A stretch of DNA of 36,437 nucleotides from Eubacterium sp. (GTDB taxonomy: Bacteria; Bacillota; Clostridia; Lachnospirales; Lachnospiraceae), in assembly GCA_022769325.1 (NCBI GenBank), contig JALEKC010000119.1, positions 1 through 36,437 of the forward strand. The letters run 5' to 3'. A model generated the notes under the pieces. It was not told where the DNA came from. It saw nothing but the letters and a program-made list of their open reading frames with translations, and ran no database searches. Below are positions 1 to 36,437 of this stretch, in pieces. Positions within the stretch are counted from its first letter, which is position 1. Each line of letters begins with the position of its first letter. Made by a program: the position numbers and the translations under genes.

Positions 1-10
1 GACAACATTC

Positions 11-1272
11 TCACAAATTCAACCCTATTTTCACCACAAACCGGTTGTCTTTTTGCCCAAATTCCATTCGTCCCAGATATTTGTCAACCACTTTTTTTAC
101 ATTTTTTAGACCATATCCATGCTCGACGGCATTCGCTTTGGTGGTTCTGCCAATTGTTCCTGACATTACTGTACAAGGATTTGATATTTGAATTAGAAGC
201 TGCGGTTTTTTGTATAAAATGCTACACTTGATTTCCTTTTGTTCTTCTTTTCTCACTGCTTCGATAGCATTGTCAAGCAGATTCATCAAAACTGTACTCA
301 TATCCTTGGGGGATAGTTCTAATTCCTTGGGTATGGCACAATCAAAAACAATTTTGATTCCTTCACTTTTTGCTCTCTCATTTTCATAATTTAAGATACT
401 GTCTATGGTATAATTTCCCGTATCTACAGAAGTCAAGGTATCAATCGTATTTTTTCCCTTTAGCAGCTCATCGATAAATATATCTGCTGTTGTATACTGC
501 CTTTCGACTATCATTTGATGTAATGAAGATATATGTTTGTAAAAGTCATGCCTCTCTTCCCGGATTTTTTCCATCACTGTCTGCATCGACTCCGCCTGTT
601 TTTGTTGGCAAAGATTCTGCACTTCAAGAATTTCCATTTCTTTACGCGCTTGGAGATTGCGAATTGTATTATCATACAAATAAATTACCATAAAATTAAT
701 ACCTAAAAGAAGGATTCCGCTAATCGCCAAAATAGTTTCGGACATTCTGGCCTTAACATACAAAATGATAAGAAAAAAAACGGTGACAATGGGAAGACAA
801 AGGGAAATAATCCAATATGTTTTTGACATGGTTTCCTCGTCTTTCAAATTTGTAAAATTTCGTACAATCATCACAAGAAGATACTGTATTACCGGTAATA
901 ATAAAGTTACAAAAAACGAGTCATAATACCCACTTTCCTGCATCAATTTTACCCCAACTACTCCGATACATGCCGCTACCACAGATTCCGAAACTGTCAT
1001 CATCACTATAGTAAATACCGTAACTAAAATGGATTTGGATATTTTCCCCCCAAACACAATGCGCAACATACAAAAAGAACATAGTATAATGGACAAAAGA
1101 TTTATAAATGGCATATTTACAATCAAATATGCTGCAGTGGTTATGATAAAAAAGATACCACATCCAAAAAATACTTTTCTTCCCTCTGCTTTTTCTTTGT
1201 AAAAACAGGCACTAAATAAATAAAAATATACGTTTGAAATAAACTTGCAATAGTAAATACAATTTCAAACAT
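11..1272 (-). pseudogene. GHKL sensor histidine kinase (AgrC/VirS type), apparent frameshift near the N-terminus
   Basis: Membrane histidine kinase expected to phosphorylate the LytTR regulator encoded just upstream. The long frame from 1126 to 11 gives several hydrophobic segments, then a kinase core with the H-box EERHDFYKH, the N-box LLDNAIEA and the G-box GYGLKNVKK, as in AgrC-like HPK10 kinases. The natural start is the ATG at 1272, overlapping the regulator's stop (TGATG). From there MFEIVFTIASLFQTYIFIYL is open but stops near 1140, while the neighbouring frame reads GRKVFFGCGIFFIITTAAYL straight into the kinase. One extra A in the A5 run at 1190-1194 would join the frames into about 420 residues, the usual size. 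It is either a real mutation or a sequence error. No agrB or agrD is visible; the operon may continue past position 1. Family certain, integrity doubtful. Confidence 0.85.
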
Positions 1273-1987
1273 CACATCTCCTCCATCTTGTAACTGTTCC
1301 AGATTTCTCTTGTTATTTTTTCATATTTTCGTCCTATAGGTATACTAGTCCCATTTGACATCACAAACTCTGTTCTCGAATAGGATGAAACATAATCCAT
1401 ATTGACGAGAAAAGACTTATGGCATCTCAAAAAATGTCCTTTACAGAAAATGTCTTCCCATTCCGTCAATGTTTTTTTCAAAACAATTATCTGCCCTCTG
1501 CAGTCCGTTGCATAAACTTTTTTTCCTTTGCTTCCACATAAAGCACATCGTCCAAGAAAATCCGGTATTCACGACCGTTATTTTCATACCATACGCTCTG
1601 CGGATAATCGCTTTTTTCCTTAATTATTTTCTTTAAATCCAGCAGAATCTTCGTTTCATCCAATGGTTTCCGATAAAATCTCCTCGGCTCCAAATCAAAT
1701 AATTGCTCACAATAACTGCCTTTTTGAGAGATAAAAATTAAATCCAAACGATGTTTATGTAACTGTTCACGCAGTACTTCTCCTACTCGCACGCCATTTA
1801 ACCCAGGCAGTTCAATATCCAGATAAATGATATCAAATATATAACCATTCGTGAAGTCCTTCAACAATCCCTCTCCATCATGATAAGTGTCTATATGCAT
1901 TTTTGTATTTTCAATGTCAGTTTTTCGTATTACCTTCTCTAATTCCACACATGTGCCTTTATCATCGTCACATATCGCAATTCTCAT
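1272..1987 (-). pseudogene. LytTR-family response regulator (AgrA type), frameshifted
   Basis: DNA-binding response regulator paired with the GHKL kinase downstream. Residues 1-120 are a receiver domain: acidic pocket D7-D9, phospho-acceptor D57 in LDIELPG, and conserved K in FYRKPLD. A LytTR domain begins at WYENNGREYRIFLDDVLYVEA and, after a frame change, continues with LTEWEDIFCKGHFLRCHKSFLVN to MEEM at 1275. The first frame stops at 1487 and the second is open from 1481. Adding one A to the A7 run at 1518-1524 restores KEKKVYATDCRGQIIVLKK, a normal LytTR strand. Start: AAGAAGG (1996-2002) sits 8 nt before the ATG at 1987; the GTG at 1996 overlaps that site. As written the product loses most of its DNA-binding domain. 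Confidence 0.87.
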
Positions 1988-2030
1988 CCGTATCACCTTC
2001 TTAAAAAGATTATTTCATACTTTTTTCCTC

Positions 2031-2059
2031 ATTATACCAAAAGTACCATATAAACGCAA
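2031..2059 (-). promoter_or_regulatory. Sigma-A-type promoter of the LytTR/GHKL operon
   Basis: On the minus strand TTGCGT (2054-2059) and a perfect TATAAT (2031-2036) are separated by 17 nt, followed by the ribosome binding site at 1996-2002. It sits directly downstream of the terminator at 2075-2115, so the two-component operon is transcriptionally separate from the arabinofuranosidase unit. Confidence 0.65.
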
Positions 2060-2074
2060 TGGTGCCTATCCCAC

Positions 2075-2115
2075 AAAAAATGCAGAAACAACGAAATCTA
2101 TTCCATCGTTTCTGC
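2075..2115 (-). terminator. Rho-independent terminator of the abfA/DUF6171-like unit
   Basis: GCAGAAAC (2082-2089) pairs with GTTTCTGC (2108-2115). Read on the minus strand the hairpin is followed by ATTTTTTG. It lies 6 nt past the stop codon at 2122. Confidence 0.7.
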
Positions 2116-2121
2116 ATCTCT

Positions 2122-2370
2122 TTACCACTTTTTATGAACATCCGGACAGTACTGCCGTTTCTTTGCCGCCCGAAGGGCCACATAGCAACCACAGCGGCCA
2201 CATAGGCCACCACGCATAAACTCACAGGAATCACAAAGCAAAAGGCGTCTCTCATACTCCGTGTCATCCGTCTTTTCGTCCTCTGGGATACGGGCGATAT
2301 AGTCTTCTAACTTCAGCAATTCCTTATCCAGCATCTCTTTCGTCCACTGACATCGTTTGCATATTCTCAT
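2122..2370 (-). CDS. Small Cys-rich protein, DUF6171-like
   Basis: An 82-residue protein with two Cys pairs near the N-terminus and centre (CKRC and CDSC), then LCGRCGCYVALRAAKKRQYC and a final H. The spacing suggests a zinc- or iron-binding knuckle. I associate the C-terminal CGRCGCxVxxRAxxxxxxCP pattern with the DUF6171 family of unknown function; that naming is from memory. It starts 11 nt after the arabinofuranosidase stop, with GAGG 7 nt before its ATG, so it is probably cotranscribed, although a functional link is not evident. A terminator follows immediately. Function unknown. Confidence 0.75.
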   Translation of the reverse strand: MRICKRCQWTKEMLDKELLKLEDYIARIPEDEKTDDTEYERRLLLCDSCEFMRGGLCGRCGCYVALRAAKKRQYCPDVHKKW

Positions 2371-2381
2371 GATTGTTCCTC

Positions 2382-3863
2382 TTATTTGGACAATACAACT
2401 TTCACAATACTAAGTGCCGGCATCTCAACGGTTAATTTTCCGTCATTTATTGTCGCCTTGTCAAAGTTTTCCAATTTCACACAATCCGGTGTCTCAAAAT
2501 TGTTGTAGTCACCCATCTTACCTGTGAGAACCATAGCCTGACATGACACATAATCACCTACCACACAAGCTTCCACCGTAAGACTCTCGGATAAAGATGG
2601 ATTGGCAAGAGTAATTGTCATTTCACCTTTTTCATTTACCGATGCACTGGAGGAAACCAAAGGAATATCATATCCTTCGCAGGTTACTTTCGGACAATCC
2701 AGATAACAGTCTACCAACTGTGCTTCTTGATGATCTTTGTACATTTCATATACATAATACGTAGGAGTTTTTACCATCTTGTCTCCTTCAGTCAAAATAA
2801 CTGCCTGAAGAACATTAACCATCTGAGCAATATTGGTCATGGAAATGCGGTCACAATGACGGTTGAAAATATTCAGATTAAGTGCTGCCACCATGGCATC
2901 TCGCATCGTATTCTGCTGATACAAGAATCCCGGATTGGTTCCCTCTTCTACATCATACCAGGTTCCCCACTCATCCACAATCAATTTTACTTTATGTTCC
3001 GGATCATACTTGCTCATAATCTCAAGATGACGCTCAATCATTGGCTCGATGCGAAGAGTGGCTTCGATGGTTTCATAATATCTCTTTTCATCAAATCCAA
3101 GTGCATGATCCTTTTCTTCCCAACTTCCGGGAACCGTATAATAATGCATGCTGATGGCATCTGCAAAACGGTCGGTGATGAGACTCATAACTTTATCCGT
3201 CCAGTCAAAATCATCTGCATTTGGTCCGCAGCAGATTTTATATAATTTATTGTCGCCATAATTGCGACAGTAAGTTTGATAACGGCGATACAGATTCGCA
3301 TAATATTCCGGTGTCATATTGCCGCCACATCCCCAGTTTTCATTTCCAACGCCAAAATATTTTACTTTCCAAGGCTCTTTTCTTCCATTTTCCTCACGCA
3401 ATTTAGCCATCGGTGATTCCCCGTCAAATGTCATATATTCAATCCACTCTGACATCTCCTGCACGGTTCCGCTTCCCACATTTCCATTGATATATGGCTC
3501 ACATCCCAACTGATTGCAAAGTTCAAAAAACTCATGGGTACCAAAACTATTATCTTCCACAACGCCGCCCCAATGCGTATTGACCATGCGTTTTCTTGTT
3601 TCCTTTTCGCCGATTCCATCCTTCCAATGATATTCGTCTGCAAAGCATCCTCCCGGCCAGCGAAGAACAGGAACCTTAATATTTTTCAATGCTTCCACCA
3701 CATCATTACGCATTCCGTTGGTATTGGGAATTTCCGAATTTTCTCCTACATAAATCCCTTCGTAAATGCATCGTCCCAAATGTTCCGAAAAATGTCCATA
3801 AATCTCTTTGTTGATTTTTCCAAGTTTACGATTACTATTGATGATTCCATTTGTTTTTGCCAT
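2382..3863 (-). CDS. abfA: Alpha-N-arabinofuranosidase, GH51
   Basis: Intracellular GH51 enzyme (493 aa, typical length) that releases terminal alpha-L-arabinofuranose from arabino-oligosaccharides. The N-terminal segment has the family motifs [18 protein letters not shown] and [15 protein letters not shown]. The acid/base Glu is E175 in GVGNENWG and the nucleophile is E298 in [10 protein letters not shown] beta-sandwich domain ends the protein ([20 protein letters not shown]). There is no signal peptide, so the substrates must be imported. The start follows GGAGAG at a spacing of 6. No sugar transporter, isomerase or regulator lies nearby, so this is an isolated glycosidase rather than part of an arabinan locus. 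Confidence 0.95.
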
Positions 3864-3925
3864 CTTTTTCTCTCCATTTCTTTTTTCAGTTCAAAAACTG
3901 ATTGTCTTTTCTATCCCTATCATAC

Positions 3926-3957
3926 AAAAAATCCACCTCTACGAGAATGGATTTTTT
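3926..3957 (-). terminator. Terminator between the dGTPase-like gene and abfA (symmetrical)
   Basis: AAAAAATCCA (3926-3935) pairs with TGGATTTTTT (3948-3957) around a 12-nt loop. The A/T tracts on both sides could work in either direction, but only minus-strand transcription (the gene ending at 4048) is likely to reach it. It ends the leuC-leuD-kinase-HD unit. The abfA promoter would then lie between 3864 and 3925, where I see only a weak TATGAT. Confidence 0.65.
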
Positions 3958-4047
3958 TGTACGATACATGTATTATTTTGTCTCAAGAATCTACATCTTT
4001 CCCCTTTCCATCACTTTCGCATTTTCCTGTTTCTTACATTTTTTCCA

Positions 4048-5250
4048 TTAAAAATATCCCTTAAAATGGATAGGCCGTTTTTCTCCCGGAAATAATTCCT
4101 CATACAAGGCAAGAAAATAATTGTCTGTCATACTGGCAATATAATCTACTACCATCTGATGTGGATTCGTATTCTCTACATACTCTTTGGAATCTGTATT
4201 ATAATAATTGATTTTTTGCAAATATTCTACATGATGGCGATAAAAAACAGTGGAAGTATCCCCGGATTTAGCCTGTTTCAACAATTCCTCATACATACGT
4301 TCAAACATTGGTTCAACCTCCTGATAGACTCCGTCTACCTTTGAATTTTGATAAATCTGTTCATAATTTTCTTTTTTTGCTCTGGAAAAGGCATCATAAT
4401 ACTCTTTTTCCATACACAAATATGGTTTTCCATAACTATTTTCAATAATATTAACAATCATATTATTGATGATTTCTGCATTGGTTGTTCCAATCTTACT
4501 ATTGGTAAATTGCTCCTCATCCTTTAATATCCCGATTTTTATGGCATCCTGACGATCTTTTCCAAGATAGGCAATAATGTCACTGATTCGCATAACACAG
4601 CCTTCCAATGTAGATGGAATTTGCCCTTTGTTGGCTTCTTTCTGAGTATAGCAAGCTTCCACCCGGGCATCAAATTCATCAAATCCTTGCAATTTCACCG
4701 GCTGGTATTTTTCCAATTCCATCTCCCCATTGTGGCAAAGAACTCCATCCAGTACCTGTAGGCTCATATTTCGCAGAACCATCTTATCCAGCACCCGGAC
4801 ACTTTGCACATTATGATTAAAAAAACGCCCGGTATGGGCATAATAAATCTCATTGAGAAAACGCTCACCCGCATGCCCAAAGGGGGTATGACCGATATCA
4901 TGTCCCAGAGAAATGGCTTCAATCAAATCTTCATTGAGCCCCAGCATCCGCCCAATATTTCTGGCAATCCGGGCAACCAGTTGTACATGAAGTGCCCGTC
5001 TTGAAATATCATCATTTTTATATCCCGACAAAACCTGAGTCTTGTCCGAATATCGGTTGTAATAAGGATTGTGTAGAATTTTCTCAATGTCTCGTACAAA
5101 GGCCGGGCGCCACAAATTGGCAACATCATGGGCAGTATCCCGACGCAGGATTTTGTCATCGGGACAGGCATATGGATTTTTCCAATGATTCTTTTTATCC
5201 GCCAATATTTTCTCCTGCAGTTCCCCGGATAACACGTGATACTCTGCCAT
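4048..5250 (-). CDS. dGTPase-like HD-domain phosphohydrolase (divergent paralogue)
   Basis: A 400-residue HD protein of the deoxyguanosinetriphosphate triphosphohydrolase family. The signature is SLGHDIGHTPFGHAGERFLNEIY, with upstream His in RRALHVQLVARIARNIGR and a later Asp in MRISDIIAYLGKD. The family's N-terminal R-R-L-x-x-K-T-Q-V region is changed to RYSDKTQVLSGYKND. It is longer than the second, more canonical copy at 24049-25059. It probably hydrolyses a nucleoside triphosphate to nucleoside plus PPPi, but substrate cannot be read from sequence. It starts 19 nt after the kinase gene and is the last gene before the terminator at 3926-3957. Confidence 0.85.
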   Translation of the reverse strand: MAEYHVLSGELQEKILADKKNHWKNPYACPDDKILRRDTAHDVANLWRPAFVRDIEKILHNPYYNRYSDKTQVLSGYKNDDISRRALHVQLVARIARNIGRMLGLNEDLIEAISLGHDIGHTPFGHAGERFLNEIYYAHTGRFFNHNVQSVRVLDKMVLRNMSLQVLDGVLCHNGEMELEKYQPVKLQGFDEFDARVEACYTQKEANKGQIPSTLEGCVMRISDIIAYLGKDRQDAIKIGILKDEEQFTNSKIGTTNAEIINNMIVNIIENSYGKPYLCMEKEYYDAFSRAKKENYEQIYQNSKVDGVYQEVEPMFERMYEELLKQAKSGDTSTVFYRHHVEYLQKINYYNTDSKEYVENTNPHQMVVDYIASMTDNYFLALYEELFPGEKRPIHFKGYF

Positions 5251-5269
5251 CTTTCTTCACATCCTTTCC

Positions 5270-6103
5270 TTAAGCTTTCAAACGATACAAAACATCCTCA
5301 AAGCAAACTCCATCTGTAGGTGGTATATTTCGCTTTTCTGTGGCCAAAATACAATCCCTTACAAAAGCAGCCGCCTTTTTTACCGATGCCTCCAAAGGAT
5401 GTCCATTGACACAGTCTGCCGCAATGACAGCGGCAAATATGTCCCCGGTGCCTGAACGCACGGTTCCCACCCGTTTTTGCCTGAGATAACGGACATCTCC
5501 GGGCGTTTCACTGATAACATTGGTGATTGATGACGGAGAATTCCATCCTGAAATGACGATTTTTCTGGCCCCAAGAAGACGTAATTTTTCCATCATTTCC
5601 AAAAAATCCTTCCCGGTCCATCCCGTATCATGATATGGGATATCCGTCAACATACAGGCTTCTGTCAAATTGGGAGTGAGAATGTCCGCATATTTCACAA
5701 GTTCTTTCATTTTATCACACATTTCAGCGGTATAAGTAGGATAGGCTTTCCCATCTTCGCCCATAACCGGATCAATGATGACCTTTGTCTTCTCATCTTT
5801 AAATTGATGAATAAAATCACGGACAATCTGAATCTGCTTTGCAGAACCTAAAAAACCAGTAGCAATTCCCTCAAAATGCAAATCCAGTTTTTTCCACTCT
5901 TCCATATAGCGGGGCATTTTATCCGTATAATCCTCATAAAAATAGGATTCAAAGCCCGTATGATTGGAAAATATGGACGTTGGCAGCATACATCCCTGAA
6001 TTCTCATATGGGATATAATCGGAAGAGATACTGCGATGGAACATCGTCCAAATCCGGATATATCATTAATGATCGCAATTTTTTTCTGGTTATTATGGGA
6101 CAT
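5270..6103 (-). CDS. Pyridoxal/pyridoxamine kinase family protein (ribokinase fold)
   Basis: Cytoplasmic PfkB/ribokinase-fold kinase of 277 aa, of the PdxK/PdxY type that phosphorylates B6 vitamers at the 5' hydroxyl. Evidence: N-terminal IAIINDISGFGRCSI, the substrate loop around LPTSIFSNHTGF, VIIDPVMGEDGKAY, LTPNLTEA and the anion-hole and catalytic motif RSGTGDIFAA near the C-terminus. The ATG at 6103 is preferred because GGAG lies 8 nt upstream; the GTG at 6112 overlaps that site. It follows leuD by 32 nt and precedes the HD gene by 19 nt. ThiD-like pyrimidine kinase activity is an alternative. Confidence 0.87.
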   Translation of the reverse strand: MSHNNQKKIAIINDISGFGRCSIAVSLPIISHMRIQGCMLPTSIFSNHTGFESYFYEDYTDKMPRYMEEWKKLDLHFEGIATGFLGSAKQIQIVRDFIHQFKDEKTKVIIDPVMGEDGKAYPTYTAEMCDKMKELVKYADILTPNLTEACMLTDIPYHDTGWTGKDFLEMMEKLRLLGARKIVISGWNSPSSITNVISETPGDVRYLRQKRVGTVRSGTGDIFAAVIAADCVNGHPLEASVKKAAAFVRDCILATEKRNIPPTDGVCFEDVLYRLKA

Positions 6104-6135
6104 TTTTTTCACTCCACTTTTAATACTTTTTACAA

Positions 6136-6621
6136 TTATTTGGCATTGATATAATTCATCAAACCTTCTGCTTTGATAATTTTTTGCATAAATTCAGGAA
6201 ATGCCTGTCCCTGATAGGTCTGATTCTTTGTTTTATTTACTATGATACCGCTGTCAAAATCGATTTCCACTTCATCTCCGGCTTCAATATTTTGAGAAGC
6301 CTCTTTGCACTCGATGATAGGAAGCCCGATATTGATGGCATTTCGATAAAAAATTCTGGCAAAGGTTTCAGCGATTACGCAGCTGACACCGGCAGCTTTG
6401 ATAGAAATCGGTGCATGCTCGCGGGAAGAACCACACCCAAAGTTTTTCTCCGCCACGATAATATCGCCTTTATTTACATTTTTCACAAAATCTTTGTCAA
6501 TATCTTCCATACAATGTGTAGCCAATTCTGCCGGATCGGATGAATTTAAGTAACGTGCCGGAATGATAACATCGGTATCTACATTGTCTCCATATTTAAA
6601 AACTTTTCCTAATGCTTTCAT
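6136..6621 (-). CDS. leuD: 3-isopropylmalate dehydratase small subunit
   Basis: Small (swivelling-domain) subunit, 161 aa, of the LeuCD isomerase that converts 2-isopropylmalate to 3-isopropylmalate in leucine synthesis. Shown by [15 protein letters not shown], the substrate-binding loop [12 protein letters not shown], and [14 protein letters not shown]. It is of the short archaeal/clostridial type. It starts 14 nt after leuC with AAGGGG 7 nt upstream of the ATG. No leuA, leuB or ilv genes are in view. Confidence 0.96.
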
Positions 6622-6635
6622 CTTTCTTCCCCTTT

Positions 6636-7901
6636 CTATAATCCTAATTCCGATGGTTCTGAAATTTTACCGGTTATGGCACTTGCTGCTGCAACCGCCG
6701 GGCTTGCCAGATAAACCTCGGAATCCACATGACCCATACGACCCACAAAGTTACGATTTGTGGTAGATACCGCACGTTCACCGGCAGCAAGGATTCCCAT
6801 ATGGCCACCAAGACAAGGTCCACAAGTCGGTGTGCTGACAACGGCACCAGCTTTGATAAAGGTCTGAATCAGGCCTTCCTCGATTGCCTGAAGATAGATG
6901 GCCTGAGTTGCCGGGAAGATAATGCAGCGAATTCCTTTTTTCACTTTTCGTCCTTCCAGAACTTTGGCCGCAGCACGAAGGTCTCCGATTCGTCCATTGG
7001 TGCAAGAACCGATCACTACCTGGTCGATTGCCACTTCGCCGGATTCTTTCACCGTCTTGGTATTTTCCGGAAGATGTGGAAACGCCACCGTTGGCTCAAG
7101 GGTATCTAAATCAATGACAATTTCTTCATCATATTCTGCATCCGCATCCGGTTCATAAATCTTATATTCTTTCTTAGAATGCTCTTTCATATAGGCAATG
7201 GTCTTTTCATCCACTGGGAAAATACCATTTTTCGCACCTGCTTCAATGGCCATATTAGCGATGGAAAAACGGTCATCCATAGAGAGGCTGGCCACACCCT
7301 CTCCGGTAAATTCCAGAGAGCGATAAAGGGCACCATCTACACCGATTTTGCCAATAAGATGCAAAATCACATCTTTTCCGCTTACCCATTTTTGCAATTT
7401 TCCCGTAAGAACAACTTTGATTGCGGACGGTACTTTAAACCACGCTTTTCCGGTTATCATGCCGGCACCCATGTCCGTACTTCCCACACCGGTTGAGAAG
7501 GCACCCAATGCGCCATATGTACAAGTATGAGAATCGGCACCGATACAGGTCTCTCCGGCTACGATTAATCCTTTTTCCGGCAAAAGAGCATGCTCAATTC
7601 CCATTTCGCCCACTTCAAAATAATTGGTAATTCCCTGGGCTTTTGCATATTCTCTCACACATTTGCAATGCTCTGCGGATTTAATATCCTTGTTCGGTGT
7701 AAAATGATCCGGAACAAGAGCAATCTTATCCTTATCAAATACGGTCTTTTTATTTAATTTTTCTACTTCATGAATGGCAACCGGTCCGGTGATGTCATTT
7801 GCCAAAACCAAATCCAGGTCTGCCTCAATTAACTGTCCTGCCTGAACACTATCTAATCCGGCATGTGCTGCCAGAATTTTCTGGGTCATTGTCATTCCCA
7901 T
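6636..7901 (-). CDS. leuC: 3-isopropylmalate dehydratase large subunit
   Basis: Aconitase-family large subunit (421 aa) carrying the [4Fe-4S] cluster. The cluster cysteines are seen in SCTNGR and in [12 protein letters not shown]. Other motifs are [21 protein letters not shown] and [12 protein letters not shown] at the C-terminus. The size matches the short LeuC/homoaconitase type of Clostridia and archaea rather than the roughly 470-aa enterobacterial form. The likely start is the ATG at 7901 (AGGA 10 nt upstream), though 7895 or 7889 are possible. The 72-bp upstream gap holds a GGGCA/TGCCC inverted repeat but no T-box or clear leader peptide. Confidence 0.96.
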
Positions 7902-7973
7902 TTTCTCTTCATCCTTTCTTTATTCATGGGTTTATCCGGGCAATCCAAATGCCCTCTTCTACATGCTAACAAA

Positions 7974-8411
7974 TTACTGACAAAGTTTCTTTACTGTAGC
8001 ATTGATTACTTTGCCATCTGCTTTTCCTTTTAAATCGCCCATAACTGCTTTCATAATCTGCCCCATATTTTTGGTGGCTACTACATCGGCAAATTTTTCT
8101 TTTATATAATTCTCCACTTCCTCTGCACTCATCATCTGCGGTGCAAATTCCGAGATAATATCATATCTTGCCTGATACTCTGCCTTTAGGTCTTCTCGGC
8201 TGTCCGGACATCCGTCGATTTGCTCTTTTACTGTCTTCATTTCTTTCAAAATGACACGGCCCACAATCTCCTCCGAGATATCATCACGGCATCCCTCGTC
8301 AATAGCAACCTTTTTTGCTGCCGAAACAAGAGACGAGATAGCTTCTTTTCTCACTTTATCCTTTGCCTTCATAGCGGCAATCATCTGTTTTTGTAACTCT
8401 GCAAACTGCAT
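7974..8411 (-). CDS. GatB/YqeY domain-containing protein
   Basis: A 145-residue helical protein of the YqeY family, homologous to the tail domain of the amidotransferase subunit GatB that contacts tRNA. Seen in KDKVRKEAISSLVSAAKKVAIDE, a central KEMKTVKEQIDG, and the typical C-terminus NMGQIMKAVMGDLKGKADGK. Exact role unknown; tRNA binding is assumed from the family. The ATG at 8411 is chosen because AAGGAGG is 8 nt upstream; the GTG at 8417 is too close. It starts 13 nt after the membrane protein gene and is likely the last gene of that operon. Confidence 0.93.
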   Translation of the reverse strand: MQFAELQKQMIAAMKAKDKVRKEAISSLVSAAKKVAIDEGCRDDISEEIVGRVILKEMKTVKEQIDGCPDSREDLKAEYQARYDIISEFAPQMMSAEEVENYIKEKFADVVATKNMGQIMKAVMGDLKGKADGKVINATVKKLCQ

Positions 8412-8424
8412 TTTCACAACCTCC

Positions 8425-8967
8425 TTATATTTTCAATAACTTCCGTTCTTTCAAAAAACGAAAGAATTCCCGGTATGCCTTGTCAAAAAGGAGCCATCCA
8501 ATCTGACCGGCAAACAAAAGAATCACAATCCATGTCATGCCGGAAAATTTCATTTCTGCGGAAAAAAGGGCATGAAATAGTATGACTGCCGGGACATATA
8601 TTATATTAAACAAAATCCAGTTATAAATCAACTGTCTTCGCATCTTTTTTTTCGGTTCCTGTATTTTATTGAGCTTTTGAAAGATAATCTCTGCTAAAAT
8701 GATATACAAACAAAAGCAGAAATACAAAAGAAAATTCCATTTATCCGGATTCAAAAAAAGATCCAACAAAAGACAAACAATGCTTTGCATGATTCCACTT
8801 GAAATTCCATAACGGTAAATGGAAAATCCTGTTAAAAACGCAGAAAGCGCCGTCAAAAAAAGGGTATTTACCGATATCATCGTTCCTGCCATCAGAAGAA
8901 TCGTCGTAATCCCAGACAAGACAGCCACTCCCGCCATTTTTTTCGTTCGATTTAACATCATGGGCAC
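8425..8967 (-). CDS. Multi-pass membrane protein of unknown function
   Basis: A 180-residue hydrophobic protein with about five or six predicted membrane segments: residues 10-30, 36-55, 58-72, 77-95, 112-132 and 145-165. A basic stretch (PKKKMRRQ) marks a cytoplasmic loop and the C-terminus is Lys/Arg-rich. I do not recognise a family; the layout loosely resembles substrate-binding (S) components or DUF2232-type proteins. It overlaps the J-domain gene by 10 nt. The GTG at 8967 has GGGAG 7 nt upstream and is better placed than the ATGs at 8961 and 8958, so translational coupling is likely. Confidence 0.75.
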   Translation of the reverse strand: MPMMLNRTKKMAGVAVLSGITTILLMAGTMISVNTLFLTALSAFLTGFSIYRYGISSGIMQSIVCLLLDLFLNPDKWNFLLYFCFCLYIILAEIIFQKLNKIQEPKKKMRRQLIYNWILFNIIYVPAVILFHALFSAEMKFSGMTWIVILLFAGQIGWLLFDKAYREFFRFLKERKLLKI

Positions 8968-9638
8968 AATTCATCTCCCATACATTCGCACAACGTTTGG
9001 GCACACCAAATATCACAGCAAAGATTCCCAGTTCCACAGGAATCATCCCCGCCTCCGTAGCTGCCATAGCCACCATAACTTCCGCCACCGCCATAACCGC
9101 CGCCAAAGGGACTGTAGTCAAAACCACCACCATTTTGAAGTTGCTGATAGTATTGTCGGTACTGTACATTATTTGGCTCCATCTCTACTGCCTGTTTGGC
9201 ATAATCCTGTGCAACATTGTTATTGCCAAGTCCCATATTGGCAATGGAACTATAATAATACCATGCCGCATTTCGATTTGAAATTCCATTTAGCACGTTG
9301 ATTGCTTCATTAAATCGCCTTGCCTGAATATAATTCATGGCATCTATCATATGCTGCTCATCTTCACTATAATTTTGCCTCTGATTGTTGGCACCAAAAC
9401 CTCCAAAGCCTCTAAAATCACCATAACTTCCTGTGGCTTTTCCCGAGCGTTCGTCCACAATCTGATTGTAGGCTTCCTGCACCTGCTTAAATTTTTCTGC
9501 TGCCGCATAGGCTTCTGCTTCCGATTTTCCGGCATAGGAATCCGGATGGTAACGGCGGCTCAAACCACGATATGCTTTCTTTATCTCTCTGTCACTGGCA
9601 TCTCTGGTTACACCTAAAACCTGATATGGGTCATTCAT
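8958..9638 (-). CDS. J-domain (DnaJ-type) protein with TPR-like middle and Gly/Cys-rich tail
   Basis: A 226-residue DnaJ-family cochaperone. Residues 1-67 are a J domain (DPYQVLGVTRDASDREIKKAY) with the DnaK-activating HPD in YHPDSY. A helical, TPR-like region follows (ARRFNEAINVLNGISNRNAAWYY, then AVEMEPNN), then a Gly/Tyr/Ser-rich linker. The last 28 residues carry seven cysteines (NLCCDIWCAQTLCECMG). It lacks the canonical DnaJ zinc-finger and C-terminal domains, so it is a specialised type III J protein. It overlaps the genes on both sides (8 nt upstream, 10 nt downstream), which points to joint work with them. The Cys tail may bind metal or a membrane; that is inference. Confidence 0.9.
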   Translation of the reverse strand: MNDPYQVLGVTRDASDREIKKAYRGLSRRYHPDSYAGKSEAEAYAAAEKFKQVQEAYNQIVDERSGKATGSYGDFRGFGGFGANNQRQNYSEDEQHMIDAMNYIQARRFNEAINVLNGISNRNAAWYYYSSIANMGLGNNNVAQDYAKQAVEMEPNNVQYRQYYQQLQNGGGFDYSPFGGGYGGGGSYGGYGSYGGGDDSCGTGNLCCDIWCAQTLCECMGDELCP

Positions 9639-10476
9639 CTAACTCTTCCTCCATTTTCTTTCCATCTGCTTGTTTTTTTAAGTATGCAATTTTTACACCT
9701 TCATACAAAATATTTCTTAAAATCGCGATATCCTGCTCCAGTGGCAGTTTTTCAAACTCCACAATGGCAGCCCTCATGGTTCCTTCCAAAATATCCTGTA
9801 TTTTCTTTGGGAAATCGGCCTGTTCCTTCTGCTGAAAAAAAGGATTAAAACTGCCTTTCTTTTCATCCTCTTCCAAATCCATATAGGCATCCAGTAAATA
9901 AATATATTTTCCCAGGAAAAAGCCAAAGCGACTCAAAATCGGTAGAAAGGCATCTTCCCGATAGCAGAATAACTCGGCCATCAATTCACCAAAAGGACGG
10001 CTGATTTCATCCGGCTCTGTCACATTTTTTTGTTCCAGTGTTCTCAATTGTTCCAACTGTTCCCGGATAACCTTTGCTTTTTTCGGATATTTTTTCTGAA
10101 TTTTTTGGGCACGACGGCCATATACCATCTTGCCTGCTCCGCCAGACAGTTTTTTTTCATCTTCCAAGTCATCCACAAAATGAAAATAGGAAAGCAAAAG
10201 ATTCATATCTGCCGCATAATCTGTAATCTCATTGGTTATCATCCATTGCTTTTTTGCCGGATGCACCAGACAACGTTTTTGTTTCTTCTCTTCTTTGGGC
10301 TCATATAATGAGGATAGAATCAAAATCAAAAAAGTCATATCATAGGTCAGGGTCAACTGGCCGGTTCTGCCATATCTCTCTTTCAGTTTTTGACAGAGGC
10401 CACAATAAATCCCCTTATATCTGGCAAATTCTCGAATTTTTAATTCTGGTTTATTGGTTATCACATAGCCAAACAT
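9631..10476 (-). CDS. DUF5685-like all-helical protein with two Asp-rich motifs
   Basis: A 281-residue protein that I associate with DUF5685. The N-terminus has FGYVITNKPELKIREFARYK followed by GIYCGLCQKLKERYG. Two acidic motifs stand out: VDDLEDE (residues 101-107) and DAYMDLEEDEKKGSFNPF (196-213). Their spacing and context resemble the Mg2+/diphosphate-binding motifs of squalene/phytoene synthase-type isoprenoid enzymes, second motif D-x3-D-x3-D, but no activity is shown. It overlaps the J-domain gene by 8 nt and follows the zinc-ribbon gene by 23 nt, so it is part of a conserved-looking operon. Function unknown. Confidence 0.78.
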   Translation of the reverse strand: MFGYVITNKPELKIREFARYKGIYCGLCQKLKERYGRTGQLTLTYDMTFLILILSSLYEPKEEKKQKRCLVHPAKKQWMITNEITDYAADMNLLLSYFHFVDDLEDEKKLSGGAGKMVYGRRAQKIQKKYPKKAKVIREQLEQLRTLEQKNVTEPDEISRPFGELMAELFCYREDAFLPILSRFGFFLGKYIYLLDAYMDLEEDEKKGSFNPFFQQKEQADFPKKIQDILEGTMRAAIVEFEKLPLEQDIAILRNILYEGVKIAYLKKQADGKKMEEELDE

Positions 10477-10499
10477 ACTGGATTCCTTTCTTCTGCTTT

Positions 10500-10916
10500 C
10501 TAACTTCTCCGAATAAATTCAAATCTGCATTTTGGACAGCGTATGGCAATCTTTCCGCGGCCTTTCGGTACACGAATCATTTGATGGCATTTGGGGCAAC
10601 GGAATATTTTTTTTACCCCATCCCGCTCTTTGACTTTCAATTTCAAATAATTGAAATAGTTTTTTACCCGATTGAAAACCACTATAAATTTTTTGTTTTC
10701 CTGCTGTCTTTTATAAATATTTTTCGAAAAGAAACGAAACAAATACAAAAAGATAATCACATAAGAAACCAAGTTCAGTGCCATGCGCACCTGTGGCACG
10801 CGGATAAAAAATCCTACTATCCAGATTACCAGATAGAGAACAAAGAAAAACATACTGAGCTGGTCACTCCCATATCTTCCATACATCATTCGTTGAAACC
10901 GTTCGCGTAATCTCAT
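10500..10916 (-). CDS. Membrane-anchored zinc-ribbon protein
   Basis: A 138-residue protein with two membrane helices (about 20-38 and 44-63), a basic cytoplasmic linker, and a C-terminal zinc ribbon in which FRCPKCHQM and IRCPKCRFEF provide four Cys ligands. Likely holds a small metal-binding domain on the cytoplasmic face. AGGAGG lies 7 nt before the ATG. It is the first gene of the zinc ribbon / DUF5685-like / J-domain / membrane-protein operon, behind the promoter at 10945-10973. Function unknown. Confidence 0.8.
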   Translation of the reverse strand: MRLRERFQRMMYGRYGSDQLSMFFFVLYLVIWIVGFFIRVPQVRMALNLVSYVIIFLYLFRFFSKNIYKRQQENKKFIVVFNRVKNYFNYLKLKVKERDGVKKIFRCPKCHQMIRVPKGRGKIAIRCPKCRFEFIRRS

Positions 10917-10944
10917 ATCTTTGCCTCCTGTTTCGTTATAATGT

Positions 10945-10973
10945 ATACTATCCTACACGAAAGATATGAACAA
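10945..10973 (-). promoter_or_regulatory. Candidate promoter of the zinc-ribbon/DUF5685-like/J-domain operon
   Basis: On the minus strand TTGTTC (10968-10973), 17 nt, then TAGTAT (10945-10950), upstream of the AGGAGG that starts the 10916 gene. It is a moderate match to consensus. Confidence 0.45.
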
Positions 10974-11016
10974 TCCGTGACTTACTTTTAAATAATTATT
11001 TACAAAGGAAAAACGC

Positions 11017-11235
11017 CTATGCATTTTTCTTTTTATCTTTTACATATTTTACCGTCTCATAGACCGAAATCGCAATCCAGATTACAATTAACGCCAAAAA
11101 AATCAAATCGATGATTCCTTTCTTTTGATACAGCATCGTGATACGCAAGATATCAACTAAAATCATCACTCCGGTGCATACCCAGCAGGATATCACTCCA
11201 TTTTTCGGATCTTTTACTGCATTTGTTGTGGACAT
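11017..11235 (-). CDS. Small two-helix membrane protein, hypothetical
   Basis: A 72-residue protein with two hydrophobic segments (about 15-34 and 42-60), a short positive loop between them (YQKKG) and a Lys-rich end (YVKDKKKNA), giving a helical hairpin with both ends probably cytoplasmic. It starts 21 nt after ruvB with GGAG upstream of its ATG, so it is likely cotranscribed. Its final codons form an A/T-rich inverted repeat (AAAAATGC-ATAG-GCGTTTTT) that may weakly terminate the operon. Family not recognised. Confidence 0.65.
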   Translation of the reverse strand: MSTTNAVKDPKNGVISCWVCTGVMILVDILRITMLYQKKGIIDLIFLALIVIWIAISVYETVKYVKDKKKNA

Positions 11236-11256
11236 AGTATCTCTCCTTTACTTGCT

Positions 11257-12255
11257 TTATTGAGACATTTCAATTCCAAAATGCCGATATGTCTTTTCCG
11301 TCACTACACGGCCGCGAGGAGTACGGGAAATAAAGCCATTTTGTATCAAATAAGGCTCATATACATCTTCAATGGTTCCGCTGTCCTCTCCGATACTGGC
11401 TGCCAGGGTATCTAATCCCACCGGCCCACCGGCAAATTGATTCATCATAGTCATCAGGATATTACGGTCGGTTCCATCCAGTCCGAACGTATCCACTTCC
11501 AACAGGTCAAGGGCAAAATTTGCCACTTCCAACGTGATTTTTCCATCGTATTTCACTTGTGCAAAATCCCGCACACGCTTTAATAACCGATTGGCAAGAC
11601 GGGGAGTTCCACGAGAACGTCGGGCAATCTCAAGAGCTCCTTTATCATCGATATCCACCTGAAACACCTGGGCAGAACGCTTGACAATTTCCGTCAGATC
11701 CTCAATGGTATAAAATTCCAGTTTATGCACCACACCAAAGCGGTCGCGAAGAGGTGCTGTCAGCATACCGGCACGGGTGGTGGCCCCTACCAGAGTAAAC
11801 TTGGGTAAATCCAGACGGATACTGCGGGCCGATGAACCTTTTCCAATGACGATATCAATAGCATAATCCTCCATGGCGGGATATAGTACTTCTTCCACCT
11901 GTCGGTTCAGTCGATGGATTTCATCGACAAAAAGCAAATCCCCCTCCTGCAAATTATTTAATATAGAAGCCAATTCTCCCGGTTTCTCAATGGCAGGTCC
12001 GGAGGTGATTTTTAAATTGACATCCATCTCATTGGCTATAATCCCGGCCAATGTGGTCTTTCCAAGTCCCGGCGGTCCATACAAAAGAACATGGTCTAAA
12101 GACTCCTTTCGCTCTTTCGCCGCCTCGATGTAAATCTTCAAATTTTCTTTTGCCTTGGTTTGACCGATATAATCTCGAAGTAGCTTCGGTCGAAGGCTGT
12201 TTTCGGTTCGATTTTCTTCTTCAAACAATTCAGTTGAAATCACTCGTTTTTCCAT
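11257..12255 (-). CDS. ruvB: Holliday junction branch-migration helicase RuvB
   Basis: AAA+ motor (332 aa) that drives branch migration of Holliday junctions together with RuvA. Walker A is GPPGLGKT (residues 60-67), Walker [11 protein letters not shown] (108-115), the sensor/arginine-finger region [19 protein letters not shown], and the C-terminal winged helix [25 protein letters not shown] lies 6 nt before its ATG. It follows ruvA by 12 nt. No ruvC is present, as is usual in Firmicutes. Confidence 0.98.
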
Positions 12256-12267
12256 AACCTGCTCCCT

Positions 12268-12888
12268 TTATAAATATTTTAAACTACTTTTTAAGATTTC
12301 TTCGGTTGTCATATCCTGTATCAAATCAACTTTTTTCACTGCTTTTACAGCTTCGGTGCTACTATATCCCAATGCCACAAGAGCCTGAATGGCATCATTG
12401 GCACGGTACCCCACATCCTCTGCAGGAGCACTGACACCAGCCACTGCATTTTCACCCTTCGTAAGCATGGTATCCACAGCTTCTTCAAAATCCACTTTAT
12501 CTTTTAATTCCAGAATTAATTTACTTGCGGTTTTTCCACCGATTCCCGGTGCTTTGGAAATACTCTTGGCATCTTCCGATAAAATAGCAAAACGCAACGC
12601 ATCCACATCCATAATGGATAAAATCCCCAATGCCCCCTTGGGACCGATTCCATTTACGGTAATCAGCAATTGAAACATTTCTTTTTCCTCTTTTGTGGCA
12701 AATCCATACAATTGAAGAGCATCTTCCCGCACATGCATATAAATATATATTTTTACATCCATCCCAATAGCCGGCAATTTTGAAAGCACCGAGGCAGGAA
12801 CGAGGATTTCATATCCCATACCCTGATTTTCCACCACAATCTTCTGCTCCGATACCGTATCCAATTGTCCTTTGATAAAATGTATCAA
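12268..12888 (-). CDS. ruvA: Holliday junction DNA-binding protein RuvA
   Basis: DNA-binding subunit (206 aa) that recruits RuvB to four-way junctions. The N-terminal OB fold starts IHFIKGQLDTV; two helix-hairpin-helix motifs follow (LLITVNGIGPKGALGIL and ISKAPGIGGKTASKLILEL); domain III ends the protein (AIQALVALGYSSTEA). It uses a TTG start: AGGAGG is 8 nt upstream of the TTG at 12888 and there is no better ATG. That ribosome binding site overlaps the cls stop codon, so translation is coupled to cls. Confidence 0.97.
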   Translation of the reverse strand: MIHFIKGQLDTVSEQKIVVENQGMGYEILVPASVLSKLPAIGMDVKIYIYMHVREDALQLYGFATKEEKEMFQLLITVNGIGPKGALGILSIMDVDALRFAILSEDAKSISKAPGIGGKTASKLILELKDKVDFEEAVDTMLTKGENAVAGVSAPAEDVGYRANDAIQALVALGYSSTEAVKAVKKVDLIQDMTTEEILKSSLKYL

Positions 12889-12900
12889 TATGTTTTCCTC

Positions 12901-14472
12901 CTAAACTAATGTTGAAAATACTTTCAAAAAATGTTGCATCATCTTTCGTTTCAAAGGTCGGTTCTTCCATTCTTCATAGGAAATTTCATGACTAACACAG
13001 AACGTATCTGCAAAATCTTTTTCCACTTTTTTTAAGAATTCCTGGTTGTAAACCCAGATTCCATTTTCATAATGAAGATAAAAACTGCGATAATCCATGT
13101 TAATAGTTCCGACTACGGCACAATGCTCTGCCAATACCACCTTGGAATGAACAAATCCCGGTGTATATTCATAAATTCGAATGCCACATTTAAGCAAATC
13201 GCCATAATAATATTCCGTCATCCATTTAATATGCTTTTTATCCGGAATATTGGGCGTTATAATGCGCACATCTACCCCACGGCGTTTGGCTTCTACAAGA
13301 CTTCGAATCAAGGTTTCTTCTAAAATCAGATATGGGGTCATAATGTATAATTTCTTACCGGAATAATTGATCATCTGTTTGTAAACGGAACCCACAAAAC
13401 TGGTTTGTCCCAGTGCCGGGCCATCCCGAAGCACATGACAGTAAACATCATTTTCCGGAAATTTTTTCGTAGGCCGATAACATTCCGGCTCAATCTTCTT
13501 GTCACTGGAACTAACGCCCCACATCTCCAAAAAGGTGACGGTCAATCCCCAGACGGCATCTCCCTCCACGCGAATTCCGGCATCTTTCCATACCCCAAAG
13601 CGTTCAATCAAATTGGCGTATTCATCTGCCAGATTAAATCCTCCGGTATAACCAATATTTCCATCAATAACCACAATTTTTTGATGATCCCGGAAGTTCA
13701 TATACAATTTGCTGGCATATTTATGTATGGGATTAAAAACTTCAACCTCAAATCCTTCCTTACGCAAATTTGCCGCAAAATCTTTTCCCGTCCGAAATAA
13801 GGCGCCAAAATCATCATATAAAAATTTAACGATTACTCCTTCTTCTATTTTACGAAGCAAAATCTCATGAATCTGATCCCAGATAGCTCCTTCTGCCACA
13901 ATAAAAAATTCAATGAAGATAAATTTCTCCGCATGTTCCAAATCTTCAAACAAGTCTTCAAAAGCATCTTCCCCAAAGGCATAATATCTCGTCTGGTTAT
14001 TTTTAAACAAAGGTGCTCCCATAGCCGTCATATATTTGGACATTCTGGAAGAAACCGGATGTTCCATGGAAAACTTTTCCGATACGGCCGGCTCCTGAAT
14101 CAACCGTTTTTCCGTCTCCTTCATCTGTTCCGCAATGGCTTTATTTAATTTGTTTTTTTTGCCTACCTTTCCCCACAAATTAAACATAATAAGCCCGGAT
14201 ATCGGAAAAATCAAAATCACACACATCCATGAAAATTTGTAAGCATCATTATGTCGATCATTGGTCAGGGCAATGATAGCAACCAAGGCACTAATTTCCA
14301 CCAGAATATAAAATAATGTGGCATACTCTCTCAATACAAATGGAATGAAAATAATAATTGCAAATTGAAAAAGAACCAAAGCCCCAACGATACATGCACG
14401 CAAAAAACCACTAAAACTGCTTTGCATGCGTCCCTTTAGTTTTGTCAGATATTTTTTTGGATTCTCTGTCAT
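12901..14472 (-). CDS. cls: Cardiolipin synthase (phospholipase D superfamily)
   Basis: Membrane enzyme (523 aa) that condenses two phosphatidylglycerols into cardiolipin. Two N-terminal membrane helices (about 15-60) and a third near 75-95 precede two PLD domains. The first HKD motif is HQKIVVIDG with GYTGGFNLADEY; the second is HSKVVLAEHCAVVGTINMDYRS. In the second the usual Asp of HxKxxxxD is Glu, a conservative change. The ATG at 14472 is preferred because GGAGG is 5 nt upstream; the ATG at 14484 has no good site. It heads a cls-ruvA-ruvB-small membrane protein operon. Confidence 0.94.
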   Translation of the reverse strand: MTENPKKYLTKLKGRMQSSFSGFLRACIVGALVLFQFAIIIFIPFVLREYATLFYILVEISALVAIIALTNDRHNDAYKFSWMCVILIFPISGLIMFNLWGKVGKKNKLNKAIAEQMKETEKRLIQEPAVSEKFSMEHPVSSRMSKYMTAMGAPLFKNNQTRYYAFGEDAFEDLFEDLEHAEKFIFIEFFIVAEGAIWDQIHEILLRKIEEGVIVKFLYDDFGALFRTGKDFAANLRKEGFEVEVFNPIHKYASKLYMNFRDHQKIVVIDGNIGYTGGFNLADEYANLIERFGVWKDAGIRVEGDAVWGLTVTFLEMWGVSSSDKKIEPECYRPTKKFPENDVYCHVLRDGPALGQTSFVGSVYKQMINYSGKKLYIMTPYLILEETLIRSLVEAKRRGVDVRIITPNIPDKKHIKWMTEYYYGDLLKCGIRIYEYTPGFVHSKVVLAEHCAVVGTINMDYRSFYLHYENGIWVYNQEFLKKVEKDFADTFCVSHEISYEEWKNRPLKRKMMQHFLKVFSTLV

Positions 14473-14512
14473 AATTCCCTCCATTCTTCAATCGTCTAAA
14501 CCGTCATGTAAC

Positions 14513-14542
14513 AGTATAACACATTTATATCCTTTTCTACAA
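14513..14542 (-). promoter_or_regulatory. Promoter of the cls-ruvAB operon
   Basis: Minus strand TTGTAG (14537-14542), 18 nt, TATACT (14513-14518). It lies back to back with the plus-strand promoter at 14565-14593. Confidence 0.6.
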
Positions 14543-14564
14543 CTTTTTTATTCAAATCCATCCC

Positions 14565-14593
14565 TTGAAAAGTTCTTTTCCCTGGGTTATACT
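14565..14593 (+). promoter_or_regulatory. Promoter of the YprB-type exonuclease gene
   Basis: TTGAAA (14565-14570), 17 nt, TATACT (14588-14593), 31 nt before the start codon at 14625, which has GGGGAG 7 nt upstream. It is a close match to the sigma-A consensus. Confidence 0.72.
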
Positions 14594-14624
14594 GAAAGAA
14601 ATACAAACATTGGGGAGAATCAAT

Positions 14625-15743
14625 ATGAATATCATCAACGAATCCTTTTCTTGGGACCACAATCAAGAGATAAAAAAAGCATGGAAAGCCATTGCACTTT
14701 TTAACCAGGTGGATGTTTCCGATTTCGTAATTTTTGATATTGAAACAACCGGGCTTTCTGCCAATGTGTCTTCTGTCTATCTTATTGGAGCACTTTGGTA
14801 TGATTCTGCGGAAAAGCAGTGTAAGATGCGCCAGTGGTTTGCTGATGATTACATAAGTGAAGAAACCATGTTACAGTCTTTTTCTGACTTTTTGTCTCCT
14901 TTTTCCACCATCGTACATTACAATGGCACAGGATTTGACATTCCTTATCTGGAAAAGAAATATAAACAATTTCATCTAATTTCCCCTTTTCCTTCCCTGC
15001 ATTCCTTTGATATTTATGGAATTCTACGAAAAGAAAAAGAACTTTTTGCATGCACGTCTTTAAAACTATCTGCTGTGGAAAAATTGACCGGTTTTATCCG
15101 AAGAGACTCTTACAGTGGAAAAGAATGCATCCAAATTTATTCGAATTTTATGCAAAAGAAGCTTTTTCAAAATCCCCAGGCAAGAAAGGAAATGGAAAAA
15201 CTACTATTACACAATTCCGATGACTTGTGGGGGACTTTACGAAGCGGACTTTTATTATATTATAAACTCCCTCTTTCCTTTGAACGACTGGTTTTTCAGG
15301 AAGACAGGGTTCAGGTATTCTATGAGACCAAAGACTCCACTCCCTTTCCCTGCTCTCTGGAAAAAGAAGACTATCAGCTTTCTTTTGACTCCAACCATGC
15401 CTGTATTACCTTATTGGGCAAAAAGGAAACCGGATTTCATTTTTATGACAGCTACAGAGATTATTACTATCTTCCCAAAGAAGACATGGCCATTCATAAA
15501 AGTGTGGGCATCTATGTGGAAAAAGAATTTCGTGAACCGGCAAAAGCCTCCAATTGTTACATGAAAAAGACCGATTTTTTCCTCCATTTTCCCGCCGGAA
15601 CTGCCGATTATCTCCAAGAGCGAGGGTTGGTTCTTTTTCGCGAGTCATACCGCTCCAAAACGGTACTCATCCTCCTATCAGAATTAAAAAAACAGGACTC
15701 CCTCTTTTGGGAAGAAGTCCTGCCTTATATTACATCTGCTTGA
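14625..15743 (+). CDS. Ribonuclease H-like 3'-5' exonuclease domain protein (YprB family)
   Basis: A 372-residue protein with a DEDD-type exonuclease fold of the YprB / RNase_H_2 family. First motif VIFDIETTGLS (D38, E40), second HYNGTGFDIPYLEKKY (D105), third CTSLKLSAVEKLTGF with LLHNSDDLWG. The C-terminal 170 residues match nothing I recognise. It presumably trims nucleic acid, but substrate is unknown; the Bacillus gene is of unclear role. The start at 14625 is fixed by GGGGAG and the promoter just upstream. It converges with purE: the last 14 nt of the two genes overlap, and purE's terminator lies inside this gene's final codons. Confidence 0.85.
   Translation: MNIINESFSWDHNQEIKKAWKAIALFNQVDVSDFVIFDIETTGLSANVSSVYLIGALWYDSAEKQCKMRQWFADDYISEETMLQSFSDFLSPFSTIVHYNGTGFDIPYLEKKYKQFHLISPFPSLHSFDIYGILRKEKELFACTSLKLSAVEKLTGFIRRDSYSGKECIQIYSNFMQKKLFQNPQARKEMEKLLLHNSDDLWGTLRSGLLLYYKLPLSFERLVFQEDRVQVFYETKDSTPFPCSLEKEDYQLSFDSNHACITLLGKKETGFHFYDSYRDYYYLPKEDMAIHKSVGIYVEKEFREPAKASNCYMKKTDFFLHFPAGTADYLQERGLVLFRESYRSKTVLILLSELKKQDSLFWEEVLPYITSA
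15686..15722 (-). terminator. purE terminator embedded in the end of the exonuclease gene
   Basis: CAGGACT (15693-15699) pairs with AGTCCTG (15716-15722), with an inner CCC/GGG. On the minus strand the hairpin is followed by seven T (15686-15692). It starts 7 nt after the purE stop and lies within codons of the plus-strand gene. There is no T-run on the plus side, so it works for purE only. Confidence 0.75.
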
Positions 15744-16242
15744 TATATTCTTCATAACCAAGTTGATCCAGTTTTTCCGCTTTTGCGGTTACACCATTTT
15801 TCATCTCAACTTTGTATTCTTTTAACTTTTTACGCAATTCCATATCGGATACCGACAAAATTTTAGCAGCTAATATACCGGCATTGGCTGCACCGTCAAT
15901 GGCCACGGTTGCCACCGGGATACCGGATGGCATCTGTACGATGGAATACAGACTGTCCACACCTCCCACGGATTTCGTGTGAATTGGGATACCAATTACC
16001 GGCAGATCAAACAATGCGGCACACATTCCGGGAAGATGAGCAGCTCCTCCGGCACCGGCAATAATGACTTCGATTCCTCTCTCCTCTGCTTTGGTGGCAT
16101 AGTCCACAAAGACATCTGGCATTCTATGAGCGGAAATAATGGTCATCTCATATTCAATTCCAAATTTTTCAAGCATCTGTGCAGCTTTTTGCATCACGGG
16201 AAGATCTGAGTCGCTTCCCATCAAAATTCCAACTTTTACCAT
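15730..16242 (-). CDS. purE: N5-carboxyaminoimidazole ribonucleotide mutase
   Basis: Purine biosynthesis enzyme, 170 aa, converting N5-CAIR to CAIR. Motifs: GILMGSDSDLPVMQKA at the N-terminus, ISAHRMPD, GAGGAAHLPGM and GIPIHTKSVGGVDSLYSIVQMPSGIPVATV. The size and HRMPD suggest class I. AGGAGG lies just before the ATG. It starts 32 nt after the aminopeptidase gene; neither purK nor other pur genes are in view, so this purE is detached from a pur operon. Confidence 0.97.
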   Translation of the reverse strand: MVKVGILMGSDSDLPVMQKAAQMLEKFGIEYEMTIISAHRMPDVFVDYATKAEERGIEVIIAGAGGAAHLPGMCAALFDLPVIGIPIHTKSVGGVDSLYSIVQMPSGIPVATVAIDGAANAGILAAKILSVSDMELRKKLKEYKVEMKNGVTAKAEKLDQLGYEEYIKQM

Positions 16243-16274
16243 GGATTAATCCTCCTTTATTTGTCATCCTGTCA

Positions 16275-18311
16275 TCAGGATTCCTTACATAATTCATTTA
16301 ACATTTGTGTTCCTTCCAATACAAACTGTCCCTGCTGAATAATAGCAATCTCACTTCCATCCGGACATACGGCATAGATATCTCCCAATTCATCATAAGG
16401 AATGGTAATATCTGTATGGCAATTGAAATAAGCCTTTTCCATATCCGTCTTTCGAAGTGCGGAGCATTCATTTTCCTTTGCCACAATTTCCTTGCCATCC
16501 GGATTGTGTAAAACAATATCCTCACTCATGGAATAGCAGGTATCTCCAACAGCAAAGTGGGGACCTGTTTTTTCTGCAATTAATATCGGTAATTTTGCTT
16601 CAATATCAAAATGACGCCCCATGGCATAGGCAACGGTATTGGTTCCAATGGCAAATTCCCCCATGGGAAGCGTGTCTCGATGATAGAGAACATTTTCCTT
16701 GATATATTTTTTATTTTCTTCTTCCGTTTCATAATTCGAGCAGGAATAAGAAGCAATCATACCGTCTTTAAATTCCATCTCCAGATTTTCATAACGGAGC
16801 TGGTTTAAATATACTTTGGTCACATGCAGGATTCCATTGGTTCCCTCTAATTTGGGCGAAGTAAATACTTCTCCCACGGGAATATTCACATCCGCAAGAC
16901 AGTTTTCAAAATTGGTCTCTTTTTCCGGGTTCGAAAGCTGGTGCAATGCCACACGAATGTCCGTATGGTTGTCGCCTCTTCCCGTCACATGAACATATTG
17001 CGCCTGATCCAGGGCATCAATCAATGCCTGCTGTATTTTTTGAAACATTTCCATGTCTAAAGTGTTGACACGAATGGTTTCAGAAAAGATTTTTTCAAAA
17101 TTCTCCCCAATTTCCGGAATCGGAAAAGCAATAATGGTAAAACTTCTTTCCTCCGGCTTAATATAACGATTTTGTATCAACGTCGCATTGGTTCGATATT
17201 CCACGGATAATTTCTGCTGTTCTTCTCCATAGGCGGGAGCTTCTTTTTTCGTCTGTGGTACAAATAAGTTCTCACCAAATACTTCCATGACAGCAGGGCC
17301 GGCAAATACGGCAGCTTTTTCCTGGAATTGCCGGAATGCCTTTTCCAGATGAGATAATCTATCTTTGACCAGTGCATGATTGAGATACAGGGCATCATCA
17401 AAACGATGGTCATACAAATATTGCTTGTTAGCCGGAGTGGTAGATACGCCGATATTATTGGTATTTCCTTTTATATAAATAATCGGTTCCAATCCCATAT
17501 CGCGAAATTGCATCACAGCCTCCCGGATAATTCGCTCAAATCCCACATGATAACGGATGTTTACCGTCTTTTTCTTGGACAAATCGATGCCTGCCACCTC
17601 AAATCCCTTCCGGTAGCCTTCCGTATAGGTTTTTGCCACAAGCTGAATGGTCTCCAACGGCAAGGACTGCAGAAAATCCGCCGTGGCAATTTCATTTTCG
17701 GTAATATAAAGACCATATTCATACAGATAATCCGGCCTCGAGAGATCACTTTCCATAATGATTTTTACCACCCGGTCCCGGGACTCATCCACCAACTCTG
17801 CCACCTGTTTTCTGGCAAAAAATTCATCATAATCATGAACATAATAGTAAAGCGTCTCTTTCAACCATCTTTCGACTTCTTCTTCCGTGGTCAAAATGGT
17901 ATAGATTTGTAAAAATAATTCCATTTTTAATAACAGGGATTCTTCATCCCCGGCAAAAACATCTTCAATTCCTCCACGAAAATGACTGGAAAAATAGCAT
18001 AAATAATCTCCAAGGCTTCCAAATTGTGCTCGTGCATAAGAGGGATTGGTATAACTTGTCTCATACTGCTTCCCCTCTATGGCCGCATACAATACCTGGT
18101 TCCAATTTTTCTTTTCCTCCAAAGAGATTTCTTTTTCGTCTTTTCTTCTTTCATAAATAGTAAGCAATTCCACAAAAAAATCTACCGTATACTGGCAATA
18201 CTGAGAAATCTTTTCCGACACTCCGGCATCTTTCTCTCCAGCATCTTTATCCGGTCTAGTGATACTTATCTCACGAATTCTGGCACTTGCCAATTCAAAT
18301 CTCTCTTTCAT
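16275..18311 (-). CDS. M29-family aminopeptidase with a long N-terminal extension
   Basis: A 678-residue metallo-aminopeptidase. The C-terminal ~400 residues fit family M29 (AmpS/PepS-type): metal ligands in PVGEVFTSPK (Glu), MGEFAIGTN (Glu), EKTGPHFAVGD (His) and CHTDITIPY (His, Asp), and RGDNHTDIRV. The N-terminal ~250 residues are helical, acidic and not part of the usual ~410-aa enzyme; I recognise no domain there. It has no signal peptide and is presumably cytoplasmic, removing N-terminal residues from peptides. The start follows GGGAG at a spacing of 6. It begins 45 nt after the rnpB 3' end, so it may be read by transcription through rnpB or from its own promoter. Confidence 0.87.
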   Translation of the reverse strand: MKERFELASARIREISITRPDKDAGEKDAGVSEKISQYCQYTVDFFVELLTIYERRKDEKEISLEEKKNWNQVLYAAIEGKQYETSYTNPSYARAQFGSLGDYLCYFSSHFRGGIEDVFAGDEESLLLKMELFLQIYTILTTEEEVERWLKETLYYYVHDYDEFFARKQVAELVDESRDRVVKIIMESDLSRPDYLYEYGLYITENEIATADFLQSLPLETIQLVAKTYTEGYRKGFEVAGIDLSKKKTVNIRYHVGFERIIREAVMQFRDMGLEPIIYIKGNTNNIGVSTTPANKQYLYDHRFDDALYLNHALVKDRLSHLEKAFRQFQEKAAVFAGPAVMEVFGENLFVPQTKKEAPAYGEEQQKLSVEYRTNATLIQNRYIKPEERSFTIIAFPIPEIGENFEKIFSETIRVNTLDMEMFQKIQQALIDALDQAQYVHVTGRGDNHTDIRVALHQLSNPEKETNFENCLADVNIPVGEVFTSPKLEGTNGILHVTKVYLNQLRYENLEMEFKDGMIASYSCSNYETEEENKKYIKENVLYHRDTLPMGEFAIGTNTVAYAMGRHFDIEAKLPILIAEKTGPHFAVGDTCYSMSEDIVLHNPDGKEIVAKENECSALRKTDMEKAYFNCHTDITIPYDELGDIYAVCPDGSEIAIIQQGQFVLEGTQMLNELCKES

Positions 18312-18356
18312 TGATATCTCCCTGTCAAACGAAATATATAGTCAAAATATATAGTA

Positions 18357-18708
18357 ATGAGTAGCACGATAAGCCGAGTTCTGTCGTTGGATGATCATCT
18401 ATCTGGTCCTGCTGTTACCAACAGGCTCTAGCGACCTACCCGAAAGCACGACGGGCCGCCGTATCGCTTTCTGTTCGGTCTTGCTTCGGATGGGGTTTAC
18501 ATCTGCCCTTTCTGTTACCAGAAAGGCGGTGAGCTCTTACCTCGCCTTTTCAACCTTACCGGCGTATGCCGGCGGTAATTTTCTGTTGCACTAGCCTGGG
18601 AGTCACCTCCACCGGACGTTATCCGGCAGCCTGCCCTGTGAAGCTCGGACTTTCCTCACCCGCCCCCTTTCGTCTGGACGGGCGCGATCACCTGTGCTGC
18701 TCATACTC
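18357..18708 (-). ncRNA. rnpB: RNase P RNA (bacterial A type)
   Basis: Catalytic RNA that cleaves the 5' leader of tRNA precursors with RnpA. On the minus strand the ends pair as P1: ATGAGCAGCAC at the 5' side with GTGCTACTCAT at the 3' side. Conserved stretches are GAGGAAAGTCCGAGCTTCAC, GGTAAGAGCTCACCG, GGGTAGGTCGCTAGAGC and AGAACTCGGCTTATCG. The GGTAAGGTTGAAAAGGCGAGG region points to the A-type architecture. The 5' end abuts the stop codon of the nucleoside kinase gene. Ends are good to a few bases. No clear U-run terminator is seen after it. Confidence 0.95.
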
Positions 18709-20361
18709 TTATCCTAATAAGATACCACCACCAATAAATTCACGCAAGATGGAATTTAGTGGTACTTCGTGTGGATCAATCGGAATAAAATAATCCAAAA
18801 ACTTAAGTAAATGTTGTGCTTCTGAATATTCCGGGCAATCCTTAGGTACCTGGAACAAAAGCGGATCGGCATACAATTTCATGGCAGCAAGTTCATATAT
18901 CAATGCAGAATTGAACGTAGCATCTGCTTCTTCCTGAAATGGGAAAATATTTTTCTTTTCTCCCCGTTTCACAGAACTCCACATGGAGATTGTTTTCTGT
19001 GCCGAATTTCCTCTTGTTCTGGCATCCCGGATAATCCGACGAAGCAATCTTCCCTGCGAAGTAGGAATTCGATTGTGGTAATCAATGTTTAGCGTTGTCA
19101 GTGCACTGATGTAAATTTTATATTTCTCATTGCGGGGAATCGAATAGGTCAGTTTGTCATTCAAACCATGGATTCCCTCAATGACAAGAATATCTTCTTT
19201 TCCCAATTGCATCACCGGTTTATCATACTCACGCAGACCGGAAATAAAATTATACGTTGGAACCTGCACCGGCTCACCATTTAACAAGCGATTCAAATCC
19301 TCGTTGAACAGTTTCGTATCAATAGCTTCCAAACACTCATAATCGTATTTTCCATCGGCATCCTTCGGTGTATCCTCACGGTTGACAAAATAGTCATCAA
19401 GGCCGATGGGATGAGGCTTTAATCCCAGTGTCCGAAGCTGTGTGGACAATCGATAGGAAAATGTGGTCTTTCCTGAAGATGAAGGGCCTGCAATTGTCAC
19501 AATACGGCAGCCGGATTTGGCAATTTCCACTGCAATGTCGCCAATGCGTTTCTCATGAAGTGCTTCCTGGGTCAGCATCAATTCCTTAAAATTACCGCGC
19601 ACAATGGTATCATTCAAATCACCAATAGACGAAACATTCAGTTTCTCACTCCAGTCCGTGGTGTATTTCATGGAATAATACTGCTTCATGCTGGGATGAA
19701 ATTCCGGCATCGTTGTCGGGTCTTCTCTTTTTGGTAAAATGTACACAAAACCATCTTCAAATAGCTCCAGCCGGAAACTTTTCAAAATTCCCGTACTGTA
19801 GGGCATGGCTCCGTAAAAATAATTGGTATAGTGACCCAGATTATAAATAGTCATGCGGGAATTGCGGCGATAATCCATCAAATTTCCTTTTTCTTTCATA
19901 TTCCAGCTTTGAAACAAATCTTTGGCATCCCTGGTACGGATAACCTGTTTTTCGAATTTGATATCCCGTTCCACATAACTTCTCATTCGTTTTTCCACGC
20001 GGTCAATCAAATCCTGGTTCAGTTCCACATCCCCAAACACCCGGCAGAAATATCCGGTATCCAAAGAAAATTCAATCACTACCTTTTCCAATTTATCCAA
20101 AGGAATCTCTTTACGCATGGCCTTTAACACCATCATGGAAATGCCGCGACGGTACACCCTGGTACCGTCTACCGTATTGGTGGTACAAAACTCCACTCTC
20201 ATCCCATCCGTCACTTCGTGGTATAATTCCTGAATCACACCATCGCATTTGGCAACAATAATGGGATATTTATAATTCCCCTGATACTGTTGACTCAGTT
20301 CATGTAAGGTTGTTCCTTCCGGGCAGGTAACCTGCTCATTCTCCAATGTTATTGTAATCAT
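18709..20361 (-). CDS. Nucleoside kinase with TGS and ThrRS-like domains (uridine kinase-like)
   Basis: A 550-residue fusion known in Firmicutes: an N-terminal TGS domain (residues 1-60, ITLENEQVTCPEGTTLHELS), a threonyl-tRNA synthetase-like second additional domain with HYTNYFYG, then a uridine/phosphoribulokinase-type kinase with P-loop GPSSSGKT (292-299), GLDDYFVNREDTP and LVIEGIHGLN. It probably phosphorylates a nucleoside; the substrate is uncertain. The ATG at 20361 is chosen because GGAGG lies about 5 nt upstream; the ATG at 20373 lacks a site. It overlaps trmK by 26 nt, which suggests coupling. Confidence 0.92.
   Translation of the reverse strand: MITITLENEQVTCPEGTTLHELSQQYQGNYKYPIIVAKCDGVIQELYHEVTDGMRVEFCTTNTVDGTRVYRRGISMMVLKAMRKEIPLDKLEKVVIEFSLDTGYFCRVFGDVELNQDLIDRVEKRMRSYVERDIKFEKQVIRTRDAKDLFQSWNMKEKGNLMDYRRNSRMTIYNLGHYTNYFYGAMPYSTGILKSFRLELFEDGFVYILPKREDPTTMPEFHPSMKQYYSMKYTTDWSEKLNVSSIGDLNDTIVRGNFKELMLTQEALHEKRIGDIAVEIAKSGCRIVTIAGPSSSGKTTFSYRLSTQLRTLGLKPHPIGLDDYFVNREDTPKDADGKYDYECLEAIDTKLFNEDLNRLLNGEPVQVPTYNFISGLREYDKPVMQLGKEDILVIEGIHGLNDKLTYSIPRNEKYKIYISALTTLNIDYHNRIPTSQGRLLRRIIRDARTRGNSAQKTISMWSSVKRGEKKNIFPFQEEADATFNSALIYELAAMKLYADPLLFQVPKDCPEYSEAQHLLKFLDYFIPIDPHEVPLNSILREFIGGGILLG
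18719..18747 (-). promoter_or_regulatory. Candidate rnpB promoter inside the kinase gene
   Basis: Minus strand TTGCGT (18742-18747), 17 nt, TATCTT (18719-18724), inside the last codons of the nucleoside kinase gene. It would start transcription close to the first base of the RNase P RNA. The -10 match is moderate. Confidence 0.45.
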
Positions 20362-21064
20362 GTGCCCCTCCATTCATTATATCCAGTGTCTTGTCAATTC
20401 GCTTTAGTATATGCGCAAGTTCCTCTGTTCTTGCCATCGAATGACCTGACTGCTTTTGCTCCAGTTGATTTAAGATCTGCTGTACCTTTTTCCGTTCTTT
20501 TTGCAAATATTCCTGATAACAGCTGTCCTTTTCTCGGGGAAGAATTCTGCCATAGACATACTCGGTATCCGAATAGGGAATCGCCTCCTGTCCTCTCACA
20601 GCACGAATCGCAATATAGTATTTCCCCGCATCATAACACATCGCTTCTTTTTCAATATAGAATCCAAGTTTTGGCAAAAGCCGCCTCACTGTCTCCCAGT
20701 CTGACTGAGCCTGAAGAATTAAGCAATTGATTTTTCCCAAAACCTCCGGTTTCTTTTTGAGGATTTCACACACTAACATACCGCCCATACCGGCAATCAT
20801 CAGTGTATCTGCCTCCCCCGGCTCCAGCTTGTCTACACCATCACTCCGTCGACATTCAATTCGTTCGGTCAGTCCGGCCAGTTCAATATTCTTCCGGGCA
20901 ATCTCCAGCGGTCCCTGGTTAATATCCATAGCAATAACGTTCCGGCATTTTCCCTTCTCTGCCAGATAAATCGAAACGTAGCCATGGTCGCAGCCGATAT
21001 CTGCCACCTTTGCCCCATGCGGCACCAAATCAGCATTCATTTGTAAACGTTTTGATAGTTTCAT
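20336..21064 (-). CDS. trmK: tRNA (adenine22-N1)-methyltransferase
   Basis: SAM-dependent Rossmann methyltransferase (242 aa) that makes m1A22 in tRNA. Motif I is ADIGCDHGYVSIYLA; the acidic end of strand 2 is AMDINQGPLEIARKN; then IAGMGGMLVCEIL and a C-terminal coiled-coil (YLQKERKKVQQILNQLEQKQ), as in TrmK. It starts within the rpoD stop codon (TAATG). Position next to rpoD is typical of Firmicutes. Confidence 0.95.
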   Translation of the reverse strand: MKLSKRLQMNADLVPHGAKVADIGCDHGYVSIYLAEKGKCRNVIAMDINQGPLEIARKNIELAGLTERIECRRSDGVDKLEPGEADTLMIAGMGGMLVCEILKKKPEVLGKINCLILQAQSDWETVRRLLPKLGFYIEKEAMCYDAGKYYIAIRAVRGQEAIPYSDTEYVYGRILPREKDSCYQEYLQKERKKVQQILNQLEQKQSGHSMARTEELAHILKRIDKTLDIMNGGAHDYNNIGE

Positions 21065-22200
21065 TAGTCCAAATAATCCTTGAGTTTGCGGCTGCGGCTT
21101 GGATGACGCAGCTTTCTAAGTGCTTTCGCCTCAATCTGACGAATACGCTCACGGGTTACGTCAAATTCTTTTCCAACTTCCTCCAGCGTTCTTGCACGCC
21201 CATCCTCCAATCCAAAGCGAAGACAGAGTACCTTCTGCTCCCGTTCTGTCAAGGTGCCGAGGACTTCCACAAGCTGCTCTTTCAACAGGGTAAAGGCAGC
21301 CGCCTCGGATGGTACCGGAACATTGTCATCCTGAATAAAATCCCCCAGATGGCTGTCTTCTTCCTCACCAATCGGGGTCTCAAGAGATACCGGCTCCTGG
21401 GAAATCTTCTGAATTTCACGCACACGTTCCACGGGAAGATTCATTTTCTCTGCAATTTCTTCCGGATAAGGTTCACGTCCCAGTTCCTGCAGAAGCTGGC
21501 GCTGTACGCGGATTAGCTTATTAATCGTTTCTACCATATGCACCGGAATGCGGATTGTCCTTGCCTGATCGGCAATGGCACGGGTAATCGCCTGACGAAT
21601 CCACCAGGTAGCATAAGTACTGAATTTGTAACCTTTACGGTAATCAAATTTCTCCACTGCCTTAATCAAGCCAAGATTTCCTTCCTGAATCAAATCCAGG
21701 AAAAGCATGCCGCGGCCCACATAGCGCTTCGCGATACTAACAACCAGACGGAGATTTGCTTCTGCCAGACGCTTCTTCGCATCCATATCTCCCGCTTCCA
21801 TTTTCATGGCAAGTTCTTTCTCCTCTTCCGCAGTCAGCAGAGGAACCTTTCCTATCTCTTTGAGATACATACGTACCGGGTCTTCAATGCTGACGCCGTC
21901 CGGAACTGCCATCTCGATATTCTCCAGTTCTTCCTCTGTTGGCTCATCATCCACATCCAGAATAATATCGTCGTCGGTATCGCTCTCCGGCACCATAGCC
22001 ACAACACCCTTATTCTCCAGGTATTCAAATACTTTCTCCGTTTTTTCATCATCCAGTTCCATTCCCTTGGCAGCAAAAGCTTTGTCGATGTCACTAAGAT
22101 CAACGACATTGTCTTTCTTTTTACCAATTTCCACCAGCTCGCTCATTATCGCCAGCATTTTCTGTTGTTCATCTTCTACATTTGTGTTTTCCTTATCCAT
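21064..22200 (-). CDS. rpoD: Primary RNA polymerase sigma factor
   Basis: Housekeeping sigma-70 factor (378 aa, SigA type). Region 1.1-like N-terminus, region 1.2 [21 protein letters not shown], region 2 [20 protein letters not shown] and [20 protein letters not shown], region 3, then region 4.2 with the [23 protein letters not shown]. The ATG at 22200 has GGAGG 5 nt upstream; the in-frame codons further up lack a site. It follows dnaG by 35 nt in the classical dnaG-rpoD order. The promoters listed in this window fit its expected consensus. Confidence 0.98.
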
Positions 22201-22235
22201 GTTTTCCTCCATTTCTGTTGCTTCAAACAACTGCT

Positions 22236-24002
22236 CTATTTAAATGAAATCTGTAATGTCTGTAATTTTTTCTTCTCTTCCATCAGACTCTGTAGTTCTT
22301 TCATATCGGTAATATGCCTGCTCCGGTATTCCAGACTATATTTTTTGATACTGCGGACAACTTCATTCAATGCCTTCTGTTGTTCCGTATCTTTACTGAT
22401 TTCCTTTAACTCTTTATTAAAAAGGCCTGCCACTAATGACTGTTCCTCTTTACTCTGGAACTTACTGATAATCGTTGCCGGCTCCACTTTTCCGGTGGCG
22501 CGGTGCTGCTCATACATCATCTGTGCCACCTGATGATAGGGTTCATCCACAAAGTCCGCCTCACTGATGATTCCTTCTGTTTTTTCAAACAGTACCGGGT
22601 CGTTGCTCAACCATGTCAGGAAAATCCCCTGGCTCTTGGCAATGCCGTCTTCCTGTTTTTTCGGCCCGTTCAGCGAACGCTCCTGTCTTCGCTTCTCATA
22701 ATCAATACCAACCATTCGGGCACTGTGATAAGCGGTAAGCTTTCGAAAATCTTCTGTCCTCACACCATATTCTCTGGCAAATGCCTCTATATAGTTATTT
22801 CTCTCAATCTCATTATCAAAGGTTAAGCATTTTTTCGCCACTTCATTCATAAACCTTGTTTTTGATTCCGGATCATTCATATCATATTCTTTCTGAATAT
22901 TGTCCACTTCATAAAAGAAACTTGTTTTTGCCTGTTTGATCCGCTCGCTGAATTCCTCGGGCGAAAGTCCTTTCATGAATTCATCCGGGTCCTTGTAAGG
23001 ACGCATATCAATCACTTTAACCCGTATACCGGCTTCCTTCAGCATCGGAATTGCCCGCATGGCAGCTTTCACACCGGCGCCATCGCTGTCATAGCAGAGA
23101 TAAACAAGATCTGTATACCGCTTTAGCAAGCTGCAGTGCTGGCTGGTAAAAGCAGTTCCCAGCGAGGCAACCGCATTGGTAAAGCCTGCCTGATGTAGCG
23201 CAATGACATCCATATATCCTTCGCATATTATGATACCGTCACTCTGCTTGCCATGGACAAAATTGAGTCCATACAGATTCCGGCTTTTATCAAACACGAG
23301 AGTCTCCGGCGAATTGAGATATTTCGGTTTCGCATCTCCCATCACCCGGCCACCAAAGGCAATCACCCGGTTGTTGCGGTCCAGTATTGGAAACATAACA
23401 CGATTCCAAAACTTATCATAGGCTCCCCGCTTTTCATCATAGGTAAAAAGTCCGGTTTCCTTCAGCACAGCATCCGGATATCCCTTGCTTTTCATATAGC
23501 GGTACAATTCTCCACTGTTTTTATCGGCAAACCCAAGGCCAAACCGGACAATGGTTTCCGGTTTCAACTCCCGCCCGGTCAGATAATCATAACCGATTTT
23601 ACCGCGGTCACTCTTTAAACAGGAGAAATAATAATTGGCGGCAAGCTTATTGACTTCCAGTATAGCATCCCGCAAATCCCTGCGCCTGCGGTCTTCCGCC
23701 GAATTCCCTTTTGCCGGAAGCTCCATCCCCGCCCGCTCTGCCAGCTGTTCCAGTGCTTCCACAAAAGTCAGATTTTCATATTCCATAAGGAAGGTAAAAA
23801 CATTTCCGCCTGCCCCGCATCCAAAGCAGTAATACATCTGCTTACCGGGACTGACAGAAAAGGAAGCTGTCTTCTCATTATGGAACGGACAGAGTCCGAC
23901 ATAGTTACTGCCCCCTCGTTTCAAATTTACATAGGAAGAAATAATGTCCACAATATCATTGCGCCGTCTCACTTCCTCCACAAAATCTTCCTCATAATAC
24001 AT
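22236..24002 (-). CDS. dnaG: DNA primase
   Basis: Primase (588 aa) that makes RNA primers for replication. The N-terminal CHC2 zinc-binding domain is [16 protein letters not shown] with [15 protein letters not shown]; the Toprim core has [16 protein letters not shown] (catalytic Glu) and [12 protein letters not shown] with DPDEF; the C-terminal helicase-binding domain follows. The ATG at 24002 has GGAG 8 nt upstream; the GTG at 24011 overlaps that site. It lies between the dGTPase gene and rpoD, the usual arrangement in Clostridia. Confidence 0.98.
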
Positions 24003-24048
24003 CTGCTTCACTCCGTTTACTCAATCCCGACTGCCATTTTACTTCCTG

Positions 24049-25059
24049 TCATAGCACTGACCAGGTTCGTGGAATCGTCAAGCCCTCATAAGTAGCAACC
24101 GCATACCGGTCTGTCATACCTGCAATAAAGTCGCATACCGTCCTCTCCACCGTAAATCCTTTTTCATGAACCATGTCACGATATTCCTGGGGCAGTTTAT
24201 CAACGTGTTTAATATAGTATTCATATAATTGTCCAATCATATACTCAGCTTTCCCTTCCTCTGCTTTGGCAGCTGAATTGATATAGACATTTTCAAACAT
24301 AAATCCTCGCAGTCCTTTCAGGGCCTGTTCTATCTCCTCAGACTGAATAATGTCATTTCGCCCCATGCTACTGCTAATCAAATCATGTATCAGGGTATTC
24401 AGACGTTCCCGCAGTGTGTTACCCAATATCTGTGTGAATTCCCTTGGGATATCTTCCTCCCGGATGACTTTTCCCCGAATGGCATCATCGATATCCGAAT
24501 TCACATAAGCGATTTTATCACAGAGGCGGACAATCTTCCCTTCCAGTGTGGCCGGGGTTCCGGAAGTCGAATGATTCCGAATTCCATCCCGTACCTCTTT
24601 TGTCAGGTTCAGTCCCCTGCCATCTTTCTCCAGAAGTTCCACAACCCGGACGCTTTGCTCCTGATGCCGGAAACCCTCTTCATAAATCTGGTTCAGAATC
24701 CGTTCTCCGGCATGTCCAAAGGGAGTATGCCCCAAATCATGCCCCAGCGCAATCGCTTCGGTTAAATCTTCGTTTAGGCGAAGTGCCTTGGCTACCGTTC
24801 TTGCGTTCTGAGACACTTCCAGTGTATGTGTCATACGCGTCCGGTAATGGTCGCCCTCCGGGGCAAGAAAAACCTGCGTTTTCCCTTTCAATCTGCGAAA
24901 GGATTTTGAATGAAGAATCCGGTCTCTGTCTCTCTGATAAACAGGACGAAGATCGCAGGGTTCCTCAAAAACATCACGCCCCATGGATTCATCACTGAAA
25001 GCAGCGTAAGGACTTAATATGTCATGTTCTCTTTTTTCCAGGTTCTCACGTATTGTCAT
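24049..25059 (-). CDS. dgt: Deoxyguanosinetriphosphate triphosphohydrolase-like protein
   Basis: Canonical dGTPase-like HD protein (336 aa). Motifs: RRLKGKTQVF, YRTRMTHTLEVSQNARTVAKAL (first His), LGHDLGHTPFGHAGERILNQIY (HD) and LCDKIAYVNSDIDDA (final Asp). The start is placed at MTIRENLEKREHDILSPYAAF, the usual beginning of the clostridial family. The ribosome binding site is weak, and an upstream ATG at 25092 is possible. It is first in the dgt-dnaG-rpoD unit. A second family member is at 4048-5250. Confidence 0.93.
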   Translation of the reverse strand: MTIRENLEKREHDILSPYAAFSDESMGRDVFEEPCDLRPVYQRDRDRILHSKSFRRLKGKTQVFLAPEGDHYRTRMTHTLEVSQNARTVAKALRLNEDLTEAIALGHDLGHTPFGHAGERILNQIYEEGFRHQEQSVRVVELLEKDGRGLNLTKEVRDGIRNHSTSGTPATLEGKIVRLCDKIAYVNSDIDDAIRGKVIREEDIPREFTQILGNTLRERLNTLIHDLISSSMGRNDIIQSEEIEQALKGLRGFMFENVYINSAAKAEEGKAEYMIGQLYEYYIKHVDKLPQEYRDMVHEKGFTVERTVCDFIAGMTDRYAVATYEGLTIPRTWSVL

Positions 25060-25169
25060 AACTACTCTTTTCCCGCCAAACATTCGGCACATAAGAAAAA
25101 AAAAACAGCTACACTAGGAAAATACAACGCAAAAAAGGAGTTTCCTTTTTTTTTACAAAAAAAATTAGA

Positions 25170-25198
25170 TTGTGTTTTTTCTCAAAATAGTGTATGCT
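25170..25198 (+). promoter_or_regulatory. Promoter of the DUF4321-like gene
   Basis: TTGTGT (25170-25175), 17 nt, TATGCT (25193-25198), then AGGAGG at 25222-25227, 9 nt before the ATG at 25237. The divergent dgt promoter must lie in 25060-25169, which holds long A/T tracts; I cannot place it. Confidence 0.55.
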
Positions 25199-25236
25199 AT
25201 TCCGTAGATTATACAATATATAGGAGGTACATAGAT

Positions 25237-25497
25237 ATGGCTCGTGGTGCAGGGAAAAATGGGTGGGCATTATTTTTGTTGATTTTGGCCGGTGTAGTTC
25301 TGGGAAGCTTTATCAGCCAGCTTACCAGCGGTGTTCCAGGACTGTCCTGGTTAGATTTCGGTAAAAGTTTTGGCCTCGCCAAACCATTAACATTAAATCT
25401 GGGCGTACTTGTTCTGACTTTTGGTCTGACCATTAAATTTACCATTGGCAGCATTATCGGTATCATAGTTGCTGCTATCATTTATCACTTTATCTGA
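25237..25497 (+). CDS. Small membrane protein, DUF4321-like
   Basis: An 86-residue protein with two hydrophobic segments (about 10-28 and 52-84). The start MARGAGKNGWALFLLILAGV and the Gly-rich GSIIGIIVAAIIYHF end match what I recall of DUF4321. The 5' region open upstream in the same frame is not likely coding, because the AGGAGG fixes the start at 25237. Single gene with its own promoter, converging with apbE. Function unknown. Confidence 0.83.
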   Translation: MARGAGKNGWALFLLILAGVVLGSFISQLTSGVPGLSWLDFGKSFGLAKPLTLNLGVLVLTFGLTIKFTIGSIIGIIVAAIIYHFI

Positions 25498-25512
25498 GAC
25501 TGAAGGATTGCC

Positions 25513-26502
25513 TCACTGTCTCTCCATACCGGCTCCCGCTGACTGCCAGAAATTTCCATCCTTGCGAATCAAGATAATCTCAATTTCCGGATGTTTCTTC
25601 TGGTAGTCTTTTGCTTTTTCCTCCCCCATGACAGAAAGTGCGGTGGCAAGGGCATCTGCCTTTTCGCCATCATCAGCAATCACCGTTACCGAGGCAAGTC
25701 CATTGTCTGCGGGCATGCCGGTTCTCTTATCCATGATATGGTGATACGTCTTTCCATCCTGTGTAAAATTTCTCTGATAAATGCCACTGGTAATCACAGC
25801 CTTGTCCTTTACCTGCAGCGTCCCGTAAATACCGATTCCATCTGCCGGATCTGTAATTCCTACGACGAAGGAATCGCCATTTGGTTTTACCCCTATGGTC
25901 TGGACATTTCCCCCCAGGGAGACAATGGCGGATGTCACGCCCTGTTCTTTACACAATCCCATGATTTTCTGAGATAAATACCCCTTTACCACAGCACCTA
26001 AGTCAATGGCCATTCCTTTCGGAATTCGAACCTGATTATCCGGCAGCAGTTCTATCTTTTGATAGTTAATTTTCTTTATCGTTTCCTGTCTTTCTGTTTC
26101 AGAAGGTACACGGTAATTTTCTGTTGTAAATCCCCACAATTTCACCAGCGGATAAATTGAAATATCAAAGAGCCCCTCTGTCTCATCTCCATATGATTTG
26201 CATTGTTCCAACAAATCATAGGTCTCCTGCTCTACCGTAACCGCCGTTCCACCGGCAGCATTGATTCTTGCAATATCGCTGTCACTTTTGGTCACGGAAA
26301 AAAGTAATTCCAGACGGTGAATTTCATGAATGGCCTCTTTCATCGCCGCCTCACCCGAATCACCATAAAATGTGAGATTCATAATCGTATCCATGGCAAA
26401 AATTTCCCGCTCTGTCTTTTGCTCTCCTTTTCCGGTTCCGCAGCCTGCCATAAAAACAAGCACAGAGCAAAGCAAAACAGCCAGCACTCTTTTTTCTCTC
26501 AT
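25513..26502 (-). CDS. apbE: FAD:protein FMN transferase, lipoprotein
   Basis: Surface flavin transferase (329 aa) that attaches FMN covalently to Thr/Ser of exported redox proteins. A lipoprotein signal ends at Cys21 (VFMAGC). Domain motifs: MDTIMNLTFYG, DLGAVVKGYLSQKI, IVSLGGNVQTIG, then RTGMPADNGLASVTVIADDG followed by KADALATALSVMG. The start at 26502 has GGAGG 7 nt upstream and overlaps the queH stop (ATGA), so it is coupled to queH. No Rnf/Nqr or flavoprotein partner gene is in view. Confidence 0.93.
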   Translation of the reverse strand: MREKRVLAVLLCSVLVFMAGCGTGKGEQKTEREIFAMDTIMNLTFYGDSGEAAMKEAIHEIHRLELLFSVTKSDSDIARINAAGGTAVTVEQETYDLLEQCKSYGDETEGLFDISIYPLVKLWGFTTENYRVPSETERQETIKKINYQKIELLPDNQVRIPKGMAIDLGAVVKGYLSQKIMGLCKEQGVTSAIVSLGGNVQTIGVKPNGDSFVVGITDPADGIGIYGTLQVKDKAVITSGIYQRNFTQDGKTYHHIMDKRTGMPADNGLASVTVIADDGEKADALATALSVMGEEKAKDYQKKHPEIEIILIRKDGNFWQSAGAGMERQ

Positions 26503-27128
26503 TCGCGAACCTCCCTCTCTCTGGCTTCCTTTGAAAAACGGCACCCGCAGTAATCCTGCCGATACAAATTGTATTCGCGGGACAACTCGATACTTCTCTT
26601 ATATCCATTTCTCTTTTTGAAATCCGAGGGTAGATAAGGAACCCCATACCGAACCGAAAGTTCCTCTCCAATCTGCATCAGAAGTTCTGCATTTTTATGA
26701 GGACTAATGGATAACGTCGTACAAAAGTAGTCAAATTTCCCTTTCCGGGCCTGTTTCGCTGTTTCTTCCAGACGAAGCCGGAAACACCTCTCACATCGGG
26801 GGCCACGCTCCGGGTCTTTTTCATGCCCTTTTGCCACTTCCAGAAAACGCTCCGGGCAGTAATCACCATCCTCGATAGCAACCGAAGTACCAAAAGGTGC
26901 CTCCTGCAAAAAACGTGTCAGCTCCTCTTTCCTTTTTTCGTATTCCTTTTCTTCCGTAATATTCGGATTATAAAAAAAGACCGTAATCTCAAAATAGCGG
27001 TGGAGATATTCCAGTACATAACTGCTGCAAGGTGCACAACAACAATGAAGGAACAGTCTCTTCTTCTCCTGCCCCTCCTTTCCTACCAGAAGAGTATCCA
27101 GTTCTTTTTGATAGTTTCGTGGATTCAT
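26499..27128 (-). CDS. queH: Epoxyqueuosine reductase QueH
   Basis: Metal-dependent reductase (209 aa, formerly DUF208) for the last step of queuosine synthesis in tRNA. Conserved cysteines: LHCCCAPCSSYVLE near the N-terminus, PRCERCFRLRLEETA in the middle and DYCGCRFS at the end; FYNPNI and TTLSISPHKN are also family motifs. The ATG at 27128 has GGAGG 5 nt upstream, which fixes the start. It lies 11 nt after pgeF and overlaps apbE. Other que genes are not in this window. Confidence 0.94.
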   Translation of the reverse strand: MNPRNYQKELDTLLVGKEGQEKKRLFLHCCCAPCSSYVLEYLHRYFEITVFFYNPNITEEKEYEKRKEELTRFLQEAPFGTSVAIEDGDYCPERFLEVAKGHEKDPERGPRCERCFRLRLEETAKQARKGKFDYFCTTLSISPHKNAELLMQIGEELSVRYGVPYLPSDFKKRNGYKRSIELSREYNLYRQDYCGCRFSKEAREREVRE

Positions 27129-27139
27129 CACTGCCTCCT

Positions 27140-27964
27140 TCACGATTGTAAAGTAATCACACCCGCCAGATTGCCCCGACGGCCACCGGTAGCCCGATGA
27201 GAAAAAAGAAGTTCCGAATGACAGCATGTACACAGACCGCTGACTTCAATCTGTTCCTTGGGAATTCCTGCTTCTTCCAATATAATTTCATTGGCTCTCC
27301 ATAAATTCAGCTGATATTTCTGCTCCGGTTTTGCCTCCAGAATTTCCTGCCACTGCTCTCTCGGAAACTCTTTTTGAAAGGCCACTGCCACGTCCTCACT
27401 TACTTCATAGCAGGAAGCACAGATGGACGGACCAATAACAGCCAGCAAATTTTCCGGTTTTGTTCCAAATTCCTGTCGCATCCGTTCCACTGTCTTTGCC
27501 CCCATCCGGCTCACAGTTCCCCGCCATCCGGAATGACTGGCTCCTACTGCTTTCGCCACCGGGTCATAAAAAAACAGAGGAACACAATCGGCAAAAAAAG
27601 TCATCAAAACAACTTCCGGGTCGTCGGTAATCAGACCGTCCACTCCAATCAAATCGGATTCCCGAAAAATCCCTTTACCGGCATCCGACACATCCACCCG
27701 TCTCACTACCGTATCGTGCACCTGATTGCTGAGCACAAGATGTTCCACCGGATACCCCACCGCATCAGCAAACAGACGATGATTCTCCTGTACCGCCTCC
27801 GGGTCATCTCCCCTGGTAAAACTGAGATTCATGGTCGCACAGTCTCCCTTGCTGACACCACCAAGTTTCGTGGAAAAGCCATGTTTGACTCCCGCCTTTT
27901 CAAAAAGTGGAAAAGTCAGATAAAGCACATCATTTTTTCTATTTTCAGTAAATTTTCTTCGCAT
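27140..27964 (-). CDS. pgeF: PgeF/YfiH-family (LACC1-like) purine nucleoside phosphorylase/deaminase
   Basis: A 274-residue protein of the family once called polyphenol oxidase/laccase, now known to act on purine nucleosides and earlier linked to peptidoglycan editing. Zinc-binding residues appear in LSNQVHDTVV (His), FFADCVPLFFYD (Cys) and ASHSGWRGT (His). The C-terminus has SGLCTCCHSELLFSHRATGG. AGGAGG is 5 nt before the ATG at 27964. It heads a pgeF-queH-apbE operon, which is more likely shared transcription than shared pathway. Confidence 0.92.
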   Translation of the reverse strand: MRRKFTENRKNDVLYLTFPLFEKAGVKHGFSTKLGGVSKGDCATMNLSFTRGDDPEAVQENHRLFADAVGYPVEHLVLSNQVHDTVVRRVDVSDAGKGIFRESDLIGVDGLITDDPEVVLMTFFADCVPLFFYDPVAKAVGASHSGWRGTVSRMGAKTVERMRQEFGTKPENLLAVIGPSICASCYEVSEDVAVAFQKEFPREQWQEILEAKPEQKYQLNLWRANEIILEEAGIPKEQIEVSGLCTCCHSELLFSHRATGGRRGNLAGVITLQS

Positions 27965-27987
27965 AAAAACCTCCTGTTTGGTATACT
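27958..27987 (+). promoter_or_regulatory. Candidate promoter of the phospholipase C-like gene
   Basis: TTCGCA (27958-27963), 18 nt, TATACT (27982-27987), upstream of AAGGGG and the ATG at 28023. It overlaps the 5' end of pgeF, so the divergent promoters are packed into under 60 bp. Confidence 0.4.
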
Positions 27988-28022
27988 AATATTAAATCAA
28001 ATTTAGAAAGGGGATCATAACC

Positions 28023-28844
28023 ATGCCTTGTATCTACGCCCATGATACTTTCGGAAAGAAAGTAGCCCGTCAATTGCCGGAAAACCTTCAACATATTATC
28101 AAACAATATCCGAAGGAATTTCGAATCGGTCTCCAGGGACCTGATTTTCTGTTTTTTTATCATCCATTATTCAAGCTTCGCACCAATCAGATTGGCTACT
28201 GGCAACACGGTCAGACCATGTCTGCATTCCTGAAAAGTTTACTTCCCTCTCTCAGGAAAAGAGGAACTGAGCACGGCACTTACGCGTATCTTCTTGGTTT
28301 TATCTGCCATTTCGCACTGGATAGTGAATGTCACAGCTATGTGATTCCCCAATCAGAACAGCCGGGATATAATCATCTTGTCATGGAAAATGAATTTGAC
28401 CGATATCTTCTCCGTAAGGATGGGTATCTGCCCATCACTTTTCCTATCTGGAAAATCATCCCCGACAGCAAAGAAATAAGCAAAGCAATCTATCATGCCT
28501 ATCGTCCCCTTCACGTATCCCAAAAGAAAATCCGACGGGCTTTGAAGGGAATGCGTTTTTATAAACGGCTTCTGACCTGTGGCTATTCCCTGAAACGTTT
28601 TCTCATCCGTCTGTTCATGAAAATCACATTCCACTATGCCGAACTGGAGGGGCATATGATGACATTAAAACCAAAAAAATATGCCGGTGAAACCAACCGC
28701 CATCTGCAGAAATGCTACAATAAAGCGCTTCCTCTGGCGGTCAATCTGATACAGGATTTCCACCTCAGCGCAACCACCGGGAAGTCTCTTGACGAAAGGT
28801 TTTCCACAACTTTCAAAAACAATCAGATAGAAAAAACAGAATGA
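28023..28844 (+). CDS. Zinc-dependent phospholipase C-like protein, no signal peptide
   Basis: A 273-residue protein resembling the helical zinc-dependent phospholipase C domain. Possible ligands: His in MPCIYAHDTFGKKVA, GPDFLFFYHPLF, the central LLGFICHFALDSECHSYV and MENEFDRYLL. The clostridial alpha-toxin has a signal peptide and a C2-like domain; this protein lacks both and is presumably cytoplasmic, where many Clostridia carry a copy of unknown role. Start supported by AAGGGG 9 nt upstream. It ends 7 bp from the convergent HD gene. Confidence 0.83.
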   Translation: MPCIYAHDTFGKKVARQLPENLQHIIKQYPKEFRIGLQGPDFLFFYHPLFKLRTNQIGYWQHGQTMSAFLKSLLPSLRKRGTEHGTYAYLLGFICHFALDSECHSYVIPQSEQPGYNHLVMENEFDRYLLRKDGYLPITFPIWKIIPDSKEISKAIYHAYRPLHVSQKKIRRALKGMRFYKRLLTCGYSLKRFLIRLFMKITFHYAELEGHMMTLKPKKYAGETNRHLQKCYNKALPLAVNLIQDFHLSATTGKSLDERFSTTFKNNQIEKTE

Positions 28845-28851
28845 GACAGCA

Positions 28852-29487
28852 CTACTTCATGTCCCCCAAATCTCTCTTATACTGGCGTAAAAATTCGTAA
28901 ACAAGATTCCGCTTTTCATGCCAGAATTGCTTTCCCGGTGCCGTCACAAATTCCATCTGTTTCATATGACGGTAAGTATATTTTTCGAAATGGCGGCACA
29001 CGGATTCAAAGGAAGGATCATCCTCCTTCGAGGCAATCCAGGAATCTAAAATAATGCCCATGGCGCCTGTATCATCAAGCATATCCGCTTCCATCAGCAC
29101 AACAAGTTCCAGAGGCGTCGTTTTTTCATGGAGCAGCCGCTTGTTGGGATGCTCTAAAATCAGATAACAGATGAAATCAATCTGGGCAGGGTCATAGGGA
29201 CGCCGTTCCAGATAATCTCTGCAAATGGCCGCACTTTCCTCCGCATGACGGTCATCACCCTGCACCGCATAACCCACATCATGAAAAATTGTAGCAATCT
29301 TTAATGCTTCCACGTCTAACGTATCATCCCTCAGTTGATTCACAATGCGAATCATCCATTTATAAACACGCACCGTATGAGCATAACGGTCATATGCAAT
29401 TTTGTTCTTACTCTTATCGCCCTTTTTGCGGTCATAGCTATACAGCATTTCCTCCACATACTGGAACATCTTGCGATGCTGTTTCAT
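28852..29487 (-). CDS. HD-domain hydrolase
   Basis: A 211-residue HD phosphohydrolase. Motifs: RYAHTVRVYKWMIRI (first His), IFHDVGYAVQGDDRHAEESA (HD and following His), ILEHPNKR (further His) and LMEADMLDD (Asp). That set of ligands suits a metal-dependent phosphatase or nucleotidase; substrate unknown. The ATG at 29487 has AAGGAG 7 nt upstream. It has its own promoter at 29523-29552 and no operon partner. Confidence 0.82.
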   Translation of the reverse strand: MKQHRKMFQYVEEMLYSYDRKKGDKSKNKIAYDRYAHTVRVYKWMIRIVNQLRDDTLDVEALKIATIFHDVGYAVQGDDRHAEESAAICRDYLERRPYDPAQIDFICYLILEHPNKRLLHEKTTPLELVVLMEADMLDDTGAMGIILDSWIASKEDDPSFESVCRHFEKYTYRHMKQMEFVTAPGKQFWHEKRNLVYEFLRQYKRDLGDMK

Positions 29488-29522
29488 TCTACTTCTCCTT
29501 TTTTGCGAAATCATCTTGCTGT

Positions 29523-29552
29523 ATTATAGCATAGCTCACTTTCAAAAATCAA
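29523..29552 (-). promoter_or_regulatory. Promoter of the HD hydrolase gene
   Basis: Minus strand TTGATT (29547-29552), 18 nt, TATAAT (29523-29528), with the extended -10 TGC just upstream (TGCTATAAT). Confidence 0.65.
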
Positions 29553-29558
29553 TGCTAA

Positions 29559-29589
29559 CAGGCCGGGAAAACATCATCTTCCCAGCCTG
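29559..29589 (-). terminator. Candidate terminator of the blaI-like/M56 operon
   Basis: CAGGCCGGGAA (29559-29569) pairs with TTCCCAGCCTG (29579-29589). On the minus strand the C/A mismatch becomes a U-G pair, giving an 11-bp stem about 45 nt past the stop at 29633. The T-run follows only after about 10 nt, so termination may be partial. Confidence 0.5.
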
Positions 29590-29632
29590 CACTTCTTCTA
29601 TTTCACTTTCCCTCGGTCACCCTGTACGCTTA

Positions 29633-31114
29633 TTACTCGATTTCCTCCATTTTGGTAATAATCCATGAATTGTTTATTTTCTCACAGGTGTACCGGTAAT
29701 TTTGGCGGATTAGCTTTTCCGGTGCCGTCGCATAGGCAACTTTAATAGTTTCATTGGAGTCCATTTCCACCATCTCCGGTGTAACATTCTTCATAGAAGT
29801 TACGGAACAGGACATTACTCTCTCACGGATTCCCCGTTTATAATAATTTTTAACCAACGCATACTGCTGCTGATACACCTCACTATCCCTGTCAAGAACC
29901 TGACTCAGCTTGCTTCCATCACCCGTATTAACAGCTTCGGTAAACACCTCTATGTAACGCTGAAAGGCCTTTTCACAAGTCTCTGCTCCCACAATTTTAG
30001 ACATTCCAAAAATCATGCTCTCTGACTCCGTCTGGAATTTCTGTGTATCGTATCCCCCGCTTTTTTGCTCTTTTGCCGACGGACCAATTCCCGCACTACA
30101 TGTAATTCCCACCGTGACCGCCACAACAATTACCAAAGGAACAGCCAGCCATTTCGGATATTTTTTACGGTTTCCAATTGCCCGGATTCTCTTTTCCATC
30201 TCTTTCCCCTGTCGGCTCATGGGCATCAGCGAATACCGGAACTCTCCGAATCGGGTCTCTGCCGCCATTCTCACTAACATTTCCCCATAAGAAAAGCGCT
30301 TTCTCTCGCCCAGGCGGGAGATTACGGACTCATCGCAGGCAAGCTCAGCATCCTTTTTGGAGCAAAATACTGCCAGCCACAAAAATGGATGGAACCAATA
30401 TACACATACCAAAAGAATACGAAACATTGCCCAAATATGATCACCATGTGAATAATGTACATACTCGTGGGTAATCATCTGTCCTAACTCTTCCTTATTC
30501 TCCTCTGCTAATGCTTTTGGCAGATAGATAGCCGGCCGGAACAGACCGTACAAACAAGGATTTTGTATTCCGGAAACAAAATAGATGGGAACGTTCTCCC
30601 TTTTTCCGTATAAAACCCGGCTTTTTTTCATCTTCCGCAATAAACTCATATTGGAAAAAGCAAACAGGCAAAATAATGCGCAAGACACGATGAACCATAG
30701 TAAATTTAGATGATTCATCCATCCGGATACCGGCTTTTGTACATCCGAAACATCCGATTGTGCCGACTCCGTCCGGTGATTAAATGTTACCTTCTCTTCC
30801 GAAACCACATTTTGAAATTCCGGTTCTGACTTCGGCAATGTAGAAGTTTGGGTTTCTTCTTCCGAAATTAAAGTCTCTGTACCCTGAGATATTCTATGCT
30901 CTTTAGACCAAGTCGACATCTTATCCGAGACAAGATTACCCACGCTGAAGGGTGTGGCAACAAAGTTTACAGGAACCAAAAAACGTACCAGCACAACAAA
31001 CCAGAGGGCATATATTGCCGTATATCGTATCTTTCCCATGAAAATTTTGCGGATACCAAAAATCAACAAAATAAGCAGTGATGACTCCAGCATCCATTCC
31101 AAAAAGCTCCCCAT
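29633..31114 (-). CDS. M56-family (BlaR1/MecR1-type) membrane sensor protease with non-PBP C-terminal domain
   Basis: A 493-residue integral-membrane zinc protease. About three helices and a long extracytoplasmic loop (60-132) precede the cytoplasmic protease: H216-E-x-x-H220 in MITHEYVHYSHGD and the third-ligand region KKDAELACDE (253-262). A further helix spans 323-342. The outer C-terminal domain (343-493) is about 150 residues and lacks the S-x-x-K and K-T-G of penicillin-binding sensors; it ends VAYATAPEKLIRQNYRYTC-EKINNSWIITKMEE, a pattern I associate with NTF2-like folds. It likely senses an envelope signal and inactivates the BlaI-like repressor. AAGGAG precedes the ATG; 8 nt gap to blaI-like. 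Confidence 0.87.
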   Translation of the reverse strand: MGSFLEWMLESSLLILLIFGIRKIFMGKIRYTAIYALWFVVLVRFLVPVNFVATPFSVGNLVSDKMSTWSKEHRISQGTETLISEEETQTSTLPKSEPEFQNVVSEEKVTFNHRTESAQSDVSDVQKPVSGWMNHLNLLWFIVSCALFCLFAFSNMSLLRKMKKSRVLYGKRENVPIYFVSGIQNPCLYGLFRPAIYLPKALAEENKEELGQMITHEYVHYSHGDHIWAMFRILLVCVYWFHPFLWLAVFCSKKDAELACDESVISRLGERKRFSYGEMLVRMAAETRFGEFRYSLMPMSRQGKEMEKRIRAIGNRKKYPKWLAVPLVIVVAVTVGITCSAGIGPSAKEQKSGGYDTQKFQTESESMIFGMSKIVGAETCEKAFQRYIEVFTEAVNTGDGSKLSQVLDRDSEVYQQQYALVKNYYKRGIRERVMSCSVTSMKNVTPEMVEMDSNETIKVAYATAPEKLIRQNYRYTCEKINNSWIITKMEEIE

Positions 31115-31122
31115 GATGCTCC

Positions 31123-31539
31123 TTATCTTCCTTTCTTACTTTCCTTTTCCGCTTTGTTTTCCGCTTCTTTCAAAATCTGTTGCAATTCCTGAATATCCTC
31201 TTTGGATAAATCATTCTGGCGAACAAGGGCACTCATCATCATTCCAACACTGCCATCATAAATACGTTTCAGGAAATCTCTTGTCTCCTGAACAACGACC
31301 TGCTCTTTCTTCACCTTCGGGAAAAAGAATTTCGTCTTGCCGTTCTCCTCATATCCAATCAAGCCCTTTTCTGTCATTCTCCGCACCATTGTTGCACAGG
31401 TACTCTTGCTCCAGCCTACCTGCTCTTTCAACAAAGGTACAAGCTGCATCAGTGAGCGAGGGCTTTCTTCCCATAAACAATTCATTAAATACCATTCACT
31501 ATTTGTTACACGAATTTCCTGTTTCTTATCTATCTCCAT
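31123..31539 (-). CDS. BlaI/MecI-family transcriptional repressor
   Basis: Winged-helix repressor of 138 aa, the usual length. The N-terminal VTNSEWYLMNCLWEESPRSL leads into the recognition helix WSKSTCATMVRRMTEKGLIGY, then the wing ENGKTKFFFPKVKKE and a C-terminal dimerisation region. The start at 31539 has GGAGG 8 nt upstream; the open frame before it runs through the operators and is not coding. It is expected to bind the 13-bp dyads at 31565-31675 and repress both its own operon and the divergent acyltransferase. Confidence 0.94.
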   Translation of the reverse strand: MEIDKKQEIRVTNSEWYLMNCLWEESPRSLMQLVPLLKEQVGWSKSTCATMVRRMTEKGLIGYEENGKTKFFFPKVKKEQVVVQETRDFLKRIYDGSVGMMMSALVRQNDLSKEDIQELQQILKEAENKAEKESKKGR

Positions 31540-31581
31540 TCCGGAGTCCTCCTTGACACTAAAATTTACTTTGTAAACCTC

Positions 31582-31610
31582 ATTATAAAGAGAAAAGTTT
31601 AGTTTGTCAA
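31582..31610 (-). promoter_or_regulatory. blaI-like promoter (perfect consensus)
   Basis: Minus strand TTGACA (31605-31610), 17 nt, TATAAT (31582-31587). Both hexamers and the spacing match the sigma-A consensus exactly, so strong basal activity held down by a repressor is expected. The -35 box is inside the operator at 31598-31610. Confidence 0.88.
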
Positions 31611-31629
31611 CCTTTTTTAAAAAATAGGG

Positions 31630-31659
31630 TTGACAAGTTAAACCCATCTGTCATATAAT
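31630..31659 (+). promoter_or_regulatory. Acyltransferase promoter
   Basis: TTGACA (31630-31635), 18 nt, TATAAT (31654-31659). The -35 box is inside the operator at 31630-31642, and the operator at 31663-31675 covers the expected transcription start. AAAGGAG and the ATG at 31700 follow. Confidence 0.87.
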
Positions 31660-31699
31660 CGGTTTACAAAGTAAAACGAGGAATGAAAGGAGTAAAAAA

Positions 31700-32653
31700 A
31701 TGAACAACAAACCACAGAAGCAAAAAGGACTGGATGCCCTTCGTGGGATGGGCATTATAGGAATTGTAATCTACCATCTGTTCCCAGCATTTTTACCGGG
31801 AGGTTTTCTTGGAGTGCCCTTGTTTTTTGTATTATCCGGGTATCTGATGTTTGTTACCAGTGAAACCAGCTGGCAAAAAGGGACTTTCCACATTCGAAGT
31901 TATTATAAGAAAAGAATACGGAAAATTATTCCCTCCCTTTTTACGATGGTTATGGTTATCTGCACGTATCTGACCCTGATTCAAAGCAGTCTGCTCACTG
32001 GTATTCGTCAGGAAATCTGTAGTATTTTCCTTGGCTATGAGAACTGGTGGCAGATTGGACAGAACGCTTCCTACTTTTCCCGGTTATCCGAAGCCTCCCC
32101 TTTTACCCATCTGTGGTTTCTGGCTGTGGAAATCCAATTCTATTTGCTATGGCCATTTGTGTTCCTGTTATACAAAAAAATGTGCCAGTTTTTTAATGGC
32201 AGAAAAATGTGTTTTCTCTTTCTTCTCCTGGCCTTGTTGTCCGCAGGAAGGATGTTCCTACTCCACACCCCCGGAGGTGACCCTTCCCGGGTTTATTATG
32301 GAACCGACACCATGGCATTCCCACTACTTATTGGAATTTTTCTCGGAGCACTCAGGGAACAGTATGACCGCCTATGCTTTTCCATTTCCAAAAAGGCATC
32401 TCTCATCCTGTTGGGCATTTTTGTATTGACGATTATCACCCTTTTCTTCACAGTGGATGGGCAGAATAACTTCCTCTACCCAGGTGGCATGTTCCTCATC
32501 AGCCTTCTCTTCGCTGTAATGATTCAGATGATTGTCAATCAGGAAGAAGACCTGGGCAATCTTTTAGAAAACACGGCACTTTCCTTTCTGGGGAAAAAGA
32601 GTTACGGCATCTACCTATGGCACTATCCCCTTATTATACTTGGATTACTATAA
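31700..32653 (+). CDS. Acyltransferase family 3 (OatA-like) membrane domain, shortened at the C-terminus
   Basis: Integral-membrane O-acyltransferase (317 aa) of the OatA/OafA type. The family signature R15-x10-H26 is in LDALRGMGIIGIVIYHLFP, followed by FLGVPLFFVLSGYLM, HLWFLAVEIQFYLLWP and the late GKKSYGIYLWHYPLIILGLL. It stops right after WHYP, where homologues usually continue for about 50-70 residues with two more helices. It would move acetyl groups across the membrane to peptidoglycan or another glycan. The start has AAAGGAG 7 nt upstream. The companion SGNH gene follows 42 nt later. It may be inactive as written. Confidence 0.88.
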   Translation: MNNKPQKQKGLDALRGMGIIGIVIYHLFPAFLPGGFLGVPLFFVLSGYLMFVTSETSWQKGTFHIRSYYKKRIRKIIPSLFTMVMVICTYLTLIQSSLLTGIRQEICSIFLGYENWWQIGQNASYFSRLSEASPFTHLWFLAVEIQFYLLWPFVFLLYKKMCQFFNGRKMCFLFLLLALLSAGRMFLLHTPGGDPSRVYYGTDTMAFPLLIGIFLGALREQYDRLCFSISKKASLILLGIFVLTIITLFFTVDGQNNFLYPGGMFLISLLFAVMIQMIVNQEEDLGNLLENTALSFLGKKSYGIYLWHYPLIILGLL

Positions 32654-32695
32654 AAATTTTATTGCGCGACAAGCACCTGCGGAATGGAGATTACT

Positions 32696-33376
32696 ATGAA
32701 AAAAATATGGAAAAAGATTAATAGAAAAGTAAAAATTGCAGTACTAATCTGCTGTACCATCATTGGTGGTTACGGAATATTGAAAGCTCCTGCTTCCGAC
32801 CAGTCTGAAATGGAACAGGAATTAAAAAACCGCGAACAGGAACTTATGCAGAAAGAAAGCCAGACAACCGCACCGAATCCGTCAGCGTCCCCGGAAACGG
32901 ATATGCAAAAAGAAAAAACGATATCGGTCATTGCCGATTCTGTGTTTCTGGGTGCCTCTTCCTCTTTCCAGAAATTGCAGCCAAATGCCGTAATTGATGC
33001 GAAAGTTTCCCGTCAGGTCCGTCATGGTCTGGATGTAGCCAAAAAGCTGGACAAAAAGGGAAAACTGGGAAATACCATCATCCTCTCTTTGGGGACGAAT
33101 TCTCCTTTTAATCCGGTGACCGGACAGGAGTTAATTGACTATCTGGGCACAGACCGCACCATTTACTGGGTTAATGCGTATGGGAAAAACCTTGAATTTC
33201 AGGAAGATGTGAACAAAACCATAAAAGATTTAGCCGACAAAAACGATAATGTCCATCTGATTTCCTGGGCAAAAGAAGCAAAAAAGCATCCTGGCTGGTT
33301 CTATCAGGATGGCACTCATCTGAACACCAAAGGCCAGGATGGCTTTGCAAAATTTATTTGGAAACAGATTTCGTAG
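32696..33376 (+). CDS. Membrane-anchored SGNH hydrolase domain (OatA C-terminal-like)
   Basis: A 226-residue protein with one N-terminal membrane helix (13-30), a Gln/Glu-rich coiled stretch (35-55), a Pro/Ser/Thr linker and an extracytoplasmic SGNH domain. Block I is IADSVFLGASS (S82, with Ala where GDS has Gly), then LSLGTNSPF (N135) and QDGTHLNTKG (D205, H208), the expected triad. It matches the extracellular transferase half of OatA, which places O-acetyl on peptidoglycan. The ATG at 32696 has GGAG 6 nt upstream. It probably works with the preceding membrane domain; both seem to come from one gene. It ends 23 nt inside the convergent surface-protein gene. Confidence 0.83.
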   Translation: MKKIWKKINRKVKIAVLICCTIIGGYGILKAPASDQSEMEQELKNREQELMQKESQTTAPNPSASPETDMQKEKTISVIADSVFLGASSSFQKLQPNAVIDAKVSRQVRHGLDVAKKLDKKGKLGNTIILSLGTNSPFNPVTGQELIDYLGTDRTIYWVNAYGKNLEFQEDVNKTIKDLADKNDNVHLISWAKEAKKHPGWFYQDGTHLNTKGQDGFAKFIWKQIS

Positions 33377-36300
33377 TTTTCTTTGCGCCAATTTCTTTCA
33401 AATAAGACATATCTGTCCTGACTCCCTTTTGAGTCACGCGCAGAACTACATAATATTGATCAATCACACCACCATTGGCAACGGTAATGGTAATGCGTGT
33501 ATTCCCCGCACGCTTTCCCCGAACAATTCCATCTTTAGATACTGTTGCCACTTTTTTGTTTGAACTCCGGAACGTAATTTTGGCATTTTTTATGTGGGTC
33601 ATTTTTACTTTCCATTTTTTCCCCTTCTCTAATTTTTTATAGAGAGCGATGGATGGTGCCTCTTTGTATTTTGTCTTAAATTTGCTAAGGCTATAATTTT
33701 TCTTTACGTTTTTTACAACTTTAATCTGTGCTACATATTGCACAATATGCTTTCCTTTGATAATCGTAACGACAATCTTCGCCTTACCGGTTTTCTTTTT
33801 GGAAGTTATCACGCCCTTTTTATTAACTGTGGCAACCGATGGATTCGAACTGGCAATATGAATTGCCGCCCCTTTCAAATTCACCATCTTCAGCTGAAAT
33901 TTCTTCTTTTTTCCCATGGTTTTTGACATACTGATTGTGGGAATATAATACTCCATTGTGGCAGAGTCAATCTCAATATTCGCAATTGGGCTGGAATTTT
34001 TATCTCCTGTCGCAGAAAAACGAATTCCTAATTTCCCGGTTCCCAGTCCCGTAATCTGATTGCCTTTACATGGAATCCACGTTTTTCCACCATCGACTGA
34101 ATATTCCATCGCCGCATTAACCCCGATGACCTTTCCATCAAATGAATTCTCATATTTGGGTGGAATAACCGTCAGTTTGCTGGCATCCGGCTTTTTTTGT
34201 TCCTGCTTTTTCACCACAACACCAGCCGCTTCCACAACAATATCTCCCACAATACTTTCGGCGGGAATTGTCAAAACTCCGGTGACACCATTATAACCAT
34301 AATCCACACCCGGCTCCAAAATTTTATTTCCTGATTTCACAACAAAGCTTGCCGGGAGAGAATAATTCGTGTCCGGCACCAGAGTGGCCTCATAATCACT
34401 ATTTTCCACCGCTTTATTGCTTCCTTTTGCCGTCAAATTGGTTAACCGGAAAGACACATAAAATTCTTTTGCCGGAACAACAACAGGAATTGCATCTGCC
34501 TGAATCGTCACATCACCGGTTATTTCCCCTTTGAAAATACAAATTTCCCCAGTGATTGCATCATAGGAATATCCTGCAGAAGACAATTCATTTCCGCCTA
34601 CTTTTATCACAATCGATTGGGGAAGATAGTAACCTTCCTGCGATGCTATTTTCCCCTGATACTTCTGTTCTACCGTTCCGGTTGCTTCTCCCTGAAAACT
34701 TAGATTCCCCAGTTCTGCATGAATCGGATAATGCTTGGCAACTCCCTTTGCCATGACTGTTACATTTCCCCGTATTACATTTTTAGAAATCACCAAACTT
34801 CCCGTCTGGGAATCATAGGTGTACCCATTGGTTTCCTCACCATCAATCATGACACGGACTGACTCTGGCAAATCATAATTGCTTTTTTCCCGAATTGTTG
34901 CAGAATAATCTTCCAGCATATTGCAGGAATCCGCCCCATCAAAAGTAAGGTTTTCCATTTGTGATGAAACGGAATAAAAAATCTTCTGTGCCTCTCCACG
35001 GATTGTGATATCACCACGTATAATACCGCCATCAATCCATATTGCTCCGGTTTCGCTGTTATATTCATAATTTTCCGGCAGAACAGACTGCCTGTCAACC
35101 AGAACACTCACCTGCGTCGGCAGCCGGTAACCAAAATCCGCCGCCAGAGTGGCTGAATAATCGCAATCTGCCATACAGATGTTATCTCCGTTCACCTCAC
35201 CATGGGAAACTTCGTCCTTGACAGCATACTTCTGGGCTTGTGCCGTGACGGTAATATAAACATCATCGATAATGTCCTCTCCCTCAATATGAATGGCTCC
35301 TGTTCCCGAATCAAAAGAGAAACCGGCTGGCGTATTTTGTGGGTTCCCCTCGGAATCGGTATCAACTCCCAGCGCAGCACTCACACCCGAAATAATGTAT
35401 CCCTTCTCCAAAGTAAGAACACTATCATAATCCTGACCATAGGATATCTGTGCATTCACTGCCCCACCAGAGACACAATCTATATTTGTGCTGTAATAGA
35501 CATGAAAATCCCCTGTCTTAGCCTGTATCACTATATCATTTCCCAACAACTGTTTTGACACAACCAGTTCGTTGGAAGAATAGGAAATCGTACCATTCAA
35601 AACCCTCTTTGTAATTCCATGGCTGATTTTATATTCATTGTCATCAATAAGAACTGTCACACTATCCGGCATCGGTAAGGTACCGGGAGTTGAAGCCAGA
35701 TTTACAACTAAATCCGAATCATCATAAGTGGACACACTTGTTATAGGGTTTTCACCAGCCGTCATACATGTTAGCTGATAGGTTACCTTCGCCGTATCCG
35801 CATGGAAGTAAATATTTCCTGTAACACATTCCTTTTTCACTTCAACGGTACCCGTGGATGAATCATAGGTATAATCGGTACCTTCTTCTAACGTTGTCAG
35901 CGTAACCGGATTTCCCCCAGCATCTCTCACGACTCCATTGGCATCTGTCGTTGTCCCCGTCGTCAAGGAATCTGTTTGAACCATAATCTTTTTAGGAAGT
36001 TCATATCCTTCATCCGCCATCAGCTTTGTGCTATACGCTTTTCCGGGTGTTACGGTATTGACCCCTATGGTGCCAGAGTAACAAAATAAATGATCTCCGG
36101 ACACTCCCTGCGAATTATCTGTGCCATTAAAATAGCTGTTATAAGATGAGGAAACAGCAAAGGTTGTCCGGGCAGAAACCCCCTCTGCATAACTCACACT
36201 CACCACATAATCCCCGGTGGGCCACGTCTCTGCACCCTGAATCATAATTCGTTTATCTGGCAGAATTTCAGTAGAGCCGTTCGGTTTCCTTATGGAATAA

Positions 36301-36437
36301 ACAGGATTACTTGTATTAATTGACATCGTATCATCAATCAGCAATTCCAGACTCTCGTCTCCAAGCCGGGAAATATTAATCTTATCCACCTGAAGTCCCT
36401 GATAAGTCACCATACATTTTGCCGTGGCGTGTTCGGT
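33354..36437 (-). CDS. Large repeat-containing surface-type protein with Ig-like (Big_2) C-terminus, 5'-partial
   Basis: The frame runs open to the window edge (the last in-window residues before MVTYQG read TEHATAKC), so the start lies outside; over 1,020 residues are visible. About seven units of 75-100 residues recur, each with DYxATL...YxLPxxVxV, a YxYDxxTGxIxI strand and GDITIxAxA; examples start near HAELGNLSFQG and SFRLTNLTAKG. A segment with MEYSVDGGKTWIPCKGNQ follows, then two Ig-like Big_2-type domains (SSNPSVATVNKKGVITSKKK, SSNKKVATVSKDGIVRGKRA). The end is basic (GAKKTTKSVSK) with no LPXTG or membrane anchor. Probably extracellular; role unknown. Confidence 0.82.
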   Translation of the reverse strand, partial: TEHATAKCMVTYQGLQVDKINISRLGDESLELLIDDTMSINTSNPVYSIRKPNGSTEILPDKRIMIQGAETWPTGDYVVSVSYAEGVSARTTFAVSSSYNSYFNGTDNSQGVSGDHLFCYSGTIGVNTVTPGKAYSTKLMADEGYELPKKIMVQTDSLTTGTTTDANGVVRDAGGNPVTLTTLEEGTDYTYDSSTGTVEVKKECVTGNIYFHADTAKVTYQLTCMTAGENPITSVSTYDDSDLVVNLASTPGTLPMPDSVTVLIDDNEYKISHGITKRVLNGTISYSSNELVVSKQLLGNDIVIQAKTGDFHVYYSTNIDCVSGGAVNAQISYGQDYDSVLTLEKGYIISGVSAALGVDTDSEGNPQNTPAGFSFDSGTGAIHIEGEDIIDDVYITVTAQAQKYAVKDEVSHGEVNGDNICMADCDYSATLAADFGYRLPTQVSVLVDRQSVLPENYEYNSETGAIWIDGGIIRGDITIRGEAQKIFYSVSSQMENLTFDGADSCNMLEDYSATIREKSNYDLPESVRVMIDGEETNGYTYDSQTGSLVISKNVIRGNVTVMAKGVAKHYPIHAELGNLSFQGEATGTVEQKYQGKIASQEGYYLPQSIVIKVGGNELSSAGYSYDAITGEICIFKGEITGDVTIQADAIPVVVPAKEFYVSFRLTNLTAKGSNKAVENSDYEATLVPDTNYSLPASFVVKSGNKILEPGVDYGYNGVTGVLTIPAESIVGDIVVEAAGVVVKKQEQKKPDASKLTVIPPKYENSFDGKVIGVNAAMEYSVDGGKTWIPCKGNQITGLGTGKLGIRFSATGDKNSSPIANIEIDSATMEYYIPTISMSKTMGKKKKFQLKMVNLKGAAIHIASSNPSVATVNKKGVITSKKKTGKAKIVVTIIKGKHIVQYVAQIKVVKNVKKNYSLSKFKTKYKEAPSIALYKKLEKGKKWKVKMTHIKNAKITFRSSNKKVATVSKDGIVRGKRAGNTRITITVANGGVIDQYYVVLRVTQKGVRTDMSYLKEIGAKKTTKSVSK

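Follow-up and report, generated by a model that had tools for sequence, protein, structure and literature searches.

In the bla and mec divergons of staphylococci and Bacillus, the gene of a BlaI or MecI repressor stands in tandem with that of an M56 metalloprotease, BlaR1 or MecR1, which carries a penicillin sensor. The repressor controls its own gene and a divergent target, blaZ or mecA, through dyads that lie over the promoters and have half-sites 4 bp apart. BlaI/M56 pairs are common in Clostridia and, to our knowledge, the signals or targets of most of them have not been established. In S. aureus, according to the available part of one report, BlaR1 cleaves BlaI directly (PMC9834060). The available text on C. 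thermocellum BlaI describes a tiny, autoregulated regulon with BlaR1 genes in the operon and two inverted-repeat pairs per target, leaving room for four protomers; the half-site is GTCTAT, the gap is 5 nucleotides, and the targets reported there are the repressors' own operons and hypothetical proteins, with no O-acetyltransferase among them (PMC8457756). CopY of Streptococcus pneumoniae, a relative of BlaI, has two operators of the form RNYKACANNYGTMRNY with a 4-bp gap, responds to copper and controls copper export; in the part of that paper available, its authors propose that one site lies on the -35 box and that the other blocks the polymerase where it starts, and say that the same has been proposed for BlaI (PMC7253601).

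The locus presented here shares with the bla and mec divergons the repressor family, the tandem M56 gene, an autoregulatory layout with a divergent target, and dyads over the promoters. It differs from them in a dyad gap of 3 bp, in an NTF2-like domain in place of the penicillin sensor, and in an O-acetyltransferase as the predicted target. The small predicted regulon, the autoregulatory layout with an M56 gene in the operon and the two dyads per promoter are also shared with C. thermocellum BlaI, and the pair of operators with one on the -35 box is shared with CopY. As read from sequence, a repressor-protease switch appears to control wall-acetylation genes rather than a beta-lactamase. The window (the whole stretch of DNA that was analysed, 36,437 nucleotides) holds the following features:

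29633-31114, minus strand: BlaR1-like M56 membrane metalloprotease, 493 aa (PF05569, E 1e-45), starting 8 bases after blaI
31123-31539, minus strand: BlaI/MecI-family repressor, 138 aa (PF03965, E 1.6e-27), the probable dyad binder
31565-31577: start-site dyad of the blaI promoter, TTTACTTTGTAAA (TTTAC-TTT-GTAAA); minus-strand reading over 31565-31579, GGTTTACAAAGTAAA
31582-31610, minus strand: blaI-M56 promoter predicted from sequence, -35 TTGACA at 31610-31605, -10 TATAAT at 31587-31582, spacer 17
31598-31610: -35 dyad of the blaI promoter, TTTAGTTTGTCAA (minus-strand reading GGTTGACAAACTAAAC), enclosing TTGACA
31630-31642: -35 dyad of the acyltransferase promoter, TTGACAAGTTAAA (also written GGTTGACAAGTTAAAC), enclosing TTGACA
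31630-31659, plus strand: acyltransferase-SGNH promoter, predicted likewise, -35 TTGACA at 31630-31635, -10 TATAAT at 31654-31659, spacer 18
31663-31675: start-site dyad of the acyltransferase promoter, TTTACAAAGTAAA (TTTAC-AAA-GTAAA)
31700-32653, plus strand: Acyl_transf_3 membrane acyltransferase, 317 aa (PF01757, E 6.1e-31), the putative membrane half of a split OatA-type enzyme
32684-33376, plus strand: membrane-anchored SGNH acetyltransferase-like protein, 230 aa, the putative counterpart of the OatA C-terminal catalytic domain

The BlaI-like protein has a Penicillinase_R domain with a winged helix (PF03965, 96.5 bits against a cut-off of 22.6), and its family profile matches MecI 1okr (E 3.5e-26) and the penicillinase repressor structure 1sd4 (E 1.6e-20). 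The acyltransferase scores 108.1 bits against a PF01757 cut-off of 31. The SGNH protein matches OatA and has the serine and the Asp-x-x-His of an OatA-type SGNH domain; it gave no Pfam match at E <= 0.001, and its weak GDSL matches (E 0.0014 and 0.01) fall below the cut-offs. As in OatA, there is an Acyl_transf_3 membrane part and an SGNH catalytic part close to S. aureus OatA; OatA is one protein, whereas here the parts are encoded by separate genes, in the window and in the linked orthologs holding both. Directly after the SGNH gene, on the opposite strand, 33354-36413 encodes a 1019-aa protein with a Big_2 domain; only 24 bases separate the start of this reading frame from the end of the window and contig, and the gene may in truth begin beyond that end. 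Beside the M56 gene lie an HD-domain gene and a zinc phospholipase C-like gene (28023-29514); among the 20 loci compared, the same two occur near blaI-M56 in L038 only.

The four 13-bp sites of the original prediction were all found where it placed them, at 31565, 31598, 31630 and 31663, with coordinates and letters exact in the window. The letters confirm that the outer dyads (31565-31577 and 31663-31675) are exact reverse complements and that each inner dyad sits on a -35 box, and the promoters read, as claimed, TTGACA-17-TATAAT on the blaI side and TTGACA-18-TATAAT on the acyltransferase side. Dyad centres at 31571, 31604, 31636 and 31669 give a spacing of 33/32/33 bp. The mirror-image operator is thus present in the window, but its regularity is incidental: at the nine divergent loci measured, the inner-to-inner centre distance is 32 (window), 33, 59, 61, 62, 69, 73, 107 and 177 bp. 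Because the inner spacing is not conserved, the four-site 33/32/33 array was rejected as a functional unit. Across the loci compared, the conserved unit is a predicted two-site promoter module, GGTTGACAnnnTAAAC-(-10)-GGTTTACAAAGTAAA, which the window holds twice, back to back.

Single dyads are unremarkable and are enriched neither in the window nor in the source genome. The window holds 27 matches to TTTACNNNGTAAA at up to 2 mismatches against 22.76 (sd 4.96) expected, a count reached by 23 of 100 shuffles, and the source genome holds 146 at up to 1 mismatch against 316 for a reversed-pattern control. The inner sites themselves match with 2 mismatches and have letters in common with the -35 boxes. 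Not being enriched, the single 13-mer was rejected as a regulon finder. Two dyads on one promoter are unusual and not due to chance: when the 250-base upstream region was dinucleotide-shuffled 2000 times, neither window module was ever reached, and in each of 11 regions tested none of 2000 shuffles equalled the observed pair. Elsewhere in the source genome, a further exact 13-mer (C26:14425, L004) has no module around it and none was found at the C90 match (L008). The paralogous BlaI genes (L001, L003) have no such module in the upstream stretch examined, which for L001 was taken from the strand of the locus, possibly not the side that is truly upstream.

The search for relatives of BlaI gave 39 loci. 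The 19 at 61-88% identity were counted as orthologs, and L037 (40%) and L039-L057 (28-33%) were kept apart as relatives; L037 and five of L039-L057 were included in alignment A3. The original prediction had named absence of the motif from orthologous intergenic regions as evidence against it; the check was run, and the motif is there. Dyads stand before blaI itself, in the autoregulatory layout that had been proposed: the -35 dyad is present at up to 2 mismatches to GGTTKACANNKTAAAC in 20 of 20 blaI promoters (the window and 19/19 close orthologs) and the start-site dyad at up to 3 mismatches to GGTTTACANNGTAAAC in 16 of 20, at a spacing of 32-34 bp. The start-site dyad is lost (5-7 mismatches) at blaI in L024, L026, L031 and L032. 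Of two further orthologs, G127 has a poor -35 dyad at blaI (3 mismatches) and G289, read by eye, shows no start-site dyad; the blaI row of L127 was also read by eye. G048, with a BlaI 62-64% identical, has one dyad only.

In genomes with this BlaI, 18 acyltransferase-SGNH operons were examined and every one is preceded by both dyads, the -35 dyad at up to 3 mismatches and the start-site dyad at up to 2, with a spacing of 32-33 bp, or 40 bp in the distant targets G002 and G004. Eleven of these operons are adjacent and divergent (window, L021, L025, L028, L029, L030, L031, L036, L038, G127, G289), three share the locus with blaI but are arranged otherwise (L024, L027, L032) and four are distant, either on another contig (G001, G002, G004) or about 91 kb away (G008, whose contig C3 is apparently that of L026). 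No evidence is stronger than these distant copies, for there the module goes with the target operon and not with the locus. Since the start-site dyad can be lost at blaI and is kept in 18/18 targets, shut-off of the target would be tight and control of the regulator looser. In the proteins, the helix STCATMVRRM is kept in the 12 A3 rows of at least 61% identity and replaced in distant rows; more distant BlaI proteins have other upstream motifs and different recognition-helix residues. Comparative support for the BlaI-like protein as the putative binder is strong, and the main reading, in which this repressor would act on these dyads, is supported by the comparison.

A search of related genomes for the motif and for other regulon members had been suggested as a check, and in it the module pattern marked the genomes that carry this BlaI. 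The strict pattern was found in 16 of 19 ortholog genomes (it misses G008, G011 and G014) and in 4 of 397 family genomes, with 0 for the reversed control in either set; a BlaI of at least 71% identity occurs in the same 4 of 397. G011 matches neither the strict nor the relaxed pattern, its modules being visible with mismatches (L029). The relaxed pattern was run over 23 handles, of which G012 and G305 are apparently one genome (same contig number, coordinates and letters) and were counted once. For the 22 distinct genomes it gave 32 rows and 30 distinct matches (reversed control 0): 12 at blaI, 16 at the acyltransferase operon and 2 at lipoprotein genes. Acyltransferase homologs (E <= 1e-40) are present in 22 of the 397 family genomes, and the 4 with this BlaI have the module. 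Before the 19 homologs (34-44% identical) in the 18 family genomes without this BlaI no pair was found, the best having 10-13 mismatches of 32; many of these control homologs are fused to a second domain, and the strand is uncertain for 2 of the 19 loci (L160, L161). Because the controls are more distant, what they demonstrate is an association of the module with this BlaI, and not its loss by a like operon.

The two lipoprotein-like genes preceded by the two-site module are at L108 (G010:C48:20057) and L097 (G006:C2:52821) and gave no Pfam or NCBIfam match; in G010, several related genes come in a row after the one on C48. They are possible lineage-specific regulon members.

In one respect the original prediction was not borne out. 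It had taken the sites for TACA/TGTA dyads, and the half-site gap is 3 bp, not 4; no TACA/TGTA operator with 4 bp between TAC and GTA was found in this BlaI clade. When half-sites were scored at gaps of 2-6 in loci oriented by tblastn, the 3-bp gap was best in all 5 readable loci of the clade (L124-L128; L130 is masked and was excluded). The 4-bp gap, which is the register of TACANNTGTA, beat the 3-bp gap in 17 of 18 sister loci (38-53% identity), tied with it in 1 and was strictly the best of gaps 2-6 in 12. We know of no description of a 3-bp gap in BlaI operators. The sister BlaI genes (L129, L131-L147) have GTTGACANNTGTNNAC-type sites upstream, with a 4-bp gap and also around the -35 box; upstream of the distant BlaI genes (L039-L057, 28-33% identity), pairs of TTCTACTGCAGTAGAA-like palindromes were read by eye on a TTGACA promoter. 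The gap varies within the BlaI family, because 5 nucleotides are reported for C. thermocellum BlaI_0696 in the available text (PMC8457756). If the present reading is right, the clade offers a natural experiment on the tolerance of a repressor family to operators whose spacing has changed by one base.

The interesting part of the system lies outside 31565-31675, in the NTF2-like receptor and the OatA-type output. The M56 protein ends in a TcaA_5th NTF2-like domain (residues 380-490; PF22819, E 3.7e-12), which replaces the penicillin sensor. PF05569 and PF22819 were both matched in 17/17 aligned M56 proteins, and the only families found at E <= 0.001 in these 17 were M56, TcaA_5th and, in one of them, M48. 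The predicted fold has a mean pLDDT of 66.2, with about 80-90 over residues 381-493; the model matches BlaR1 8exq (E 7.4e-7) and the NTF2-like domains of PARC6 (E 7.7e-6), ARC6 and RsgI9, the part of the model that matches each being judged from aligned length. In the available text on TcaA of Staphylococcus aureus, from whose family PF22819 comes, the protein alters the wall, is induced by serum and teicoplanin, and differs in not being fused to a protease; the likeness is one of domain family (PMC10328498).

The target operon was found in 16 of 17 genomes with the NTF2-type M56 (in G005, which has this M56 and the module, none was found) and in 0 of the 3 genomes whose M56 has another outer region. 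These three (L033, L034, L035) have a BlaI 61-63% identical, the same operator module, an unrelated M56 outer region, on which Pfam was run for L033 only, and no acyltransferase homolog in the genome. Judging from them, sensor and output seem to vary in concert. In L028 (7999-12170) and L029 (8091-10709) the first pair is directly followed by additional M56 genes, 24-27% identical to that of the window, and in L029 by a second BlaI (30%) as well. Among the PMC matches listed, subscription papers lying outside the scope, there was no NTF2-like M56 receptor and no link between a BlaI/M56 system and an O-acetyltransferase, which is weak evidence of absence; a PMC search of the NTF2/TcaA literature returned nothing.

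These observations are probably best explained as a whole by a divergent two-module operator, repression by BlaI, an M56 relay and a split OatA-type O-acetylation output. The sequences themselves show the layout and its conservation, its co-occurrence with this BlaI clade, its presence at distant target operons and the protein domains; DNA binding, repression, proteolysis, the signal and the acetylated substrate are the parts that we infer. Dimers of the BlaI-like protein would bind both dyads of each module, the one around the -35 box and the one that lies some three helical turns further downstream at the start site, keeping polymerase off both blaI-M56 and the divergent acyltransferase-SGNH operon. 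The suggestion that one repressor could block -35 box and start site together follows the same logic as has been proposed for CopY and BlaI in the available text (PMC7253601). The M56 protease would sense an extracytoplasmic signal through its NTF2-like domain and cleave BlaI, so that both promoters would open together.

Cell-wall acetylation protects against lysozyme. When the switch opens, the split OatA-type enzyme would O-acetylate peptidoglycan or another wall glycan, which may give protection against lysozyme-like hydrolases or autolysins. It is conceivable, though doubtful, that the enzyme pair acetylates another surface glycan, such as teichoic acid or exopolysaccharide, and that the switch sets surface chemistry and not lysozyme resistance.

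With the same repressor and sites, the signal could instead be a beta-lactam or released wall fragments, the acetyltransferase then being an ancillary resistance function. We regard this as unlikely. The BlaI/M56 architecture is that of the classical bla and mec systems and, as far as the available texts go, a peptidoglycan fragment has been tied to induced beta-lactam resistance in B. licheniformis (PMC3305447) and the C. thermocellum BlaI regulons were interpreted as beta-lactam responses (PMC8457756). However, no penicillin-binding (class D beta-lactamase-like) sensor was found at E <= 0.001 in the 17 M56 proteins, the NCBIfam blaR1_generic model reaches 99.4 bits against a cut-off of 400 and covers only profile positions 5-344 of 585, and no beta-lactamase was seen next to the module.

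It is more improbable still that BlaI and the dyads regulate both operons while a small ligand, for example a muropeptide, releases BlaI in place of M56, the NTF2-like domain having another role. A metal controls the BlaI relative CopY in the available text (PMC7253601), and the known BlaI cleavage site differs in its residues, Asn-Phe as described for S. aureus in the accessible part of that report (PMC9834060) being Ala-Leu here in an alignment read by eye; against this, blaI and the M56 gene stand in tandem in the window and 19 orthologs, and the catalytic zinc motif HExxH (H216, E217, H220) is invariant in 17/17 M56 proteins. A last alternative, that the dyads arose by chance or reflect features common to promoters (TTGACA boxes are alike and AT-rich palindromes abound), is very improbable and already contradicted by the conservation in the sequences compared. 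In its favour, single-dyad counts are at or below expectation and the inner sites overlap with the -35 boxes. Against it, most dyad columns outside the hexamers (GG ahead of TTGACA, TAAAC on its 3' side and GGTTTAC..GTAAA downstream of the -10 box) carry 1.3-2.0 bits, compared with mostly under 0.7 bits in the sequence that separates the dyads; the pairs also stand on distant target operons and are reached by 0/2000 shuffles.

Under the preferred reading of BlaI repression relieved by the M56 protease, the nearest functional parallel may be SigV-RsiV. In the available account, a receptor in the membrane transmits a wall insult through proteolysis and, in Bacillus subtilis, turns on oatA, through a sigma factor and anti-sigma factor there, whereas repressor and M56 protease would act here (PMC4183432). 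We tentatively raise the possibility that gut Lachnospiraceae have turned a BlaR1-type protease receptor into one for host lysozyme or damaged peptidoglycan, with sensing through the NTF2-like domain, cleavage by M56 of a BlaI with one-base-shifted sites, and peptidoglycan O-acetylation switched on; this would be a protease-repressor counterpart of SigV-RsiV-oatA that evolved independently.

For this clade of BlaI/M56 systems, the comparison offers a defined promoter code of two sites, a small predicted regulon that can be recovered from genomes, an outer domain that is not a penicillin sensor, and a concrete putative wall-modifying output. If true, the proposed switch would connect a signalling architecture known from antibiotic resistance with the O-acetylation of peptidoglycan in commensal bacteria.
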